The notes below the pieces were generated by a model. The model had not been told where the DNA came from. It worked only from the letters and a program-made list of their open reading frames with translations, and did no database searches. A program made the position numbers and the translations under genes. Shown here piece by piece: positions 1-64,000 of a DNA stretch of 64,000 bases (its first letter is position 1; each line of letters begins with the position of its first letter). Source of the stretch: Candidatus Tanganyikabacteria bacterium (GTDB taxonomy: Bacteria > Cyanobacteriota > Sericytochromatia > S15B-MN24 > VGJW01); assembly GCA_016867265.1 (NCBI GenBank), contig VGJW01000002.1:1-64000 (forward strand), given 5' to 3'.

Positions 1-1
1 C

Positions 2-790
2 GACATCGTCCTCTGCCGCAACGTGCTCGCCTACTTCGCCAAGGATACGTGCCGCTCCGTCAACCGCAAGCTCGCAGCTTGCGTGGCGCCCGGGGGGACC
101 TTGCTGCTCGGGCCGGCCGAGACGGTGCTGCATGACGCGGGTGCCCTGCGCCTCGAGCAGCGCGATGGTCTGTTCTACTACATCAGGCCCGCGGATTCGG
201 TCCCGGGTTCGATGCCGCCCGACATGCCCCTGCCGAGGGCCGTTCGCGCCGCCGAGTTCCGGCGGGCCACGGGATTTCTCGGGGCGACTCCGCGCGCGCC
301 CTATCACGGTGGCACCGGTCCGTTGCAGCCCCTGCCGTTCCGCGCCGAGGTGACCGAGGAGCCGTCGCCGGATGAGGGCTTGCTGGGTGAGGCGCTCATG
401 CTGATTGACGTCGGTAACCTTGGCGATGCCGTCGTGCTTTGCCAGGCCGCGCTCGAGGAGGATCCCTGCCGTCCGGCTGCACATTTCCTGCTCGGCCTGG
501 CCCGGCGCCTCCAAGGCTCCTATCAGGAAGCCGTCCACCTGTTCAGGGCCGCCGCCTATCTCCAGCCTGACGACTGGCTCGCGCCTTTCCACCTCGCGGA
601 GTCCTACCGCTCGCTGGATCGCTGGGACGAGGCCATCCGCGAGTACCGCAGCTGTCTGGCCCGCATGGATGCCGGACAGGTCGAGCCTGCCCCGGCCCTG
701 CTGGGGGGCTTCTCCCTCGCGTACTTCCGCAAGGCCTGCGAGCGTCACATCGAGCAGTTGGGCGAGATCCTGAGCGAACCCTCGGCGTGA
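2..790 (+). CDS. CheR-type protein methyltransferase C-terminus fused to TPR repeats (5' partial)
   Basis: The frame is open to the window edge, so the N-terminus is missing. The first visible residues (DIVLCRNVLAYF, then PGGTLLLGPAE) match the end of the CheR methyltransferase fold, whose full-length members methylate chemoreceptor glutamates with S-adenosylmethionine. A Pro-rich linker follows. From about residue 120 there are two to three TPR-like helical pairs (AALEEDPCRPAAHFLLGLAR, then FRAAAYLQPDDWLAPFHLAE). CheR-TPR fusions are a known architecture in alternative chemosensory systems and some surface-motility pathways. The rest of the cluster lies outside the window, so the pathway cannot be assigned. 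The gene ends in TGA at 788-790. The family call is fairly sure; the substrate is not known. Confidence 0.82.
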   Translation, partial: DIVLCRNVLAYFAKDTCRSVNRKLAACVAPGGTLLLGPAETVLHDAGALRLEQRDGLFYYIRPADSVPGSMPPDMPLPRAVRAAEFRRATGFLGATPRAPYHGGTGPLQPLPFRAEVTEEPSPDEGLLGEALMLIDVGNLGDAVVLCQAALEEDPCRPAAHFLLGLARRLQGSYQEAVHLFRAAAYLQPDDWLAPFHLAESYRSLDRWDEAIREYRSCLARMDAGQVEPAPALLGGFSLAYFRKACERHIEQLGEILSEPSA

Positions 791-845
791 TGCTTTTGGC
801 TCGGCCCGACTGACGCACGTCACCGAGCTTCTCCCGCTCGTCCGC

Positions 846-851
846 CACAAT
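846..851 (+). promoter_or_regulatory. Candidate -10 element for a leaderless gene
   Basis: CACAAT ends 7 bases before the ATG at 859, so transcription would begin at or next to the start codon. No Shine-Dalgarno sequence precedes the ATG. The same spacing recurs at several other genes in this window. Confidence 0.45.
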
Positions 852-858
852 CGGGCTC

Positions 859-2202
859 ATGAAGCGCGTTTACGTGGATGCGACGGACCGTCTGGAGCGG
901 GCCGACCGCGGGGCCTATGCGCCCGGGGACTGGGCGAGGCTTGCCGGTGTGGCAGCCCGCATGCGGGAGGGTTGGCCCCGCGAGGAGCTTTTGTCTCCTG
1001 CGGCCTTGCCACCCACGCGCCCCGTGCAGCCGGCCGAGGAGCGCGCCGTCCGCGCCATCGTGGGCCGCTGTGCGGATCGTGCGGTCCTGGCGTGGCCGGA
1101 AGCCATGGCGCCTTGGGGGGTCGGTGAGCTGTTGCTGCGGGAGTGGCTTGTCCGTGACCCCGGCCGCATCCTGGTCCTGGCGGCTCCGGGCAGGCTCGAG
1201 GCGTGGCGGCGTGTCCTTGAGGGCGTAGGTACCCGCGTCCATTGCATCGCCCAAGGCTCCCCCCTGCCGGATGAAGCGTTCACGGGTTGGCTGGTGGACC
1301 GTTGCGATCGGGGTCTTGCCGTGCTGCCACGACCGGATGGCGTCCGGCGTGTCGTCCTGCTGGCTCCCCGCCCGTGGCCGGAGGAAGTCGGCCTCGCTGC
1401 CCTTGCCGATTGGCTAGGCAAGCGTGACGTGCCGCCGGTGGCGCTCGAACAGGCCATGGTGGTCGAGGAGGCTGCACCGCCCGTCACGCCTGCAACAATC
1501 GAGGGACGTCTGGTTGCCGTTCGACCCTCGGTTGCCGAGGAGGCCCTGCTGGCCGAGGTTGCCGCCATTTCGGACTGGCTGGTCGAAACGGGACGCCTCG
1601 ATGCGGTCGAGACCGCCGGGCCGTGGGTTCGCTTGCTGGCGACGGCCGAGGCATGGCCCGGTGCCATGCCTCAGGTTGCCGTCCATCTGCTCGATCGGGA
1701 GCATGAACCGCTGGTCAAGGCGCGCCTGCTCTCCCTGCTGCGCGCGGGGCTCGAGGCCTGGGAGGCGGGGCCCTCTCTCGAGGGGGCGTTGCAGGCCCTC
1801 GTGGCCACCAGTCATCAGAGGGTCCGCCTTGCGGTCGCTACCTTGGCGACGGGCGAAGCCCTTGCGGCCCGCATGCCGGCGGGCGTTGACGTGGTGGTCG
1901 ATGGCGAGGTCGGTCCGGACGGCGCGCATGACCTCTGGCTGCATGCCGAGCCCGTCATGCACCCCTTGGACATGGCCCTTCGTCACGCGTGCGGTACCCG
2001 CCACCATCATCTGGTCCTCGCCGGTGGGCGCTTGCATCGGTGGCTGGCTGCCCTCGATGTCCGTGGCCTGCTCGATGCGTCCGGTCCGACGTGGGCCGAG
2101 TGGGTCGCGAGGTTGCCAGTCGCGATGGGACCGCGCGATATCTGGCGCAATCCCGAACAGGCCGCGAGCCGTCTTGCCGCCATCCGCGACCAACTGGGCT
2201 GA
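859..2202 (+). CDS. Degenerate SNF2/RapA-like helicase-fold protein without ATPase motifs
   Basis: The protein has 447 residues and is probably cytoplasmic. Residues 57-130 follow the order of a SNF2 helicase N-terminal lobe: an accessory segment (PAEERAVRAIV), a strand (RAVLA), then GELLLREWL and the motif-Ia-like ILVLAAPGRLEAW. Where the family has its Walker A loop (DEVGLGKT), this protein has WPEAMAPWG at about 79-87. Where DEAH is expected there is LLAPRPWPEEV. It should therefore not hydrolyse ATP by the usual mechanism. The downstream gene begins 14 bases later, which suggests co-expression and a joint role. The ATG is placed by the -10-like hexamer just upstream. The helicase relationship rests on by-eye alignment, and an unrelated fold remains possible. 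Confidence 0.5.
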   Translation: MKRVYVDATDRLERADRGAYAPGDWARLAGVAARMREGWPREELLSPAALPPTRPVQPAEERAVRAIVGRCADRAVLAWPEAMAPWGVGELLLREWLVRDPGRILVLAAPGRLEAWRRVLEGVGTRVHCIAQGSPLPDEAFTGWLVDRCDRGLAVLPRPDGVRRVVLLAPRPWPEEVGLAALADWLGKRDVPPVALEQAMVVEEAAPPVTPATIEGRLVAVRPSVAEEALLAEVAAISDWLVETGRLDAVETAGPWVRLLATAEAWPGAMPQVAVHLLDREHEPLVKARLLSLLRAGLEAWEAGPSLEGALQALVATSHQRVRLAVATLATGEALAARMPAGVDVVVDGEVGPDGAHDLWLHAEPVMHPLDMALRHACGTRHHHLVLAGGRLHRWLAALDVRGLLDASGPTWAEWVARLPVAMGPRDIWRNPEQAASRLAAIRDQLG

Positions 2203-2216
2203 GGTTGGGCCCGAAC

Positions 2217-4178
2217 ATGCAGGATCCGACACTTCGTACCTTCACGCTTGACTTCTACCGGCGCCAAGGCGCCGATGCCTCCCCCCTCGACACCCAGCGG
2301 CGACGCTGGGAGGTTCGCCTCGGTGACCGGCGCTTCGACATCTCGTTCGCTGCCGGTGAGGACGCCGAGGCCATTGTCCCCGGTTCGCCGCGGCTCAAGG
2401 AGATCTTGGCAGAGTGCGAGGAGCGGGGGGCCGTCTCCCATCGTCACGTCGTCGTCGCGCCCATCGCCGATCCGGCCGCGCTGCTGCTGGGCGTGGCCCC
2501 CGAGGGCTGGATGCTTTCCCGCGTGCGGCTCGAGCGCGTCCTTACCCGACGTGTCGTCGCCTTTTCCCATCGGGTTGCCTATGGTGCCGGTGTCCTGCCC
2601 CACCCCATCGAGGAGACCCACGTCGATATCCTGGATCCCGTCACGGGCATGGCCTGTCCAGCCCTCGTCGATGCGTTGTCAGGTATCCAGACCCTGCCGA
2701 CCGATCCTCCGCGCGATCTGCCGGCGCTTGGTCCGCTGCATGCACGTGCGCTGGCCCTTGTCGACGCCCGGACCAGCGTCCGGGGGGAGGCACTCGAGCG
2801 ACAGCTGGGTGGTCGGCGCACCGAGTCCGTGACCCGCATCCGTCGCCACTATGGATCGCTTCGCGAGGATGCCCGGCAGCGGGAAATCCGCACCCTCGAG
2901 GAGAATTTGGCCAAGGTCCTGGGGGCCATCCGGGGCGCGTTGCCGGGCGATCTGGCCGACCTGAGCCGGGAGGGTGCCGAGCTGGCACGCCGCCTCGATG
3001 CGGCCCGCAAGGGGCAGACCGTTGCCCTGACGTCGCTGGCGCGTCTCGAGGAGGAGGCCGTCCAAGCCGAGGAGACAGCGCACGAGGTCACGCTGACCAC
3101 CGAACTCGTGGCCCTCCACGTCATCAGCTTCGATGAAGTGACTTACGTGGCAAGCTTCGTGCGGCCGGCCGAGGACGGCTTGCCGTCGGTCGCGTCTCCC
3201 GAGGTCCGGCTGGGCTACGTGCCGTTGACGCGTCAGATCCTGATGCCCGACTGCGGTGTCTGTGGCGAGGTCGTGGACGACCCCGTGATGACGGGTTCGC
3301 TGACTCTGGCCTGTCGGACCTGCGTCCGGGCTTGCCCATCCTGCAGCCGTCCTTGCGAGGAGCAGGGACAGGTCGTCACCGCTTGCGGCACGTGTGCCGT
3401 TGCGCTGTGTCCCGCTTGTGACGCGACTTGTGGCGATTGCCAGGCGCATGTCTGTGCGTCGGACCGTGCTGCGTGCGGATCGTGCGGTGCTTCGGTGTGT
3501 GCGGATTGTCGCGGCGTCTGTGCCGAGGATGGTGCGGTCGTCTGTACCGGCTGTCGCGTCGAGGCTGGCGGTGGCTTTGCAAGCCAGGCGCATCTGGGGA
3601 CCTGCTCGGGTTGCGGGGTCCAGGGCCTTGCCTCCGCCATGGCGCCGTGTGGCGTGTCCGGCGACATGTACTGCGCCGCCTGCCTTGGCAGTTGTGCGGC
3701 GTGTGGCGTCAGGGTGGCGCGTCACCTGATGCTCGAGGGCGTCGAGGGGGGCTATTGTCCAGATCATGCGGGCACCTGCCGCACCTGCTTCGAGGTCGTG
3801 CGTGCCGATGACCTTGGCACCTGCGCTTCGTGTGGTCGCCACCAGTGCGGCAGCCATCGTCCCGAATGTGTCTCGTGCGGCCTGCCTGCGTGCTCGGAAT
3901 GCGCGACGGCGGACCGTTGCGGGGTCTGCAGTCGTCTCGAGCCCCTGTCGGTCTCGGACCCCCGGGCGAAGATGCTGGCCCGCGACCTGAGCTTGCGTGG
4001 CGTCCGGAACCTGTTGCTGGCTGAAGTCGGCGGGGCCCGCGTCATCGAGTGGCAAGGCAGCCTGGGGCGCTGGGGACGCTTGTCTTGGGACGCCTCGGGA
4101 CGTCAGGTCGCGGCCTTCCGCTACGGACCCGTCACCGCCATGATGCAGGAGGTCATGGCCCAGTTCCGGCCTGCTTGA
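2217..4178 (+). CDS. Coiled-coil protein with about 40 cysteines in a zinc-ribbon-like array
   Basis: The protein has 653 residues. Residues 1-165 form a compact alpha/beta domain with a GSPRL motif at 56-60 that recalls Bacillus YqhG, which is encoded beside a SNF2 helicase. Residues 190-300 are charged and helical, and likely a coiled coil. Residues 346-571 hold about 40 cysteines, mostly CxxC pairs with nearby His, as in stacked zinc ribbons or treble clefs. Residues 575-653 form a small closing domain. No enzyme motif is visible. The gene follows the degenerate SNF2-like gene by 14 bases, and its tail overlaps the convergent gene on the other strand by 26 bases. A nucleic-acid or protein scaffold is likely, but this is inference. 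Upstream in-frame ATGs lie inside the preceding gene, so ATG 2217 is preferred. Confidence 0.6.
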   Translation: MQDPTLRTFTLDFYRRQGADASPLDTQRRRWEVRLGDRRFDISFAAGEDAEAIVPGSPRLKEILAECEERGAVSHRHVVVAPIADPAALLLGVAPEGWMLSRVRLERVLTRRVVAFSHRVAYGAGVLPHPIEETHVDILDPVTGMACPALVDALSGIQTLPTDPPRDLPALGPLHARALALVDARTSVRGEALERQLGGRRTESVTRIRRHYGSLREDARQREIRTLEENLAKVLGAIRGALPGDLADLSREGAELARRLDAARKGQTVALTSLARLEEEAVQAEETAHEVTLTTELVALHVISFDEVTYVASFVRPAEDGLPSVASPEVRLGYVPLTRQILMPDCGVCGEVVDDPVMTGSLTLACRTCVRACPSCSRPCEEQGQVVTACGTCAVALCPACDATCGDCQAHVCASDRAACGSCGASVCADCRGVCAEDGAVVCTGCRVEAGGGFASQAHLGTCSGCGVQGLASAMAPCGVSGDMYCAACLGSCAACGVRVARHLMLEGVEGGYCPDHAGTCRTCFEVVRADDLGTCASCGRHQCGSHRPECVSCGLPACSECATADRCGVCSRLEPLSVSDPRAKMLARDLSLRGVRNLLLAEVGGARVIEWQGSLGRWGRLSWDASGRQVAAFRYGPVTAMMQEVMAQFRPA

Positions 4179-7100
4179 GCAGGGCCTCGACTTTCCGCAA
4201 CTCCTGACCTGCACGAATCCCCTCGAAGAGGTCCCTCGCGCCAAGCAGCAGGCTATCGGCCTCATGGACCTCGCCTGCCCGGGCAGCGACCCATGCAGCG
4301 TGAACCATGGCGCGCCCCATCTCCAAGGCATGGCCGTGGCTCCGCAAGGTCTCGATGGAGGCCCGCATCAATCGCAAGGCCTCGTCGGTGCTTTCATCCA
4401 TCATCAGAAGGCGGGCGCGAAGGACGTCGATCGAGGCTGTCTCGGCCTGCTGGCCCGTGGCCACGGCCAACTCGCGCGCCTTGTCCAGAACCGCTCGCGC
4501 CCTTCCGGCACGGCCTGCAAGCAGTTGTGCGAGGCCAAGGCCCCGCAGGACTTCCGCCGCGTAGGTGCCGGCCCCGGCGCGTTCGAGGAGGCCTGCCGAG
4601 GCCTCGAAGAACGGAATGGCAGCGTCGGCTTCGTCACGGGCCAGATGGACCTGGCCAAGGAAGTTGGTGCAGGCGGCGCGGCCGAGCGGATTGCCCAGGG
4701 CCTCGTACAGGGCATCGGCGCCGCGCAGGGCTTCCTCGGCCTCGTCGAGCAAGCCGAGCTTCAGGCGCAGGCCCCCCAGGTTGTTGAGGATATGGGCGCC
4801 ACGTGACCGGTCGCCGATGCGTGAACAGATCGCGTGGGCCCTTGCATAGGCGTCCGCTGCGGCCGCCCAGTCTCCGGACATCTCCAGGGCCATCGCAAGG
4901 TTCGTAAGGCCGACGACGCGGCGGGGAACGTCCTTGGCCTCGTCCACCAGCAGGAGCATGCGCTGGTAGTAGCCGATCGCCTCGTTGCCCCGTCGGCGGC
5001 TGGCGAGGTTGCCGAGGATGTTCATGATGTCGGCGACGACGAGGGGATGCCGGTCCGGACGGACGAGGGCAAGGGCTGCCTGGCATTGGCCCTCGGCATC
5101 GGCCAGAGCCCCCGTTGTCAGCCACTGCTCGGCCAAGGTGGCCCGCAGCGTCGCTTCCTCGACGGGATCCCGGGTCGCCGCGATGCGCTCCAGGCAGCGC
5201 GCGATCGCCTTGTGGGTCTCGCCCTGGCGGATCAACGCCCGGATCAGCCCGGCCTCCCACGCACCTCGGTCGAGATGGTCCGGCACCAGGTTGATGGCCG
5301 TCTCCAGATGTTCCTGCGCCAGGGAAACCTCGCCCGTCGTGGTCTCGACCGCGGCGAGGTGGGCAAGCAGGGAAGCCCTGTCGGCTGTCCAGGCCGGGTT
5401 CGTGCCCCGGCGATCCAGATGCTCGAGGGCCTGGTGATAAAGCCGGATGGCCTCCTCGTTGCCGAAGGCGTGACGGGCTTCGTCCCCGGCCTCGGCGGCA
5501 TAACGGGCCGCGGGTTCGTCCTGTTCGGACCGGGCCATGTGGTGGGCGAGCGTCCGCGCACGTCCGGGCGTCCCGGGCAGGTCCCGACGCTCGATGGCGA
5601 GGGCGGCCCGTTCGTGCCAGTCCCTGCGGGTCGCCAGCAGCAAGTTTTCGTAGGCGACCTCCTGGGCCACGACCTGGTTGAAGGCGTGGCGCCCGTCCGG
5701 CATCCGGTCGAGGAAGCCGAGTCGGACCAGATCATCGAGGTCCGCCTCGACCTCGCGGTCGAGTATGGTCCGCAGCAGCGTGTCCTCGACGGTCCTGCCC
5801 AGCACCGATGCGACCTGCAAGGTCTGTCGCTGGGCGGATTCGAGCTGGTCGAGGCGCGCTGCGAGTGCGCCTTGGACACTGCCGGGCAGTCTGAATTCCG
5901 TACGGCCTTCGGCCACGGACCACGTTGCGCCCGTACGGATCAGGACGCCGGCCTCCTGGACCGTCCGGACCAACTCCTTGAGGTAGAACGGGTTGCCCTC
6001 GGCACGCGCGAGGATTTCATCGAGCAGTTGCCTTACGGGTATGCCGAGGGACTCGGGCGAAGCCTGGAGCAGCGTGGTCGCGAGGGCTTCGGCCTCCTGA
6101 GCCACGAGGGGGGCCAGCGGCATCGGTTCCAGCAGGCCATGCTGGGTCACGGCCTTGGGCAAGGCTTCCGGATCGCGGCTGGCGAGGACCAGCAGCAACG
6201 GCACGTGGCCTCCCTCCCGGCCCAGCCGGCTGATGAGGCCGCCCAGCCATTCGAGGGATGGTGCGTCGGCCCACTGGAGGTCGTCGAGGACGAGAATGGT
6301 CGGCGTCTCCCTCGCCATGGATGTCAGCAGGTCGTCGAGGACAACGAAACTTGCTGAGCGGCGCTGCTGGGGGGGCAAGCTGGCGACCTCGGGATGGTTC
6401 ACGGGAAGCCCCAGCAGGTGGGCGAGAGATGATGTGCTGCGGGGGACGTTGTAGGGCAGCCATCGGGCCACGAGGGTCTCGAGTGCGCCCAAGGCCGCAT
6501 CCGGCCTCCCCGGCGGCTCGCCGAGCAGGGGTTGGAGGACGGAGATGGCGAGGGCGTGGGCCCTGTCGCGGTCGAAGGATACGCCTCGGCCCCAGACCAC
6601 GAGGGCCCCTTCCTGACGAAGGCGCCGGGTCTCGTGTCGGATGAGCAGCGACTTGCCGGTCCCGACCGCCCCTCCGACCAGCAGGCCCGCAGGTCGTCCC
6701 GCACGGGCTGCGCGCCAGGCCGTGGCCAGTCGTTCGCGTTCCTTGGCGCGGCCGATCAGGTCCGTCGCCTGGTCCGTCATCGTCGGGCCCATGCCCTCGG
6801 CCTGGCCGAGAATCAGCCAGGCCTGAACGGTCTGGTCGCGCCCCCCGGCCTGCACCGCGTCGCGGGCTTCAGCCGTGAAGTGGCCCTGCACCTGCTGCCA
6901 GGTGTCCGCAGAGACGAGGACGCCGCCGGGCGGTGCGGCTGCCTCCATCCTCGACGCGATGGCCACCGTCTCGCCCGTCACCGTGTAGTCGGATCTCTGG
7001 GTCCCCCCCACGCTGCCGGCGACCACGAGGCCCGTATGCAGGCCTACCCGGACCCTGAGGCGGATGCCCGTCTGTTGTTCCAGATCCGCTGCGAAGGCCT

Positions 7101-7584
7101 GAGCTGCTTCCTGCATGGCCCATCCGGCCATCACGCCCCGTAGCGGATCGTCCTCGTGGGAAATCGGGGCCCCGAAGAGGGCCATGATGGCATCGCCGAT
7201 GTACTTGTCGACCACGCCGCCATAGCGGTAGATGGGTTCGGTCAGGACCTGGAAGAAGCGGTTGACGATCCCGGCGACGGCCTCGGGATCCATCTTCTCG
7301 GACATCGCCGTGAAGCCGGAGACATCCGTGAACAGGACCGTGACGACACGGCGGTCCGATTGCTGCAGCTCCGTCGTGGGCGTGGGCCGGGCAAGCGGGG
7401 CACCGGGCGCCGTCGGGGCAGCCTGCAGGGCGCCGGCTTGCCGGGCTCCGCATCGGGTGCAGAAGGCGTGGTCCGGCGCGATGGGCGCGTTGCACGACGT
7501 GCAGGGCAGGCCCACGGCCACGCCACAACCCTTGCAGTAGCGGGCGTGGGCCGGATTCTGCGTGTTGCAGGTCGGACAACCCAA
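4153..7584 (-). CDS. Zinc-ribbon / class III nucleotide cyclase / AAA ATPase / TPR signalling protein
   Basis: The protein has 1143 residues. The N-terminus carries two zinc ribbons (CPTC..CKGC and CTSC..CTRC, residues 3-45). Residues 78-255 are a class III adenylate/guanylate cyclase domain with metal-binding aspartates at D87 (VLFTDVSGFT) and D131 (GDAIMALFG). Residues 275-650 are an AAA/STAND-type ATPase with Walker A GGAVGTGKS (K311) and Walker B ILVLDDLQWAD. The rest is a TPR-like helical repeat region. This layout is common among large bacterial cyclase-regulators in which the TPRs sense a partner. The product (cAMP or cGMP) cannot be read from the sequence with certainty. The start is TTG, 7 bases after the stop of the upstream gene, which indicates an operon. 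It converges with the cysteine-array gene. Confidence 0.88.
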   Translation of the reverse strand: MGCPTCNTQNPAHARYCKGCGVAVGLPCTSCNAPIAPDHAFCTRCGARQAGALQAAPTAPGAPLARPTPTTELQQSDRRVVTVLFTDVSGFTAMSEKMDPEAVAGIVNRFFQVLTEPIYRYGGVVDKYIGDAIMALFGAPISHEDDPLRGVMAGWAMQEAAQAFAADLEQQTGIRLRVRVGLHTGLVVAGSVGGTQRSDYTVTGETVAIASRMEAAAPPGGVLVSADTWQQVQGHFTAEARDAVQAGGRDQTVQAWLILGQAEGMGPTMTDQATDLIGRAKERERLATAWRAARAGRPAGLLVGGAVGTGKSLLIRHETRRLRQEGALVVWGRGVSFDRDRAHALAISVLQPLLGEPPGRPDAALGALETLVARWLPYNVPRSTSSLAHLLGLPVNHPEVASLPPQQRRSASFVVLDDLLTSMARETPTILVLDDLQWADAPSLEWLGGLISRLGREGGHVPLLLVLASRDPEALPKAVTQHGLLEPMPLAPLVAQEAEALATTLLQASPESLGIPVRQLLDEILARAEGNPFYLKELVRTVQEAGVLIRTGATWSVAEGRTEFRLPGSVQGALAARLDQLESAQRQTLQVASVLGRTVEDTLLRTILDREVEADLDDLVRLGFLDRMPDGRHAFNQVVAQEVAYENLLLATRRDWHERAALAIERRDLPGTPGRARTLAHHMARSEQDEPAARYAAEAGDEARHAFGNEEAIRLYHQALEHLDRRGTNPAWTADRASLLAHLAAVETTTGEVSLAQEHLETAINLVPDHLDRGAWEAGLIRALIRQGETHKAIARCLERIAATRDPVEEATLRATLAEQWLTTGALADAEGQCQAALALVRPDRHPLVVADIMNILGNLASRRRGNEAIGYYQRMLLLVDEAKDVPRRVVGLTNLAMALEMSGDWAAAADAYARAHAICSRIGDRSRGAHILNNLGGLRLKLGLLDEAEEALRGADALYEALGNPLGRAACTNFLGQVHLARDEADAAIPFFEASAGLLERAGAGTYAAEVLRGLGLAQLLAGRAGRARAVLDKARELAVATGQQAETASIDVLRARLLMMDESTDEALRLMRASIETLRSHGHALEMGRAMVHAAWVAARAGEVHEADSLLLGARDLFEGIRAGQELRKVEALLKQAGTGP

Positions 7585-7591
7585 TCTGGTT

Positions 7592-8014
7592 TCAGTCCTT
7601 CAGGGCGAGCACCTGCTGACCCAGCAGGACGACAGCCAGCGATTCCGGATCGGTGCCGATCTCGCGGGCGGTGGTCCGCAGCCGGCGCGCGAGCGCCGAG
7701 GGCAGCGTGAGGTTCATCGCGGCCTCCTCGGGTGCGACGGTTGGTCCGCGCTCGGCGAGGTCTTCGTGTTCGTCGGCCGGAGCCTGCCACGTCCGGACGA
7801 CGGGGCCGCGCGGGCGATCGTCCCGCGGGCGGTCATCGCGCTGGCGGGGCGGGCCGAACCGGCCACGGGGCGGACCGTCGCCGTCGCGCCGACCCGGCCC
7901 TGCGCCCTCCCTGCGTCCGGGACCATCGCCATCGCGGCGACCAGACCCTCTCGGGGGGCGTCCGTCGGGGCCATCGGGGCCACGAGGGGGGCGGGGTGGG
8001 CGGGGACTGGGCAC
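7592..8014 (-). CDS. Arg/Gly/Pro-rich protein with a ribbon-helix-helix-like tail
   Basis: The protein has 140 residues. The first 70 are low-complexity, rich in Pro, Gly, Arg and Asp (repeats such as RRDGDGPGRREG), and resemble RGG-type disordered RNA- or DNA-binding tails. The last 45 residues (from MNLTLPSALARRLRTTARE) look like a short strand followed by two helices, as in ribbon-helix-helix regulators. The GTG start at 8014 is supported by an AGGAGAG ribosome binding site. The gene directly precedes the cyclase/ATPase gene and is probably co-transcribed. A regulator of that operon is possible but unproven. Confidence 0.55.
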   Translation of the reverse strand: MPSPRPPRPPRGPDGPDGRPPRGSGRRDGDGPGRREGAGPGRRDGDGPPRGRFGPPRQRDDRPRDDRPRGPVVRTWQAPADEHEDLAERGPTVAPEEAAMNLTLPSALARRLRTTAREIGTDPESLAVVLLGQQVLALKD

Positions 8015-8108
8015 GATGGGGCTCTCCTGAGAGGTTGATGCAGCCTTACCGTACCCGCTCCGGCCACTCCTGCGCCAGCAGGCGGGCTCCCGACCCGGCC
8101 GATTGGGC

Positions 8109-8114
8109 TATGAT
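8109..8114 (+). promoter_or_regulatory. Candidate -10 element (TATGAT) for leaderless ccdA
   Basis: TATGAT, preceded by GGGC, ends 6 bases before the GTG at 8121, which is the distance expected if the transcript begins at the start codon. Confidence 0.55.
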
Positions 8115-8120
8115 GGGCCC

Positions 8121-8858
8121 GTGAGCCAAGTGAACGTGGCCCTGGCCTTCGGAGCCGGCCTGATGTCCTTCCTGTCGCCGTGTGTCCTGCCCTTGGTTCC
8201 CGGGTACCTGTCGTTCGTTGCGGGCGTCTCCCTGGACGAGCTCAAGAGTGGCGCCTCGCGATCTCCCGATGCGCGTGGTCGGGTGCTGGCCCAGACCCTG
8301 GCCTTCGTTCTCGGGTTCTCTGCGGTCTTCGTGATGCTGGGTGCCTCGGCCACGACCCTGGGGGCCTTGCTGTTGGATCATCAGGTGGCCATCAGCCGGG
8401 CCGCCGGGGCGATCGTCGTCCTTTTCGGCCTGCACGTGGCCGGATGGGTGCGCCTGCCGTTTCTCTATCAGGAGCGTCGGGCCACCGTGCGGACGAAGCC
8501 GGCCGGCTTCATCGGGGCCTTTGTCGTCGGCCTGGCCTTTGCCTTTGGTTGGACGCCCTGCATCGGACCGATTCTGGCCTCGATCCTGACGCTGGCTTCC
8601 CAGGAAGAGACTCTGGGCCAAGGTATAGGCATGCTGGGCGCCTACTCCGCAGGGCTTGCCCTGCCCTTCCTCGGGGCGGCGCTGGCATTCGATCACCTGC
8701 TGGGACTCTTCGACAAGGTCAAGCGCCACATGCGCGCCGTCGAGATTGGCAGCGGCCTGCTGCTGGTCGCCGTGGGCATCCTGCTCGCGACGGGCGGCCT
8801 GACCCTCCTGTCCGGGTTCGTGCAGCGCCTTCCCTTGCTCAACCGTCTCTCCATCTAG
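8121..8858 (+). CDS. ccdA: CcdA-family thiol-reductant membrane transporter
   Basis: The 245-residue protein has about six hydrophobic segments. The two conserved cysteines of the CcdA/DsbD family lie in helices 1 and 4: FLSPCVLPLVPGYLSF near the N-terminus and GWTPCIGPIL in the middle. CcdA proteins pass electrons from cytoplasmic thioredoxin across the membrane to extracytoplasmic thioredoxin-like proteins, for example during cytochrome c maturation. No partner thioredoxin or cytochrome biogenesis gene is next to it. A TTG at 8103 would add six residues, but the GTG at 8121 sits correctly behind a TATGAT hexamer and starts close to the first membrane helix, so it is preferred. Confidence 0.85.
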   Translation: MSQVNVALAFGAGLMSFLSPCVLPLVPGYLSFVAGVSLDELKSGASRSPDARGRVLAQTLAFVLGFSAVFVMLGASATTLGALLLDHQVAISRAAGAIVVLFGLHVAGWVRLPFLYQERRATVRTKPAGFIGAFVVGLAFAFGWTPCIGPILASILTLASQEETLGQGIGMLGAYSAGLALPFLGAALAFDHLLGLFDKVKRHMRAVEIGSGLLLVAVGILLATGGLTLLSGFVQRLPLLNRLSI

Positions 8859-8865
8859 GTTCGCC

Positions 8866-9339
8866 GTGATCGTCTTGCCCGCCTCGCTCAACTTCGACTG
8901 GCTGACTGGCCGCGACCCGCGTGTCCGCGAGGCCATCGCCGTCCGCTGGGCAGTCTTCGTCGAGGAGCAGGGCTTGCCGGCCGATGAAGAGGTCGACGAG
9001 TGGGACGGTATCTGCGACCACCTGGTGGCGACGCTTGACGGTGCCGTCGTCGGGACGGCCCGCCTGGTGCCTCAGGACGCCCACACGGTGCGGATTGGCC
9101 GTGTTGCCGTGCGTCGTGAGGCCCGCCACCAAGGGGTGGCGACGCGCCTGATGCTTCGGTGCGAGGCACGGGCTGCCGACCAGGGGCGCGAGGTCGTGAG
9201 GCTCTCGGCCCAGTGGGGCGTGGTCAGCTTCTACGAGCAACTGGGCTATGTCGTGACCGGCGATCCCTACGTCGAGGCGGGTCTGGTCCATGTTGCGATG
9301 ACCAAGCGGATCGACCCGCAGCAGGGTTCGATCGTTTAG
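8866..9339 (+). CDS. GNAT-family N-acetyltransferase (ElaA-like)
   Basis: The 157-residue protein begins with the segment typical of ElaA-type GNAT enzymes (VRWAVFVEEQGLPADEEVDE). It continues with the acetyl-CoA-binding motif A region (IGRVAVRREARHQGVATRLM, followed by a helix). The C-terminal WGVVSFYEQLGYV is the usual GNAT closing motif. The enzyme would transfer an acetyl group from acetyl-CoA to an amine, but the acceptor cannot be inferred. The start is GTG, 7 bases after the ccdA stop, so it may share its transcript. Confidence 0.82.
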   Translation: MIVLPASLNFDWLTGRDPRVREAIAVRWAVFVEEQGLPADEEVDEWDGICDHLVATLDGAVVGTARLVPQDAHTVRIGRVAVRREARHQGVATRLMLRCEARAADQGREVVRLSAQWGVVSFYEQLGYVVTGDPYVEAGLVHVAMTKRIDPQQGSIV

Positions 9340-9443
9340 GCGGGGCTTCGCTGAAGCTTAACCCTGCCTTCGCAAGTGGCGCCGCGCCGTCGCCGATATC
9401 TTCTCCAAGTGGTTCCCGAACCGATTGCCTACGGAGAGTCCCG

Positions 9444-10058
9444 ATGTTTCCGAACCGACGTTCACTGGTTGGCCTGCTCGCGACTGCGGCCATGGCTTCC
9501 AGCCTCGTCCTCTCCGGATGCGGCACCCGCGTCGGCTCGACCGGTGATCCCAACGAGGAGGATCCCCCCGCGCCGACCCAGCCGGCTCCGGCACCCTCGA
9601 CCGCTCCCGGTGCGCCCTTGCCCGGGCTGCCTTCGCCCGGCCAGCCCGACCCCGGCCTCCCCGCCGTCCCGGTCCAACCTGCTCCCGGTGTCAAACTGCT
9701 CGTCTCCCAGAAGATCTTCAAGGCCGAGCTCCTGGGCTGGTTCTCCAAGCCCTACATTGAGGTCATGGTGACCAACCCCGGTCAGTCCACGCTCAGCGGC
9801 ACGCTGGCGATCAACTTCACCAAGAAGGGCGAGTCCACCGGCGACGACCAGACGCGGTCCGTCTCTCTCGGTGGCAACCAGACGCAGACGATCCGCATCT
9901 CGGCCATCAAGGGCAATCCCGATGGTGCCCGCTTCTCCGTCACCACCGACACCCCGGCCTCTGCGCCTGCGGGCTACGGCAGCGGCTATGGCTACGGCAG
10001 CGGCTATGGGTCGCAGCCCTATGGCGCCGCGCCCCAGGGGAGCACCTACCGCTATTGA
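9444..10058 (+). CDS. Lipoprotein with Pro-rich linker and beta-sandwich-like domain
   Basis: The 204-residue precursor has a positively charged N-terminus, a hydrophobic stretch and the lipobox LSGC (C26), so it should be anchored to a membrane. A linker of Pro, Ala and Gly covers about residues 33-85. Residues 85-165 form a beta-rich domain (VMVTNPGQSTLSGTLAINF) that is clearly related to the next gene. The C-terminus ends in short Tyr/Gly repeats. The ATG at 9444 follows a GGAGAG ribosome binding site; longer readings upstream overlap the acetyltransferase gene. The function is unknown. Confidence 0.78.
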   Translation: MFPNRRSLVGLLATAAMASSLVLSGCGTRVGSTGDPNEEDPPAPTQPAPAPSTAPGAPLPGLPSPGQPDPGLPAVPVQPAPGVKLLVSQKIFKAELLGWFSKPYIEVMVTNPGQSTLSGTLAINFTKKGESTGDDQTRSVSLGGNQTQTIRISAIKGNPDGARFSVTTDTPASAPAGYGSGYGYGSGYGSQPYGAAPQGSTYRY

Positions 10059-10181
10059 CCTTGCGCGACACGACGGGCTTCGCCGGGCTTCGACGCCGTG
10101 GCGGGGCCTGTTGCATTTGGGGCGTCCCTTCTCGGAGTCTCATCCCCATGCTTAAATCTCCCTTAGTCGAATTTTTGCCGA

Positions 10182-10214
10182 AAAGACGCAAGACCCCCTC
10201 TCCAAGGGGCCGAT
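10182..10214 (+). promoter_or_regulatory. AAAGACGCAAGA box with a CGATAA element downstream
   Basis: AAAGACGCAAGA (10182-10193) is preceded by a T-run and followed after 17 bases by CGATAA. A near-identical box with CGAT 16 bases downstream lies before the subtilase gene at 23223-23254. The spacing suits a two-part promoter used by an alternative sigma factor. An RNA leader element is the other option. The remainder of the roughly 205-base gap 10059-10263 holds nothing else I recognise. Confidence 0.4.
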
Positions 10215-10263
10215 AACCCAACCATCACAGGCGCAGGGCCTGGAAGCACTGGAGGGAACCCCG

Positions 10264-10923
10264 ATGTCGAAGCGGATGCTGCGGATGGTCGCCGTCCTCG
10301 GAGCACTCATGCTGACCGGGTGCGGCGGTACCGACACCTATGTCGATCCCGGCCTGGGCAACTCGCCCACTTACCCGTCCGATCCGGGAAGCAGCTACCC
10401 CTCGAATCCGAGCTACCCCTCGAACCCGAGCTACCCCTCGAACCCGAGCTATCCCTCGAACCCGGCCGTTCCGGCGACTCCGCCTTCCGCAACCGTGGTC
10501 TCGAAGTCCCGGACCACGGGTTTCCTCTACCTCTTCGGTCGGAAGATGAAGGCCCAGATCCAGGTGTCGAACCCCGGCCAGGCGATGTCCTCGGCCACGC
10601 TGACGATCACCTTCATGAAGGGTGGCCAGACGGTCGAGACCATGACGCAGACCCTTGACCTCGCTCCCGGCGAGAATCGGCAGGTCGAGGTTATGTCGAC
10701 CAAGGCCGCCGACGATGTCAGTGCCTACGCGACCTCGAGTGGCGGCGGGGCCGGTGGCTATCCCACCCCGGTGGGTGGCTATCCCGGTGGCGGCAGCTAT
10801 GGGGGTGGCACCGGCTACGGCAATGGCGGCAGCTACGGTGGTGGCACCGGGTATGGCAACGGCGGCAGCTATGGCGGAGGCACCGGTTACGGCAACGGTT
10901 ACGGCAACGGTTACGGACGCTAA
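10264..10923 (+). CDS. Repeat-rich lipoprotein, paralogue of the preceding lipoprotein
   Basis: The 219-residue precursor has the lipobox LTGC (C20). A spacer built from four SYPSNP hexapeptide repeats follows. The central beta-rich domain (QIQVSNPGQAMSSATLTITF) aligns with the domain of the upstream protein. The C-terminus has three 12-residue Gly/Tyr repeats (GGSYGGGTGYGN type). Such tails often mediate wall or surface association. The ribosome binding site GGAGGGAAC precedes the ATG. The protein is probably surface-exposed and its function is unknown. Confidence 0.78.
   Translation: MSKRMLRMVAVLGALMLTGCGGTDTYVDPGLGNSPTYPSDPGSSYPSNPSYPSNPSYPSNPSYPSNPAVPATPPSATVVSKSRTTGFLYLFGRKMKAQIQVSNPGQAMSSATLTITFMKGGQTVETMTQTLDLAPGENRQVEVMSTKAADDVSAYATSSGGGAGGYPTPVGGYPGGGSYGGGTGYGNGGSYGGGTGYGNGGSYGGGTGYGNGYGNGYGR
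10393..10464 (+). repeat. Four 18-bp tandem repeats inside a lipoprotein gene
   Basis: The unit AGCTACCCCTCGAACCCG occurs four times with two single-base differences and encodes SYPSNP. The array keeps frame, so copy-number change would lengthen or shorten the spacer without disrupting the gene. Confidence 0.9.
10789..10896 (+). repeat. Three 36-bp tandem repeats encoding Gly/Tyr-rich units
   Basis: Three near-identical 36-base units begin GGCGGCAGCTA and end in GGCAAT or GGCAAC. Each encodes a 12-residue Gly-Ser-Tyr block. Two 12-base partial units (GGTTACGGCAAC type) follow before the stop codon. Confidence 0.88.
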
Positions 10924-10938
10924 GCCCCAGGCGCGGCC

Positions 10939-11628
10939 TTGACCTCGCGTCGCGGAAGCCTCGGGCAGGAAGCTGGTTGGACCAGCCTCCTGCCCGTCGT
11001 CGTGCTGCTCGGGACCATGGGGGCCGTCGCCTGCCTGCATGGCCTGATCGTGCTCGATCCGATGGGCGCCACGGCCTTGCTCGGCCATGCCCTCGATCGG
11101 GTGACATGCCGTCAGGTCGCCCCCCTGCTCGCGGCACTCGTCGTAGCGGCCGAGTCGGCATCGGCCCTTGCGGGCGCGATGGTCGTGATGGCGCTGCAGG
11201 AGGGCTGGGCCGCCCTGCGCTTGCTGGGCCGTGAACCGTGGACATGGTGGGGGCCTTCCGCGCTACTCCGGGGCGGCCGTGAGGGGGCCTTGCTGACGGC
11301 TGCCGGGTTCCTCGCCTTCGTGGCGGGTGGCGGCATCGTGCTCGCGCTCCTCGGTCGTTCCGTCGAGCCTTGGTTGGGCGCTTTCGTTCGGCCGGCCTTG
11401 CTTCCTGACGTCGTGCTCGGCATTTTCAAGGGGGCCGTGCTCGGCTGCGGTATCCAGGCTCTGGCTTTCGGTGTCGGCCTGCGGTCGGTCCGCGAACTCG
11501 AGCGGGGCGGCGGTCCCGGCGGGGATGCCGCCGTGGGCGGGGCAGCGGGCGTGGCGGTCGTTCACGCCTTGATGTTCCTCGCCGTCGCCGAAGCCGTCTG
11601 GGTCCTGCTCGTGGAGAGCGGGTCGTGA
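10939..11628 (+). CDS. MlaE/YrbE-like permease, first of two
   Basis: The 229-residue protein has about five hydrophobic segments in the MlaE order, with an ESASALAGAMVVMALQE stretch where the family has its conserved coupling region. It is divergent and no single motif is decisive. The call depends strongly on context: it is translationally coupled to a second permease (GTGA overlap), which is coupled to an MlaF-like ATPase, followed by an MCE protein. MlaE permeases move phospholipids between membranes. The TTG start has only a weak ribosome binding site, so the true start is uncertain by a few residues. Confidence 0.68.
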   Translation: MTSRRGSLGQEAGWTSLLPVVVLLGTMGAVACLHGLIVLDPMGATALLGHALDRVTCRQVAPLLAALVVAAESASALAGAMVVMALQEGWAALRLLGREPWTWWGPSALLRGGREGALLTAAGFLAFVAGGGIVLALLGRSVEPWLGAFVRPALLPDVVLGIFKGAVLGCGIQALAFGVGLRSVRELERGGGPGGDAAVGGAAGVAVVHALMFLAVAEAVWVLLVESGS

Positions 11629-12314
11629 GTCGCCTCGACCCACGGGAGGGGATGCTGGTCGCTTCGGCGCGCGTGGCCGTGCACGCATTCCGTCATTCGG
11701 TGTTGCCCGTGATGCTGCTGTCCGCCTTGCTTGCCTTGGCGCTCACGGTGCTGGCCATCCGTCCCTTTCTGACCTTGGGGGTGCCGGCCAAGATTGGCGC
11801 ACTCGAGGGCCGGTTGTTCATCGACGAGTTGATGCCGCTGCTCGCGACGGCCCTTGCGACGGCGCGCTGGGGCACGGCGCGCACGGCCGAGGCGGCGATG
11901 ATGCAGCACGGCGGGCAACGGGACGTCCTGCGCCTGCTCGGTCATTCATTGGCCACCCGCTTGTACCTGCCGGGCGTCCTCGGCCTGGTCATGGCCTTGC
12001 CCGCGCTGACGATATGGGCCATTTGGGCGGCTTTCCTCACGGCGGCATTGGCGGCAAGGTGGCATGCGGGCCTGCCGCTCGATCTGTTCTGGTCTGAGGT
12101 GGATCGGGTTGCCACACCGTCGGACTTGCTCCTTGCCTTGGTCAAGGGGATGGTCTTCGGGGTCGCGATTGCTGTTCTGACGACTCGGGCCGGGCTTGGG
12201 GCCGCGCCGGGGCCTCGCGGACTCGCCGCGGCCGTGACCAAGGGCGTCGTGCGCACGACCTGGCTGGTGGGCGTGGCCAATCTCCTGCTGACTTGGGGCT
12301 GGACGGCGCGATGA
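11625..12314 (+). CDS. MlaE/YrbE-like permease, second of two
   Basis: The 229-residue protein has the same length as the gene before it and a similar membrane layout (helices near 25-50, 110-145 and 170-220). It contains an IDELMPLLATALATARWGTA stretch equivalent to the E-rich coupling region of MlaE. The sequence is clearly different from the first permease, so the pair could form a heterodimer rather than the MlaE homodimer of Escherichia coli. It begins with GTG overlapping the upstream stop and ends overlapping the ATPase start (ATGA). Confidence 0.65.
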   Translation: MSRLDPREGMLVASARVAVHAFRHSVLPVMLLSALLALALTVLAIRPFLTLGVPAKIGALEGRLFIDELMPLLATALATARWGTARTAEAAMMQHGGQRDVLRLLGHSLATRLYLPGVLGLVMALPALTIWAIWAAFLTAALAARWHAGLPLDLFWSEVDRVATPSDLLLALVKGMVFGVAIAVLTTRAGLGAAPGPRGLAAAVTKGVVRTTWLVGVANLLLTWGWTAR

Positions 12315-13018
12315 ACGGGGACATCTTGCTCGAGGTCCGCGGCGTGAGCCTGCTCGCCGGTGGGCGCATCCTTGCGGACGACGTTGACCTCGCGGTCCGG
12401 GCTTCGGAGCGGGTTTGCCTCGTGGGGCCATCGGGTGCGGGCAAGTCGGTACTCCTGAAGACGGTCATCGGTGCCATGCGGCCTGCTCGTGGCGAGATTC
12501 GCCTGCTGGGCGGCGAGCCGGCCATCCTCCCCGAGGGTATCGCCCGGCAGTTGGGCATGGCCTTCCAGGATGGTGCGCTCTTTCCTTCGATGACCGTCGG
12601 CGAGAACGTTGCCTTGCCGCTGGAGTTGGCTGGCCTCGCGAGCGAGGTTCGCAACAGGGTGCCCGAGGTGCTCCGTCGCGTCGGCCTCGATGATGCTTCC
12701 GATCGCCGGCCCATGGATCTGTCGGGCGGCATGCGCAAGCGTGCCGGACTCGCCCGTGCGCTGGTCATGAGACCGCGGTTGCTCTTGCTGGACGAACCGA
12801 CCAGCGGACTGGACCCGGTCACGGCCCGGGACATGGCCGAGGTCGTGGCGGATGCCGCCGAGGATGCGGGTCTGCTCGTCGTCACCCACGATCCGGTGCT
12901 CGTGGCACGCCTTGGGGAGCGGGTCCTGGTCCTCGAGGGAGGACGGCTGCGGCCGTCGGCGGATGACCCATGGTGGCAGGCTTTCCTCGCGGCAAGTCAT
13001 GCCGGACCGCCGTGCTAG
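12311..13018 (+). CDS. MlaF-like ABC transporter ATP-binding protein
   Basis: The 235-residue protein contains all ABC ATPase motifs: Walker A GPSGAGKS (K45), Q-loop FQDGALF, signature LSGGMRKRAGLARAL, Walker B LLLLDEP and the switch histidine in VVTHD. The MRKR after the signature is typical of the MlaF subfamily. It would power lipid transfer by the two permeases upstream together with the MCE protein downstream. The ATG at 12311 overlaps the permease stop by four bases. Confidence 0.88.
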   Translation: MNGDILLEVRGVSLLAGGRILADDVDLAVRASERVCLVGPSGAGKSVLLKTVIGAMRPARGEIRLLGGEPAILPEGIARQLGMAFQDGALFPSMTVGENVALPLELAGLASEVRNRVPEVLRRVGLDDASDRRPMDLSGGMRKRAGLARALVMRPRLLLLDEPTSGLDPVTARDMAEVVADAAEDAGLLVVTHDPVLVARLGERVLVLEGGRLRPSADDPWWQAFLAASHAGPPC

Positions 13019-13021
13019 ACT
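13016..13021 (+). promoter_or_regulatory. Candidate internal -10 element (TAGACT) before the MCE gene
   Basis: TAGACT, preceded by GTGC, overlaps the ATPase stop codon and ends 7 bases before the ATG at 13029. This fits a leaderless internal promoter. Confidence 0.45.
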
Positions 13022-13028
13022 GCCGCTG

Positions 13029-13907
13029 ATGCTCCGCGATTGGCGACACCTGACCCCGTGGCGCGGGGGGCTGTTGGCCATGGCCCTGACGCTGGCTGCA
13101 GGCGTGGCCTTGTGGTTCGGTCTCTCACCGGGCAGCTCGCTCGGGGGGATGCGCGTGACGGCGCGATTTACCGACGTCACCGGATTGCCCCGGGACGGCG
13201 TCGTCCAGTTGGGCGGCGTCCCCGTGGGCAGGGTCGTCGGCCTCTCCTGGCGGGACGGAGCTGCCGAGGTCGCCATGGTTCTCGATCGGCGGCTGGCCTT
13301 GCCTCGGGATACCGAGGCCGTCCTGAGGGCCCGAAGTCTTCTGGGCGAGCGATTCATCGATCTGCGTCCCGGTGCACGTCCCGATCGGCCCCTCCGGGAT
13401 GGCGACCTTCTGGAGCGGACTCGTCGCACGCCGGACCTGGACAGCCTGTTGGGTGCCCTGCCGGAAGCGTCGGTCGAGGGGCTTGCAGAGGGTGTCACGG
13501 GGACCGTCGTCGAGATGCGCCAACTGGTCCGGCGCCTCGATGCCACGCTCGATCGGGTCGATGGGACGCTGGCAGCCGTGGAACGCCTCTCGGTGGATAC
13601 CGGCAAGGACGTCGGCGCCTTGCGCCAGATGGCCGAGGAACTGCGTCCCGGACTGCAGGGTACGCTCAGGGATACGGGTCGTGCGGCGCGTACGCTGGAT
13701 CGGGTTCTTGACCGCGAGGTCTCGGCGTTCCTTGCCGAGAGTACCCGGACGGTCCACAGGCTCGACAAGCTGTCCTTGCGCCTGGACGGGACGCTGGTTC
13801 GTCTCGATCCGGTCCTGGACCAGGCGAAGGAGGTGGTCGACCCCGACTACCTGCGGCGCCTCTTCCGCGAGGAGGGCGTCCGGGTCCACGTCGCGCCGTT
13901 TCGCTGA
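13029..13907 (+). CDS. MlaD-like MCE domain lipid-transfer protein
   Basis: The 292-residue protein has one N-terminal membrane anchor (about residues 13-31) followed by an MCE domain (about 42-115) with the usual VTARFTDVTGLPRDGVVQLGG opening (FTDVTGLPRDGVVQLGG core) and VGRVVGL. The remainder is helical with spaced leucines and arginines (RQLVRRLDATLDRVDGTLAA), like the coiled segments that extend from MCE rings. It should bind lipid outside the inner membrane and work with the MlaF- and MlaE-like proteins encoded upstream. No separate outer-membrane lipoprotein partner is visible nearby. Confidence 0.85.
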   Translation: MLRDWRHLTPWRGGLLAMALTLAAGVALWFGLSPGSSLGGMRVTARFTDVTGLPRDGVVQLGGVPVGRVVGLSWRDGAAEVAMVLDRRLALPRDTEAVLRARSLLGERFIDLRPGARPDRPLRDGDLLERTRRTPDLDSLLGALPEASVEGLAEGVTGTVVEMRQLVRRLDATLDRVDGTLAAVERLSVDTGKDVGALRQMAEELRPGLQGTLRDTGRAARTLDRVLDREVSAFLAESTRTVHRLDKLSLRLDGTLVRLDPVLDQAKEVVDPDYLRRLFREEGVRVHVAPFR

Positions 13908-13919
13908 TCCGGACTGACG

Positions 13920-14453
13920 TCAGTAGTCGATGCGCAACCTCGGCTGGGTGGCATCACGCTCGGCCGTGGCTTGGGCCGCTTGCCATGCCTCCCACGCTCC
14001 CAGTCCCCAAGGAACCATCGCGGCGAGCATGCCGAGGGCAGAACCGGGCAACAGGCTGCCATCGGCGCCCACGAAGCGGCCGGTGAACAGGGCTTGGCTT
14101 GCAAGGCCGACAAAGGCCCCGCTGGCCACAGTCACGCCGGCGACCGTCCAGCCCCGTCCTTGCTGGCCAAGCCAGATCTGTCCGCCCCCCGGCAAGGCCA
14201 TACCCATGCCCATGGCAATCCAAGGGTTGGGTACCGTCGCGAGGGCGATGGTGTCACGGGGCACCTTGACGATACCCGATGCCGTGACGACCTCGAGGGT
14301 GCTCTCGTCCTGCTTCTGGATGCGCCCCTCCAACCGGGTACCGTTGCGGAGATACAGGGTCTCGGCGCACGCAGGGCCGGCGTGCAGCAGCACCGGCGAG
14401 ACCATCAGGCTCGCCAGCGACACGACGGGGAGGGACTTGGAAAGGGATGGCAC
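13920..14453 (-). CDS. Sec-exported small membrane protein of unknown function
   Basis: The 177-residue protein has a signal peptide ending near GPACA. A short beta-rich segment follows (LYLRNGTRLEGRIQKQDEST, then a VPRDTIALA strand), resembling SH3-like 'LRNG' domains. Two or three hydrophobic segments follow, including a glycine-rich PGGGQIWLGQQGRG loop. The GTG start at 14453 has a GAGGAA ribosome binding site and lies 8 bases after the glcE-like stop, so it belongs to that operon. No function can be assigned. Confidence 0.65.
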   Translation of the reverse strand: MPSLSKSLPVVSLASLMVSPVLLHAGPACAETLYLRNGTRLEGRIQKQDESTLEVVTASGIVKVPRDTIALATVPNPWIAMGMGMALPGGGQIWLGQQGRGWTVAGVTVASGAFVGLASQALFTGRFVGADGSLLPGSALGMLAAMVPWGLGAWEAWQAAQATAERDATQPRLRIDY

Positions 14454-14461
14454 GGGATTCC

Positions 14462-15652
14462 TCACGCCAGACACCCGGGCAAGGCGTCCGGGTTCATGAT
14501 GTCGTCCGGATCGCAGGTTCGCTTGAGGGCCAGGCCCAAGCCGCCATCCGACCGGGCCGGCCCTTGCTGGCCCGCCCCCGGGCCGGCGACGATCTGCCAC
14601 AGGCCTCCGCCCGCCTCGACCCAGTTGCCGATCGGCGGAACCGGCATGTCGGGGTCGCCCCACAGGGCAAGGTCCAGGCGGCCCCTGCCGGGATCTCCCG
14701 AGAAGGTCCAGCGTCGCCCGTGGGCCTTCTTCGTTGCCAACCAATCGGCAAGGGTCTGAAGCGTCGGGACGATCCGCGAAGGCAGCACGGCGAGGGACCA
14801 CGCCACCCTCGGGGGAGCCGGATCCGCCCAGAGGGGGCCGAGGTTCCGGGGGCGACAGGGTGCAGTCTCCGAGGCCGTACCGGATACGGGCCACTGTGCC
14901 GAAACGGCCCGGACGACGGACGAAGCGCCCTCGATGCCGGCAAGCAGCCTCCAGGAGAGGGGGGTGCCCCACGGTTGCCCCTCCGCAGGTTGCCACGCGA
15001 GGGCATCTTCCCGGGTGGAACTCGCCGAGGTGATGCGGAGCCACGTCAGGGGCGCTTGCCACCACGGCTGCAAGGCCTCTGCCAGAGCCGCGGCGTCTTT
15101 GCCCTCCTGTCGGAACTCGACCCACGCCTCGGGTGACGGCGCAACCTTGAAAGTCACGGACAACAGCAGGCCCAGGGTGCCTCGGCTGCCGCACCACAGC
15201 CGGACTGCGTCATACCCGGCGACGTTCTTGACGACCCGCGCCCCGATGCGTTGCGCCGTACCCGACCCGAGCACGGTGTCGGCACCCAGGACCCACGCGC
15301 GCGGCAGGTTGCGGCCGTGCAGGCGGGGGCCCGCACTGCCGTGGGCGACGAGGCCGCCGATGGTGCCGCCCTCGGGAGCATCGAGGGGCAGTGCCTGGCC
15401 TTCGATGGCGAGGCGATCGGCAAGTTCGGACACGGTCATGCCTGCTGGTGCCGTCACGATGAGGTCCTCAGGGTGGTGTAGCCATTCGCCTGCGCTCGCC
15501 AGGACCTGTATGCTCCGGCCCCGCGGGGTACCGGACAGGTGGCGAGTCCCCCCGCCCACCGGCCTGAGCACGGTGCGGGTGGCCCGGGCTTCCCGGATGA
15601 GGCGCACGGCGTCTTCCGGATGGGCGACCCGCAAGATGGCGTCGTCGTTCAT
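14462..15652 (-). CDS. GlcE-like FAD-binding subunit of a 2-hydroxyacid oxidase
   Basis: The 396-residue protein has the PCMH-type FAD-binding fold: LRPVGGGTRHLSG near the start, TVSELADRLAIEGQALPLDA, then GGTIGGLVAHGSAGP and the motif RIGARVVKNVAGYDAVRLWCGSRG-like segment (VVKNVAGYD core). These are the hallmarks of GlcE, which assists GlcD in oxidising glycolate or related 2-hydroxyacids. Its ATG overlaps the GlcD stop by four bases. No iron-sulfur GlcF gene follows, unlike in the Escherichia coli glc operon, so the electron acceptor is unclear. Confidence 0.82.
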   Translation of the reverse strand: MNDDAILRVAHPEDAVRLIREARATRTVLRPVGGGTRHLSGTPRGRSIQVLASAGEWLHHPEDLIVTAPAGMTVSELADRLAIEGQALPLDAPEGGTIGGLVAHGSAGPRLHGRNLPRAWVLGADTVLGSGTAQRIGARVVKNVAGYDAVRLWCGSRGTLGLLLSVTFKVAPSPEAWVEFRQEGKDAAALAEALQPWWQAPLTWLRITSASSTREDALAWQPAEGQPWGTPLSWRLLAGIEGASSVVRAVSAQWPVSGTASETAPCRPRNLGPLWADPAPPRVAWSLAVLPSRIVPTLQTLADWLATKKAHGRRWTFSGDPGRGRLDLALWGDPDMPVPPIGNWVEAGGGLWQIVAGPGAGQQGPARSDGGLGLALKRTCDPDDIMNPDALPGCLA

Positions 15653-17064
15653 CTCGGTTGGTCCTCAAGGCAGGGGCGGACCGGCAATGCCTTGTCGGGG
15701 TTCCATCTGCCCCACGGATCCCACGCCAGGCGGACGGCCTTTTGCCACGCCAGCGCATCGGCATCGAACATCTTCCCGAGCGCGGCACGCTTCTCGAGGC
15801 CGATGCCGTGTTCGCCTGTCAGGGTGCCCCCCATGGCCATGCACATGTCGAGGATGTCGAGACCCGCTTGCTCGACGGCACGGACCCGTTCCGGATCGGC
15901 TGCATCGAAGAGGACCACGGGGTGCAGGTTGCCATCGCCGGCGTGAAAGACGTTGGCGATGGCGAGGCCATGGCTGCGGCCGATTGCCGCGATCCGTTCC
16001 AGGGCCTCGGGCAGCAGGGACGGCCTGATCACGCCGTCCTGGATGATCTGGGCCGGGGCCAGCCGGCCCAGGGCGGCCACGGCCTTCTTGCGCGCCAGCC
16101 ACAAGCGCTCGCGTGCCGCAGGGTCCTGGGCCACCTGCACGGGGTCGGCACCCGCCTCGACCAGCATCTTCTCGAGGAGGCACGCCTCGGCCGCGACTTC
16201 GGGCGGGGTCCCGTCGAGTTCGATCAGCAGCAGGGCCGCGGCTTCTCGCGGCAACCCGGCGGCGAAGGCATCCTCGACGGCCGCGACGACCTGGCTGTCG
16301 ACCATCTCGAGGGCCGCGGGAAGAATGCCGCCCTTCAGGATGCGCCCGACCCCCTCGGCTGCGGCGCGCACCGTCGGGAAAGCCGCAAGGACCGTGTGCA
16401 GCGCCTGGGGACGAGGGACGAGCCTGACGGTCGCCTCGGCGAGGAAGCCGAGCGTTCCTTCACTGCCCGTGAAGACACCGAGCAGGTCGAGGCCGTGATC
16501 GAGGCCCGTGGGATGTCCGAGCTCCACGATGGAGCCATCGCCCCGGACGACGCGGGCGGCAAGGACATGCTGCACCGTCATCCCGTGCTTCAGCGTGTGG
16601 GGGCCTCCCGCGTTCTCTGCGATGTTGCCCCCGAGCGTGCACGTCGACTGGCTCGAGGGGTCCGGCGCAAAGGTCAGGCCGAGGGGGCGTACCATCGCGT
16701 CGAGGTGCGCATTGACCACGCCCGGTTGCACGACCGCGAGGCCATCCTGCGGGGAGAGGGTGAGGACCCGTCGCATGCCCGAGGTCAGGACGACGACGGC
16801 ATCCGGACTGGGCGTTGCGCCACCCGAGAGGCCCGTGCCCGCGCCACGTGGCGTGAGGCAGACGTCGTGCCGGGTCGCCCAGCGGCACAGCGTGACGAGG
16901 TCCCCGGTGGTCTCCGGCCGGACGACAGCGTGGGCCTTCGTACTGGCCAGCACATAGGCGTCACGGTCATAGGCCCGCGCGATCGCCGGGCCGGACAGGA
17001 CCTTGGCCGGCCCGAGGCAGCGGGTCAGCTCGGCGAGGGCTTTGGGGGAAGGGGGTGTCGGCAC
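15649..17064 (-). CDS. GlcD-like FAD-linked 2-hydroxyacid oxidase subunit
   Basis: The 471-residue protein matches GlcD and D-lactate dehydrogenase-type flavoproteins. The FAD-binding motifs are VCLTPRGAGTGLSGGATP and GGNIAENAGGPHTLKHG. The C-terminal half carries FHAGDGNLHP and the closing GGTLTGEHGIGLEKR, which position the flavin and substrate. The substrate (glycolate, D-lactate or another 2-hydroxyacid) cannot be settled by eye. The GTG start lies 6 bases after a TAGCAT hexamer, suggesting a leaderless transcript. It leads a three-gene operon with the GlcE-like protein and a small membrane protein. Confidence 0.87.
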   Translation of the reverse strand: MPTPPSPKALAELTRCLGPAKVLSGPAIARAYDRDAYVLASTKAHAVVRPETTGDLVTLCRWATRHDVCLTPRGAGTGLSGGATPSPDAVVVLTSGMRRVLTLSPQDGLAVVQPGVVNAHLDAMVRPLGLTFAPDPSSQSTCTLGGNIAENAGGPHTLKHGMTVQHVLAARVVRGDGSIVELGHPTGLDHGLDLLGVFTGSEGTLGFLAEATVRLVPRPQALHTVLAAFPTVRAAAEGVGRILKGGILPAALEMVDSQVVAAVEDAFAAGLPREAAALLLIELDGTPPEVAAEACLLEKMLVEAGADPVQVAQDPAARERLWLARKKAVAALGRLAPAQIIQDGVIRPSLLPEALERIAAIGRSHGLAIANVFHAGDGNLHPVVLFDAADPERVRAVEQAGLDILDMCMAMGGTLTGEHGIGLEKRAALGKMFDADALAWQKAVRLAWDPWGRWNPDKALPVRPCLEDQPR

Positions 17065-17070
17065 CTTGCC

Positions 17071-17076
17071 ATGCTA
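17071..17076 (-). promoter_or_regulatory. Candidate -10 element (TAGCAT) for the leaderless glcD-like gene
   Basis: Read on the minus strand, TAGCAT ends 6 bases before the GTG start at 17064. A plus-strand promoter for the riboflavin genes must lie in the same 65-base gap; TACCAT at 17115-17120 is the best candidate. Confidence 0.5.
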
Positions 17077-17129
17077 AGGCATCCCGCCAATTGGCCCTCC
17101 GTGCCGGATTCGGGTACCATGGACCCGCA

Positions 17130-17765
17130 GTGGCAGGCGCCACGCGTCTATTTGCCTTGTTTACAGGTCTCGTTGAAGCCATCGGACGTGTCCAAGCCCG
17201 ACACGAAGGCCGATTCACCTTTGCGGCCCCCTTTGCCTCCGAGTTGACGCGCGGCGAGTCCGTGGCCGTCTCGGGTGCCTGCCTGACAGTGGTGGAGCGC
17301 GACGGCGCAGGCTTCACGGCCGACGTCTCGGAGACGACGCTTGACATGACCACCATGGGCACCTGGCAGGTGGGCAGGGAGGTCAATCTGGAGCGTGCCT
17401 TGGCCTTGGGTGACCGCCTGGGCGGGCATCTCGTGTCCGGCCATGTCGAGGGCCTTGCGACCCTCGCGGCTGTTACGCCCCTGCCCGAGGGTGCCCACCG
17501 CCTGCACTTCTCCGTCTCCCGGGGCCAGCTTGCCCTGATGCTGCCCCAAGGGTCGATCGCGATCGACGGCGTGTCCTTGACTCTGAATGACGTGACCGGA
17601 GACGGTTTCACCGTGACGATCATCCCCGAGACGTGGGCCCGGACAACCTTGTCCCGGTTGTCCCCGGGCGATGCCGTCCATCTCGAGAACGACATGCTGG
17701 CCAGGCATGTCCATCGCTGCCTCCAGCCGTGGCTGGAGAGGCTCGCCGCGCGAGGAGGCGCGTAA
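17130..17765 (+). CDS. ribE: Riboflavin synthase alpha chain
   Basis: This enzyme dismutates two 6,7-dimethyl-8-ribityllumazine molecules to riboflavin. The two lumazine-binding repeats are visible: FTGLVEAIGRV with GESVAVSGACLTV, then VSGHVEGLA with GSIAIDGVSLTLNDV. The conserved FTGLVE normally lies at the extreme N-terminus. Here GTG 17130 would add nine residues before it and sits 9 bases after a TACCAT hexamer, while TTG 17157 would begin exactly at the motif. Either start is possible. The gap upstream is too short to hold an FMN riboswitch. ribBA follows after 4 bases. Confidence 0.9.
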   Translation: MAGATRLFALFTGLVEAIGRVQARHEGRFTFAAPFASELTRGESVAVSGACLTVVERDGAGFTADVSETTLDMTTMGTWQVGREVNLERALALGDRLGGHLVSGHVEGLATLAAVTPLPEGAHRLHFSVSRGQLALMLPQGSIAIDGVSLTLNDVTGDGFTVTIIPETWARTTLSRLSPGDAVHLENDMLARHVHRCLQPWLERLAARGGA

Positions 17766-17769
17766 CACT

Positions 17770-18966
17770 ATGACCCAGCTCGCAGAAATGCCCGAAGTCC
17801 TCGAGGCCCTTCGCCGCGGCGAGATGGTCGTCGTCGTCGACGACGAGGATCGCGAGAACGAGGGCGACCTCGTGATGATCGCCGAGCACGCGACGCCCGA
17901 GGCGATCAACTTCATGGCCACGCATGGCCGGGGCCTGATCTGCCTGACGCTGACGCCCGAGCGGGGCAAGGCCCTCGACTTGGGCCTGATGGTGCCCGAG
18001 AACGAGGGGACCGACGGCACGGCCTTCACGGTTTCGATCGATGCCATCCACGGCGCCACGACCGGCATCTCGGCCAAGGATCGGGCCAGGACCGTTGCCG
18101 TGTGCCTCGATCCCGCTTCCCGGCCCGAGGACCTTCGACGTCCCGGACATATCTTTCCCCTGATCGCCAAGCCAGGCGGTGTCCTCGCCCGCGCCGGCCA
18201 TACCGAGGCGGCCTGTGACCTCGCGCGCCTCGCCGGTAGCGAGCCTGCCGGCCTGATCTGCGAGGTGCTGCGTGACGATGGCGACATGGCCCGCCTGCCC
18301 GACTTGCTGGTCTTCGCGCGGACCCACGGTCTGCTGATCACGTCCGTGGCCAAGGTCATTGCCTGGCGGCTCGAGCGGGAGCGTTTCGTCGTCCGCAGGA
18401 CCGAGGCCCGCCTGCCGACCCGCCACGGCGATTTCAAGGTCGTCGGCTACGAGAACGTCCTGACCGGCGGGCACCATCTTGCCCTGGTGATGGGTGATCC
18501 GACTCGGGAAGGCGTGCTGGTGCGCATGCATTCCGAATGTCTCACGGGTGATGCCTTCGGGTCATTGCGGTGTGACTGCGGGCAGCAGCGAGAGGCAGCG
18601 CTTGAGGCCATCGCCCGTGAAGGCCACGGCATCTTCGTCTACCTGCGGCAGGAGGGCCGGGGCATCGGCCTGCTCAACAAGCTTCACGCCTACCGCTTGC
18701 AGGATGAAGGCCTGGATACCGTCGAGGCCAACCTCGAGCTCGGCTTCCCGCCCGACCTGCGCGACTACGGCCAGGGGGCCCAGATCCTCGTCGAGCTGGG
18801 TGTCCGGCAGATGCGGCTGCTGACCAACAACCCCCGCAAGGTGGTCGCACTCGAGGGGTATGGCCTCGAGGTCGGGGGCCGTGTGCCGATGCTGGTCGAG
18901 CGCAACGCGTACAATGAAAACTACTTGCGCACCAAGGCCGAAAAGCTGGGGCACATCCTGTCCTGA
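17770..18966 (+). CDS. ribBA: Bifunctional DHBP synthase / GTP cyclohydrolase II
   Basis: The 398-residue protein joins two enzymes that start riboflavin synthesis. Residues 1-205 are 3,4-dihydroxy-2-butanone-4-phosphate synthase with the acidic loop DDEDRENEGD (25-33) and the HTEAACDLARLAG segment. Residues 206-398 are GTP cyclohydrolase II with zinc ligands C257, C268 and C270 (SECLTGDAFGSLRCDCGQQR) and the catalytic RQEGRGIGL. Both halves keep the expected active-site residues. It lies between ribE and ribH in one operon. The ATG 17770 was chosen because it starts directly at the RibB domain. Confidence 0.95.
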   Translation: MTQLAEMPEVLEALRRGEMVVVVDDEDRENEGDLVMIAEHATPEAINFMATHGRGLICLTLTPERGKALDLGLMVPENEGTDGTAFTVSIDAIHGATTGISAKDRARTVAVCLDPASRPEDLRRPGHIFPLIAKPGGVLARAGHTEAACDLARLAGSEPAGLICEVLRDDGDMARLPDLLVFARTHGLLITSVAKVIAWRLERERFVVRRTEARLPTRHGDFKVVGYENVLTGGHHLALVMGDPTREGVLVRMHSECLTGDAFGSLRCDCGQQREAALEAIAREGHGIFVYLRQEGRGIGLLNKLHAYRLQDEGLDTVEANLELGFPPDLRDYGQGAQILVELGVRQMRLLTNNPRKVVALEGYGLEVGGRVPMLVERNAYNENYLRTKAEKLGHILS

Positions 18967-18982
18967 GGCAGGGGAGGCAATC

Positions 18983-19471
18983 ATGTCGGACAGGCTCGAA
19001 GGCGGACTATCCGGGACGGGGCGGCGCTTTGCCATCGTCGCGTCCCGCTTCAACGACCTGGTGGTCGAGCGCTTGGTTGCCGGCGCCCGCGACGCGCTGC
19101 TTCGGCACGGCGTGGCGGCGGAAGACCTCGTCGAGGCCTGGGCACCAGGTGCTTTCGAGCTCCCCGTCGTGACGGCGGGCCTGCTTCGCGATCGTCCCGA
19201 CCTCGACGGCATCGTGGTGCTGGGGTGTGTCATTCGCGGGGATACGGCGCATTTCGAACACGTCGCCTCGCCCGTAGCCGCCCAACTTGCGGCACTGGCC
19301 CGGGAGTCGGTCAAGCCTGTCGGTTTCGGTGTGTTGACCACGGACACGCTCGAGCAGGCGCTCCAGCGTGCCGGCGCCAAGGCCGGCAACAAGGGTTGGG
19401 AGGCGGCCATGGCTGTCCTCGAGACAGCCAATCTCCTGATCCGCATTCAGGGTGCCCCGCTGCGCCGTTAG
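18983..19471 (+). CDS. ribH: 6,7-dimethyl-8-ribityllumazine synthase
   Basis: The 162-residue protein has the expected length for RibH and its motifs: FAIVASRFNDLVVERLVAGA, the substrate loop WAPGAFELPVV, VLGCVIRGDTAHFEHV with the catalytic histidine, and the C-terminal GNKGWEAAMAVLE. It condenses the RibB product with the pyrimidine derived from the GTP branch. A GGGGAGG ribosome binding site precedes the ATG. A ribD gene is not present in this window and must be elsewhere. Confidence 0.95.
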   Translation: MSDRLEGGLSGTGRRFAIVASRFNDLVVERLVAGARDALLRHGVAAEDLVEAWAPGAFELPVVTAGLLRDRPDLDGIVVLGCVIRGDTAHFEHVASPVAAQLAALARESVKPVGFGVLTTDTLEQALQRAGAKAGNKGWEAAMAVLETANLLIRIQGAPLRR

Positions 19472-19520
19472 GCGTCCCGCGGCGAGGGGTACGCAACGCT
19501 TGTCCTCGCGCCCTTCCGGA

Positions 19521-20300
19521 ATGCTGATGCCTGCCGTCTCCCGTCGCGCCCTCCCCTTGTTGGCCACGTGCCTGCCATGCGTGGTGCTTTGGGCGTGCAC
19601 GGCCCAGCCTCAGGGGGTGGCGGGCACCACGGCTGCCAACCCCGTCTTGCCGATATCCGTCGGGGCGCAGGCGGGAACACCTCGTCCTCTGGTCTCGGCA
19701 TCCCCGACGACGCCGCCGCCGCTCTTCAAGCCGGTGACGCCCACGCCTGCGCCCAGTCCCACGCCGACGTTGGTCCCCATGGGCATTGCCATCGAGCCTG
19801 CCGTGGCCCGAAACGAGGCCTATGCGTTCAACCAGTTCTTCGTTCCTGCCACGTCAGGCGAGGCCGAGAAGCCCGACTTGCCCTACACGCGCGAGTGGGT
19901 TTCCGTCATCCAGTTCGGTCGTCCCGCCGGAGATGCCCTGCCCGCCGTCGTGGAGACGACCCAACCCGTTCTCGGCGCATGGTCGCTCTCGTCGACCAAC
20001 CGCAGGGCGGCCATCGGTGTGGCGACGCCGGTGCCCGGGGCCTTTGTCCTTTTGACGGCCTTGCAACCCGCGACGGCTTCCGAAGCGGCCGTCGCGACGG
20101 CCAGTCACGCACGTATCCGGATTCTGCCCCAAGCGGAGCCCTTCCTGGGCGAGGTCACGGCCCTGCTCACGGTGGTGCCTGCGGTGCCCGTCGCTTTCGT
20201 GCCAAGCCTGCCCGTGGCGCGGCGCGTGGCGACCGTCTCCATCGAGGCGGCCAATGTCGGGACGCCGCTGTTCCAGATCACAGGGCTGGGAGGACGGTAA
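19521..20300 (+). CDS. Proline-rich lipoprotein of unknown function
   Basis: The 259-residue precursor has a signal peptide ending in VVLWAC (C26), a Pro/Thr-rich spacer (PTPAPSPTPTLVP) and a beta-rich C-terminal domain of about 150 residues with no motif I recognise. A second ATG at 19527 is an equally good start. The gene follows ribH by about 50 bases and precedes the NHL-repeat protein by 2 bases, so those two exported proteins are likely co-expressed. Confidence 0.7.
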   Translation: MLMPAVSRRALPLLATCLPCVVLWACTAQPQGVAGTTAANPVLPISVGAQAGTPRPLVSASPTTPPPLFKPVTPTPAPSPTPTLVPMGIAIEPAVARNEAYAFNQFFVPATSGEAEKPDLPYTREWVSVIQFGRPAGDALPAVVETTQPVLGAWSLSSTNRRAAIGVATPVPGAFVLLTALQPATASEAAVATASHARIRILPQAEPFLGEVTALLTVVPAVPVAFVPSLPVARRVATVSIEAANVGTPLFQITGLGGR

Positions 20301-20302
20301 CC

Positions 20303-23185
20303 GTGTTGGCCATGCGTCGCCTCCTGCCCTGGGTGCTGGCAAGCTTGATGCCGCTGTCGGCCTGTCGCACGGCCGTGGCTCCCGCCGTTCCCGTGGCCGG
20401 TGCCGCAGCGGCCTCGCGTCCGACCCCGATGGCTGCAGTCGATCATGCCGATGGCCTGGCCATCTCGGTGCAGGCGCCCGAGGCCCTGCCGACAGCAAAC
20501 ACACGCTTGCCCGAGCAGCTTCAAGGACAGCCTTATGGCCTGCTCTCGGTCGCCATCGCGTGGCCCCAGTCGTCCGGTGCCCGTCGGCCCCAAGCCATCC
20601 CGACGCAGGCGCGCAGCATCCGGATGCGCGTCATCGGCTCCGACGGCAAGGTGCGCTTGTCCGATTTCTACTTCAATACGGGCCGGGGATCGGTCAACAG
20701 CAAGACCTATGCCCTCAAGGCGGAGACCGGCATGCTGGTCGAGGTAAGGGCCTACCTCGAGTCCCAGGCGGATCTCGAGAAGGGTCCGGCTGTCGGCCAA
20801 ACGTTCAAGTACGCCAATGAGGGTGGGGTTGAGCCCCAGTTCAATGCGGGTCAGGTGGTCGGCAAGGAATACAACATGGCCGGACGCCGTGTCCTTGCCG
20901 AGGGCCTCAAGGCCAACTTCCAGGTGGTCCTCTTTTCGCGGAACCCGGTCAACGTCAGCCTGGACAGCAGCCAACTGGTCGCCGGCATCGGTGGGTCCCC
21001 GGCTTGGAGCCTCGGGGGCGATCCCTTCTTCCCGAACTTCGTGAGTGCGGCCCGGTTTGCGGAGTTGGCCAACCCCCGCAACCTTTACCTCGACACTTGG
21101 AATGGTCGTCGTCGCCTGTTCTTCAATGTCAACCCGACCTTCGACGACGAGGATCCCAAGGAGCGTCACATCGTGATGATGCTCGACCAGGCGGGCCTCG
21201 AGGCCGTCCAGACGGACGTTGCGGCGAGGGCAACCCCCGTGCTCAAGCAGGTCTTCGGGGGGGCTCGCCTTCTCGATCCCGGAGACCTTAGGGAGCAACC
21301 CCTGCGCAACAGGACGTTTGGTGATTTCACGCTGTCGACCTTCAGGCTGGAGAGCGCCGCAGGCTCCGCGCCTCAGTTGGTCTTCAACTCGATTTTAGAT
21401 GGTTCGCGCTCCTTCGCAAGCCTGCCTGCAGCCTCACTGCCGGTGATTCAGGAGAGCACGAGCTCGAGCAGCCCCATCAACTTCGGCAGCTCCACGCTAA
21501 GCAGTTCGGCGGTGGACTTCTCCGGATTTGCCTCAGGCCAAGGGGGTGCCGGCCTCCTGATTGCCGACCCCAAGGCCGTCTATGAAATTCTCGACGCTCC
21601 TCTTCCCGCGTTGCTTGCCGCAGGTTCGCCCGCTCCTACCGCCACTCCGGACGCGACCTCCGATGTCGAGGCAAAAAAGATTGTCCTTCCGGACAATGAA
21701 ATCGTTGCCGTGGCGGGCATGACGCGGTTGCCCAAGACCTATGCGTTTGCCACCAAGACGGCCTTGCTCTACGGCGTGGCGGACAAGGTCCGGCTCGTCT
21801 TGGGAAGCCCGTCGGCGACATCGAGCCTCGAGAATGCGTCGGCTGGGACTGGGGTAGGTCGTTTCGATTTCAAGATCACGCTTGTTAGTGATGTCGTGGC
21901 TTCGCCTGCTGCGCCCTCGGTGCTCTACGTGGCGGCGGACAACAAGATCCTGCGCGTGGTCCTGCCGGCAGATCAGACGACGATGACGTACACTTCCGAC
22001 CCGATGGAAGTCTTTGCGCCGGGCTTCCTGCCCCAGTCCCTTGCCGTCTCACCCGACGGCACGCAACTGGCGGTCGTGGGCTTGGACGGGCGTCTGGCGG
22101 TATTCGCCGTCGCTCCGACCCCTGCTGGTGCGTCGACTTGGGCGCCCCAAGCCATTGCGTCCGTCGCGAAGGTCAGGCGTGTCGAGTTCGTGCCTGCACC
22201 CGGTCCTTCGGTCCTGCTTGCCTTCACGAACGACGGCGTTGCGTCCCAGATCAAGGCGTGCACGGTCGGTGCCGCTACCTCAAGCAACCTGCTCGATGGC
22301 CGTTCGGTCTACGACAGCCGGATCGGAGATGGCAACAGGATCATCAAGACCATGAAGAGCGTGACCGAGGGTGGCGGACACATCGACAAGCCCGCGGCAA
22401 TCTCTGTCACGCCAGGCGGCAGTGTGCTCGTGGCAGACCCTGTCATCAAGCGTATCCGGCACCTCGACATGCCGGCCGACACCCAGGGCGTTCTGGAGTC
22501 CCTCGTGACCAGCGTTCCCGATGCGAATCCCCCCTCTCACGTTCTGGACGCACCCGAGGGCGTGGACACCGACAAGTTCGGCACGGTGTTCATCGCGGAC
22601 AGCAACAACTACCACATCCGGATATGGAAGCCATCGTGCGGCTTCGGCGCGGCGAATATTCCCATCATCGCGGGTTCCGGACAGCAGGGTTACAACCTGG
22701 ATAATATCAATGCGAGACTCGTGCAGTTGGGCAAGGTCACGCGCATCAAGGTCGAGCGCAGCACATCGGGGCGGCGCCGCATCTTCTTCATCGACGGCAA
22801 GCGGGTGCGCATGCTCAGTCCCCGTAACCCATCGACCACTTCGCCCCTCAGCACTTGTGACGGTCCGCCCGCTGATCCTTATTTTCAGTACATCGTGTCC
22901 ACCATTGCGGGCGATGGCACGGGAACGGACAAGACCAATGCGGCCCAGTTCGGCCTTACCGCACCCACGTGGCTTGACGTTGATGCCCGTGGCTACGTCT
23001 ATGTCGCCGACGGCAAGACCATCTTCCGCATCGACCCCGATGCCGGGACCATCGTGCCGGCTTATACGGCCGAGGATGCGGCCATCACCAGCTTTGTGAT
23101 CGATGACCAGGACCCGAGGGTCCGGGAGGTCTACGTCACCAAGGCCGGCAACCAGACCATCAGAAAGCTGATCCTCGAGGATTGA
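20303..23185 (+). CDS. Large lipoprotein with a C-terminal NHL-type beta-propeller
   Basis: The 960-residue precursor has the lipobox LSAC (C21). The N-terminal half is beta-rich with no known motif. It carries a Ser-rich spacer and a Pro/Ala linker near residue 440. From about residue 560 there are propeller blades: QSLAVSPDGTQLAVVGLDG, DKPAAISVTPGGSVLVADP, EGVDTDKFGTVFIADSNNYH and PTWLDVDARGYVYVADG, the NHL repeat pattern. Such propellers usually bind proteins or small ligands at the cell surface. The GTG at 20303 has a GGGAGG site at good spacing; ATG 20312 is the alternative. Codon use is a little less GC-biased around 21400-21700. Confidence 0.78.
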   Translation: MLAMRRLLPWVLASLMPLSACRTAVAPAVPVAGAAAASRPTPMAAVDHADGLAISVQAPEALPTANTRLPEQLQGQPYGLLSVAIAWPQSSGARRPQAIPTQARSIRMRVIGSDGKVRLSDFYFNTGRGSVNSKTYALKAETGMLVEVRAYLESQADLEKGPAVGQTFKYANEGGVEPQFNAGQVVGKEYNMAGRRVLAEGLKANFQVVLFSRNPVNVSLDSSQLVAGIGGSPAWSLGGDPFFPNFVSAARFAELANPRNLYLDTWNGRRRLFFNVNPTFDDEDPKERHIVMMLDQAGLEAVQTDVAARATPVLKQVFGGARLLDPGDLREQPLRNRTFGDFTLSTFRLESAAGSAPQLVFNSILDGSRSFASLPAASLPVIQESTSSSSPINFGSSTLSSSAVDFSGFASGQGGAGLLIADPKAVYEILDAPLPALLAAGSPAPTATPDATSDVEAKKIVLPDNEIVAVAGMTRLPKTYAFATKTALLYGVADKVRLVLGSPSATSSLENASAGTGVGRFDFKITLVSDVVASPAAPSVLYVAADNKILRVVLPADQTTMTYTSDPMEVFAPGFLPQSLAVSPDGTQLAVVGLDGRLAVFAVAPTPAGASTWAPQAIASVAKVRRVEFVPAPGPSVLLAFTNDGVASQIKACTVGAATSSNLLDGRSVYDSRIGDGNRIIKTMKSVTEGGGHIDKPAAISVTPGGSVLVADPVIKRIRHLDMPADTQGVLESLVTSVPDANPPSHVLDAPEGVDTDKFGTVFIADSNNYHIRIWKPSCGFGAANIPIIAGSGQQGYNLDNINARLVQLGKVTRIKVERSTSGRRRIFFIDGKRVRMLSPRNPSTTSPLSTCDGPPADPYFQYIVSTIAGDGTGTDKTNAAQFGLTAPTWLDVDARGYVYVADGKTIFRIDPDAGTIVPAYTAEDAAITSFVIDDQDPRVREVYVTKAGNQTIRKLILED

Positions 23186-23222
23186 GGCCCACTACAAATA
23201 GATTTTCGCGCCTTTTCTCTTG

Positions 23223-23254
23223 AAAGACGCAAGAAGAAGCTTTAGGATGTCGAT
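23223..23254 (+). promoter_or_regulatory. Second copy of the AAAGACGCAAGA box
   Basis: AAAGACGCAAGA (23223-23234), preceded by TTTTCTCTTG, is followed after 16 bases by CGAT. It matches the element at 10182-10214 upstream of another exported protein. It also overlaps the 5' arm of the hairpin at 23231. Confidence 0.4.
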
Positions 23255-23291
23255 GTTAATCCTAGGTTAACTTCTTCTTACTCTTTCTTTC
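23231..23291 (+). terminator. Hairpin with T-rich tail between the NHL and subtilase genes
   Basis: AAGAAGAAG (23231-23239) pairs with CTTCTTCTT (23271-23279), and TAGGAT (23243-23248) pairs with ATCCTA (23259-23264). A pyrimidine-rich ACTCTTTCTTTC tail follows. It may terminate the NHL transcript or attenuate the subtilase transcript. The AT-rich composition is unusual for this region. Confidence 0.5.
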
Positions 23292-23308
23292 AGGAGAATC
23301 CGGACACC

Positions 23309-24565
23309 ATGCGCAAGGCGATGGGGCTTTTGTTGGTGGCGGCGACGGTCGGTTGCGGCCAGCAGGTGGTAGGTTCGGTCGCCACGGCGACGCGTAGTGC
23401 GTCCGTGGACGTGACCGCCCAGGCGGCGCGTGAGATCGTCGTGATGGTCGATCCCGCCGCTGCTGCTCAGGCCAGCCGGACCGTCAAGGCGATGGGGGCG
23501 GCCGTGACCCGTACGTTCCGCCTCAAGAGCGAAGTCCAGGTGGTCCGGATTCCCGATGGCGTCGATCGTGACCTCTTCCTTGCTCGCCTTCGCCAGCAGC
23601 CCGGCGTCAAGTCCGCCGTGCTGCAGCGTGTCTACCGTGCCATCCCTGTTGTCCAGGAAGCCGAGTTGGCTCGTGAGGTCGGTGCACTCATCAGCATCAA
23701 CGATCCCAGCTTCTCGAAGCAGTGGGCTTACGGTCGGACCGGTACGCCTGCCAACTGGGAAGGCATCGATGCCTCCGGTACGCTCGTGGCGGTCGCGGAC
23801 ACCGGTGTCGATGCTGCGCATCCTGACCTTGGCGGCCGGGTCCGCAGCGGCCAGAACTTTGCCGGCGGCACGGGCACGGGCGACAAGGTCGGCCACGGTA
23901 CCCACTGCGCCGGTATCATCGGCGCCACCGGCAACAACAGCCAAGGCATCGCCGGCATCGTCTGGAACGCACCCATCCTCGCCATCAAGGTGCTCGGGGA
24001 CAACGGATCCGGCACGACCGAGGGCGTGGCCCAAGGCATGAAGTCTGCCGCCGATGCCGGTGCCAAGGTGCTCAACATGAGCCTGGGTTCCGATACCACC
24101 GAGATCGACCCCGTGATGCACGACGCGCTCGAGTATTGCCTGGCCAAGGGGACCATCGTCATCTGCGCCGCCGGCAACAACGGTCGCTTCGTCGGCTCAC
24201 CTGCCAACGATCCCCTCGCCATTGCCGTCTCGAGCACCAGCGACGGCATGTTCGGCGGCGAGAAGATTTCCGGGTTCTCGAGCCGGGGCAAGCAGGTCTG
24301 GGTCTCGGCCCCCGGCGGCGGCATCATGAGCACGCTGCCCACGACCGGCAGCCAGATGGGGACGACCTACGGCAAGGCTTCGGGTACCTCGATGGCTTGT
24401 CCGTTCGTGGCCGGTACGGCCACGATGATGCGGGCTGCGCATCCCGACTGGTCGGTGGCGCAGGTTCGCGATGCTCTCAAGGCGTCGACGGATGACCTCG
24501 GCACCCCGGGCTTCGATGAGCTCTACGGGCACGGCCGGGTTAACCTGGCCAAAGCTTCGCGCTGA
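23309..24565 (+). CDS. Subtilisin-like (S8) serine protease lipoprotein
   Basis: The 418-residue precursor has a short signal peptide ending ATVGC (C16), an N-terminal propeptide-like domain (residues 40-110) and an S8 catalytic domain. The triad is visible: D164 in VAVADTGVDAAHPDL, H196 in GHGTHCAG and S361 in GTSMACPFVAG. The oxyanion asparagine region CAAGNNG is present. The enzyme should be exported, probably lipid-anchored, and self-processed. The ribosome binding site CAGGAGAA lies before the ATG. It follows two other exported-protein genes and ends at a strong terminator. Confidence 0.93.
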   Translation: MRKAMGLLLVAATVGCGQQVVGSVATATRSASVDVTAQAAREIVVMVDPAAAAQASRTVKAMGAAVTRTFRLKSEVQVVRIPDGVDRDLFLARLRQQPGVKSAVLQRVYRAIPVVQEAELAREVGALISINDPSFSKQWAYGRTGTPANWEGIDASGTLVAVADTGVDAAHPDLGGRVRSGQNFAGGTGTGDKVGHGTHCAGIIGATGNNSQGIAGIVWNAPILAIKVLGDNGSGTTEGVAQGMKSAADAGAKVLNMSLGSDTTEIDPVMHDALEYCLAKGTIVICAAGNNGRFVGSPANDPLAIAVSSTSDGMFGGEKISGFSSRGKQVWVSAPGGGIMSTLPTTGSQMGTTYGKASGTSMACPFVAGTATMMRAAHPDWSVAQVRDALKASTDDLGTPGFDELYGHGRVNLAKASR

Positions 24566-24585
24566 CGTTCGTTCGCTCGTAAAGG

Positions 24586-24613
24586 AGAGGCGCCCCGGTT
24601 TCGGGGCGCCTCT
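24586..24613. terminator. Bidirectional intrinsic terminator
   Basis: A perfect 12-bp stem (AGAGGCGCCCCG with CGGGGCGCCTCT) and a GTTT loop lies between the convergent subtilase and histidine kinase genes. The stem has AAAG on one side and TGCTT on the other, so it could work in both directions. Confidence 0.85.
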
Positions 24614-24617
24614 TGCT

Positions 24618-26252
24618 TCAGGGTTGTGGGCCGAGGGGCAGGTCGAACCAGAAAGTGGCACCTTGGTCGGGTACGCTCGTGACCCCCATCTCGCCGCCAT
24701 GCGCCTCCACGAGAGCCCGAGCCACGTACAGGCCGAGGCCGGAACCACGTCGCGCACCCACCGAGCGCCGGGCCCCCTGGAAGTATTTCTCGAAGACCCT
24801 GTTGAGGTCGGCCTCTTCGATCCCTACGCCCGTGTCCGCCACGCTTACGGTCACGCAGCCGGGACCGGAGGCAAGGGTGACACGGATATCGCCGTGCTTG
24901 GGCGTGAAGCGGATGGCGTTGCTGATCAGGTTCAAGAGGACCTGGGTGATGCGTTGCGGATCGCACAGGACTTCCAGCGTCGTTTCCGCATCCGGGACCA
25001 CGAGCCGGACGCCGGCATCCTGCAGTTGGGGCCAAAGGCTCGAGCCTGCCTGGCGGACGAGCTCGGCAAGGTCCACTTCGCGTGGGGAAAGGCTGAAGGT
25101 GCCTGCCTCGAGCTTAGCGTAGTCGAGGAGATCGTCGACCAGCCGCTGGAGGCGGTTCGCTCCCAGCTGGATCTCGCGCACGAAGTCCGACTGCCGGGTG
25201 TTCAAGGGACCTTCCAGGCCGTCCTCGAGCAGCTCGGCATGGCCGATGATGGAGGCCAGTGGCGTATGCAACTCGTGCGAGGCCGCGCTGACGAAGTCGT
25301 CGCGCAAGCGGTCAAGCTGGCGCTGACGGGCCTGATGTTCCTGATCGCGCCGAACGCGATCGGCGCGTTCCGTGACCTCGATGGCCAGCAACAGGGTGCC
25401 CGCGTGGTCTGAATCCGGCCCGACCGGCTCGATGACCAAGTCCCAGTAGGATGTCTGGCCTTCGTGCCAACGGGGCAGGCGCATCGGCAAGGCGTCGATG
25501 CGCAAGGGGCCTTCAGGTACCTGCCGTTGCGTCAGATCCAGGTCCGTCACGGTAGCCAGCAGTTCGAGCACGGGTTGGCCGAGCAACTCGGATTCATCCT
25601 TGCCGAACCATGCGGTGACTTGGGGACTGACCCAGCTGAGACGGCGCTGGCCATCGAGCAGAGCCATCATGGCCGGCAACTGGCGGATGACCTGGTCGGA
25701 AAAGGCGCGCTGTCGACTCATGCGCAGGGCTGCCACGAGCTGATCCGCCAGTACGGTGGTCATCAGGGTATCTCTGGGAGGGAAGACCCTCGGTTCTTCA
25801 TAGATGACGTAGACATGGCCGCGAGTCTTGCCTGATTCGACGATTGGAGCGCCAAGGAAGCTGCGAAAGCCCCAAGTCGCGCCCAATGCCTGTGCGATTT
25901 CCGCGGCATCCCCGCTGAACTCCAGGACGTCCTCCACCAGTACCAGGCCCTCGGGCAGGGTGCCGGACGACAAGCGTGCAGGCTGCAACTGCAGCCCGGA
26001 AAGCATCGACCGGACTTTCTCGAGCAGGACCCTCTGCTCTGCCTCCGAGCGTCCACGCACCCAGAGATCCTCAATCCGGGCTTGTCCGTGTTCATTCCGG
26101 AGGACGACCGCGCAGTACTTGGCTTCGAGGATCTCAGCCATTCGCCGCAGTCCGAGCCCGACAAGGGTGCTGGCCGACGCGCCATCGGCCAAGGCACGGC
26201 TGAGGTCCCCGAGCAGGCGCAGCTCGGGCAGTTGGGACGAATCGGTGACCAA
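24618..26252 (-). CDS. GAF-PAS sensor histidine kinase
   Basis: The 544-residue cytoplasmic protein has a GAF-like domain (about 10-175), a PAS-like domain (about 185-295), a HisKA domain with the phospho-accepting histidine H326 in SAASHELHTPLASIIGH, and an HATPase domain with the N box (LNLISNAIRFT), VADTGVGIEE and GSGLGLYVAR. It has no membrane segment, so it should sense an internal signal. No response regulator is adjacent. The TTG start at 26252 is supported by GAAGAGGTCG. It is the last gene of a long minus-strand run that begins with peptide transporter genes. Confidence 0.9.
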   Translation of the reverse strand: MVTDSSQLPELRLLGDLSRALADGASASTLVGLGLRRMAEILEAKYCAVVLRNEHGQARIEDLWVRGRSEAEQRVLLEKVRSMLSGLQLQPARLSSGTLPEGLVLVEDVLEFSGDAAEIAQALGATWGFRSFLGAPIVESGKTRGHVYVIYEEPRVFPPRDTLMTTVLADQLVAALRMSRQRAFSDQVIRQLPAMMALLDGQRRLSWVSPQVTAWFGKDESELLGQPVLELLATVTDLDLTQRQVPEGPLRIDALPMRLPRWHEGQTSYWDLVIEPVGPDSDHAGTLLLAIEVTERADRVRRDQEHQARQRQLDRLRDDFVSAASHELHTPLASIIGHAELLEDGLEGPLNTRQSDFVREIQLGANRLQRLVDDLLDYAKLEAGTFSLSPREVDLAELVRQAGSSLWPQLQDAGVRLVVPDAETTLEVLCDPQRITQVLLNLISNAIRFTPKHGDIRVTLASGPGCVTVSVADTGVGIEEADLNRVFEKYFQGARRSVGARRGSGLGLYVARALVEAHGGEMGVTSVPDQGATFWFDLPLGPQP

Positions 26253-26288
26253 TATCGACCTCTTCGGGACCGTCGGGACCTCTCGGAG

Positions 26289-27467
26289 CTAGCCTTGGAC
26301 GGTCAGCACGGCGGCAATGCCTTGGCCGCCGCCGATGCAGAGCGTGACGAGCGCGTGGCCTCCGCCGCGTTGCTGCAACTGGTCTATCGCCGTCAGCACG
26401 AGGCGGGTACCTGAGGCTGCCAAGGGATGCCCGAGGGCGATGGCGCCGCCCTGACGGTTGATGCGGTCGGTTGGCACGCCAAGGCCCCTGCAGACCGCGA
26501 TCGCCTGTGCGGCGAAGGCCTCGTTGACTTCGATTACCGCCATGTCCTCGAGGTTGAGACCCGCGCGTACAAGGGCCTTCTGGCTGGCCGGGACCGGACC
26601 GTAGCCCATGTAGCCGGGTTCGACGCCCGCCACGGCCCAACTGGTCAGCGTGGCGATGGGCGTCAGGCCCTGACGGGCGGCCCAGCCGTCCGTCGCCATG
26701 ACGACGGCCGCAGCACCATCATTGATGCCGCTGGCGTTGCCGGCCGTCACCGTCCCGTTGTCCTTGAAGCGGGCAGGCAGGCGGGAAAGCCCCTCAATCG
26801 TCGCATCCGCGCGGACATGCTCGTCTGTCGCAAGCTCGATCTCGCCCTTGCGACCGGCCACACGGACGGGCACGATTTCGCGGGCAAGCGCTTCACGAGC
26901 GGCGTGGGCCTTCGCGTGGGAGGCCAAGGCAAAGGCATCCTGTTCCTCACGCGAGATGGCGTACTTCTCGGCGAGGTTCTCGGCCGTGATGGCCATGGGC
27001 GTTTTGCAATAGGCATCCGTCAAGGCAGACCACAGCGTGTCCACGAGCGGCATCGCATTCATGGCGTTGCCCCAGCGCGCCTTGGGGATGACATAGGGGG
27101 CCATGCTCAGGCTCTCGGTGCCGCCTGCGAGTACCGTCTCGGCTTCTTCGAGCAGCATGTCCTGCGCACCCGAGATGATGGCCTGAAGGCCCGATCCACA
27201 CAGCCGATTGACCGTGAGCGCTGGGGTTTCCACGGGCGTACCGGCACGAAGTCCCACGTGCCGGGCGAGGTAAGCCGCGTCATCCTTGCAATGAACGACA
27301 TTGCCCATGACCACGTTCTGGATGTCCACGGCCGAGACGCCCGACCGCAAAAGGGCACCTTCCGCCGCGAGGACGCCCAGATCCGTGGGCGAGAGGTCGC
27401 GTCCTTGGCCCCCGAACTCGAGGAATGGCGTCCGGGCTCCCCCGAGGATGACGATGGCGGGTGGCAT
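26289..27467 (-). CDS. Acetyl-CoA acetyltransferase / thiolase
   Basis: The 392-residue protein has the standard thiolase length. The nucleophile is C90 in LTVNRLCGSGLQA, the active-site histidine is H347 in GHPLAASG, and the acid/base cysteine is C377 in CIGGGQG. It either condenses two acetyl-CoA or cleaves 3-ketoacyl-CoA. Motifs alone do not separate these two uses. The start ATG has a strong AAGGAGG site. It follows the peptide permease gene by 26 bases. Linkage to ETF elsewhere in the window is compatible with beta-oxidation. Confidence 0.9.
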   Translation of the reverse strand: MPPAIVILGGARTPFLEFGGQGRDLSPTDLGVLAAEGALLRSGVSAVDIQNVVMGNVVHCKDDAAYLARHVGLRAGTPVETPALTVNRLCGSGLQAIISGAQDMLLEEAETVLAGGTESLSMAPYVIPKARWGNAMNAMPLVDTLWSALTDAYCKTPMAITAENLAEKYAISREEQDAFALASHAKAHAAREALAREIVPVRVAGRKGEIELATDEHVRADATIEGLSRLPARFKDNGTVTAGNASGINDGAAAVVMATDGWAARQGLTPIATLTSWAVAGVEPGYMGYGPVPASQKALVRAGLNLEDMAVIEVNEAFAAQAIAVCRGLGVPTDRINRQGGAIALGHPLAASGTRLVLTAIDQLQQRGGGHALVTLCIGGGQGIAAVLTVQG

Positions 27468-27493
27468 GGGCGCCTCCTTCCGAGGGGGCAGGG

Positions 27494-28426
27494 TCAGGAT
27501 TTCAGCTTGGGGTCCAGAGCGTCGCGCAGGCCATCGCCAATGAAGTTGATGGACACGACCGTCAGGAAGATCATGATGCCCGGGTACACCGCCAGCCATG
27601 GTGTGGCGATCATGTACTGCTGCGCATTGCTCAGCATGTTGCCCCAACTGGGAACCGGTGGCTGGATGCCCATGCCGAGGAACGACAGGCCGCTCTCGAG
27701 GATGATGGCCTCCCCGACTTGCAGCGTGGCCGCCACGAATATCGGCGCCATCGCATTGGGGATCAGGTGCCGCGTGATGATCCAGGCGGACTTGCCGCCG
27801 ACGGAAAGTGAGGCCTCGATGAACTCCTGCTCGCGCAGCGAAAGGAACTCGCCCCGGACCAGACGCGCCACGCCCATCCACGAGCTGGCCCCGATGATGA
27901 CCGCGATGAGTGCCAACTGTTGCAGTTCGGGCGCAATGAACGGCACCAGGGTCTTGCCCCGCGTGAAGTTCGAGAGGACGAGCAGCAGCATCAGCAACGG
28001 GATGCAGAGGAACATGTCTGTCATCCGCATGCCCAACGTGTCGATCCACTTGCCGAAGTAGCCGGTGATGGCCCCGATGAGCGTACCGATGAGCACGCCC
28101 AGCACGGCTGCTGAAAGGCCGACGAAAAGCGAGATGCGGCCGGCATACAGAAGGCGCGCCAGTACGTCCTGCCCCAGTTCGTCCGTGCCCAGGGGATGGG
28201 CCAGAGTGGGCACGAGCTGGTTTGTGTTGGAGAGGTCCTGCGCATCATAGGCCGGCAGGAACCATGGTCCGATGACCGAGCCCAGGACGAGCACCACGAG
28301 CATGACGGTCGAGGCGACGGCCAGGCGATGCTTGAGGAAGCGGCGCAGAACCATGGCCCCGAAGGATTCGGGCGGCGGCAGGGTTGCACCCGGACGGGCG
28401 TCACGAGAGGCGGTTGCGGTAGCCAA
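27494..28426 (-). CDS. Peptide ABC transporter permease, DppC/OppC family
   Basis: The 310-residue protein has six membrane segments and the binding-protein-dependent permease motif near WMGVARLVRGEFLSLREQEF. The periplasmic region includes GTDELGQDVLARLLYAGRIS, the signature of the OppC/DppC family. The TTG at 28426 lies 10 bases after the stop of the DppB-like gene with a GAGG site. A longer reading to 28471 would overlap that gene by 35 bases and is less likely. Confidence 0.88.
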   Translation of the reverse strand: MATATASRDARPGATLPPPESFGAMVLRRFLKHRLAVASTVMLVVLVLGSVIGPWFLPAYDAQDLSNTNQLVPTLAHPLGTDELGQDVLARLLYAGRISLFVGLSAAVLGVLIGTLIGAITGYFGKWIDTLGMRMTDMFLCIPLLMLLLVLSNFTRGKTLVPFIAPELQQLALIAVIIGASSWMGVARLVRGEFLSLREQEFIEASLSVGGKSAWIITRHLIPNAMAPIFVAATLQVGEAIILESGLSFLGMGIQPPVPSWGNMLSNAQQYMIATPWLAVYPGIMIFLTVVSINFIGDGLRDALDPKLKS

Positions 28427-28436
28427 AGCAGGAACC

Positions 28437-29387
28437 TCAGTCGTACCGGATGCGCGGGTCGAGGGCGGCATAGGCGATGTCGGCCAGGATGTTGGACACG
28501 ACGACCAGTGCGGCCGAGATGGTCAGGATGGCCATGATGACCGGGTAATCGCTGCGACCCAGTGAGTCGAAGAACAGCCGTCCGATTCCGGGCCACGCGA
28601 AGATGGTCTCGGTCATGATCGCCCCCCCGAAGATACCGGGCAGGGCCAGCGCGATGATGGTCACCACCGGAACCAGTGCATTGCGGAAGGCGTGCCGGCC
28701 AATGACGCGGAATTCGTCGAGGCCCTTCGCACGGGCCGTGCGCACGTACTCCTGGCGGATGACCTCGAGCATCGAGCTGCGCATGTACCGGCTCCAGGAA
28801 GCCACGGAGACGATGGACAACATCGTCACGGGCAGGACCAGGTGTTCGATCAGATCGAGCAGGCCCGTCTCACCCAGATCGTGCACGCCGCCCGAAGGCA
28901 GCCATTTGAGCTGGGCTGCGAACAGCAGGAGCAGCATCACGCCGAACCAGAAGACCGGAAGGCTGTAGCCGATGAAGGCAAAGGTCGTGACGCCGAAGTC
29001 AAACGCGGTGTATTGCTTGACGGCGCTCATGACGCCCAGGAACACGCCAATCGCGAGCGAGACGATGAAGGACGTGCCCATCAGCACCAGCGTGTTCGGC
29101 AGGAACGAGGCAATCATTTCCGTGACGGCCTGGCCCGTGAACAGCGAGTTTCCGAGATTGCCCGTCAGCAGGGACCGCAGCCAATACAGGTATTGCATGT
29201 ACAAGGGCTGATCCAGACCCATGATGTGCTTGATCTTCTCGAGATCCTCGGGACGGACCCTCGGATTCTGGGTGTAAGCCGCCAGCGGTCCGCCCGGCAT
29301 CAGATGCATGATGCAGAACAGCAGCAGGGTGACGCCCAAGAGCAGGGGCAGGCTGGTCAGCAGCCGCCGCAGGATATAGGCACCCAT
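28437..29387 (-). CDS. Peptide ABC transporter permease, DppB/OppB family
   Basis: The 316-residue protein begins with the typical OppB N-terminus (MGAYILRRLLTSLPLLLGV, then FCIMHLMPGGP). It continues with LGLDQP-like text (MGLDQPLYMQYLYWL), six membrane helices and the EAA motif YVRTARAKGLDEFRVI. It forms the translocation pore with the DppC-like partner. The ATG lies 4 bases after the stop of the binding-protein gene. Confidence 0.9.
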   Translation of the reverse strand: MGAYILRRLLTSLPLLLGVTLLLFCIMHLMPGGPLAAYTQNPRVRPEDLEKIKHIMGLDQPLYMQYLYWLRSLLTGNLGNSLFTGQAVTEMIASFLPNTLVLMGTSFIVSLAIGVFLGVMSAVKQYTAFDFGVTTFAFIGYSLPVFWFGVMLLLLFAAQLKWLPSGGVHDLGETGLLDLIEHLVLPVTMLSIVSVASWSRYMRSSMLEVIRQEYVRTARAKGLDEFRVIGRHAFRNALVPVVTIIALALPGIFGGAIMTETIFAWPGIGRLFFDSLGRSDYPVIMAILTISAALVVVSNILADIAYAALDPRIRYD

Positions 29388-29391
29388 GGTT

Positions 29392-31080
29392 TCAGCTGCC
29401 CTGCTTGATCGACCACTCGTGGCAGTTCCAGAGGTTGCCTGCCGAGGTGGGGTTGGGCTTGAAGCCCTCGATGCGCTGGTTGACGACATTGAGCGTCGTC
29501 CAGACCAGAAGCGGCATCATCGGGGCGTCCTGGGCCAGCAGCAGTTGGATGCGCTTGTATATCTTCGCGCGCTCCGCCGTGTTGACCGTCTTGTTGCCGG
29601 CCTCCGTCAGCTTGTCGACCTCAGGATTGCTGTAGCGGGTGTAGTTCTGGCCAGCCGGCGGGTGCTGCTTGCTGTTCCAGAGGAAGATGTTGTTCGGATC
29701 GATGTTGCTGACCCAGGCATAGAGGCCGAGGTCGTACTGGCCGCTGTAGAGCAGTCCGTCAGGCCGGCCGAAGAGCTTGGGACCCGGAACGTTGTTGATC
29801 TCGAGGTTGATGCCGACGGCCTTCAGGTAGCTCTTCATGACCTGCTCGGTCAGCTCGCGGGGCTTGCGGCCGCTGGTCGAAGCGATGCCCAGCTTGAGCT
29901 GCTTGCCGCCCTTGGCACGGAAGCCGTCCTCCCCCACGACCCAGCCGGCTTCGTCGAGGAGCTTCTTGGCCCCCTCAGGGTCAAAAGCCGAAAGCTTCTC
30001 GACGGCGGGCTCGTAGTAGATGGTGTTGAGCGGCGACTGGTCGCTGAAGGCTGCCTTGTACAGGCCCTTGTAGATCTTGGCCGAGATTTCCTCGCGGTTG
30101 ATGGCCATCGAGATGGCACGGCGGACCTTGACGTCGGCCAGCACGGGGTTGGCGAGGTTGAAGTCGAGATGCTCGTAAGAGAGGGACGGCGTCTCGTGGA
30201 TCACGACGCCGGACATCTGCTTGAGTTGGTCGTATTGCGTCAGCGCCGCACTCTGATAGATGTCGATGGCCCCGGCCTGCAACTGGGTATAGGCGTTGTT
30301 CTCGTCCGGGATGATCTTGAAGACGATGGTGTCGATCTTGGGCTTGCCACGGTAGTAGGCCGTGTTCGCCTCGTAGGTGATGTGGTCGCCGGGCACCCAC
30401 TCCTTGAACTTGAAGGCACCCGATCCAACGGGCGCACGGTTCCATGCCGACTGGTTGAAGTGGCTGTCGCCGGGCTTGTCCTGCTTCTTGAGATCAGCCT
30501 CGAGCAGGTGCCTCGGGAAGATGCCGCCGAACAGCCCGAGATAGGGGGCATAGATTTCCTTGAAGTGAACGACGACGGTCTGGGCGTCGGGCGTGTCGAT
30601 GGCCTTGATCTTGTCGTAGCCATCACGGCTGGTCGCCTTGACCGCAGGGTCCTGGTAGACCTGCCACGTGAACTTGACGTCATCCGAGGTCACGGGCTTG
30701 CCGTCATGCCACGCGGCCTTGCGCAGCTTGTAGGTGACAGTCATGCCCTTGCCTTCGAGCTTGACGCCCTTGTTCTCGAGCGTGGGCACGGTCTCTGCAA
30801 GATCCGCGATGTATTCCATCTTGTCGTTGACCGTGATGAGCGCGCTCATGATGGGCGTGATGGCATCGACGGTGGCCATCATGCTCGAGATAGCCCCGTT
30901 CAGGGTCTCGGGCTCCTGCTGGTTGTGGATGACGATGGTCCGCGCCATGGCGCCGCCTTCTGCACCGCCCGTCTTGGCGGGTTGGTCGCCCCCCTTGCCG
31001 GCGCATCCGGCGAGCAGGCCGAGGGACAGGAGCGAAGGCAGGACGCGGCGCATGGCGGGTGAGGTGCTCCGGACGGTCAT
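29392..31080 (-). CDS. Peptide ABC transporter substrate-binding lipoprotein (family 5)
   Basis: The 562-residue precursor has a signal peptide with lipobox LLAGC (C26 from the chosen ATG). The mature protein shows the SBP family 5 pattern: the GKPVTSDDVKFTW segment typical of OppA/DppA, SGVVIHETPSLSYEHLDFNL, and VRRAISMAINREEI, the conserved family motif. It would capture peptides outside the membrane and deliver them to the permeases encoded downstream. A second ATG at 31053 starts just before the hydrophobic core and is a possible alternative. Confidence 0.9.
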   Translation of the reverse strand: MTVRSTSPAMRRVLPSLLSLGLLAGCAGKGGDQPAKTGGAEGGAMARTIVIHNQQEPETLNGAISSMMATVDAITPIMSALITVNDKMEYIADLAETVPTLENKGVKLEGKGMTVTYKLRKAAWHDGKPVTSDDVKFTWQVYQDPAVKATSRDGYDKIKAIDTPDAQTVVVHFKEIYAPYLGLFGGIFPRHLLEADLKKQDKPGDSHFNQSAWNRAPVGSGAFKFKEWVPGDHITYEANTAYYRGKPKIDTIVFKIIPDENNAYTQLQAGAIDIYQSAALTQYDQLKQMSGVVIHETPSLSYEHLDFNLANPVLADVKVRRAISMAINREEISAKIYKGLYKAAFSDQSPLNTIYYEPAVEKLSAFDPEGAKKLLDEAGWVVGEDGFRAKGGKQLKLGIASTSGRKPRELTEQVMKSYLKAVGINLEINNVPGPKLFGRPDGLLYSGQYDLGLYAWVSNIDPNNIFLWNSKQHPPAGQNYTRYSNPEVDKLTEAGNKTVNTAERAKIYKRIQLLLAQDAPMMPLLVWTTLNVVNQRIEGFKPNPTSAGNLWNCHEWSIKQGS

Positions 31081-31111
31081 GGGTGGGGGCAGGTCGGGCA
31101 AGGACTGTGGG

Positions 31112-32128
31112 TCAGGCGACCGAGCCGGGCAGGCCGACCATCGGCAGCGCCACGGCCGGGTGATGATGGCAAGCCACCATGTGGCCGGATCCGGTATCGA
31201 CGAAGGCGGGATCCTCGACGCGGCAACGGTCGACGGCCACGGGGCAACGCGTGTGGAAGCGACAGCCGGACGGCGGGTTCACCGGGCTGGGGATGTCACC
31301 TTGCAGGATCACGCGTTCGCGCTTGAGTGTCGGATCCGGCTCGGGCACGGCCGAGAGCAGGGCCTGGGTGTAGGGGTGCTTCGGATTGGCGTAAAGCTGG
31401 TCCGAGGTGCCGAGTTCGACCATCTTGCCCAGATACATGACGGCGACCCGGTCGCTGATGTGCTGGACGGTGGCCAGGTTGTGGGCGATGAACAGGTAGG
31501 TCAGCCCGAATTCATCCTGCAGATCGTCCAGCAGGTTGAGGACCTGCGCCTGCACCGAGACGTCGAGCGCCGAGACGGGTTCGTCGGCCACGATGAACCG
31601 TGGCTTGATGGCCAGAGCGCGGGCAATGCCGATGCGCTGGCGTTGGCCACCCGAGAACTCGTGGGGATAGCGGCCCGAGTAGGTCGGGGACAGGCCGACG
31701 CGTTCCAGCAGCTCCTTGACGCGCTTCTGCACGGCAGCCTCGTCGCCCACGCCATGGACCCGCAGGGGTTCGGCAATCGAGTCGCCGATGGTCATCCGTG
31801 GGTCAAGCGAGGCGTAGGGGTTCTGGAACACGATCTGCATCTGCTTGCGCATCTCGCGCATCCGGTCGGCCGGCAGTTGCAGCAGGTCCTGGCCGTCGAA
31901 CGTGACCTGGCCGGCCGTGGCCTCGATCAACCTCAAGATGAGCCGGCCCGTCGTCGACTTGCCGCAACCGGACTCTCCCACGAGGCCCAGCGTCTCGCCC
32001 GGCATGACATCGAAGTCGAGCCCGTCGACCGCCTTGACGGCCCCTACCTGCTTCTTGAAGAGGATGCCGCGGTGAATGGGGAAGTGCTTCTTGAGGTTAC
32101 GAACTTGCAGCAGGGGGGTGGTGCTCAT
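31112..32128 (-). CDS. Peptide ABC transporter ATPase, DppF/OppF family
   Basis: The 338-residue protein has Walker [10 protein letters not shown], the signature [14 protein letters not shown], Walker [13 protein letters not shown] and the OppF-type C-terminal extension ([19 protein letters not shown], then [10 protein letters not shown] with cysteines). That extension in this family can hold an iron-sulfur cluster or a cofactor site. It pairs with the DppD-like ATPase. Its ATG overlaps the upstream stop by four bases. Confidence 0.93.
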
Positions 32129-33141
32129 GGAGCCATGGCCTCCTCGGCGGCGGCAGACGCGACCCAGCAGCGAACCTGGTGGTCCGCGGAGATCGACGTC
32201 AGGCGGGGCATCTGGTCACAGGTGCCCGACTGGTAACTGGTGCACCGCGGCGCGAACGAGCAACCGGGCGGCAGGTGGGCCAGTGAAGGCGGCTGGCCCT
32301 CGATGGGGACCAGGCGTTCCTTGCTGCCGCCCATCCGGGGGATGGACTTGAGCAGGCCCTGCGTGTAGGGGTGGGCGGGGTTGGCAAAGAGCGTCTGGAC
32401 GTCGGTGTATTCGACGACCTTGCCGGCGTACATGACGGCCACGTGGTCGCACATCTCGGCGACGACGCCCAGATCGTGCGTGATCAGCACGACGGCCGCT
32501 TGCCGCTCGGTGCGGATCTTGCGCATCAGGTCCAGGATCTGAGCCTGGATCGTGACGTCGAGGGCTGTCGTGGGCTCGTCGGCGATCAGCAGGTCCGGCT
32601 CGCACGCCAGGGCCATCGCGATGATGGCGCGTTGACGCATGCCGCCCGAGAACTGGTGCGGATAGTCGTCGACGCGGTTCTCGGGAGAGGGGATGCCGAC
32701 GTCCGTCAAGGCCTTGATGGCGCGTTGCCGGGCCGTGGCGCGATCGACCCTCTGGTGGAGGATGATGGCCTCCATGATTTGCTCGCCCACCGTCAGGACC
32801 GGGTTGAGGCTGGTCATCGGGTCTTGGGAGATGAGGGCGATCCGGTTGCCGCGGATCTGCCGCATCTCGGGTTCGGGCAACTTCAGCAGGTCTTGGCCCT
32901 GGAACAGGATTTGGCCGCCCACCGTCCGCCCGTTAGGGCCGGAGACCAGCCGCATGACGGAAAGCGAGGTGATCGACTTGCCACAGCCGGACTCGCCGAC
33001 GATGCCCAGGATCTTGCCGCGCTGGACCTCGAAGTCCACACCATCAACGGCCTTGACGACCCCTTCATCCGTGAAGAAGTGAGTCTGGAGACCGGAAACC
33101 TTGAGCAATGCTTCGGCCACGTCGGGGAGGTCCTCCTGCAT
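32125..33141 (-). CDS. Peptide ABC transporter ATPase, DppD/OppD family
   Basis: The 338-residue protein has Walker A GESGCGKS, signature [14 protein letters not shown], Walker [13 protein letters not shown] and the C-terminal [19 protein letters not shown] followed by a cysteine-bearing tail ([15 protein letters not shown]). It is the first gene of the peptide transporter operon, whose order is dppD, dppF, binding protein, dppB, dppC. The ATG at 33141 lies 13 bases after a TATCGT hexamer, so the leader would be very short. It is divergent from uvrA. Confidence 0.92.
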
Positions 33142-33185
33142 CGAACGGTCCGAAACGATAGCACGCGGACGGCCGTGTTGCCACA

Positions 33186-33197
33186 ATCCGTACGGAT
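33186..33197. promoter_or_regulatory. Perfect 12-bp palindrome upstream of uvrA
   Basis: ATCCGTACGGAT lies in the divergent gap between the peptide transporter operon and uvrA, directly upstream of the expected -35 position for the -10 at 33222. Its symmetry and placement fit an operator, possibly for a damage-response repressor. It does not match the LexA boxes I know. Confidence 0.4.
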
Positions 33198-33221
33198 GGG
33201 GTCCGGGTGCCGCAGGTGGGC

Positions 33222-33227
33222 TATCAT
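33222..33227 (+). promoter_or_regulatory. Candidate -10 element (TATCAT) for leaderless uvrA
   Basis: TATCAT, preceded by GGGC, ends 6 bases before the uvrA ATG at 33234, matching the arrangement at ccdA almost exactly. Confidence 0.55.
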
Positions 33228-33233
33228 GAAGGC

Positions 33234-36095
<2,862 letters not shown>

Positions 36096-36114
36096 GCTTC
36101 GGCGCAGGTACCCG

Positions 36115-36549
36115 TCAGGCCGACAGGCGGATGTCCACGATACCGAGCGAGGCCAAGCTGCGGTCATCCGCGACGGTGCCTGTCCACAGCCCCATCATCT
36201 CGAGTGCGGGACCCGTGGCGGACAAGCTGCCGTCATCGCCTGCGGAGACGCCCTCTTGGCCCGCCCCAAGGGCGACCTCCAGATACTGCCTGAGGTCGGC
36301 CGCCGAGCGCAGGGCGCCTTCTGCCAGTGCCTCGATATCCGGAGCCTCGGCCGACCCTGCTTCCGGCAGGGCAAGACCACTGGTCCTGCCGGGGAGGTCC
36401 GCCAAGGCGTTGACGTCTCCGCCCGGCGCCAGGGCCGCGGCCTGCTCCTCGGCAGCCTTGCCGACAGGTGCGGCAGGCGTCGTGGCGTTGCCAGCCTGGG
36501 GAATCGGTACGGGGCTCCCGGACTTTCGGGGGCCGAAGATGCTCGACAT
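36115..36549 (-). CDS. Small acidic protein of unknown function
   Basis: The 144-residue protein has an Ala/Pro/Gly-rich N-terminal half and a more structured C-terminal half (APDIEALAEGALRSAADLRQ, then LEVALGAG). There is no signal peptide, membrane segment or motif I recognise. The ATG at 36549 has AAGGAC upstream. A longer reading to 36612 is possible but unlikely. It converges with uvrA 19 bases away and follows the GspF-like gene by about 90 bases on the same strand. Confidence 0.55.
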   Translation of the reverse strand: MSSIFGPRKSGSPVPIPQAGNATTPAAPVGKAAEEQAAALAPGGDVNALADLPGRTSGLALPEAGSAEAPDIEALAEGALRSAADLRQYLEVALGAGQEGVSAGDDGSLSATGPALEMMGLWTGTVADDRSLASLGIVDIRLSA

Positions 36550-36639
36550 GGCGTCCTTGCTCCTCTTGGGGGGAGTATGGGCCCGAGGGGAAGCCGGCGC
36601 GATTCTTTTCAACGTCTTTTCACAGGCCGCATCACGGAA

Positions 36640-37638
36640 TCAATAAATATCCCGGAGTGCGCCCTCTACCTGTTGCATCGCCCCGGCGTACATCCCTGCG
36701 ATCTTCTGCACGAGCATCGCTGCCACCAGGACATAGCCGGCCTGGCTGATGGTCCGGACCAGTAGGGCCAGGGCCCTGTCGAGATCGCCATCCCGCCGCT
36801 TCGCATGCCGCTCGAGTGTCTCGTCGAGCTTGCCGGTGCTCTCGCCCGTGGCGTAGGCGGCGACCCACTCCCGGCCGAACCGGCCGGCAAGGCGGTCGAG
36901 AGCCTCAAGCGGTTCGTGCCCCCCCCGGATGGCCTCGGCTGCCTTCGTCCCGGTGGCCTCAAGCCCCGGCGCGCCCGAAGCCATCACGGCGATGGGCCAC
37001 GTCTCGTCGAGGGATACGCCGGCACGCCAGAGGGCCGCCATGGCGCGGGTCAGGCGAATCTCGGCGGCCAGCCGCCACGGTGTGCCCAGGATCGGCAAGC
37101 GTTCGAGGCCGAGCAGGACCAGGGTCCGGATTCCGGGGGAACGGCCGGCGATTCCCGCCGCGAAGCCGGCAAGCAGGAGTAGCCCCAAGGTGCGCGCGAC
37201 AAGGCTCGCCAGCGCTGAGACATAGCTGTCGATGCCCCCTGTGATCAGGCGATCGACCGGCGCCACGAGCAGCAGGATCAGCAACAGGGTTGCCGGATAG
37301 GCCAGTCCCGAACGCAGGCGTGCCACCGTCTCCCGATGGGCGGTCCAATGGCCGGCCAGGCGAGCGCACGTTGCCGGGAGCGTGCCCGACCGCTCCCCTG
37401 CGGCAAGCCACGCGACTTCCCACGTAGCGAAGGGACTTTGCCCTTCCCTTGTGGCGCGGGTCAGCGCGTCCTCGAGCGACCATCCCTTGGCCAGTCGCGT
37501 GCCGACGGCACGCATCGCGTCACTGCCGCCACCCGACGCCACGGCGCGCTGCCAGGCTCCGGCGAGCGGCAGCCCGCTCTCGAGCATCGTGGCGAGCTGT
37601 TCCAGCAGTTGCTCGCGGCGCACCGGGCGCAGGCCCAT
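36640..37638 (-). CDS. GspF/PilC-type inner membrane platform protein
   Basis: The 333-residue protein shows two T2SSF domains, each with a helix bundle and membrane segment. The first has LLEQLATMLESGLPLAGAW with the usual GERSGTLPATCARLA, and the second has RAMAALWRAGVSLDETW with ATGESTGKLDETL. The family anchors the assembly ATPase of type II secretion or type IV pili. It is shorter than typical PilC (about 400 residues) because the N-terminal segment before the first domain is missing. No other pilus gene is adjacent, so it is an orphan here. Confidence 0.87.
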   Translation of the reverse strand: MGLRPVRREQLLEQLATMLESGLPLAGAWQRAVASGGGSDAMRAVGTRLAKGWSLEDALTRATREGQSPFATWEVAWLAAGERSGTLPATCARLAGHWTAHRETVARLRSGLAYPATLLLILLLVAPVDRLITGGIDSYVSALASLVARTLGLLLLAGFAAGIAGRSPGIRTLVLLGLERLPILGTPWRLAAEIRLTRAMAALWRAGVSLDETWPIAVMASGAPGLEATGTKAAEAIRGGHEPLEALDRLAGRFGREWVAAYATGESTGKLDETLERHAKRRDGDLDRALALLVRTISQAGYVLVAAMLVQKIAGMYAGAMQQVEGALRDIY

Positions 37639-37683
37639 CGGGCACATACCTCGTGCGGGGCAGTCTCCCCGTGTCCCCCTACG

Positions 37684-37691
37684 GGTATACA
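37684..37691. promoter_or_regulatory. Overlapping divergent -10 elements
   Basis: The sequence GGTATACA offers TATACA on the plus strand, 15 bases before ATG 37707, and TATACC on the minus strand, towards the GspF-like gene. Two divergent promoters could share this short palindromic core. Confidence 0.35.
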
Positions 37692-37706
37692 CCCTGCGCG
37701 GCACCC

Positions 37707-38417
37707 ATGGACATCGACCTGCAGTTTGCCCACGCTTTCGAGGTAACGCCCGAGGAAGCGTTCCGGATCCAGCAGGATTTGGCGCGGCGGGTTGTCCGGG
37801 ACAATCGCCTCGGCGTGCCCTCCGTCATCATGGGCGTCGAGTTGCTTCGTGATCGTGGGCTCGGGCGGGTCGCGGCGGCCGCCGTGTCTGTCCGCTGGCC
37901 GGGACTCGAGGTCGTGGGGCGGGCCATCGCCGATCGTGCCGTCCGCTTCCCGCCGATTCGCGATCTTGCAGCGTTCGCCGAACTGCCGGTCATGCTTCAT
38001 GTCCTGTCGGAAGCCGGGCCCCGACCCGACCTCGTTCTCGTGGGCGCGCCAGGATGGGCCCATCCGGCCGGGCTCGGACCCGCGGCGCACCTTGGTGTCC
38101 TGCTGGGTATTCCGACGATTGCCTGTGGTGGCAAGGGGCATCTTGGCCAACACCTTCCGGTGCCTGCCGATCCCGGCGCACGCGTCGCCCTGATCCACCG
38201 GGGGCAGGTCCTCGGCGAGGCGATCCGGACGCGTCCGGGCGGGGCCCCGCTGATCGTCACGCCCGGCCACGGCCTCGACGTTCAGGCCGCGACACACTGG
38301 GTACGGGCCTTGTTGCGGGGGCATCGCCTGCCCGAACCCAGCCACATGGCGGCCGCCATGCTGCGGGATGCACGTCGCAAGCTGGGCACGTTGTTGCGTG
38401 AAGACAGGACATCGTGA
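37707..38417 (+). CDS. Endonuclease V homologue with altered catalytic residues
   Basis: The 236-residue protein aligns along its whole length with endonuclease V, which nicks DNA beside deoxyinosine. Shared landmarks are TPEEAFRIQQDLARRVV, DLVLVGAPGWAHPAGLG, AHLGVLLGIPTIA, APLIVTPGHGLDV and the C-terminal RLPEPSHMA. However, the first metal-binding Asp (GVD in the family) is Glu at E45. The DG of the DGxGxAHP motif reads VG, leaving G113 where the second catalytic Asp should be. The wedge motif PYIPG is lost. E92 and H119 are kept. It may bind nucleic acid without cutting, or have another activity. Divergent from the GspF-like gene. Confidence 0.8.
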   Translation: MDIDLQFAHAFEVTPEEAFRIQQDLARRVVRDNRLGVPSVIMGVELLRDRGLGRVAAAAVSVRWPGLEVVGRAIADRAVRFPPIRDLAAFAELPVMLHVLSEAGPRPDLVLVGAPGWAHPAGLGPAAHLGVLLGIPTIACGGKGHLGQHLPVPADPGARVALIHRGQVLGEAIRTRPGGAPLIVTPGHGLDVQAATHWVRALLRGHRLPEPSHMAAAMLRDARRKLGTLLREDRTS

Positions 38418-38490
38418 AGGGGGTTTGCCCGTCATGGCGGGCCGGGGTAGCATGCACCACCCTGCGTCCAAGACGTCTCCGGAGCCGCGC

Positions 38491-40107
38491 ATGTCCTTGA
38501 TTCCACGCCATCGCCGGGGGGTTGCCGCCCTCCTGCTGGTCGTCGGCTGCTCCAGCACCAGCCCGACTTCTCCCGGGGGCAACGGCGTCCAGCTGCCCCC
38601 CGCTACCGGCGTGGCCGGTGCCGCCGCGACGAACGCGCAGGTTGACAAGGCCACGGTCAAGGGGATGCTCGTCGATGCCCTGACGGGCAAGCCGGTAGAC
38701 GAGGCTCAGGCGTGGGCCGAGATGCTGCCCGAAGAGGTTGCCGATCCGGCGCCCGTGACGACCTTGGCGGCCACGGGCGACCCGGTCCCGGGAGCTTCGG
38801 GGTCCGTGGGCGCTCCCGCGGCTCAGGCAGTGGCCGCCCCGGCCGCGCAAGGCGCGCGTCCTTCCGCGACGCCGCGGCCTGCCGGTGCTCTCCTGGACAA
38901 GCCTGTCCGCGCTACCTCGGACGAGAAGGGCCAGTTTGCCTGGAAGGATCTGCCTGCAGGTTCGTACGCCTTTACCATCCTCCATCCCGACTACACGCCC
39001 GTCACCATCGTCGGTGGCCGTCCGGCCTCGGGTCGCTTCTCGCTCCGGCTCACGCCGAAGCGTCCCGAGCGCCAGAGCCACGAGGTCGCGGGTACGGTCC
39101 AGGCGGTCAACCGCAAGGCCGCTGCAGGGACGCAGGTTGCCGCGGCGCTGCCTCCCGATCTGGCTGGCGAGGGGTTGGGTGTCACGGGGGGCGACGGCGA
39201 CTTCAAGCTCAAGGGCCTGCCGACCGGCAAGCGCTCGGTGGCCGCCTGGTTGCCCGGCGAGCCGGGAGAGATTCGTGCCTTCGGCCTCGTGCGCGGAGTG
39301 CGGGTCGGCGAGGGGAAGGAAGGGCGTACCGAGCCCGTCGACTTGTCGCTCCGGGCGGTGTCCAAGCGCATCATGGTCGCAGGACGCGTGGTGTCGCCTC
39401 GCAAGGAGTTGCTGCCACGCCAGGTCCAGGCCTTCTTCGTGCCGGAGGCCGGCACCGAATGCATGCTTGGGTCCGTCGTGCCCGACGAGGATGGCCGCTA
39501 CCGCTTCTCGCTGCCCCAGCCCGAGGCGAGCAGCAGCTATCACATCCGTGCCGTGGCGGTAGATGGCGCGGGCAATGTCAGTCACGGGCATGCCCATCAG
39601 GTCACGGCCCAGGGTCTCAGCCTCGATTTCAATCTGCCTGATGTCGGGGCGACGCCCTCGGTCGGCTTCGACACCGCAACGGCCTTCGCATGGGCGGCAT
39701 CCCCCGAGGTCAGCGCTTACCGCGTACGCCTCGAGGAGGCCGAGGAGGACCTTAATACCGTCTGGGAGGCGTGGACGACTTCCACGCTGGTCCGGATGCC
39801 GAAGGTTCCTGCCTTGGCCTTGCGCAAGGGCGTTTCCTACCGATTCAGCGTAACGGCCGTGAAGTTTGCCGGATCCTTCGAGTTGCCCGAGGCTCCGCGC
39901 CTTCCCTGGGCCGTGGCGACGGTTCACGCGCCGGTTTCCTTCGTGGCGGGCGAGGAGCCTCGGCTCGTGACGCCCAAGCCCCAGCCCCCCGTCGCCGGTC
40001 CCGGAGGACCTCGTCCTGCGGTGACTCCTGCCGGGCGCCTCCCGGCGCGTCCTGCGGCCCGTCCTGCCTTGCCTCCGCGTCCGGCGGGCACGCCAAGGCC
40101 CCGCTGA
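38491..40107 (+). CDS. Lipoprotein with carboxypeptidase-regulatory-like beta domains
   Basis: The 538-residue precursor has the lipobox VVGC (C20). Two or three domains of the carboxypeptidase regulatory type can be seen, with patterns such as VKGMLVDALTGKPVDEAQAW, then GQFAWKDLPAGSYAFTI, and GDFKLKGLPTGKRSV. These are beta-sandwich surface modules. An Ala/Pro-rich linker separates the first strands, a fibronectin-like stretch (SYRFSVTAVKF) lies near residue 450, and the C-terminus is a Pro/Arg/Ala tail. No catalytic residues are seen, so a structural or adhesive surface role is likely. The ATG at 38491 has a GGAG site. Confidence 0.75.
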   Translation: MSLIPRHRRGVAALLLVVGCSSTSPTSPGGNGVQLPPATGVAGAAATNAQVDKATVKGMLVDALTGKPVDEAQAWAEMLPEEVADPAPVTTLAATGDPVPGASGSVGAPAAQAVAAPAAQGARPSATPRPAGALLDKPVRATSDEKGQFAWKDLPAGSYAFTILHPDYTPVTIVGGRPASGRFSLRLTPKRPERQSHEVAGTVQAVNRKAAAGTQVAAALPPDLAGEGLGVTGGDGDFKLKGLPTGKRSVAAWLPGEPGEIRAFGLVRGVRVGEGKEGRTEPVDLSLRAVSKRIMVAGRVVSPRKELLPRQVQAFFVPEAGTECMLGSVVPDEDGRYRFSLPQPEASSSYHIRAVAVDGAGNVSHGHAHQVTAQGLSLDFNLPDVGATPSVGFDTATAFAWAASPEVSAYRVRLEEAEEDLNTVWEAWTTSTLVRMPKVPALALRKGVSYRFSVTAVKFAGSFELPEAPRLPWAVATVHAPVSFVAGEEPRLVTPKPQPPVAGPGGPRPAVTPAGRLPARPAARPALPPRPAGTPRPR

Positions 40108-41060
40108 TGCGCGTCGTGGTGCTGGACCTCGAGACGACCGGGTTGGATCCCCGGGTCGATCGCATCCTCGAGGTCGGCATGGTCGCACTCGAAGGGGGAT
40201 GCAAGGTTGCCGAGCTTGAGGTCCTCGTCGATCCTGGTGTTCCCTTGCGTGCGTCGAACGTGGCCATTCACGGCATCACGGCCGAGATGGTCCGGGGTGC
40301 TCCCCGACTCGCGCAGGTCCTGGATCGAATCGAGGCTTTCCTCGAAGGGGATCCGCTGGTCGTCGGTCACAGCGTCGGTTTCGACGTGGCCTTCATGGAT
40401 GCTGCCCGGCGTGCCATCCGCGGTGTACCTTTTCAGCCGCGCTCCCTCGACACGCAGGTCTGGGCCCGCGAGGTGTTCCCGGGTGAGAAGGCCCTTTCCG
40501 TCGAGCGGCTCGTGCACCTGTTCGGCCTCGAGCATCGCCGGTACCACCGGGCCTTGGCCGATGCCCAGGCCCTTGCGGATGTCTACCCCCTGCTCGAACG
40601 TGCCTACCTCGAACGACTCGAGGGCTACCGCAAGCGGTTCGCAAGCATCGGGGACGCCGCCAGGGACTACCTGCGTACCCAGCAGCAGATCGAGGCGTTG
40701 AAGGTCGAGGAGTTCACGCTCCGCCGGACCTTGGAGCTGTACCTCGAGGAATCGGGCCGCGAGGTGCTCGAGATTCCCGGGGAGCTTCGCTTCCGGTTGG
40801 AGCGCAGGGAGAGCGTCGAGTACCAGGCGGACGAACTCAAGGAGATTCTGTCAGAGGCGGGCCTGCTGGCCCGCGTGGCCAAGGTCGACAAGTCCCGTCT
40901 CGATCGCCTGCTGCGCTCCGAGCGCCTGAGCGAGGATCAGGTAGCCGCCATCATGCGGACGCGCCGCATCCTGTCCGTCCGGCAGCAACTGCTGGTCGAC
41001 CGGGTGGCCGCCGAGCCCCGGGAGGAAGGGCCGTGGCCCACGACGCATTCCCCCATCTGA
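40107..41060 (+). CDS. DEDDh 3'-5' exonuclease (DnaQ-like)
   Basis: The 317-residue protein has an N-terminal DEDDh exonuclease domain: VVLDLETTGLDP (D7, E9), GHSVGFDVAF and YHRALADAQALADV, which supplies the catalytic His and Asp. This matches DNA polymerase III epsilon-type proofreading exonucleases and their relatives. The C-terminal 140 residues are charged and helical with no known motif. Its ATG overlaps the stop of the upstream lipoprotein gene by one base (TGATG), and its end overlaps the Nudix gene by 28 bases. It probably acts in DNA repair or nucleic-acid turnover. Confidence 0.87.
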   Translation: MRVVVLDLETTGLDPRVDRILEVGMVALEGGCKVAELEVLVDPGVPLRASNVAIHGITAEMVRGAPRLAQVLDRIEAFLEGDPLVVGHSVGFDVAFMDAARRAIRGVPFQPRSLDTQVWAREVFPGEKALSVERLVHLFGLEHRRYHRALADAQALADVYPLLERAYLERLEGYRKRFASIGDAARDYLRTQQQIEALKVEEFTLRRTLELYLEESGREVLEIPGELRFRLERRESVEYQADELKEILSEAGLLARVAKVDKSRLDRLLRSERLSEDQVAAIMRTRRILSVRQQLLVDRVAAEPREEGPWPTTHSPI

Positions 41061-41587
41061 CGGAGCGTGGCCTGACGCGCGAGGTCGTCTGGAGCGGCCG
41101 CATCCTGCGCGTCGCTTCCCACGCCGTTGCCCTTCCCGACGGCAGCACCGCCCTCCGCGAGGTTGTCGAGCACCCGGGCGCCGTCGCCATCGCGGCCCAT
41201 CAGGATGGTGAGCTGGTCATGGTGCGTCAGTTCCGCTATGCGCTCGGCCGCGTGACGCTCGAATTGCCTGCAGGTACCTGCACTTCCGGCGAAGCACCCG
41301 AATGTACGGCTCGCCGGGAGTTGGCCGAGGAGACGGGACTGTCGGCCGCCTCCTGGCACGGCCTGGGCGAGGTGCACGTGGCGCCGGGCTGGACGACCGA
41401 GACGATTCGCCTCTACGAAGCCACGGAGCTCGCGGCCGTAACGGGCTTCACCACGGATCCGGACGAGTTCGTGGAGATTGTTCGCCTGCCGTTGGCCGAG
41501 GTCCTCGCGATGGCCCTCGATGGCCGTATCCGCGACGCGAAGACACTCGCGGGCGTCTTCCGTCTGCATGCCCGACTGGGCGCATGA
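41033..41587 (+). CDS. Nudix hydrolase, ADP-ribose pyrophosphatase type
   Basis: The 184-residue protein carries an exact Nudix box: G, five residues, E, seven residues, then RELAEETGL. Upstream VVEHPGAVAIAAHQDGELV and VMVRQFRYALGRVTLELPAG are typical of ADP-ribose pyrophosphatases, which split ADP-ribose into AMP and ribose 5-phosphate. The start is GTG, within the tail of the exonuclease gene, so translation is likely coupled. Confidence 0.9.
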   Translation: MAHDAFPHLTERGLTREVVWSGRILRVASHAVALPDGSTALREVVEHPGAVAIAAHQDGELVMVRQFRYALGRVTLELPAGTCTSGEAPECTARRELAEETGLSAASWHGLGEVHVAPGWTTETIRLYEATELAAVTGFTTDPDEFVEIVRLPLAEVLAMALDGRIRDAKTLAGVFRLHARLGA

Positions 41588-41618
41588 CGTCGGGGCGGGC
41601 CTCGCCTGCCAGCTCTGC

Positions 41619-41624
41619 TACAAT
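41619..41624 (+). promoter_or_regulatory. Candidate -10 element (TACAAT) for the nuo operon
   Basis: TACAAT, preceded by CTGC, ends 8 bases before the nuoA ATG at 41633 and would give a transcript with no or almost no leader. It is the only promoter-like sequence I see ahead of the 13-gene nuo run. Confidence 0.55.
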
Positions 41625-41632
41625 GGGGCCGC

Positions 41633-41992
41633 ATGAACGCCTCGCTCTTCGCCCTGCTCTGCACTCTGGCCTTAGCGGTCATCGTCCCGGGCGTGCTGAT
41701 CCTGGCCATCGAGCGCCTGGGGCCCCGGCGCAAGGTGGCGGCCAAGGGCCTGCCGTACGAGGCGGGTATCCAGCGGACGGTGGGGTCGTCCCGGGAGCGC
41801 TTCTCGGTCAAGTTCTACCTGGTCGCGATCCTGTTCATCCTCTTCGATGTCGAGGCCGTGTTCCTGTTCCCGTGGGCTGCCAGCTTCCGTGAGCTTGGCG
41901 TCCGGGGACTTGTCGAGATGGGCACGTTCATCGCCGTCCTGTTCTTCGGTTACTTCTACGTCCTTGGACGGGGGGCACTGCGGTGGGAGTAG
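41633..41992 (+). CDS. nuoA: NADH-quinone oxidoreductase subunit A
   Basis: The 119-residue membrane protein has three hydrophobic segments and the NuoA signature YEAGIQRTVGSSRERFSVKF followed by LFILFDVEAVFLFPWA. It belongs to the membrane arm of complex I, next to the quinone chamber. It is the first gene of the nuo cluster and overlaps nuoB by 10 bases. Confidence 0.95.
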   Translation: MNASLFALLCTLALAVIVPGVLILAIERLGPRRKVAAKGLPYEAGIQRTVGSSRERFSVKFYLVAILFILFDVEAVFLFPWAASFRELGVRGLVEMGTFIAVLFFGYFYVLGRGALRWE

Positions 41993-42477
41993 AGTCCGCC
42001 TTCGGCGATTCCTGGATCACGACGACCATCGATTCGGTCCTGAATTGGGGACGTGAGCACAGTCTCATGCCCATGCCCTTCGGGACGGCGTGCTGTGCCA
42101 TCGAGTTCATGGGGCTGGTTTCGTCCGAGTACGACATCTCTCGGTTCGGTGCGGAAATCGTCCGGTTCAGCCCACGTCAGAGCGACTTGCTGATGGTCAT
42201 GGGGACCATCAGCTACAAGCAGGCCCCCATTCTTAAGCGGGTCTATGACCAGATGGCCGAGCCCAAGTGGGTGCTCAGCATGGGCGTCTGCGCCTCGTCC
42301 GGAGGGTTCTACGACAACTACTGCACGGTTCAGGGCATTGACGACCTGATTCCCGTGGACATCTACGTGGGTGGCTGCCCGCCGCGGCCGGAAGGGCTGA
42401 TCGAGGCCATCCTCAAGCTTCAGGAGCAGCGCATCGCCCGCCAGAGTGTCCTGACCCAGCCGGAGGATGCGGCGTGA
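41983..42477 (+). CDS. nuoB: NADH-quinone oxidoreductase subunit B
   Basis: The 164-residue subunit carries the terminal iron-sulfur cluster N2 of complex I. Its ligands are C37 and C38 (GTACCAIEF), C103 (GVCASSGG) and C132 (GGCPPRPEG). The start is GTG inside the end of nuoA. The last codons overlap nuoCD by four bases (GTGA). Confidence 0.96.
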   Translation: MGVESAFGDSWITTTIDSVLNWGREHSLMPMPFGTACCAIEFMGLVSSEYDISRFGAEIVRFSPRQSDLLMVMGTISYKQAPILKRVYDQMAEPKWVLSMGVCASSGGFYDNYCTVQGIDDLIPVDIYVGGCPPRPEGLIEAILKLQEQRIARQSVLTQPEDAA

Positions 42478-44321
42478 GCGACTTGCTGGCGCGGGTTTCC
42501 GAGCACTTCGGCGACCGGTTGATCGAGACGCTTCAGGGCGTGGACATGCCGTCCCTTCGGCTCCGCCCTGAGGCGTTGCTCGATGTCGTGGCGTGGTTGG
42601 TCGAGGATGGTTTCGGTTTCCTGACGGATCTGGCCGGCGTCGACTACCTGAAGTTTCCCAAGGCCCAGCCCTCTCGCTTCGCCGTGGTGTACCACCTGTA
42701 CGACATGGCGTCGGGGCGTCGGGTCCGTGTGACGTGCCCCGTCGGAGATGACCTGAAGGTTCCCAGTCTCACCGGGCGTTGGCAAGGGGCGGATTGGCTC
42801 GAGCGCGAGGCTTGGGATCAGTACGGCATCCTCTTCGAGGGGCATCCCAACCTCAAGCGTATCCTCAATCACCACGAGTTCGTTGGCCACCCGCTGCGCA
42901 AGGACTATCCGATCCGTGCGCGGCAACCGCTCTCTGAGAATGACGCCCTCGTCGATGAGATGGCCCTTCGCCTGCGGGCCAGGGGCTACGTGCTGCCCGA
43001 GGTCGAGCGGGATTTGCTGGCCGGTATCCGAGGGTCCGACCACGGGGTCGAGGCTGCCCCGGGGGCGCCTTCGCACGGTTCCCGCGGGGGATCGCCGGTG
43101 GCGGTTGCCGCGCGCCCCGTCGGACAGGGGCGCCTCCCCGAGGGTGCGGACCTTCACGCCGAATTGATGTTCGTCAATCTGGGGCCGTCGCATCCGGCGT
43201 CGCACGGTACCTTGCGCACCTTCGTGGCGCTTGATGGCGAGACCATCGTCGCTGCCGTGGCCGAGATCGGCTACCTGCATCGCGGCTTCGAGAAGAGCAC
43301 CGAGTCCCAGACGTACAACGCCTGCGTACCTTACACGGACCGCCTGAACTACTGCTCGGCGATGCTCAACAACTTTGCCTTCTGCAAGGCGGTCGAGAAG
43401 GCGCTCGGCCTGACCATCACGCCCCGCACCAAGGCCATCCGCGTCATCATCGGAGAGCTGTCCCGCATCATCGACCACCTGGTCTGCATCGGCACCAACC
43501 TCGTCGACCTCGGGGCCCTGACGAACTTCTGGTACTTCTTCAATGTCCGGGAGAAGGTCTACACCATCTTCGACAAGCTTACGGGGGCCCGGCTGACGAA
43601 CAGCTATGGCCGCGTGGGCGGTCTCGCTCGCGATTTCTACGATGGCTGCGGCGCGGATATCCTGGTGGTGCTGACGGAGATCGAGGCTGCCGTGGCCGAG
43701 GTCGAGACCTTGGTCAAGCGCAACCGGATCTTCTTGGAGCGGGTGCAGGACATCTGCGTGGTCCCTGCCGCGATGGCCCTCTCCTATGGTTGGACCGGGC
43801 CCAATCTGCGTGCGACGGGCGTTGATTACGATCTGCGCAAGGCTGAACCCTACGACGGCTACGAGACCTATGATTTCGAGACCGTGACCGGCACCGTCGG
43901 AGACACGTACGACCGTATCTTCGTGCGCTTCGGCGAGATCGGTCAGTCGGCCCGCATCATTCGTCAGGCTTTGTCCCGCTTGCCCGAGGGGCCGGTCATG
44001 GTCGAGGCCAAGGGGGTCTCGCTGCCCTCCAAGGACGACACCTACAACAACATCGAAGGCCTGATGAACCACTTCAAGCTGGTCTTCGAGGGGGTCAAGG
44101 TGCCTGCCGGCGAAGTCTACGATGCCAGCGAGGGAGCCAACGGCGAGCTGGGCTTCTACATCGTTTCGGATGGCAGCGGTCGCCCCTATCGGAACCGGTG
44201 TCGTCCCCCGTCCTTCATGTCTTTCGCTGCCTTCCCCGACATGATTGAGGGGCACATGGTGGCCGACGCCATCGCCAGCTTGGGCAGCATCAACATCATC
44301 GCGGGAGAGCTTGATCGATGA
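42474..44321 (+). CDS. nuoCD: NADH-quinone oxidoreductase fused subunits C and D
   Basis: The 615-residue protein joins NuoC (about 1-180, with REAWDQYGILFEGHPNLKRIL and HPLRKDYP) and NuoD (about 215-615, with NLGPSHPASHGTLR, EIGYLHRGFEKSTE and the C-terminal SLGSINIIAGELDR). NuoD builds the quinone site with NuoB. The join contains a Gly/Ala/Pro-rich linker of about 40 residues. The same fusion occurs in Escherichia coli and some other lineages. It overlaps nuoE by four bases. Confidence 0.95.
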   Translation: MSDLLARVSEHFGDRLIETLQGVDMPSLRLRPEALLDVVAWLVEDGFGFLTDLAGVDYLKFPKAQPSRFAVVYHLYDMASGRRVRVTCPVGDDLKVPSLTGRWQGADWLEREAWDQYGILFEGHPNLKRILNHHEFVGHPLRKDYPIRARQPLSENDALVDEMALRLRARGYVLPEVERDLLAGIRGSDHGVEAAPGAPSHGSRGGSPVAVAARPVGQGRLPEGADLHAELMFVNLGPSHPASHGTLRTFVALDGETIVAAVAEIGYLHRGFEKSTESQTYNACVPYTDRLNYCSAMLNNFAFCKAVEKALGLTITPRTKAIRVIIGELSRIIDHLVCIGTNLVDLGALTNFWYFFNVREKVYTIFDKLTGARLTNSYGRVGGLARDFYDGCGADILVVLTEIEAAVAEVETLVKRNRIFLERVQDICVVPAAMALSYGWTGPNLRATGVDYDLRKAEPYDGYETYDFETVTGTVGDTYDRIFVRFGEIGQSARIIRQALSRLPEGPVMVEAKGVSLPSKDDTYNNIEGLMNHFKLVFEGVKVPAGEVYDASEGANGELGFYIVSDGSGRPYRNRCRPPSFMSFAAFPDMIEGHMVADAIASLGSINIIAGELDR

Positions 44322-44875
44322 CGGAAGCCGCGACGACCCTCGGGCCGCCCTCGGCCCCGACGCCCTTCGCATTCAGCGAGGCCAGCTGGACCCGGATTCG
44401 CAAGCTCTTGACGCGGTATCCCCAGCAGCAGGCAGCCTTGCTGCCCGTTCTCTGGGTTGCGCAGGAGCAGGTGGATGCCGATGCTTCGCGCCCCAGGCAG
44501 CTGACGGCGGACGTGATCAAGGCCGTGGCGGACGCTCTGGGCCTTGCCCCGGCCTATGTCTGGGGCGTGGCGACCTTCTACACGATGTATTTCACCCAGC
44601 CGGTAGGCAAGCACCTGGTCGAGGTCTGCACCAGCGTCGCCTGTTGCTTGGTCGGAGGCGAGGAAATCTACCAGCGCCTTTGCCAGCGCGTGGGTATCGA
44701 TCCGGCCTCGGGCGGGACTTCCGCGGATGGCCGCTTCACGGTGCGTCGTGCCGAGTGTCTGGCGGCTTGTGGCTATGCCCCGATGCTGCAGTTGGACAAC
44801 GGCGCTTTCCACGAGAACCTGACGGAAGAGAAGTTGGACGCCCTCATCGACAGTCTGCGGGAGGCCACGGCATGA
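44318..44875 (+). CDS. nuoE: NADH-quinone oxidoreductase subunit E
   Basis: The 185-residue thioredoxin-fold subunit holds the [2Fe-2S] cluster N1a with ligands C104, C109 (EVCTSVACC), C147 and C151 (ECLAACGYAP). It forms the NADH-oxidising tip with NuoF and NuoG. The ATG overlaps the nuoCD stop and its own stop overlaps the nuoF ATG. Confidence 0.95.
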   Translation: MTEAATTLGPPSAPTPFAFSEASWTRIRKLLTRYPQQQAALLPVLWVAQEQVDADASRPRQLTADVIKAVADALGLAPAYVWGVATFYTMYFTQPVGKHLVEVCTSVACCLVGGEEIYQRLCQRVGIDPASGGTSADGRFTVRRAECLAACGYAPMLQLDNGAFHENLTEEKLDALIDSLREATA

Positions 44876-46173
44876 CCAAGGTCCTTACGGCCCATGTCGA
44901 TCATCCGGACAGCCACCGGCTGGCCCACTATCGTTCCGTCGGGGGCTATGAAGCGGCCCGCAAGGCCTGGACCTCGATGGCGCCCGCCGAGATCATCGGC
45001 GAGGTGCGGGCGAGCGGCCTGCGCGGTCGTGGTGGAGCAGGGTTCCCGACGGGCATGAAGTGGGGTTTCATCCCGGTAAGCAGCCCCAAGCCCAAGTATC
45101 TCGTCATCAACGCCGACGAGTCCGAGCCCGGAACGTTCAAGGACCGCCTGCTGATCGAGCGCAACCCCCATGCCGTGCTGGAGGGCGTCGTCATCGGAGC
45201 ACGCGCCATCGGGGCCAAGCGCGCCTATATCTACATCCGCGGCGAGTTCGCGACCCAGGTCAAGGTGCTCGAGCAGGCGCTTGTCGAAGCCGAGGAAGCC
45301 GGCTTCGTGGGGCCTGATCTGTTTGGTACCGGCGAGGGTGTCGAGATCGTGATCCATCGCGGCGCCGGTGCCTACATCTGTGGGGAAGAGACGGCCCTGC
45401 TCAACTCTCTGGAAGGGCGTCGCGGCTATCCGCGCCTGAAGCCGCCGTTTCCGGCAACCAACGGTGCCTGGGATTGTCCGACCTGTGTCAACAACGTCGA
45501 GACCATTGCCGCCATTCCCTGGATCATCACGCATGGGGGCGCCGCCTATAGCCAGATTGGCGTGTTCGAGCCCGGCGAGGAGGGCAAGCCGCCCAAGGTG
45601 GATTCCCGCGGGACGCGTTTGATGTGTCTTTCCGGCCATGTGGCCCGGCCCGGCGTTTATGAGGTGCCCCTCGGCATCAGCTTCCGTGAACTCATCGAGG
45701 ACTACGGTGGCGGGGTCTGGAAGGGGCGCAAGCTCAAGGCCATCATCCCGGGCGGTTCCAGCACGCCCGTCATCACGGCGGACGAGGCCATGGACGCCGT
45801 GCTGACCTACGAGGACTGCGCGCGCCTGAAGACGATGTTCGGCTCAGGTGGGCTCATGGTCATCGACGACGAGACGTGCATGGTCTCGTTGCTGACGGTT
45901 CTGCTCCGGTTCTATGCGCACGAGTCTTGCGGCCAGTGTTCGCCTTGCCGCGAGGGCACGGATTGGCTTTACCAGGTGCTGGTCCGGATCCGCGACGGCA
46001 AGGGCCGTCCTGACGACCTGCAGACCATCCGCGACCTGTGCGTCAACATGGAGGGCCGGACGGTCTGCCCGCTGGCGGCGGCGGCCACCATGCCGACCAT
46101 CAGCTACCTCACCAAGTTCCTGCCCGAGTTCGAGGCCAAGGTCTCGGCTGCGCAGCCCGTCGGAGTGCATTGA
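44872..46173 (+). CDS. nuoF: NADH-quinone oxidoreductase subunit F (NADH/FMN binding)
   Basis: The 433-residue subunit binds NADH, FMN and cluster N3. FMN/NADH loops are GRGGAGFPTGMKW and GAGAYICGEETALLNSLEG. Cluster N3 ligands lie in SCGQCSPCREGT and the later VCPL. The length is normal. The ATG at 44872 was chosen because it overlaps the nuoE stop and starts at the conserved N-terminal region. Confidence 0.96.
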   Translation: MTKVLTAHVDHPDSHRLAHYRSVGGYEAARKAWTSMAPAEIIGEVRASGLRGRGGAGFPTGMKWGFIPVSSPKPKYLVINADESEPGTFKDRLLIERNPHAVLEGVVIGARAIGAKRAYIYIRGEFATQVKVLEQALVEAEEAGFVGPDLFGTGEGVEIVIHRGAGAYICGEETALLNSLEGRRGYPRLKPPFPATNGAWDCPTCVNNVETIAAIPWIITHGGAAYSQIGVFEPGEEGKPPKVDSRGTRLMCLSGHVARPGVYEVPLGISFRELIEDYGGGVWKGRKLKAIIPGGSSTPVITADEAMDAVLTYEDCARLKTMFGSGGLMVIDDETCMVSLLTVLLRFYAHESCGQCSPCREGTDWLYQVLVRIRDGKGRPDDLQTIRDLCVNMEGRTVCPLAAAATMPTISYLTKFLPEFEAKVSAAQPVGVH

Positions 46174-47645
46174 TGGCGCTTGTCACGATCAACGGTCAGA
46201 CCCTCGAGGTGCCAGACGGCACCAATGTGGTTGAGGCAGCGGCCCTCGCCGGGGTCGACATTCCTCATTACTGCTACCATCCCGGCTTGCCCATCGACGG
46301 CAACTGCCGGATGTGTCTCGTCGAGGTGGAGGGGGCACGCGGCCCCCAGATCGCTTGCAACACCTTGCTGCGCACGACGCGGAACAAGGAGGGCGATGAG
46401 GTCCCGGCTGCCGTCGTCAAGACCGAGACGGACGCTGTCCGGCAGATGCGGCAGGGGGTCATGGAGTTCTTGCTGCTCAACCACCCGATCGATTGCCCTG
46501 TCTGCGATCAGGCTGGTGAGTGCGGCTTGCAGGACTACTACATGGAGCACGGCAAGCACGATCATCGGTCCGTTGTGCCCAAGGTCGAAAAGGTCAAGGC
46601 GCAGCCCATCGGGCCCAATGTAATCCTCGACCAGGAGCGCTGCATCCTTTGTTCCCGCTGCGTACGCTTCACCCGCGAGGTGACGAAGACCCATGAGCTC
46701 GTGATTGCCGGTCGTGGCGACAAGAGCCGGATCGAAGTCTTCCCGGGGACCGAACTGGACAATGACTATGCCACCAATGTTGTCGACCTTTGTCCCGTCG
46801 GTGCCTTGACCAGCAGGGACTTCCGTTTCAAGAAGCGCGTCTGGTTCCTGAAGACGGCTTCGTCTATCTGTACGGGCTGTTCCCGGGGATGCAACGTCCA
46901 CCTGGATCATGATGGTGGCAAGGCCTACCGGTATCGTCCCCGCGCCAACGAGGCCGTCAATCGCTGGTGGATGTGCGACCGCGGTCGCTTCACCTACAAG
47001 GCCATCAACGAAGGCAGGCAGCGCGACGCCAAGGTCGGCGGCCAGGTCGTTCCCTTCGCCAAGGCGACGCAGGAACTGCGCCAGTTGCTGGGCTCCGGCA
47101 AGGTCGGCTTCGTGGTCGGGGCGCATGCTTCGCTCGAAGACATGGCTGTAGTCAAGTGGCTGTCAGCCGCCCTCGGTGCCCGTGCGTGGGGCTTGGACTG
47201 GTCGGAGCAGGGCAAGGAGGACGACTTCCTCATGAAGGCCGACCTTACGCCCAATCGTCAGGGCTTTGCCCTCATCGGCCTCGATTCGGATGAGACGTCG
47301 TTCCGCGAGGCCCTGCCCGGGCTGACCGCCCTCGTGACGGTGGCCGTCGCACTCCCTTCGGGACTGGTACACGCCCGGACGGCAGCACTTGTCACGCACG
47401 CCGCCGCGGCGCCGGAATCTGCTGCAGTGGTGCTGCCGATAGCGATGCATGCCGAGCGGCATGCGGCCTATGCCAACGTCGACGGCATCATCCAGCACGT
47501 CGAGCCGGCCTTCGAGCCCGCTGGCGATGCACTGCCTGCCAGTGCCCTGCTCGCCCTCCAGGGGGCCGGCATGGGGTATCCGCTGCCGTTTGACCGTGAA
47601 GGTGTCTGGAAGCGCCTCGATGCGGAACGGGGGGTGACGGCGTGA
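46173..47645 (+). CDS. nuoG: NADH-quinone oxidoreductase subunit G, compact form
   Basis: The 490-residue protein is much shorter than Escherichia coli NuoG (about 900). The iron-sulfur half is complete: N1b (C34, C45, C48, C62), N5 (H104, C108, C111, C117), N4 (C157, C160, C163, C207) and also a set spaced as for cluster N7 (C233, C236, C240, C268). The molybdopterin-oxidoreductase-like half is reduced to about 200 residues but keeps the closing pattern LPIAMHAERHAAYANVDG. The gene overlaps nuoF by one base and nuoH by four, so the short length is not a frameshift at either end. Confidence 0.9.
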   Translation: MALVTINGQTLEVPDGTNVVEAAALAGVDIPHYCYHPGLPIDGNCRMCLVEVEGARGPQIACNTLLRTTRNKEGDEVPAAVVKTETDAVRQMRQGVMEFLLLNHPIDCPVCDQAGECGLQDYYMEHGKHDHRSVVPKVEKVKAQPIGPNVILDQERCILCSRCVRFTREVTKTHELVIAGRGDKSRIEVFPGTELDNDYATNVVDLCPVGALTSRDFRFKKRVWFLKTASSICTGCSRGCNVHLDHDGGKAYRYRPRANEAVNRWWMCDRGRFTYKAINEGRQRDAKVGGQVVPFAKATQELRQLLGSGKVGFVVGAHASLEDMAVVKWLSAALGARAWGLDWSEQGKEDDFLMKADLTPNRQGFALIGLDSDETSFREALPGLTALVTVAVALPSGLVHARTAALVTHAAAAPESAAVVLPIAMHAERHAAYANVDGIIQHVEPAFEPAGDALPASALLALQGAGMGYPLPFDREGVWKRLDAERGVTA

Positions 47646-49093
47646 CCTGGCTGATGGAGTCCGCCGACTACCTGGCGGTCGTGCTGCGTCTGGTCCTGTC
47701 GGCAGCCATCCTGCTGACGGTGATGCCCCTGACGATTTATCTCGAGCGGAAGGGTTCGGCCTTCATTCAGGGGCGTCCGGGGCCGAACCGGGCTGCCCTC
47801 TTCGGCGTGTTCCGCATGGGCGGCTTGGCGCACGTGCTGGCCGACGTCATCAAGCTCGTCTCGAAGGAGGACATCATCCCGGCCGGGGTCAACCGCTTCT
47901 ACTTCAAGCTGGCCCCGATCATCGTGGCGTTCATCCCGCTGACCACGTTCATGATCGTGCCCATCGCAGACGTCATCCGGCTTTCGGACACGTTCGCGAC
48001 GCCGATGGCGACCTTGCAGCTGGACGGAGGCCTGCTGTGGTTCTTCGCGATGACCTCGCTTTCCGTCTACGGCGTGGTCTTCGCAGGGTGGGCCTCGAAC
48101 AGCAAGTTCAGCCTGTTGGGGGGTATCCGCAGCACGGCCCAGTTGCTCAGCTACGAGATTCCGATGGCCCTTGCCGTCGTGGCTATGATGCTGACCTACG
48201 GCACCGTTCAGCCCAATGAGATGGTTCGTGCCCAAGGCGAGCTTCTCTGGGGCTTCCTGCCGCAGTGGGGCATCTTCCTGCAGCCGCTCGGATTCATCCT
48301 CTTCATCACGTGCGCCTTTGCCGAGATCAACCGCGTGCCCTTCGACCTGGCCGAAGGCGAGGCGGAGCTCGTGGCGGGCTACCACACCGAGTATTCCGGC
48401 ATGCGCTTCGGCCTGTTCTTCATGGCCGAGTACATGGCTCTGGTGACGTCGGGTGCGCTCACCGTGACGATGTTCCTCGGGGGCTGGCAACTGCCTTGGC
48501 TGCCGACCGAGCGGCTCGTTGCCGACGCGGGCACCCTGATGCCTTGGTTCATCGGGGGGGCCGGTCTGCTTCTTGGCGCGGCGTCCGGGCGCCTGATTCG
48601 TCATTATCAGGAGTACACGCGCGGCAGATGGGGCGACGCCCGCGATTTCGAGCCATTGGTGTTCTCGGCCTTGTTCGCTCTGGGGTTCATCGCCCATGGC
48701 GCGGCTGCCGGTTGGGTCTGGGGAGTCGTGAAGGCGGGCGAGGCCCTGCCGGGTTGGCTGCCACCCCTGTTTGCCGCAGGGGTCCAGATTTCGGTTTTTA
48801 CGGCCAAGCTCCTCTTCCTTTGCTGGTGCTTCGTGTGGGTCCGTTGGACCCTGCCCCGCTTCCGCTATGACCAGGTCATGGACCTGGGTTGGAAGAGCCT
48901 CCTGCCGCTTTCCCTGTTCAACCTGTTGCTGACGGGTGTGTTGATGCTGCAGCCGTGGGGCCGAGAGGTCCTGCCCGTGGCGCCCGTCGTGACGCTGGGG
49001 TTGATGTGGGTCTGGAAGCGTTATCTGGTGCCGTCGCAGGCGCGCGTGCCCGCCACGAGCCGCTTGGTCGTCGGGGAGGAAGCCTCCGCATGA
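47642..49093 (+). CDS. nuoH: NADH-quinone oxidoreductase subunit H, with extra internal segment
   Basis: The 483-residue membrane subunit couples quinone reduction to proton pumping. It carries the NuoH signatures YLERKGSAFIQGRPGPNR, AFAEINRVPFDLAEGEAELV with YHTEYSGMRFG, and VWVRWTLPRFRYDQVMDLGW. It is longer than the usual 320-430 residues because about 95 residues (roughly 287-383), including one or two extra hydrophobic stretches, lie between the GGWQLPW segment and the last helices. The start is GTG overlapping the nuoG stop. Confidence 0.93.
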   Translation: MTWLMESADYLAVVLRLVLSAAILLTVMPLTIYLERKGSAFIQGRPGPNRAALFGVFRMGGLAHVLADVIKLVSKEDIIPAGVNRFYFKLAPIIVAFIPLTTFMIVPIADVIRLSDTFATPMATLQLDGGLLWFFAMTSLSVYGVVFAGWASNSKFSLLGGIRSTAQLLSYEIPMALAVVAMMLTYGTVQPNEMVRAQGELLWGFLPQWGIFLQPLGFILFITCAFAEINRVPFDLAEGEAELVAGYHTEYSGMRFGLFFMAEYMALVTSGALTVTMFLGGWQLPWLPTERLVADAGTLMPWFIGGAGLLLGAASGRLIRHYQEYTRGRWGDARDFEPLVFSALFALGFIAHGAAAGWVWGVVKAGEALPGWLPPLFAAGVQISVFTAKLLFLCWCFVWVRWTLPRFRYDQVMDLGWKSLLPLSLFNLLLTGVLMLQPWGREVLPVAPVVTLGLMWVWKRYLVPSQARVPATSRLVVGEEASA

Positions 49094-49584
49094 AGGTCGA
49101 TCGCGTCAAGCCCGGTGAGGGCATCGAGTCCGCCTACCTCTGGCATATCGTCAAGGGCCTAGGCGTGACGGTCGGGCACACCGTCCGACAGCTGGTAGGG
49201 AGCCAGCCCGTGCAGACCAAGGAGTATCCCGAGGTCCGCAAGGAGATGCCCGAGGGCTACAGGGGCAAGCATCGCTTGCTGCAGAAGGAGTCGGGCGATC
49301 CCAAGTGCACGGCTTGCATGATGTGTGCGACCGTGTGTCCGGCAGCCTGCATCCATATCGAGGCCGGCGAGCATCCTGACCCCAAGGTCGAGAAGTTTCC
49401 CGTTTCCTTCGACATCGACTTGCTCAAGTGCGTGTTCTGCGGGATGTGCGTCGAGGCGTGCCCGGTCGACGCCATCCGCATGGATTCCGGTGTCTATACC
49501 TTTGCCGATTTCCAGCGTGACGATTTCGTCGTCCACAAGGATGAGCTGCTGCGGACGCCTTCGCAGTGGTCCGATCCGGTGTAA
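49090..49584 (+). CDS. nuoI: NADH-quinone oxidoreductase subunit I
   Basis: The 164-residue ferredoxin-type subunit carries clusters N6a and N6b, with ligands C73, C76, C79 and C83 (CTACMMCATVCP) and C114, C117, C120 and C124 (CVFCGMCVEACP). It links NuoG to NuoB in the peripheral arm. Its ATG overlaps the nuoH stop by four bases. Confidence 0.95.
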   Translation: MKVDRVKPGEGIESAYLWHIVKGLGVTVGHTVRQLVGSQPVQTKEYPEVRKEMPEGYRGKHRLLQKESGDPKCTACMMCATVCPAACIHIEAGEHPDPKVEKFPVSFDIDLLKCVFCGMCVEACPVDAIRMDSGVYTFADFQRDDFVVHKDELLRTPSQWSDPV

Positions 49585-49600
49585 CCTGAACGGACCGACC

Positions 49601-50104
49601 ATGCTTGACGCCATTCTTTTCGCTGTCCTTTCTGCCGTGGCTGTCGCGGGTGCCCTGGCGATGGTCAGTCGCCGGCATCCCCTGGGTTCGGCCCTTGCGC
49701 TGATTGTCGTGATGATCGCGCTCGCCGGCCTGTATGCGTTGCTGGCAGCCCCCTTGGTCGCCATCCTGCAGATCCTTGTCTACGGCGGGGCCATTCTCGC
49801 CCTTATTGTCTTCGTCATCATGCTGCTCAATGTCCGGGAGGAAGACCTGGCCCACGAGGACGGCCTGAGGGGGCGTCTCGGCATGGGCCTGACGGTCGCG
49901 GGCCTTCTTTTCATGGGCTTGGCCGCAGGTATTCACGCCATCCCGGCCGATCCATTCGCGCCGCCTCCGCCAGGCTTCGGCGGTATCGTGGCCGTCGGGC
50001 GGGGCCTGTTCCGTGATTACGCGGTACCGTTCGAAGTCGTGTCCCTTCTGCTGACGGTTGCGGTAGTTTCCGCGGTCGGCATGGCCAAGCGGAGGCTGGA
50101 CTGA
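49601..50104 (+). CDS. nuoJ: NADH-quinone oxidoreductase subunit J
   Basis: The 167-residue membrane subunit has five hydrophobic segments and the NuoJ pattern ILVYGGAILALIVFVIMLLNV, which includes the pi-bulge helix involved in coupling. The ATG follows nuoI by 16 bases without a strong ribosome binding site. Its stop overlaps the nuoK start by one base. Confidence 0.92.
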   Translation: MLDAILFAVLSAVAVAGALAMVSRRHPLGSALALIVVMIALAGLYALLAAPLVAILQILVYGGAILALIVFVIMLLNVREEDLAHEDGLRGRLGMGLTVAGLLFMGLAAGIHAIPADPFAPPPPGFGGIVAVGRGLFRDYAVPFEVVSLLLTVAVVSAVGMAKRRLD

Positions 50105-50403
50105 TGGCCCTGCACGCACCTTTGCTGGTTGCCGCCGCGCTCTTCTCCATCGGGGTGGGTGGTTTCGTGGCCCGGCGCAATGTCTTTGCGTTGCTCATGT
50201 GCATCGAGTTGATGCTCAATGCCGTCAACCTCGTTTTCGTGACCTTCAGCCGCCAGTGGTTGTCCGTCGAGGGCCATGTCACGGTCTTGCTGGTCGTCGC
50301 ATTGGCGGCGGCCGAGGCAGCCGTGGCCCTCGCCATCGTCATCATGCTCTTCCGGCATCGGGAGACGCTCGATGTCGACGTGTTTGCCTCGATGAAGGAG
50401 TGA
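50104..50403 (+). CDS. nuoK: NADH-quinone oxidoreductase subunit K
   Basis: The 99-residue protein has three helices and the NuoK pattern: NVFALLMCIELMLNAVNLVF with the conserved membrane glutamate, then VALAAAEAAVALAIV with the second one. It belongs to the proton-transfer chain of the membrane arm. Confidence 0.95.
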   Translation: MALHAPLLVAAALFSIGVGGFVARRNVFALLMCIELMLNAVNLVFVTFSRQWLSVEGHVTVLLVVALAAAEAAVALAIVIMLFRHRETLDVDVFASMKE

Positions 50404-50410
50404 TCCCGGC

Positions 50411-52378
50411 GTGTCCCATGTTGCCTTGCTCGCCTGGATTCTCTTTGCCCCGTTGGCCGCAGCTGCGCTGAACGGCCTTCTGGCCCTGCGCTCAGCCCGC
50501 GTGCCCGTTCCCGTCGAGGGGCATCATCTTCGTCCCATGGACCGCCTTGCGGCAGGGATTGGAGTCGCCGGCCCCTTGGCGGCGGCTGTGGCTGCCTGGA
50601 GCCTGGGCTTCGCCTTTCTGGCCCGAGATCGCTCCCTGCGCCTGACCGAGCTTGATCTGGGCACGTGGTTCTCGATGGGGCAGGCGCATGTCACGTGGCT
50701 GTTCCGGGTCGATCCCCTCTCGCTCGTGATGGTGCTTGTGGTGACGACCGTGGGGACGCTCATCCACCTCTATTCCGTGGGCTACATGGCGGGTGATGCC
50801 GGCTTTCCGCGCTTCCTCACGTGGCTCAATCTCTTCACGTTCGCGATGCTGGTGCTGGTCACGGCGCGGGATCTCGTCGTGCTTTTCCTGGGCTGGGAGG
50901 GGGTCGGCGTCTGCTCGTACCTGCTCATCGGCTACTGGTTCAGTGACGCGGCCAAGGCCGCAGCCGGTCTCAAGGCCTTTGTCGTCAACCGCATCGGGGA
51001 TCTGGGCCTGCTGCTCGGCATGTTCCTGCTGTTCTGGAGCATGGCGCCCGGTGGTCAGGCATCGCTTGACATCGATCTGCTCTCGGCCCACGTGACCAAG
51101 TTGTCCGTGCCGCTAGCGACCGCTGCGGCGGTGTTGCTTTTTGTCGGGGCCATGGGCAAGTCGGCACAGGTGCCGCTCCACATCTGGCTCCCGGACGCGA
51201 TGGCCGGCCCTACGCCCGTCTCGGCCCTGATCCACGCCGCGACCATGGTCACGGCGGGCGTCTACATGGTGGCCCGGATGCATCCGCTGTATCACCACGC
51301 ACCCGCCGCACTGGCCTTCATCGGCAGCCTCGGAGCCTTGACGGCTCTGGTTGCGGCCACGGTCGCCTGCACACAGACCAACATCAAGCGTGTCATTGCG
51401 TGGTCGACCGTCTCCCAGCTGGGCTACATGTTCATGGGCCTGGGGGCCGGTGCGTTCTCGGCCGGCATCTACCATCTCTTCACCCACGCTTTCTTCAAGG
51501 CGCTTTTCTTCCTCTCGGCCGGCGCCGTCATCCACGCCTTGCACGGCGAGGAAGAGCTGGGCCGGATGGGGGGCCTCTGGTCGAAGCTGCGTGTGACCGG
51601 CCCGGCCTTCGTTCTGGCGGCGGCTGCCAATGCCGGCCTGCCCCCCTTGTCCGGCTTCGTGAGCAAGGATGCCATCCTCGTGGCGACGTGGAACGCGCAT
51701 CATCCCGTGTGGTTTGCCGTGGGTCTGCTCACGGCCGGCCTGACAGCCTTCTACTCATTCCGCCTCGTCGCGCTGGTCCTGGCCGGTCCCCCGAGAGATG
51801 CCCATCTGGCTGAACACGCCCATGAGGCGGGTTGGGCCATGACCTTGCCGCTCGTCCTGCTGGCCGTCGGCGCCGTCGGGGCCGGTGTCCTCGAGTGGCC
51901 CCATGAGCTCGGGGGGACGCTGTGGTTCAGCGCTTGGCTCGAGCCCGTCTTCTACCCCAGCCTCGACCACGGTGTTCATGCCAATGCGGTCGTCGATATC
52001 ATCCTAACGGTCGGTTCGGTGGCGGTCGTCGCCACGGGGGCCGCAATCGGCTTCAGTCTGCATGCGCGGGACGGTGCTTCCACGGGGGCTCCGCTCACGG
52101 GCCTGCAAGGCCTGTGGGCCACGGTGAAGCGCGGCTGGCATGTCGATGAGGTCCTCGAGCGGGTGGTCGTGCGGCCGGTCGTCTTTTCCTCGCGTGCTGC
52201 CGCTCCTTTCCTGGACTTCCTGCTTGGCTGGGGAGCTCGGGGTTTCGTGCAGGGCCTCGCCCTCGCGGGCCGTGGCCTGGCCGTGGCCCAGTCGGGTCTT
52301 GCGCGCCACTACGCGATGGTGATGTTGGGTGGCCTCGTGGCCCTGGTGGCCTGGGCTGTCCTGTCCGGAGGTCGTTGA
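50411..52378 (+). CDS. nuoL: NADH-quinone oxidoreductase subunit L
   Basis: The 655-residue antiporter-like subunit has about 16 membrane segments. Signatures are FLGWEGVGVCSYLLIGYW, GKSAQVPLHIWLPDAMAGPTP-type text (KSAQVPLHIWLPDAM) with VSALIHAATMVTAGVYM, and FFKALFFLSAGAVIHAL. The C-terminal amphipathic helix and last anchor are present. The start is GTG, 7 bases after nuoK. Confidence 0.95.
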   Translation: MSHVALLAWILFAPLAAAALNGLLALRSARVPVPVEGHHLRPMDRLAAGIGVAGPLAAAVAAWSLGFAFLARDRSLRLTELDLGTWFSMGQAHVTWLFRVDPLSLVMVLVVTTVGTLIHLYSVGYMAGDAGFPRFLTWLNLFTFAMLVLVTARDLVVLFLGWEGVGVCSYLLIGYWFSDAAKAAAGLKAFVVNRIGDLGLLLGMFLLFWSMAPGGQASLDIDLLSAHVTKLSVPLATAAAVLLFVGAMGKSAQVPLHIWLPDAMAGPTPVSALIHAATMVTAGVYMVARMHPLYHHAPAALAFIGSLGALTALVAATVACTQTNIKRVIAWSTVSQLGYMFMGLGAGAFSAGIYHLFTHAFFKALFFLSAGAVIHALHGEEELGRMGGLWSKLRVTGPAFVLAAAANAGLPPLSGFVSKDAILVATWNAHHPVWFAVGLLTAGLTAFYSFRLVALVLAGPPRDAHLAEHAHEAGWAMTLPLVLLAVGAVGAGVLEWPHELGGTLWFSAWLEPVFYPSLDHGVHANAVVDIILTVGSVAVVATGAAIGFSLHARDGASTGAPLTGLQGLWATVKRGWHVDEVLERVVVRPVVFSSRAAAPFLDFLLGWGARGFVQGLALAGRGLAVAQSGLARHYAMVMLGGLVALVAWAVLSGGR

Positions 52379-52379
52379 C

Positions 52380-53888
52380 GTGGGCGAGACCCTTTCCCTG
52401 CCCGTCTGGATGCTCTTGCTGCCATTCATCGCGGCCGCGCTTGCCGCCTTGCTGCCGGCGCGCCTTGCGCGGGCCGTCGCTTGCCTGGCCATGGTTGGCC
52501 AACTTGGTCTCGGCGTGATGCTGCTGCGTACCTTCCGCGACCAGCCTGACCTTCAGGGCGTTGCCTCGTGGCCAATGCTGGGCATCTTCGGAAGCACCCT
52601 CCGTCTGGGCGTCGACGGCTTGTCGGTCTTCCTGCTGGTTGCAGGTGCCGCCCTGGGCCTGCTGGCCGTGTTGGTGTCCGGAGCCAAAAGGCCGCCCGCT
52701 TTCCATGCATGGTTGCTGTTGTTCGTCGGGACGATGGCCGGGGTATTGGTTGTCCAGGACCTGCTCGTGTTCTACGTCTTCTGGGAGCTGATGCTGCTTC
52801 CGGCCCTGGTTCTCATCCTGCTGTGGGGGGACGCCGATCGTCGCAAGGCGACGGTGCCTTTCGTCGTGGTGACGCTGGTCGGTTCGCTGGCCATGCTGGC
52901 GGTAATCTTCGCCATGGGAGCTGAGGCGCACGCACGGTTCGGGGCATGGAATTTCGACTTGGATGCTCTGGCTGGCGTCGTTTCCACGTGGAGTGCCAGC
53001 GCACGTTGCTGGGCTTTTGCCGGCCTTGTCCTTGCCTTTGCCGTCAAGATCCCGCTCTTCCCGTTGCACTACTGGCTGCCTGCTGCCTACACGTCGGCGC
53101 CCCTGCCTGCGGTCATCCTGTTGTCCGGCCTGATGGCCAAGTTGGGCACCTACGGTGTCCTGCGGGTCGCCATGCCACTGTTTCCCGAGCAGGCGGTGGC
53201 CTGGGCACCCTGGCTGGCCGGACTTGCCGTCGTCGGGATTCTGCACGGCGCCGTTCTGGCCCTCGGTGCCCGTGATGTGCGTACGGTTCTTGCTTACTCG
53301 AGCTTCAGCCATCTCGGCTGGATCGCCCTGGGCATCTTCAGTCTGACGGCCGAGGGCCTTGGCGGTGCGATGCTCCAGCAGGTCGGCCATGCGTTGGTTA
53401 CGGCCACCCTGTTCATCCTGGCCGCCTGGGCCAGCGAGCGCCAAGGGGCGACGCACTTGTCCCGCTTCGGGGGCATGGCCGCGACACATCCCTGGTTGGC
53501 AGCGGCTCTGGTGTTCGCTGCCATGGCTTCCGCGGGCCTGCCTGGTCTCAACGGCTTCGTCGGTGAGTTCCTGATTCTGCTCGGTGCCTGGGGCCTCTCG
53601 CCTTGGGTTGCCTTCGCCGGTGGACTCGGCGTGGTGCTTGGCGCAGCGTACCTGCTCTGGTTGCTGCAGCGGATGCTTTACGGGCCGGCCGTCCAGCCTG
53701 CGCCCACGGGCCCGGATCTCGGGGTCCGCGAGTTGGCCGTGGTGTTGCCCTTGCTCGTGATGATGGTGCTCTTCGGTGTGCGACCGGGCTTGCTCATCGA
53801 TCGCATGAAGCCTTGGTCCGACGCCTATGTCCTTCGCTTCCACAAGGCTGTTCCACAGGCTGCCTTGCCGACTGGGGCTCATCCATGA
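52380..53888 (+). CDS. nuoM: NADH-quinone oxidoreductase subunit M
   Basis: The 502-residue antiporter-like subunit shows FYVFWELMLLPALVLILLWG, KIPLFPLHYWLPAAYTSAPLP and AYSSFSHLGWIALGIFSLT, all hallmarks of NuoM, with lysines and glutamates of the proton path in place. The GTG at 52380 follows the nuoL stop by one base. It ends overlapping nuoN by four bases. Confidence 0.94.
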   Translation: MGETLSLPVWMLLLPFIAAALAALLPARLARAVACLAMVGQLGLGVMLLRTFRDQPDLQGVASWPMLGIFGSTLRLGVDGLSVFLLVAGAALGLLAVLVSGAKRPPAFHAWLLLFVGTMAGVLVVQDLLVFYVFWELMLLPALVLILLWGDADRRKATVPFVVVTLVGSLAMLAVIFAMGAEAHARFGAWNFDLDALAGVVSTWSASARCWAFAGLVLAFAVKIPLFPLHYWLPAAYTSAPLPAVILLSGLMAKLGTYGVLRVAMPLFPEQAVAWAPWLAGLAVVGILHGAVLALGARDVRTVLAYSSFSHLGWIALGIFSLTAEGLGGAMLQQVGHALVTATLFILAAWASERQGATHLSRFGGMAATHPWLAAALVFAAMASAGLPGLNGFVGEFLILLGAWGLSPWVAFAGGLGVVLGAAYLLWLLQRMLYGPAVQPAPTGPDLGVRELAVVLPLLVMMVLFGVRPGLLIDRMKPWSDAYVLRFHKAVPQAALPTGAHP

Positions 53889-55405
53889 ACACGCAACTTG
53901 CGACTTACCTGCCTCTGGCGCCGTTGGCCCTCCTCGTGCTTGGTGCCCTGCTCGCCCTGCTGCTCGTGCCTTCCGTCCGTCACGGGGATCCCGACCGGAC
54001 CATGGCTTGGCACGCCGGCATGGTCAACCTGAGTGCGCTGGTCCTCTCCGTGACGCTCTGGGTTCGACCGGTCATCGGCATGGAGCCGGTCGGTGCGACG
54101 GGTGCCTTCAGGGCCACCTACATGGGTGGCGCCTTGGTGGTCGACAGTTTGTCCCTCCTGTTGGTGGCGTTGGCGTCGGCCGGTGCCCTGCTGGTTCTGC
54201 CCGGTCTGATGGCGGCGGCGGATCGCGGTTCGTTCGCGCACGGCGAACTTCATGCGCTTTTGTTGTTTGCGGTTGCGGGCTCCGGTGTCGTGGCATCGGC
54301 CGGTGACGTCTTCACCGGCTTCCTGGGCCTCGAGATCGTGGCCTTGTCCGTCTATGGGCTTGTCGGACTGGACCGTTCCCGTCCGGGGGCCCACGAAGCC
54401 GTGCTCAAGTATCTGTTGCTGGGTGCCTTTGCCTCCGCCATCCTTTTGCTGGGCATGGCCTTCCTCTTCGGCGCCACCGGCAGCCTTTCTCTAGGTCGGT
54501 TGCAGGCTGCGGCGGTCCACCTCCCACCGGCGCGTCACGGCCTCGTGATGCTGGGCTTGGCGGCCATGGTGGCAGGCCTGGCCTTCAAGGTGGCCGCAGC
54601 GCCGTTCCACATGTGGTCTGCCGACGTCTACGAGGGTGCCGTGACTCCGCTTACGGGTTTCATGGCGACGGTGGTCAAGGTGACGGCCTTCGTCTTCGGC
54701 TTGCGCCTCCTCGTGGCCGGCCTCGCCGGTGTCGGGACCGACTGGCAGCCCCTGCTGGCCGCCTTGGCTGCGGCGTCGATGGTCGTCGGTAACCTCATGG
54801 CGATGAACCAGCGGAAGCCCAAGCGGATGATGGCGTTCTCAAGTGTGGTCCATACGGGCTACATGCTCGTGGGGTTGGCTGCTGCTGCGGGGTCTACGGG
54901 TACGGATGCCGTCCAGGCACTGGTGGTCTATCTCGTGGCCTATCTGCTGACCAACCTTGCAGCCTTTGGTTGCCTCGATGTTCTCGAGCGCAACGGTGGG
55001 CTCGATGGCGCGATGCAGCGCAATCCCGGGCTTGCCACGGCCTTTGTCGTCGCCCTGCTTTCGCTGGTGGGCTTCCCGATGACGGCCGGCTTCCTCGGCA
55101 AGTACATGGTGTTTTCCGTCGCCTTTGGTGCAGGCTTGGGCTGGTTGGGCGTCCTCGCGATCCTGAGCAGCATGGTGTCACTCGCGTATTACATGCCCTT
55201 GCTGTTCCGCGTCCTGTCCGGTGCGTTGCCGTCACCCGCTGCCCCTCCGTCGCTGGCAACCGGTGAGCGGGTGGCCCTTGCCGTGTCATCCGGCCTCGTC
55301 CTCGTGCTGGGCGCCGGGATTCTGGCCGTCGCAGGCTGGATGGTGCCGGGCGCCCATTGGGTTGCCCAGTGGGCCTTGCAGTCCGGAGCGGTTCTTCTGC
55401 CTTGA
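53885..55405 (+). CDS. nuoN: NADH-quinone oxidoreductase subunit N
   Basis: The 506-residue antiporter-like subunit is the last nuo gene. Signatures are FLGLEIVALSVYGLVGLDR, LKYLLLGAFASAILLLGMAF, FKVAAAPFHMWSADVYEGA and LSLVGFPMTAGFLGKY. It has about 14 helices. The stop codon lies inside the -35 element of the downstream tRNA promoter. Confidence 0.94.
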   Translation: MNTQLATYLPLAPLALLVLGALLALLLVPSVRHGDPDRTMAWHAGMVNLSALVLSVTLWVRPVIGMEPVGATGAFRATYMGGALVVDSLSLLLVALASAGALLVLPGLMAAADRGSFAHGELHALLLFAVAGSGVVASAGDVFTGFLGLEIVALSVYGLVGLDRSRPGAHEAVLKYLLLGAFASAILLLGMAFLFGATGSLSLGRLQAAAVHLPPARHGLVMLGLAAMVAGLAFKVAAAPFHMWSADVYEGAVTPLTGFMATVVKVTAFVFGLRLLVAGLAGVGTDWQPLLAALAAASMVVGNLMAMNQRKPKRMMAFSSVVHTGYMLVGLAAAAGSTGTDAVQALVVYLVAYLLTNLAAFGCLDVLERNGGLDGAMQRNPGLATAFVVALLSLVGFPMTAGFLGKYMVFSVAFGAGLGWLGVLAILSSMVSLAYYMPLLFRVLSGALPSPAAPPSLATGERVALAVSSGLVLVLGAGILAVAGWMVPGAHWVAQWALQSGAVLLP

Positions 55406-55430
55406 CCTGAGCTTTAGGATCTTCTAAACT
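55402..55430 (+). promoter_or_regulatory. Sigma-70-type promoter of the tRNA-Leu gene
   Basis: TTGACC (55402-55407) and TAAACT (55425-55430) are separated by exactly 17 bases. Transcription would start about 6 bases before the tRNA. The -35 hexamer contains the nuoN stop codon. Confidence 0.8.
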
Positions 55431-55442
55431 GTAATTTCACTT

Positions 55443-55524
55443 GCGGAAGTGGCGGAACGGCAGACGCGCACGCCTCAGGAGCGTGTACCCAAAAGGTGTG
55501 GGGGTTCAAATCCCCCCTTCCGCA
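55443..55524 (+). tRNA. tRNA-Leu (anticodon CAG)
   Basis: The 82-base gene folds as a class II tRNA. The acceptor arms GCGGAAG and CTTCCGC pair fully, with discriminator A. The anticodon loop CTCAGGA has CAG in the middle, reading CTG codons. A long variable arm (ACCCAAAAGGTGT region) precedes the T arm GGGGGTTCAAATCCCCC. The 3' CCA is not encoded. CTG is a common leucine codon in this GC-rich region. Confidence 0.95.
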
Positions 55525-55532
55525 CCTCAAAT

Positions 55533-55564
55533 CTCCCCGGACAGCCTGGCTGGACCGGGGGGAG
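55533..55564 (+). terminator. Candidate terminator after tRNA-Leu
   Basis: CTCCCCGG and CCGGGGGGAG can pair across a 14-base loop just after the tRNA, followed by TGCTCTTGGG. There is no clean T-run, so this is tentative. Confidence 0.4.
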
Positions 55565-55633
55565 TGCTCTTGGGTGGCTGACTGGCGACGGCTGGTTCAG
55601 AACCGGCGTTATCAGTCGAGGGATCCGAACGAA

Positions 55634-55668
55634 AGCGGGGATTGACCTGTCTCAGGTCCACCCCCGCT
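55634..55668 (-). terminator. Candidate terminator of the etf operon
   Basis: AGCGGGG pairs with CCCCGCT and, inside it, GACCTG pairs with CAGGTC around a TCT loop. The two-part hairpin lies 20 bases beyond the etfA stop on the minus strand. No T-run follows. The rest of the gap between the tRNA and etfA shows no gene. Confidence 0.45.
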
Positions 55669-55687
55669 GAAGGATCGAGGCGAAGCC

Positions 55688-56683
55688 TCAGGCGCCAGCG
55701 CCCACGCCTTGGCGGGACAACTCGGCGACCAAGGCCGGGACGATCTCGTGGACGTCGCCGACGGCAGCCACGTTGGCGACCTTCATGATGGGCGCCTCTG
55801 CATCGCTGTTGATGGCGATGATCGTACCCGAGGTCCTCATGCCGACCAGATGCTGGATCGCTCCCGAAATGCCCAAGGCCACATAGAGCTTGGGGCTGAC
55901 GGTACGCCCGGTCTGGCCGATCTGCTCCTTGTGGGGCCGCCAGCCTGAGTCCACCACGGCGCGGGATGCACCAACCGCCGCACCGAGGGTCCTGGCCAAG
56001 GTTTCGACGGGGCCGAACTTGTCGGCGCCGCCCATGCCTCGTCCACCTGCCACGACAACCTCGGCATCCCCCAATGAGACCGTCGTGCTGGTTTCCTGCT
56101 TGAGCTCCAAGGTCTCGACGCGGCGTGTCGTGCTGCCGTCGGCAACGGAAATGGTCAGTGTTTCGGAGCTACGGCTTGGCTGGCCGGGTGCCGGCGTGAC
56201 GGCGCGCGGCCGGACCGTCACGACGGCACCGTTCCCGGCCGCCACCGCGCGGGACCACATGCCGCCCCCGAAGATGCTGCGGGTCGCGACAATCTTGCCA
56301 CCCTCGACTGCCAGTTCGGTGGCATCGGCAATGACGCCACAATCGAGGCGAACGGCCAAGCGGCCGGCGATATCCTTGCCGGTGGCGGTATGGCCAAGCA
56401 GGACCGTTCGTGCTTGCTGGCCCTGCAGGAAAGGCCCGACCACGCGGGCCACGACATCGGCAGGCGCATTGGCGAGGCTGGGGGCGTCGGCCAGGGCGAC
56501 GATGTCCGCGCCGAGGCTGCCGAGCTGGGGCACCAGGCCGCCAATCTCGTGGCCCAGCGCCACGATGCCTACCTTGAGGCTGCCCGACGCATCCGCAAGG
56601 CTGCGTGCCGCCGTCAACAGTTCGTGGGTGATGCCCTTGAGCTCGCCACCCTCGATTTCAGCCAGTGTCCAGATGGTTGACAT
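55688..56683 (-). CDS. etfA: Electron transfer flavoprotein alpha subunit
   Basis: The 331-residue protein has the ETF N-terminal domain followed by the FAD domain with [31 protein letters not shown] (VDSGW, QIGQTGR), [19 protein letters not shown] and [12 protein letters not shown], the ETF-alpha FAD motif set. With EtfB it carries electrons from acyl-CoA and other dehydrogenases to ETF-quinone oxidoreductase. The ATG has a GAGGAGA site and follows etfB by 19 bases. Confidence 0.95.
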
Positions 56684-56702
56684 GGTGCGGGTCTCCTCGG
56701 AA

Positions 56703-57479
56703 TCAGACGAGCTTCTGCTCGGTCAGGTACTGGGCAAGCTTCTGGGCCACTTCGGCAGCCGTGCCCGTCAGGACCTGGCTCGCGGGGCGCTGCGGCGGTT
56801 CGCCGGCCGCCGTCACCAGCACCTGCCGCGCAGGCGGCGCGATGCCGAGGTCCGCGGTCGTCCAACCCAGGATTTCCTTCTTGTTGGCGGCCTGGATGCC
56901 CTTGAAGTTCGCGAGACGGGGCTCGAAGCTGGCTTTCGTGACGGTCAGGAGGGCAGGCAGGCCCGCCCGTGCCACCTCGAGGGCCCCATCGACCTCACGG
57001 TTCGCGGTGACGGTCCGTGCCGATGCGTCGAGGTCGGCCTCCTTGCACGTCGTGAGTTGCGGCAGGTCGAGGAGCTCGGCCACGGCCGGCCCGACGACGG
57101 CGGATTCGCCGTCGGACGAACGGACGCCGCAAAGCACGGCATCGACGTCGCCGATCTTGCGGATGGCGGCGGCGAGGACACGCGCCGTACCGATGGCGTC
57201 CGTACCGGCCAAAGCCGCATCCGAGACGAGGACGGCGCGATCCGCGCCCTTGGCCAGGCACTTCTTGATGATCGCCCGCGCGTCGTCCGGGCCCATCGTC
57301 AGGACGACCACGTCCAGATCAGGCTGGGCATCTTTCCACTTGAGGGCGACTTCCAAGGCGTAGTCGTCCATCGGGTTGACGGCACCCTGGACGCCGCTGC
57401 GGACCAGCGCGTGCTGGTCTCCGAGACGCTTGGGTTCGGTGGTGTCCGGTACGACCTTGACGCAGACGACGACGCGCAC
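56703..57479 (-). CDS. etfB: Electron transfer flavoprotein beta subunit
   Basis: The 258-residue protein begins VVVCVKVVPDTTE and shows NPMDDYALEVALKWKD, VLTMGPDDARAIIKKCLAKG, CGVRSSDGESAVVGPAVAELL and the C-terminal NFKGIQAANKKEI (ANKK recognition-type loop), all as in EtfB, which holds AMP. The GTG start at 57479 has an AAGGAG site. A TAGCAT hexamer lies about 40 bases upstream and may be the operon promoter. Confidence 0.95.
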   Translation of the reverse strand: MRVVVCVKVVPDTTEPKRLGDQHALVRSGVQGAVNPMDDYALEVALKWKDAQPDLDVVVLTMGPDDARAIIKKCLAKGADRAVLVSDAALAGTDAIGTARVLAAAIRKIGDVDAVLCGVRSSDGESAVVGPAVAELLDLPQLTTCKEADLDASARTVTANREVDGALEVARAGLPALLTVTKASFEPRLANFKGIQAANKKEILGWTTADLGIAPPARQVLVTAAGEPPQRPASQVLTGTAAEVAQKLAQYLTEQKLV

Positions 57480-57521
57480 GCAGAGCTCCTTCGCTTGGGG
57501 GTGCCGAAACAGGGCTCCATG

Positions 57522-58319
57522 CTAACACGCTGGGGCCCGCATCCCGCAGGCGCAACGGGCCGGGAATGCGGGCCCTCGCGGGCGTCTCGTCAGGTCATGT
57601 AGGCAGGACCGTATCGTCCATGGCGATATGAGGAAGGGCGTCGTCGTGACCGGTTGATGGAGCCCGCCGACCTCGGCGTACGGGTAGCAGTAGGTGAGGC
57701 CGCCGGCGACGACCGGATAGAAGTACGAGCCGTAGAGGTCACCGTACCAGGAAGGCCCCGAGGCGCCCCGGTAACCGCCACCCCACCAGCCCCTGCCCCA
57801 GCCCCTGCCCCAGCCTCGGCCCCAGCCGCGCCCACCGCCCCAGCCGCGACCCCAGCCGCGACCCCAGCCGCGCCCACCGCCCCAGCCACGGCCGAATCCC
57901 CGGCCCCCGCCACCGAAGCCCCGGCCACCGCGCTGGATCTGCCGGTCACCCTGGGGCGCAGCGGCCTCTTCCCCGGTGTCCTGCCCGGTATCGATCTGAT
58001 TGGCCGACACCTGCTTGAGTCGTTCCTGCAACTGGGCCAGGGTCAACCCCTTGGGCAGGGCCTTGTCGAGCTCCTCCTGGGTCGGCAGCGTCGCCTGGCC
58101 CGCTTCGGCCGCGTCTCCGGCAGGAGCAGGTTGCTCGACCTGAACCTTGCTGGGCCGTGTTACCGCGGCGTCCCGATCCGTCAGTTCTGCCGGCACGACT
58201 GCGGGTGTGCCGTTCTCTGCCGGACGCGGCGGACCGACGGGAGCCGTGGCGGGATGCGTCGCGCTGCATCACGCCATGGTTGCGGCCAGGAGCGGGGCTT
58301 GCCACCGGAATGGCTTCAT
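57522..58319 (-). pseudogene. GRGWG-repeat exported protein interrupted by an in-frame TGA
   Basis: The ATG at 58319 has an excellent AAGGAGGTG site and opens a signal-peptide-like MKPFRWQAPLLAATMA, but TGA follows at 58271-58269. The same frame then continues directly as CSATHPATAPVGPP and stays open to 57522. The mature part has a helical segment (PTQEELDKALPKGLTLAQLQ), a long GRGWG repeat block and a Tyr/Gly-rich end. The codons after about 57640 include ATA, CTA and AGA, rare here, and another frame ends at 57590 with GRYGPAYMT, so a second lesion is possible. GTG 58196 could start a shorter cytoplasmic product. It is most likely a lipoprotein with a recent nonsense change or a sequencing error. 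Confidence 0.6.
57785..57895 (-). repeat. GRGWG-encoding tandem repeat block
   Basis: On the minus strand short units of the type GGCCGCGGCTGGGGT repeat with small changes and encode Gly-Arg-Gly-Trp-Gly runs. The block sits inside the interrupted exported-protein gene. Confidence 0.75.
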
Positions 58320-58412
58320 CGGGCACCTCCTTGTCGGCCGGGATCCATCCCGGACCGCGGCCCGCAGCATGCCCATCCCCGCCCCGACCTTACAACGCCG
58401 GATTGCCGGTGC

Positions 58413-59287
58413 TCAGCGCCAACGGTTGATCGCGGCGATTCCCCCGTATCCGGCCGTGCCCAGGCCAGTCCTGGCCGTGGCGGTGGGTGATGCCGGCGGC
58501 CACGCTGCCGGGTTGCTCACGGGCGTGCGTCCAGGCCAGACGCCGTAAGGCATCGTGGCCTCGCCGGGGCCATGCCCGATGGGCCCGTAGCCGACGGGCC
58601 CGGATGCGTAGCCTGCAGGCATACCCGGCCCGAGCGGGAGGCCGCCCGGTATGCCGCCAATGGGTGCCACGGCGCCGGCCACGGGTGCCCCGAGGCCGAT
58701 GGGTGGGGTACCGGGGGTGTCGTCCCGTAGGCGAGCGGCAGGTCCTGATAGGGGGCGAGGGTAGCGGCCCTATCGTAGAAGGGGACGTAAGCAGGGACAT
58801 CGTAGGCCCCGACGAGGGCGTACGGGATCAAGCAGAGGTTGCCGCTCCAGCCGTACGGCGCGAAGCTCCAGGCGTCGCCGCCCCAGAAGCCGTCATTCCA
58901 GGCCGTGCCGCAATAGCCCAGCGAGCCGAAGCCGACGACATCCGGCGGATCTTCCCCAAGGCCACCCCCGCGCCTGCCGCGGCGATCTCCCCGATTTTCC
59001 CTAGGTATCCGGACCAGACGCTTCTCGCCCTCTTCCCGGGCGATACGCTCGGGCAAATCCTTCTTCGTGGCCTCGACCGGCGGCAGGTTTTCCGTGGCTT
59101 GCCGCCGCATGGAGGGCTTGAGTGGGTCCAGGTCCTGCCAGCGCTGGATGCCCAGCAAGCCATCCGACGCGCGCATGCCACCAGGCAGTTTCATGGCGTC
59201 CGGCGGACCTTGCCAGGCCACGGGTGCCGTGCCGCAGGCGGCGAGGGGCAGGCCCAGCAACATGGCCAAGGGGACAATTCGTGTCAT
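58413..59287 (-). pseudogene. Gly/Pro-rich lipoprotein with a probable frameshift
   Basis: The ATG at 59287 has a GGAAGGAA site and opens a lipoprotein signal (LPLAAC, C18). The first frame runs through a helical charged region and an aromatic Gly/Tyr region (AWNDGFWGGDAWSFAPYGW) to YGTTPPVPHP, after which it turns into Ser/Arg-rich text ending near 58517. In the next frame the reading resumes as GTPPIGLGAPVAGAVAPIGG and ends naturally at 58413. The switch point is a run of five G at 58713-58717 (C on the coding strand). One extra base there would restore a single frame. It is similar in style to the interrupted gene downstream. Function unknown. Confidence 0.6.
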
Positions 59288-59386
59288 CGCGGTTCCTTCC
59301 GTCATCGACGTCCAGGGGTTCCGCGCGCAGTGTCCGGCGGACGGGCCGGGGTCAGAACCCCAGGCTGCTCGTCGTCCGGACCCGCC

Positions 59387-60640
59387 TCAGGCCTTGGCTG
59401 CCTCCCCCGCTGAACCGTCGCTGGCGTGCCACGCGAGGGCATTTGCAGGGATGCCTTCCCATCGGGCAATCACCATGGTGGCCAAGGCATTTCCGATGAC
59501 GTTCACGACCGTACGGCCCATGTCCATCAGGCGATCGACCCCGGCAATCAGGGCAAGGCCCTCGAGGGGCAGGCCCGTCGAGGCCAGCGTGGCTGCGAGC
59601 ACGACGAAGGAAGTCCCCGGGACCCCGGCGATACCCTTGGAGGTCACCATGAGCGTCAGCAGGATGACGACCTGCTGGCCGAGGCTGAGGTCCAGGTGGA
59701 AGACCTGTGCGATGAACAGCACGGCCAGGCCCTGATACAGCGAAGACCCATCGAGGTTAAAGGTATAGCCAGTCGGCAGCACGAACGAGACGATGCCGGG
59801 GGGGACGCCGGCCGCCACGAGTCGGTCCATCAGCCTGGCAAGGACGGTCTCGGAGCTGGCGGTCGAGAAGGCGAGGATCAGTTCTTCCTTCAGGGCCTTG
59901 ATGAGTGGCCACAGCGCCAAGCCGGCAGCACGGGCGATGGAGCCCAGGACCACGATGACGAAGACGGCCATGGTTAGGTACAGGCCCAGGACCAGCTTGC
60001 CGAGGGGGAGCAGGACGCCAAGCCCGAAGGTCGCGACCGTGTTCGCGACGAGGGCCGCCACGCCGAACGGTGCCAGTGCCATCACCAGGTGCGTAAAGCG
60101 GAACATGACCTGACCCAGGGCGCGCATCGTTTCCAGCCACGCTTTGCCTGCGGCTCCTGCCGCCGCTGTTGCGAGGCCCATCAACACCGAGAACACCAGC
60201 ACCTGCAGGAGGTCACCCCTCGCCGCGGCGTCGACGGCGTTGGCTGGAATCGCGGCCAGCAGCAGGTTGTGGCTCTCCTGGCCACGGGTGACGTGGCGGC
60301 TGATGTCCGCGTGGGCCAGCGTGGCAGGGTCAAGGCCTGCACCGGGCTGCAGCAGGTGCGCTGCGCCAATCCCCATTGCGAGGGCGATGGTGGTGACGAC
60401 CTCGAAGTAGAGCAGGGTCTTGAACCCGAGCGTGCCCACCCGCTTCAGGTCGCCCGCATCGGCGATGCCAACGGTGATCGTCGCGATCAGGATCGGGACG
60501 ACGATCAACTTGATCAGGCGGATGAATGCCTCGCCGATCGGAGCTGCCTTGACGGCGACATCGGGCACCACGGCGCCTATCAAGGCGCCCGCCACCAGCC
60601 CGATCAGGATGCGTGTCGCGAGGCCCGGGGCCTTGGGCAT
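59387..60640 (-). CDS. Dicarboxylate/glutamate:cation symporter (SLC1/DAACS family)
   Basis: The 417-residue membrane protein has the family's layout: PIGEAFIRLIKLIVVPILIATI, then the serine-rich hairpin (AFSTASSETVLARLMDRL), the NLDGSSLYQGLAVLFIAQ helix, the second hairpin (TSKGIAGVPGTSFVVLAATL) and DRLMDMGRTVVNVIGNALA, whose Asp and Asn bind cation and substrate. It takes up C4-dicarboxylates or acidic amino acids. Motifs do not settle which. GTG 60643 is an alternative start. It lies 9 bases after the upstream lipoprotein stop. Confidence 0.93.
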   Translation of the reverse strand: MPKAPGLATRILIGLVAGALIGAVVPDVAVKAAPIGEAFIRLIKLIVVPILIATITVGIADAGDLKRVGTLGFKTLLYFEVVTTIALAMGIGAAHLLQPGAGLDPATLAHADISRHVTRGQESHNLLLAAIPANAVDAAARGDLLQVLVFSVLMGLATAAAGAAGKAWLETMRALGQVMFRFTHLVMALAPFGVAALVANTVATFGLGVLLPLGKLVLGLYLTMAVFVIVVLGSIARAAGLALWPLIKALKEELILAFSTASSETVLARLMDRLVAAGVPPGIVSFVLPTGYTFNLDGSSLYQGLAVLFIAQVFHLDLSLGQQVVILLTLMVTSKGIAGVPGTSFVVLAATLASTGLPLEGLALIAGVDRLMDMGRTVVNVIGNALATMVIARWEGIPANALAWHASDGSAGEAAKA

Positions 60641-60649
60641 CACCGTGGG

Positions 60650-61075
60650 CTACTCGCCGAGCGAACCTTGGATGGCGGAAGGCGCCGGCTCCGGGGTCGG
60701 GGTCTCGATCTTGGGGAAGGGCGGCGGCGTGGTCGCCGCGGGCGAGGGGCCCGTGACGAATTCAACCTTGCCGGACAAGCCTCCGCCCGCCGGACCGGGC
60801 GTGGGAGCCGGCGTGGGGGTGGAAGCGCTGGCTGCGGCCGCATCTGCCTCGAGGCGGGATTGCTGCTCGGCCTCGAGCAACGCCTCGCACCCAGGCGGAA
60901 ACGCATCGCCCTCCGCCAGATCATCGAGGCTGGGACAGTCGACGCTGGGGGACGGCAGGGCATCTCGCAGCAAGCCGAAGCGCACCAGCTGGTCGGCCGA
61001 ACAACCGTGCAGGAGCAAGGGCAGGGCCATCAGGGACAATCCGAGGCTCGTGCCAATCAGGCGTCGGCTGGACAA
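60650..61075 (-). CDS. Small lipoprotein with Pro-rich tail
   Basis: The 141-residue precursor has a signal peptide with lipobox LLHGC (C25), a short cysteine-containing acidic segment (VDCPSLDDLAEGDAFPPGC) and a Pro/Thr/Ala-rich C-terminal half. The TTG start at 61075 is supported by AGAGG. The function is unknown. It is followed closely by the symporter gene. Confidence 0.65.
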   Translation of the reverse strand: MSSRRLIGTSLGLSLMALPLLLHGCSADQLVRFGLLRDALPSPSVDCPSLDDLAEGDAFPPGCEALLEAEQQSRLEADAAAASASTPTPAPTPGPAGGGLSGKVEFVTGPSPAATTPPPFPKIETPTPEPAPSAIQGSLGE

Positions 61076-61151
61076 GGCAAGAACCTCTTGGTCGGAACGT
61101 ACTAACTACCCAATACCCTGTCACGCGAATTTCCCGCGGCAGGAAATGGCG

Positions 61152-61187
61152 CGAGGGACCGGCCCGCCCAGGCAGGCTGGTCCCTCG
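61152..61187 (-). terminator. Strong hairpin after the charged lipoprotein gene
   Basis: CGAGGGACCGGCC and GGCTGGTCCCTCG form a 13-bp stem with one G-U pair just beyond the stop at 61197. On the minus strand it is followed by the weak tract CCATTTCC. It probably ends that transcript. Confidence 0.65.
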
Positions 61188-61196
61188 ACTCAGGGG

Positions 61197-62306
61197 CTAC
61201 TCGGCGGCGGGTTCCGCAGCTTCGGCATCGGCCACGGCGACGGACTCCTTCTCCGCGGGAGCCTCCGTGCTGGCGACCTCGGCGTCGACCTTGCCCGTGG
61301 CCTCGTCCAGGGCCACTTCGGCCTTGACCTTGTTGCGGGTGTCGGTGACCGTCGCCCTGATGGTGCCGTCGGTGGACACGGACCGCACGATGGTCAACTC
61401 GCTGCCATCAAAGCGGACAAGCTTGCCCTCGCCCGAGGACGAGCCATCCGCCGCGACCGTGCGCTCCCACGAGACCGTCTTGGTCTTGCCATCATTGCGG
61501 GTCAGCGTGTGCGTGAACGTGATGTCCTTGGTGCCGTCCTCGTTGACGGCGACCGTACGCACGCTGCTGGACTTGATGCCGTCCTTCGTGGTGCGCGCAG
61601 AACGCACTGCGCTGGAAAGCAGGTTCTCGGGCTTGACGTCGTCCTTGCTGGTGCCCTTGAAGACCTGCTGGGCCTTCACGACGTGGGTGCCAGCCTTGTT
61701 GCTGTGCTCGAAGGACGAGACCACGCCCACCGTGCCGTCATCACCCACCAGAACCTCGCGCTTGGCTTTGTCCTTGCCCATCGCGTCGCGGACGGCCTTG
61801 CGCTGCGCCTCGACCTTGCCCTTCATTTTCTCGACGCGCTCGCCGACTTGCTTCTTGACCTGGTCGAGCTTGCCCTGCTCGGCAGGCTTGCCACGCTTGA
61901 CCTTGGAGCCATCGGGCCGCGTACGCTCGGCCAATGGCAACTGCATGTCGATCTTGCCCTGGAAGCCGGCGGCAAGCTGGGGCCGGCCCTCATCCCCGGT
62001 AGGCCCGCTCGTGATGCCGACCATGCCTTCGGGCGGCTTGGGCGCGCCGAGCAACTGGACCCGGTAGGCGGGTGCCGAGGTGCCAGGGTCCATCACGGCG
62101 TAGTCGGCGGCCTCGCCGTTGCTCTCCTCGACCAGGGCCGTGACGGCATCCTGGACCATGGCGGCACCCACGGTCCGGGCGACCGTGCTCAAGCGTGATA
62201 CCGCCCGTGTTGCGGAGTTGGGCAGTGCGCTGAGGCTATCGGTCGCGCAGCCGGGAAGGGAGATGATGAGTGTGGCTGCCAGCAGGGCCTTGGGTAGGCG
62301 GGACAT
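61197..62306 (-). CDS. Charged lipoprotein with beta-repeat region
   Basis: The 369-residue precursor has the lipobox SLPGC (C20). A highly charged helical stretch (KLDQVKKQVGERVEKMKGKV, residues about 130-160) is followed by a beta-rich, Thr/Ser/Asp-rich region with loosely repeating strands (GTVGVVSSFEHSNKAGTHVV, GTKDITFTHTLTRNDGKT, GTIRATVTDTRNKV) and an Ala/Glu-rich tail. The ATG at 62306 has an AGGAGGAA site. No family is recognised. An elongated surface protein is likely. Confidence 0.68.
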   Translation of the reverse strand: MSRLPKALLAATLIISLPGCATDSLSALPNSATRAVSRLSTVARTVGAAMVQDAVTALVEESNGEAADYAVMDPGTSAPAYRVQLLGAPKPPEGMVGITSGPTGDEGRPQLAAGFQGKIDMQLPLAERTRPDGSKVKRGKPAEQGKLDQVKKQVGERVEKMKGKVEAQRKAVRDAMGKDKAKREVLVGDDGTVGVVSSFEHSNKAGTHVVKAQQVFKGTSKDDVKPENLLSSAVRSARTTKDGIKSSSVRTVAVNEDGTKDITFTHTLTRNDGKTKTVSWERTVAADGSSSGEGKLVRFDGSELTIVRSVSTDGTIRATVTDTRNKVKAEVALDEATGKVDAEVASTEAPAEKESVAVADAEAAEPAAE

Positions 62307-62402
62307 CGGGTTCCTCCTGAAGGGTCCTCGTCCGGACCGGGGGTGTATCCCCATCGTACCCAGCCTGCTTACAGGCACGCTTTCAGTCGGAGAAGCTCCG
62401 GA

Positions 62403-64000
62403 TCATCTTCCGATGAGGTCCTGCAGCGGCAGGTGGATGCGCACCGTCACGCCCCCCTGGTTGCCTTCCCGCGCCTTGACCTTGAGGTCCTCGCGTCCGA
62501 ACGGCAGGCCCAAGTGTTGCAGGTAGCCCCGGACGTAGGCGGCCGTCGTCTCCGCCCGCCGGCTTGCGAGGGCTTCGCCTTCACGGCCCGTGGCCTCGCC
62601 TTCGATCTCGATGTCGAAGTCCTTGTGGGAGGTGATGCGCTGCATCTGATCCGTGGACAGCCCGCGCACCTTGGTGGACAAATCGACCAGAAGTCGGGTG
62701 ACCTCGTCCTCCTGCTGGCCCTGCAGGTCGAGCAGGCTGCTGACCGAGCCCTCCATCCGCTGAGTCGCCTCGAGGTCGATGGCGCTCTGGCCCTCGGCTT
62801 CGGCCACCTGTTCGTCGCGGCGCATCTTGGATGCTTTCTCCAGAATGGCGGCGCGCGGGGGCAGCTTGACGACGGGGCCTTGTCCCAGACGCCCGCGAAT
62901 GAATGCCAGCGCCTTCTGCAGCTGGGCGTCCCGGGCGTCACGCGCGACGTCATCGGAAGGTTCGGGCTCGGGTTCGTTCTTGGGGGTGGGCGCGGGCTCC
63001 TGGAGCAGGTCGGGGATGATGCCGCGCTTGTGAATGTCGTTGCCGCCCGCCGTCAGGTACTTGTTGGTCGTGATGGCAAGGCCGGCACCGCCCTCGAGCG
63101 GATGGACCGTCTGGACCAGGCCCTTGCCGAAGGTCGTCGTCCCGATGAGCGTTGCCACGCCGGCATCCTGCAGGGCGCCGGCCAGGATTTCGGAGGCAGA
63201 GGCGGAGCCGCCGTCGACCAAGACCACGAACGGCTTGCGCTTGTCCCAGAGTGCCTTGTTGCCGGTGCGCCGGATCATGCCCTCGGTAGGCAGCATGTCG
63301 CGGTTGCCATCGCGGTCGACAATCTGCACGACGGGCCCCTTGTCGATGAACATCAGGCCGATGGTCACGGCATTGGGCAGCAGCCCGCCCGGGTTGCCGC
63401 GCAGGTCGAGGACCAGCGCCCGCTGGCCGGCCACTTTCTGCAGGGCGTCGCGCATCTCGCGGTCCGCCGACTCGCTCATGAAGGTCGACAGGCGGATGTA
63501 GCCGACGTCACCCGGCAAGTTCCGGGCCCGGACGGCCTTGGTCACGATGTTGTCGCGGACGATGGACACGGTCCGGGGCTTGGCGCTCCCGCGCACGACC
63601 ACCAGCTTGACCGGGGTGCCCCGCTGCCCGCGAATCAGGCCGACAGCCTCGTCGATGGCCATGTCCTGGGTCGACTTGCCGTTAACCGAGATGATGTGAT
63701 CCCCGGCCTTGAGGCCAGCCTTCCATGCCGGCGTCTCCTCGATGGGGGCGATGACCGTCAGCTTCTTGTCCCGCATGCCGATCTGGATGCCGATGCCCGA
63801 GAAGGACCCTTGGCGCTCCTCCTGCATGCTTTTGAAGACCTTGGGCTCCATGAAGCGGGTGTAAGGGTCGTCCAAGGTCTCCAGCATGCCGCGGATCGCC
63901 CCGTACTCGAGCTTGGATTCGTCCCCCGGCGGGGACAGGAACTCGGTCCGGACCTTGTTGTAGACCTCGAAGAAGGTCCTGAAGTCCCGACTCTCCGCCG
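62403..64000 (-). CDS. S41 C-terminal processing protease with OmpA-like C-terminal domain (5' partial)
   Basis: The frame is open past the window edge, so the N-terminus (and any signal peptide) is missing. The visible part starts with the typical CTP segment (YGAIRGMLETLDDPYTRFM). A PDZ domain follows (GIGIQIGMRDKKLTVIAPIE, then AGDHIISVNG). The S41 core has GDVGYIRLSTF, LDLRGNPGGLLPNA, the nucleophile Ser in VDGGSASASEILAGAL and the general-base Lys in GTTTFGKGLVQT. After a Pro-rich linker and a helical region, the last 100 residues (DFDIEIEGEATGREGEALAS, then RRAETTAAYVRGYL) resemble a degenerate OmpA peptidoglycan-binding domain, an unusual addition to this family. Confidence 0.88.
   Translation of the reverse strand, partial: AESRDFRTFFEVYNKVRTEFLSPPGDESKLEYGAIRGMLETLDDPYTRFMEPKVFKSMQEERQGSFSGIGIQIGMRDKKLTVIAPIEETPAWKAGLKAGDHIISVNGKSTQDMAIDEAVGLIRGQRGTPVKLVVVRGSAKPRTVSIVRDNIVTKAVRARNLPGDVGYIRLSTFMSESADREMRDALQKVAGQRALVLDLRGNPGGLLPNAVTIGLMFIDKGPVVQIVDRDGNRDMLPTEGMIRRTGNKALWDKRKPFVVLVDGGSASASEILAGALQDAGVATLIGTTTFGKGLVQTVHPLEGGAGLAITTNKYLTAGGNDIHKRGIIPDLLQEPAPTPKNEPEPEPSDDVARDARDAQLQKALAFIRGRLGQGPVVKLPPRAAILEKASKMRRDEQVAEAEGQSAIDLEATQRMEGSVSSLLDLQGQQEDEVTRLLVDLSTKVRGLSTDQMQRITSHKDFDIEIEGEATGREGEALASRRAETTAAYVRGYLQHLGLPFGREDLKVKAREGNQGGVTVRIHLPLQDLIGR

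Follow-up and report, generated by a model that had tools for sequence, protein, structure and literature searches.

The question raised by this locus is what a SNF2-like protein without its ATPase motifs does directly upstream of a cysteine-rich partner. Both genes lie near the beginning of the window, i.e. the whole 64,000-nucleotide stretch that was analysed; they are open, on the same strand and separated by 14 bases. Their reading frames, each starting with ATG, are those given by the first-pass annotation, and the starts are backed by relatives with the N-terminus MKRVYVD... for gene 1 and by relatives beginning M..PTLRT.T.. for the partner. The features of the pair are the following.

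859-2202, plus strand: gene 1, a degenerate SNF2 protein of 447 aa (phmmer chain, alignment, pairing with the partner, purifying selection in congeners).
1093-1119, plus strand: WPEAMAPWG, residues 79-87 of gene 1, at the place of DEVGLGKTI (alignments with intact relatives).
2217-4178, plus strand: gene 2, the partner protein of 653 aa, with a YqhG/RapA-C-like domain, a long coiled coil, a cysteine array and a C-terminal tail (homologues in 10 genomes of the class).
2217-2858, plus strand: residues 1-214 of the partner, forming its N-terminal domain; by profile a homologue of YqhG and, via a combined profile, very probably of E. coli RapA at about residues 713-924 (hhalign, with controls by shuffling, reversal and real families).
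2730-3080, plus strand: predicted long helices of the partner, residues 172-288, probably a coiled coil (AlphaFold2 model, mean pLDDT 79).
3252-3929, plus strand: cysteine array of the partner at residues 346-571, with 17 CxxC motifs that probably form zinc ribbons (motif count against shuffles; conserved in relatives).

Scans of Pfam and NCBIfam returned no match for gene 1 or gene 2. Using phmmer, gene 1 matched a less decayed relative in G002, a genome of the same family (E 2.7e-20), and this G002 copy matched intact SNF2 helicases (E 4e-19); gene 1 also reached one intact SNF2 helicase directly (E 1.2e-8). The chain through G002 together with the direct match puts the SNF2 ancestry of gene 1 beyond chance. 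Whole-genome searches with gene 1 recovered relatives in the family, and weaker ones in the order and class. The AlphaFold model of gene 1 has a mean pLDDT of 53.7, better in residues 10-150 and of low confidence in the C-terminal half, and its top Foldseek matches are all SNF2 proteins (ISW1, Chd1, SMARCAD1 and RapA), at E 7e-3 or worse and from an input alignment itself made of SNF2 proteins. The SNF2 origin proposed by the first-pass annotation is in agreement with the phmmer chain, with the alignment through intermediates and with these structural matches, and by its sequence gene 1 is a descendant of a SNF2 helicase core of the YqhH/RapA type. In G005-G010, the position of gene 1 is taken by an intact SNF2 helicase, about 575-600 aa long, in which DEVGLGKT, DEAH and QRIGRxHRxGQ are all present; judged by position, gene 1 is the orthologue of the intact YqhH/RapA-type helicase in other families of the class. 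The case for orthology is built on the gene pair and the partner and not on the SNF2 tree, where the window's family sits on very long branches whose placement the tree does not give.

The alignment with intact relatives placed WPEAMAPWG at the Walker A loop, with the proline at residue 85 opposite the Walker A lysine. The lysine is replaced by proline in 4 of 4 family genomes with a copy (G000, which is the genome of the window, G001, G002 and G004), GLGKT being substituted by AMAPW in the window, GLDPV in G001 and ALEPI in G002 and G004. In the family copies DEAH reads DGAH or DAAH or is missing, and the window copy lacks that stretch altogether. Motif VI, QRIGRxHRxGQ, is absent from G000, G001 and G002; it is not covered by the G004 copy, which like that of G001 is partial and split over contigs. 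Every copy of gene 1 in the family is degenerate, and the same gene pair presents a graded series, from the window copy, the shortest and most decayed, through G001 and G002-G004 to the intact motors of G005-G010. An assembly error was rejected as the source of the motif loss, the change being common to several genomes of different genera. Dead motors were seen only in the window's family; in every completely sequenced pair examined from other lineages the motor is intact. The replaced Walker A loop and the missing DEAH, both read from the sequence by the first-pass annotation, are borne out; the loss covers Walker A and Walker B as well as motif VI, and Walker A, which that annotation had suggested looking for in relatives, is kept by them except in the window's own family. 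The best explanation of these alignments is that gene 1 would no longer be capable of normal ATP binding or hydrolysis.

G000 encodes two other SNF2 proteins, of 922 and 1053 aa. On a general SNF2 model they score about 246 bits, compared to 107-130 for YqhH-type proteins, and because of this far higher score they are assigned to another type; no intact YqhH-type gene was found in G000. G001 has a 1052-aa SNF2 protein that matches the intact model better (208 bits).

Of the 10 genomes of the order, 9 have the partner, the remaining one being 64% complete; at the level of the class, G010 has it too. The G005 copy is read in separate frames. Its N-terminal domain is alpha/beta, and the coiled-coil stretch overlaps the end of the YqhG/RapA-C-like match. 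The cysteine array noticed at first reading is far outside expectation: the partner has 17 CxxC motifs, while 2000 shuffled sequences averaged 2.6 and never had more than 9. The array probably forms zinc-binding ribbons. Foldseek with the partner model gave no convincing solved match, and RapA was not in the top matches.

YqhG has no function assigned to it in Pfam. The Pfam model PF11079 (YqhG) gave no match in the window's class, and the link to YqhG, first suggested from the GSPRL region, therefore rests on profile-profile comparison. With YqhG proteins taken from genes adjoining yqhH-type genes in Bacillales (PF11079 confirmed for L038 and L053), hhalign aligned the partner N-terminal domain at E 3.6e-6 and a score of 50.6, the GSPRL stretch being in register, compared to at most 22.8 in 60 column shuffles and 16.3 upon reversal. 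The likeness holds, and as judged from these profiles the domain is a remote homologue of YqhG. The SNF2-adjacent partners of Pseudomonadota/Acidobacteriota/Latescibacterota, of Actinomycetota and of KSB3 fall in the same superfamily, with E values down to 8e-11 between groups.

The profile of the intact motors has RapA structures as its best solved relatives (E about 1e-68), and the partner also leads to RapA. A combined partner/YqhG profile (A5) compared by hhalign with the RapA C-terminus, residues 713 onward of the E. coli protein and 17 relatives, gave a probability of 96, E 3.5e-9 and a score of 67.7 over 194 co-linear columns. Sixty shuffles reached at most 18.1, and unrelated real families at most 26.7 against A5 and 19.8 against the RapA C-terminus; an independently made alignment scored 68.7, and the score was 56.7 without Actinomycetota and 65.6 without YqhG. 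Significance was reached only with the 17 RapA relatives and the combined profile: YqhG alone and the window's class alone (E 0.014) were not significant against the RapA C-terminus, other single groups were at most marginal, and the single E. coli RapA sequence was not significant against 3 of 4 partner groups. PF12137 found no match among the A5 members, and a PDB search with the partner profile, a weaker profile-against-sequence comparison, gave coiled-coil noise only, with RapA not listed. Because the single groups taken alone are not significant or marginal, we regard homology of the partner N-terminal domain to the RapA C-terminal region as very probable and not as certain. This link is new in the present analysis, the first-pass annotation having missed RapA, and a literature search, with subscription papers outside its scope, returned no paper linking YqhG with RapA.

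The N-terminal domain of RapA is its main RNA-polymerase contact, and neither YqhH-type proteins nor gene 1 have this domain, as judged for gene 1 by the start position and the absence of a Pfam match. Residue D744 of RapA, which contacts the zinc-binding domain of the RNA polymerase beta-prime subunit (PMC8501970), falls inside the region matched by the partner profile. Cryo-EM work has led to the proposal that RapA recycles RNA polymerase passively, by clamp closing (PMC8666675).

The partner is encoded directly downstream of a YqhH-type SNF2 gene, and a search for the pair in related genomes, proposed by the first-pass annotation, showed that the two genes travel together. In searches anchored on the partner, a SNF2 gene turned up beside it within the window's order, and also in other Cyanobacteriota and in Pseudomonadota, where the motor is intact. 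SNF2 proteins from genomes assigned to the window's phylum reach 92% identity to Tolypothrix, which points to Cyanobacteriota as that phylum. Twelve new loci of Cyanobacteriota and Pseudomonadota from a partner-only search were read: in 11 of them the partner has an intact SNF2 gene as its neighbour or close by, and in the remaining locus a partly covered SNF2 gene lies a few kilobases off. The earlier idea of a two-gene module in which the motor has been remodelled is thus upheld by SNF2 descent, YqhG homology and gene co-occurrence. Of the two outcomes named by that annotation as counter-evidence, a first protein without a helicase-like fold and genes that do not occur together in relatives, neither was seen, although the structural model behind the fold is a weak one. 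Both genomes of family f4 (loci L183 in G008:C46 and L184 in G007:C63) have a second, intact SNF2-partner pair besides the orthologue of the window's pair.

The gene directly upstream of the pair, at 1-790, encodes a CheR-type methyltransferase containing TPR repeats and is truncated at the window edge; G004 has a similar gene close to its own pair (L010:2031-3407). On the minus strand, 4153-7584 encodes a large protein with N-terminal zinc-ribbon-like cysteines and, by reading of the sequence, a nucleotide cyclase, an ATPase and a repeat domain; a similar gene is found downstream of the pair in G001 (L029:5105-8998). Farther along, at about 47600-55400, genes resembling respiratory complex I subunits coincide with a strongly negative AT skew (down to -0.45), probably the ordinary coding bias of membrane proteins.

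The reading that we favour, with fair confidence, is that the pair is a split RapA-like module, of which the window's family keeps a motor-dead version as a structural subunit acting passively on RNA polymerase. In most bacteria with the module, gene 1 would encode a YqhH-type SNF2 translocase with its motor intact, and gene 2 would supply the equivalent of the RapA C-terminal region as a protein of its own. An ancestor of the window's family would have lost the Walker A lysine and DEAH, and gene 1 would have been retained as a structural subunit holding the partner. The complex may use the partner, the RapA counterpart of which contacts the beta-prime zinc-binding domain, to dock on RNA polymerase, and may occupy or clamp the polymerase passively instead of pulling on DNA. 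Since RapA is proposed to act passively, a module composed of its two parts could still do so in the absence of a motor. For the window pair, a physical complex, RNA-polymerase binding, zinc binding and passive, ATP-free action are all what we infer from these relationships.

A wider view, which we hold more tentatively, is that a widespread module of two genes has RapA as its fused form, that YqhG and its relatives are the detached RapA C-terminal region, and that one family runs a motor-free, purely passive RNA-polymerase complex. YqhG as a detached RapA C-terminal region would acquire a testable role, and its position beside YqhH would be explained. The motor-dead family would be a natural experiment on the extent to which RapA depends on ATP in its work on RNA polymerase, a question of current interest.

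The same dead-motor pair might have a target other than RNA polymerase, gene 1 serving as a scaffold for the zinc-ribbon partner on DNA or in a repair or stress response. In B. thuringiensis, YqhH has ATPase activity and gives protection from UV, and yqhH affects UV survival (PMC10054049); the zinc array is a candidate binder of nucleic acid or protein, and for this class of pair RNA-polymerase binding is a prediction. RapA is nevertheless the nearest characterised relative of both halves, and we consider the non-polymerase target rather unlikely.

Much less probable is that gene 1 is a decaying remnant and that only the partner matters. Strong divergence of the motor and the short, decayed window copy would fit such an end, but the frames are open where covered in the four genomes and the tight pairing is kept. 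Between G002 and G004, the one genome pair compared, both of one genus, dN/dS is 0.22 for the N-terminal 176 codons of gene 1 (bootstrap 0.13-0.37) and 0.19 for 422 codons of the partner (bootstrap 0.13-0.27). Gene 1 is kept under purifying selection and is not a dying gene; the pseudogene reading is rejected on the open frames and this dN/dS. Gene 1 shares 23-35% identity with intact copies, compared to 55-78% among the intact copies across families. For the partner N-terminal domain, identity is 26-40% between the family and other lineages and 26-36% among other lineages with families crossed. From these identities, the change of pace appears confined to the motor, the partner having no such shift. 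Returning to the split RapA-like module, the selection on gene 1 suggests that the dead motor is now a scaffold.

Membership of a DISARM- or BREX-like antiphage defence system, in which the SNF2 proteins are similar to the intact relatives, is the least credible reading and was rejected, as the strong match of one intact relative to the DrmD and BrxHI models falls on the shared helicase core, a PADLOC scan of gene 1 and the partner gave no match and the neighbouring genes looked at are not defence genes.

Compared with known systems, the SNF2-partner pairs of Pseudomonadota, Acidobacteriota, Latescibacterota, Actinomycetota and KSB3 resemble the window in the adjacency of partner and SNF2 gene, in profile homology and in C-terminal CxxC motifs; unlike the window, their motor is intact, and most of their partners have far fewer CxxC motifs. 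The exception is KSB3, whose partner (L036:6592-8400) has an independent long array of 23 CxxC beside an intact SNF2 gene. Three Actinomycetota partners of 650-730 aa (L088, L105 and L111) have a different long C-terminal extension in place of the cysteine array.

In Bacillus, YqhH-YqhG shows the arrangement of the window pair, SNF2 gene then partner with the genes nearly touching, and YqhG is remotely homologous to the N-terminal domain of the window partner. YqhG is without the cysteine array of the window partner, and YqhH has all motifs and is an active ATPase (the B. thuringiensis protein, PMC10054049), whereas gene 1 of the window is a dead motor. B. subtilis YqhH is called HepA/RapA and is listed as interacting with RNA polymerase (PMC7385302).

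E. coli RapA (HepA), the RNA polymerase recycling ATPase, provides the best solved relative of the intact motors in its motor core, and its C-terminal region matches the combined partner profile, motor and C-terminal region following in the same order as the two genes. RapA unites an N-terminal domain for RNA-polymerase binding and an active motor in a single chain; the window pair consists of two genes, lacks that binding domain, and combines a dead motor with an added cysteine array.
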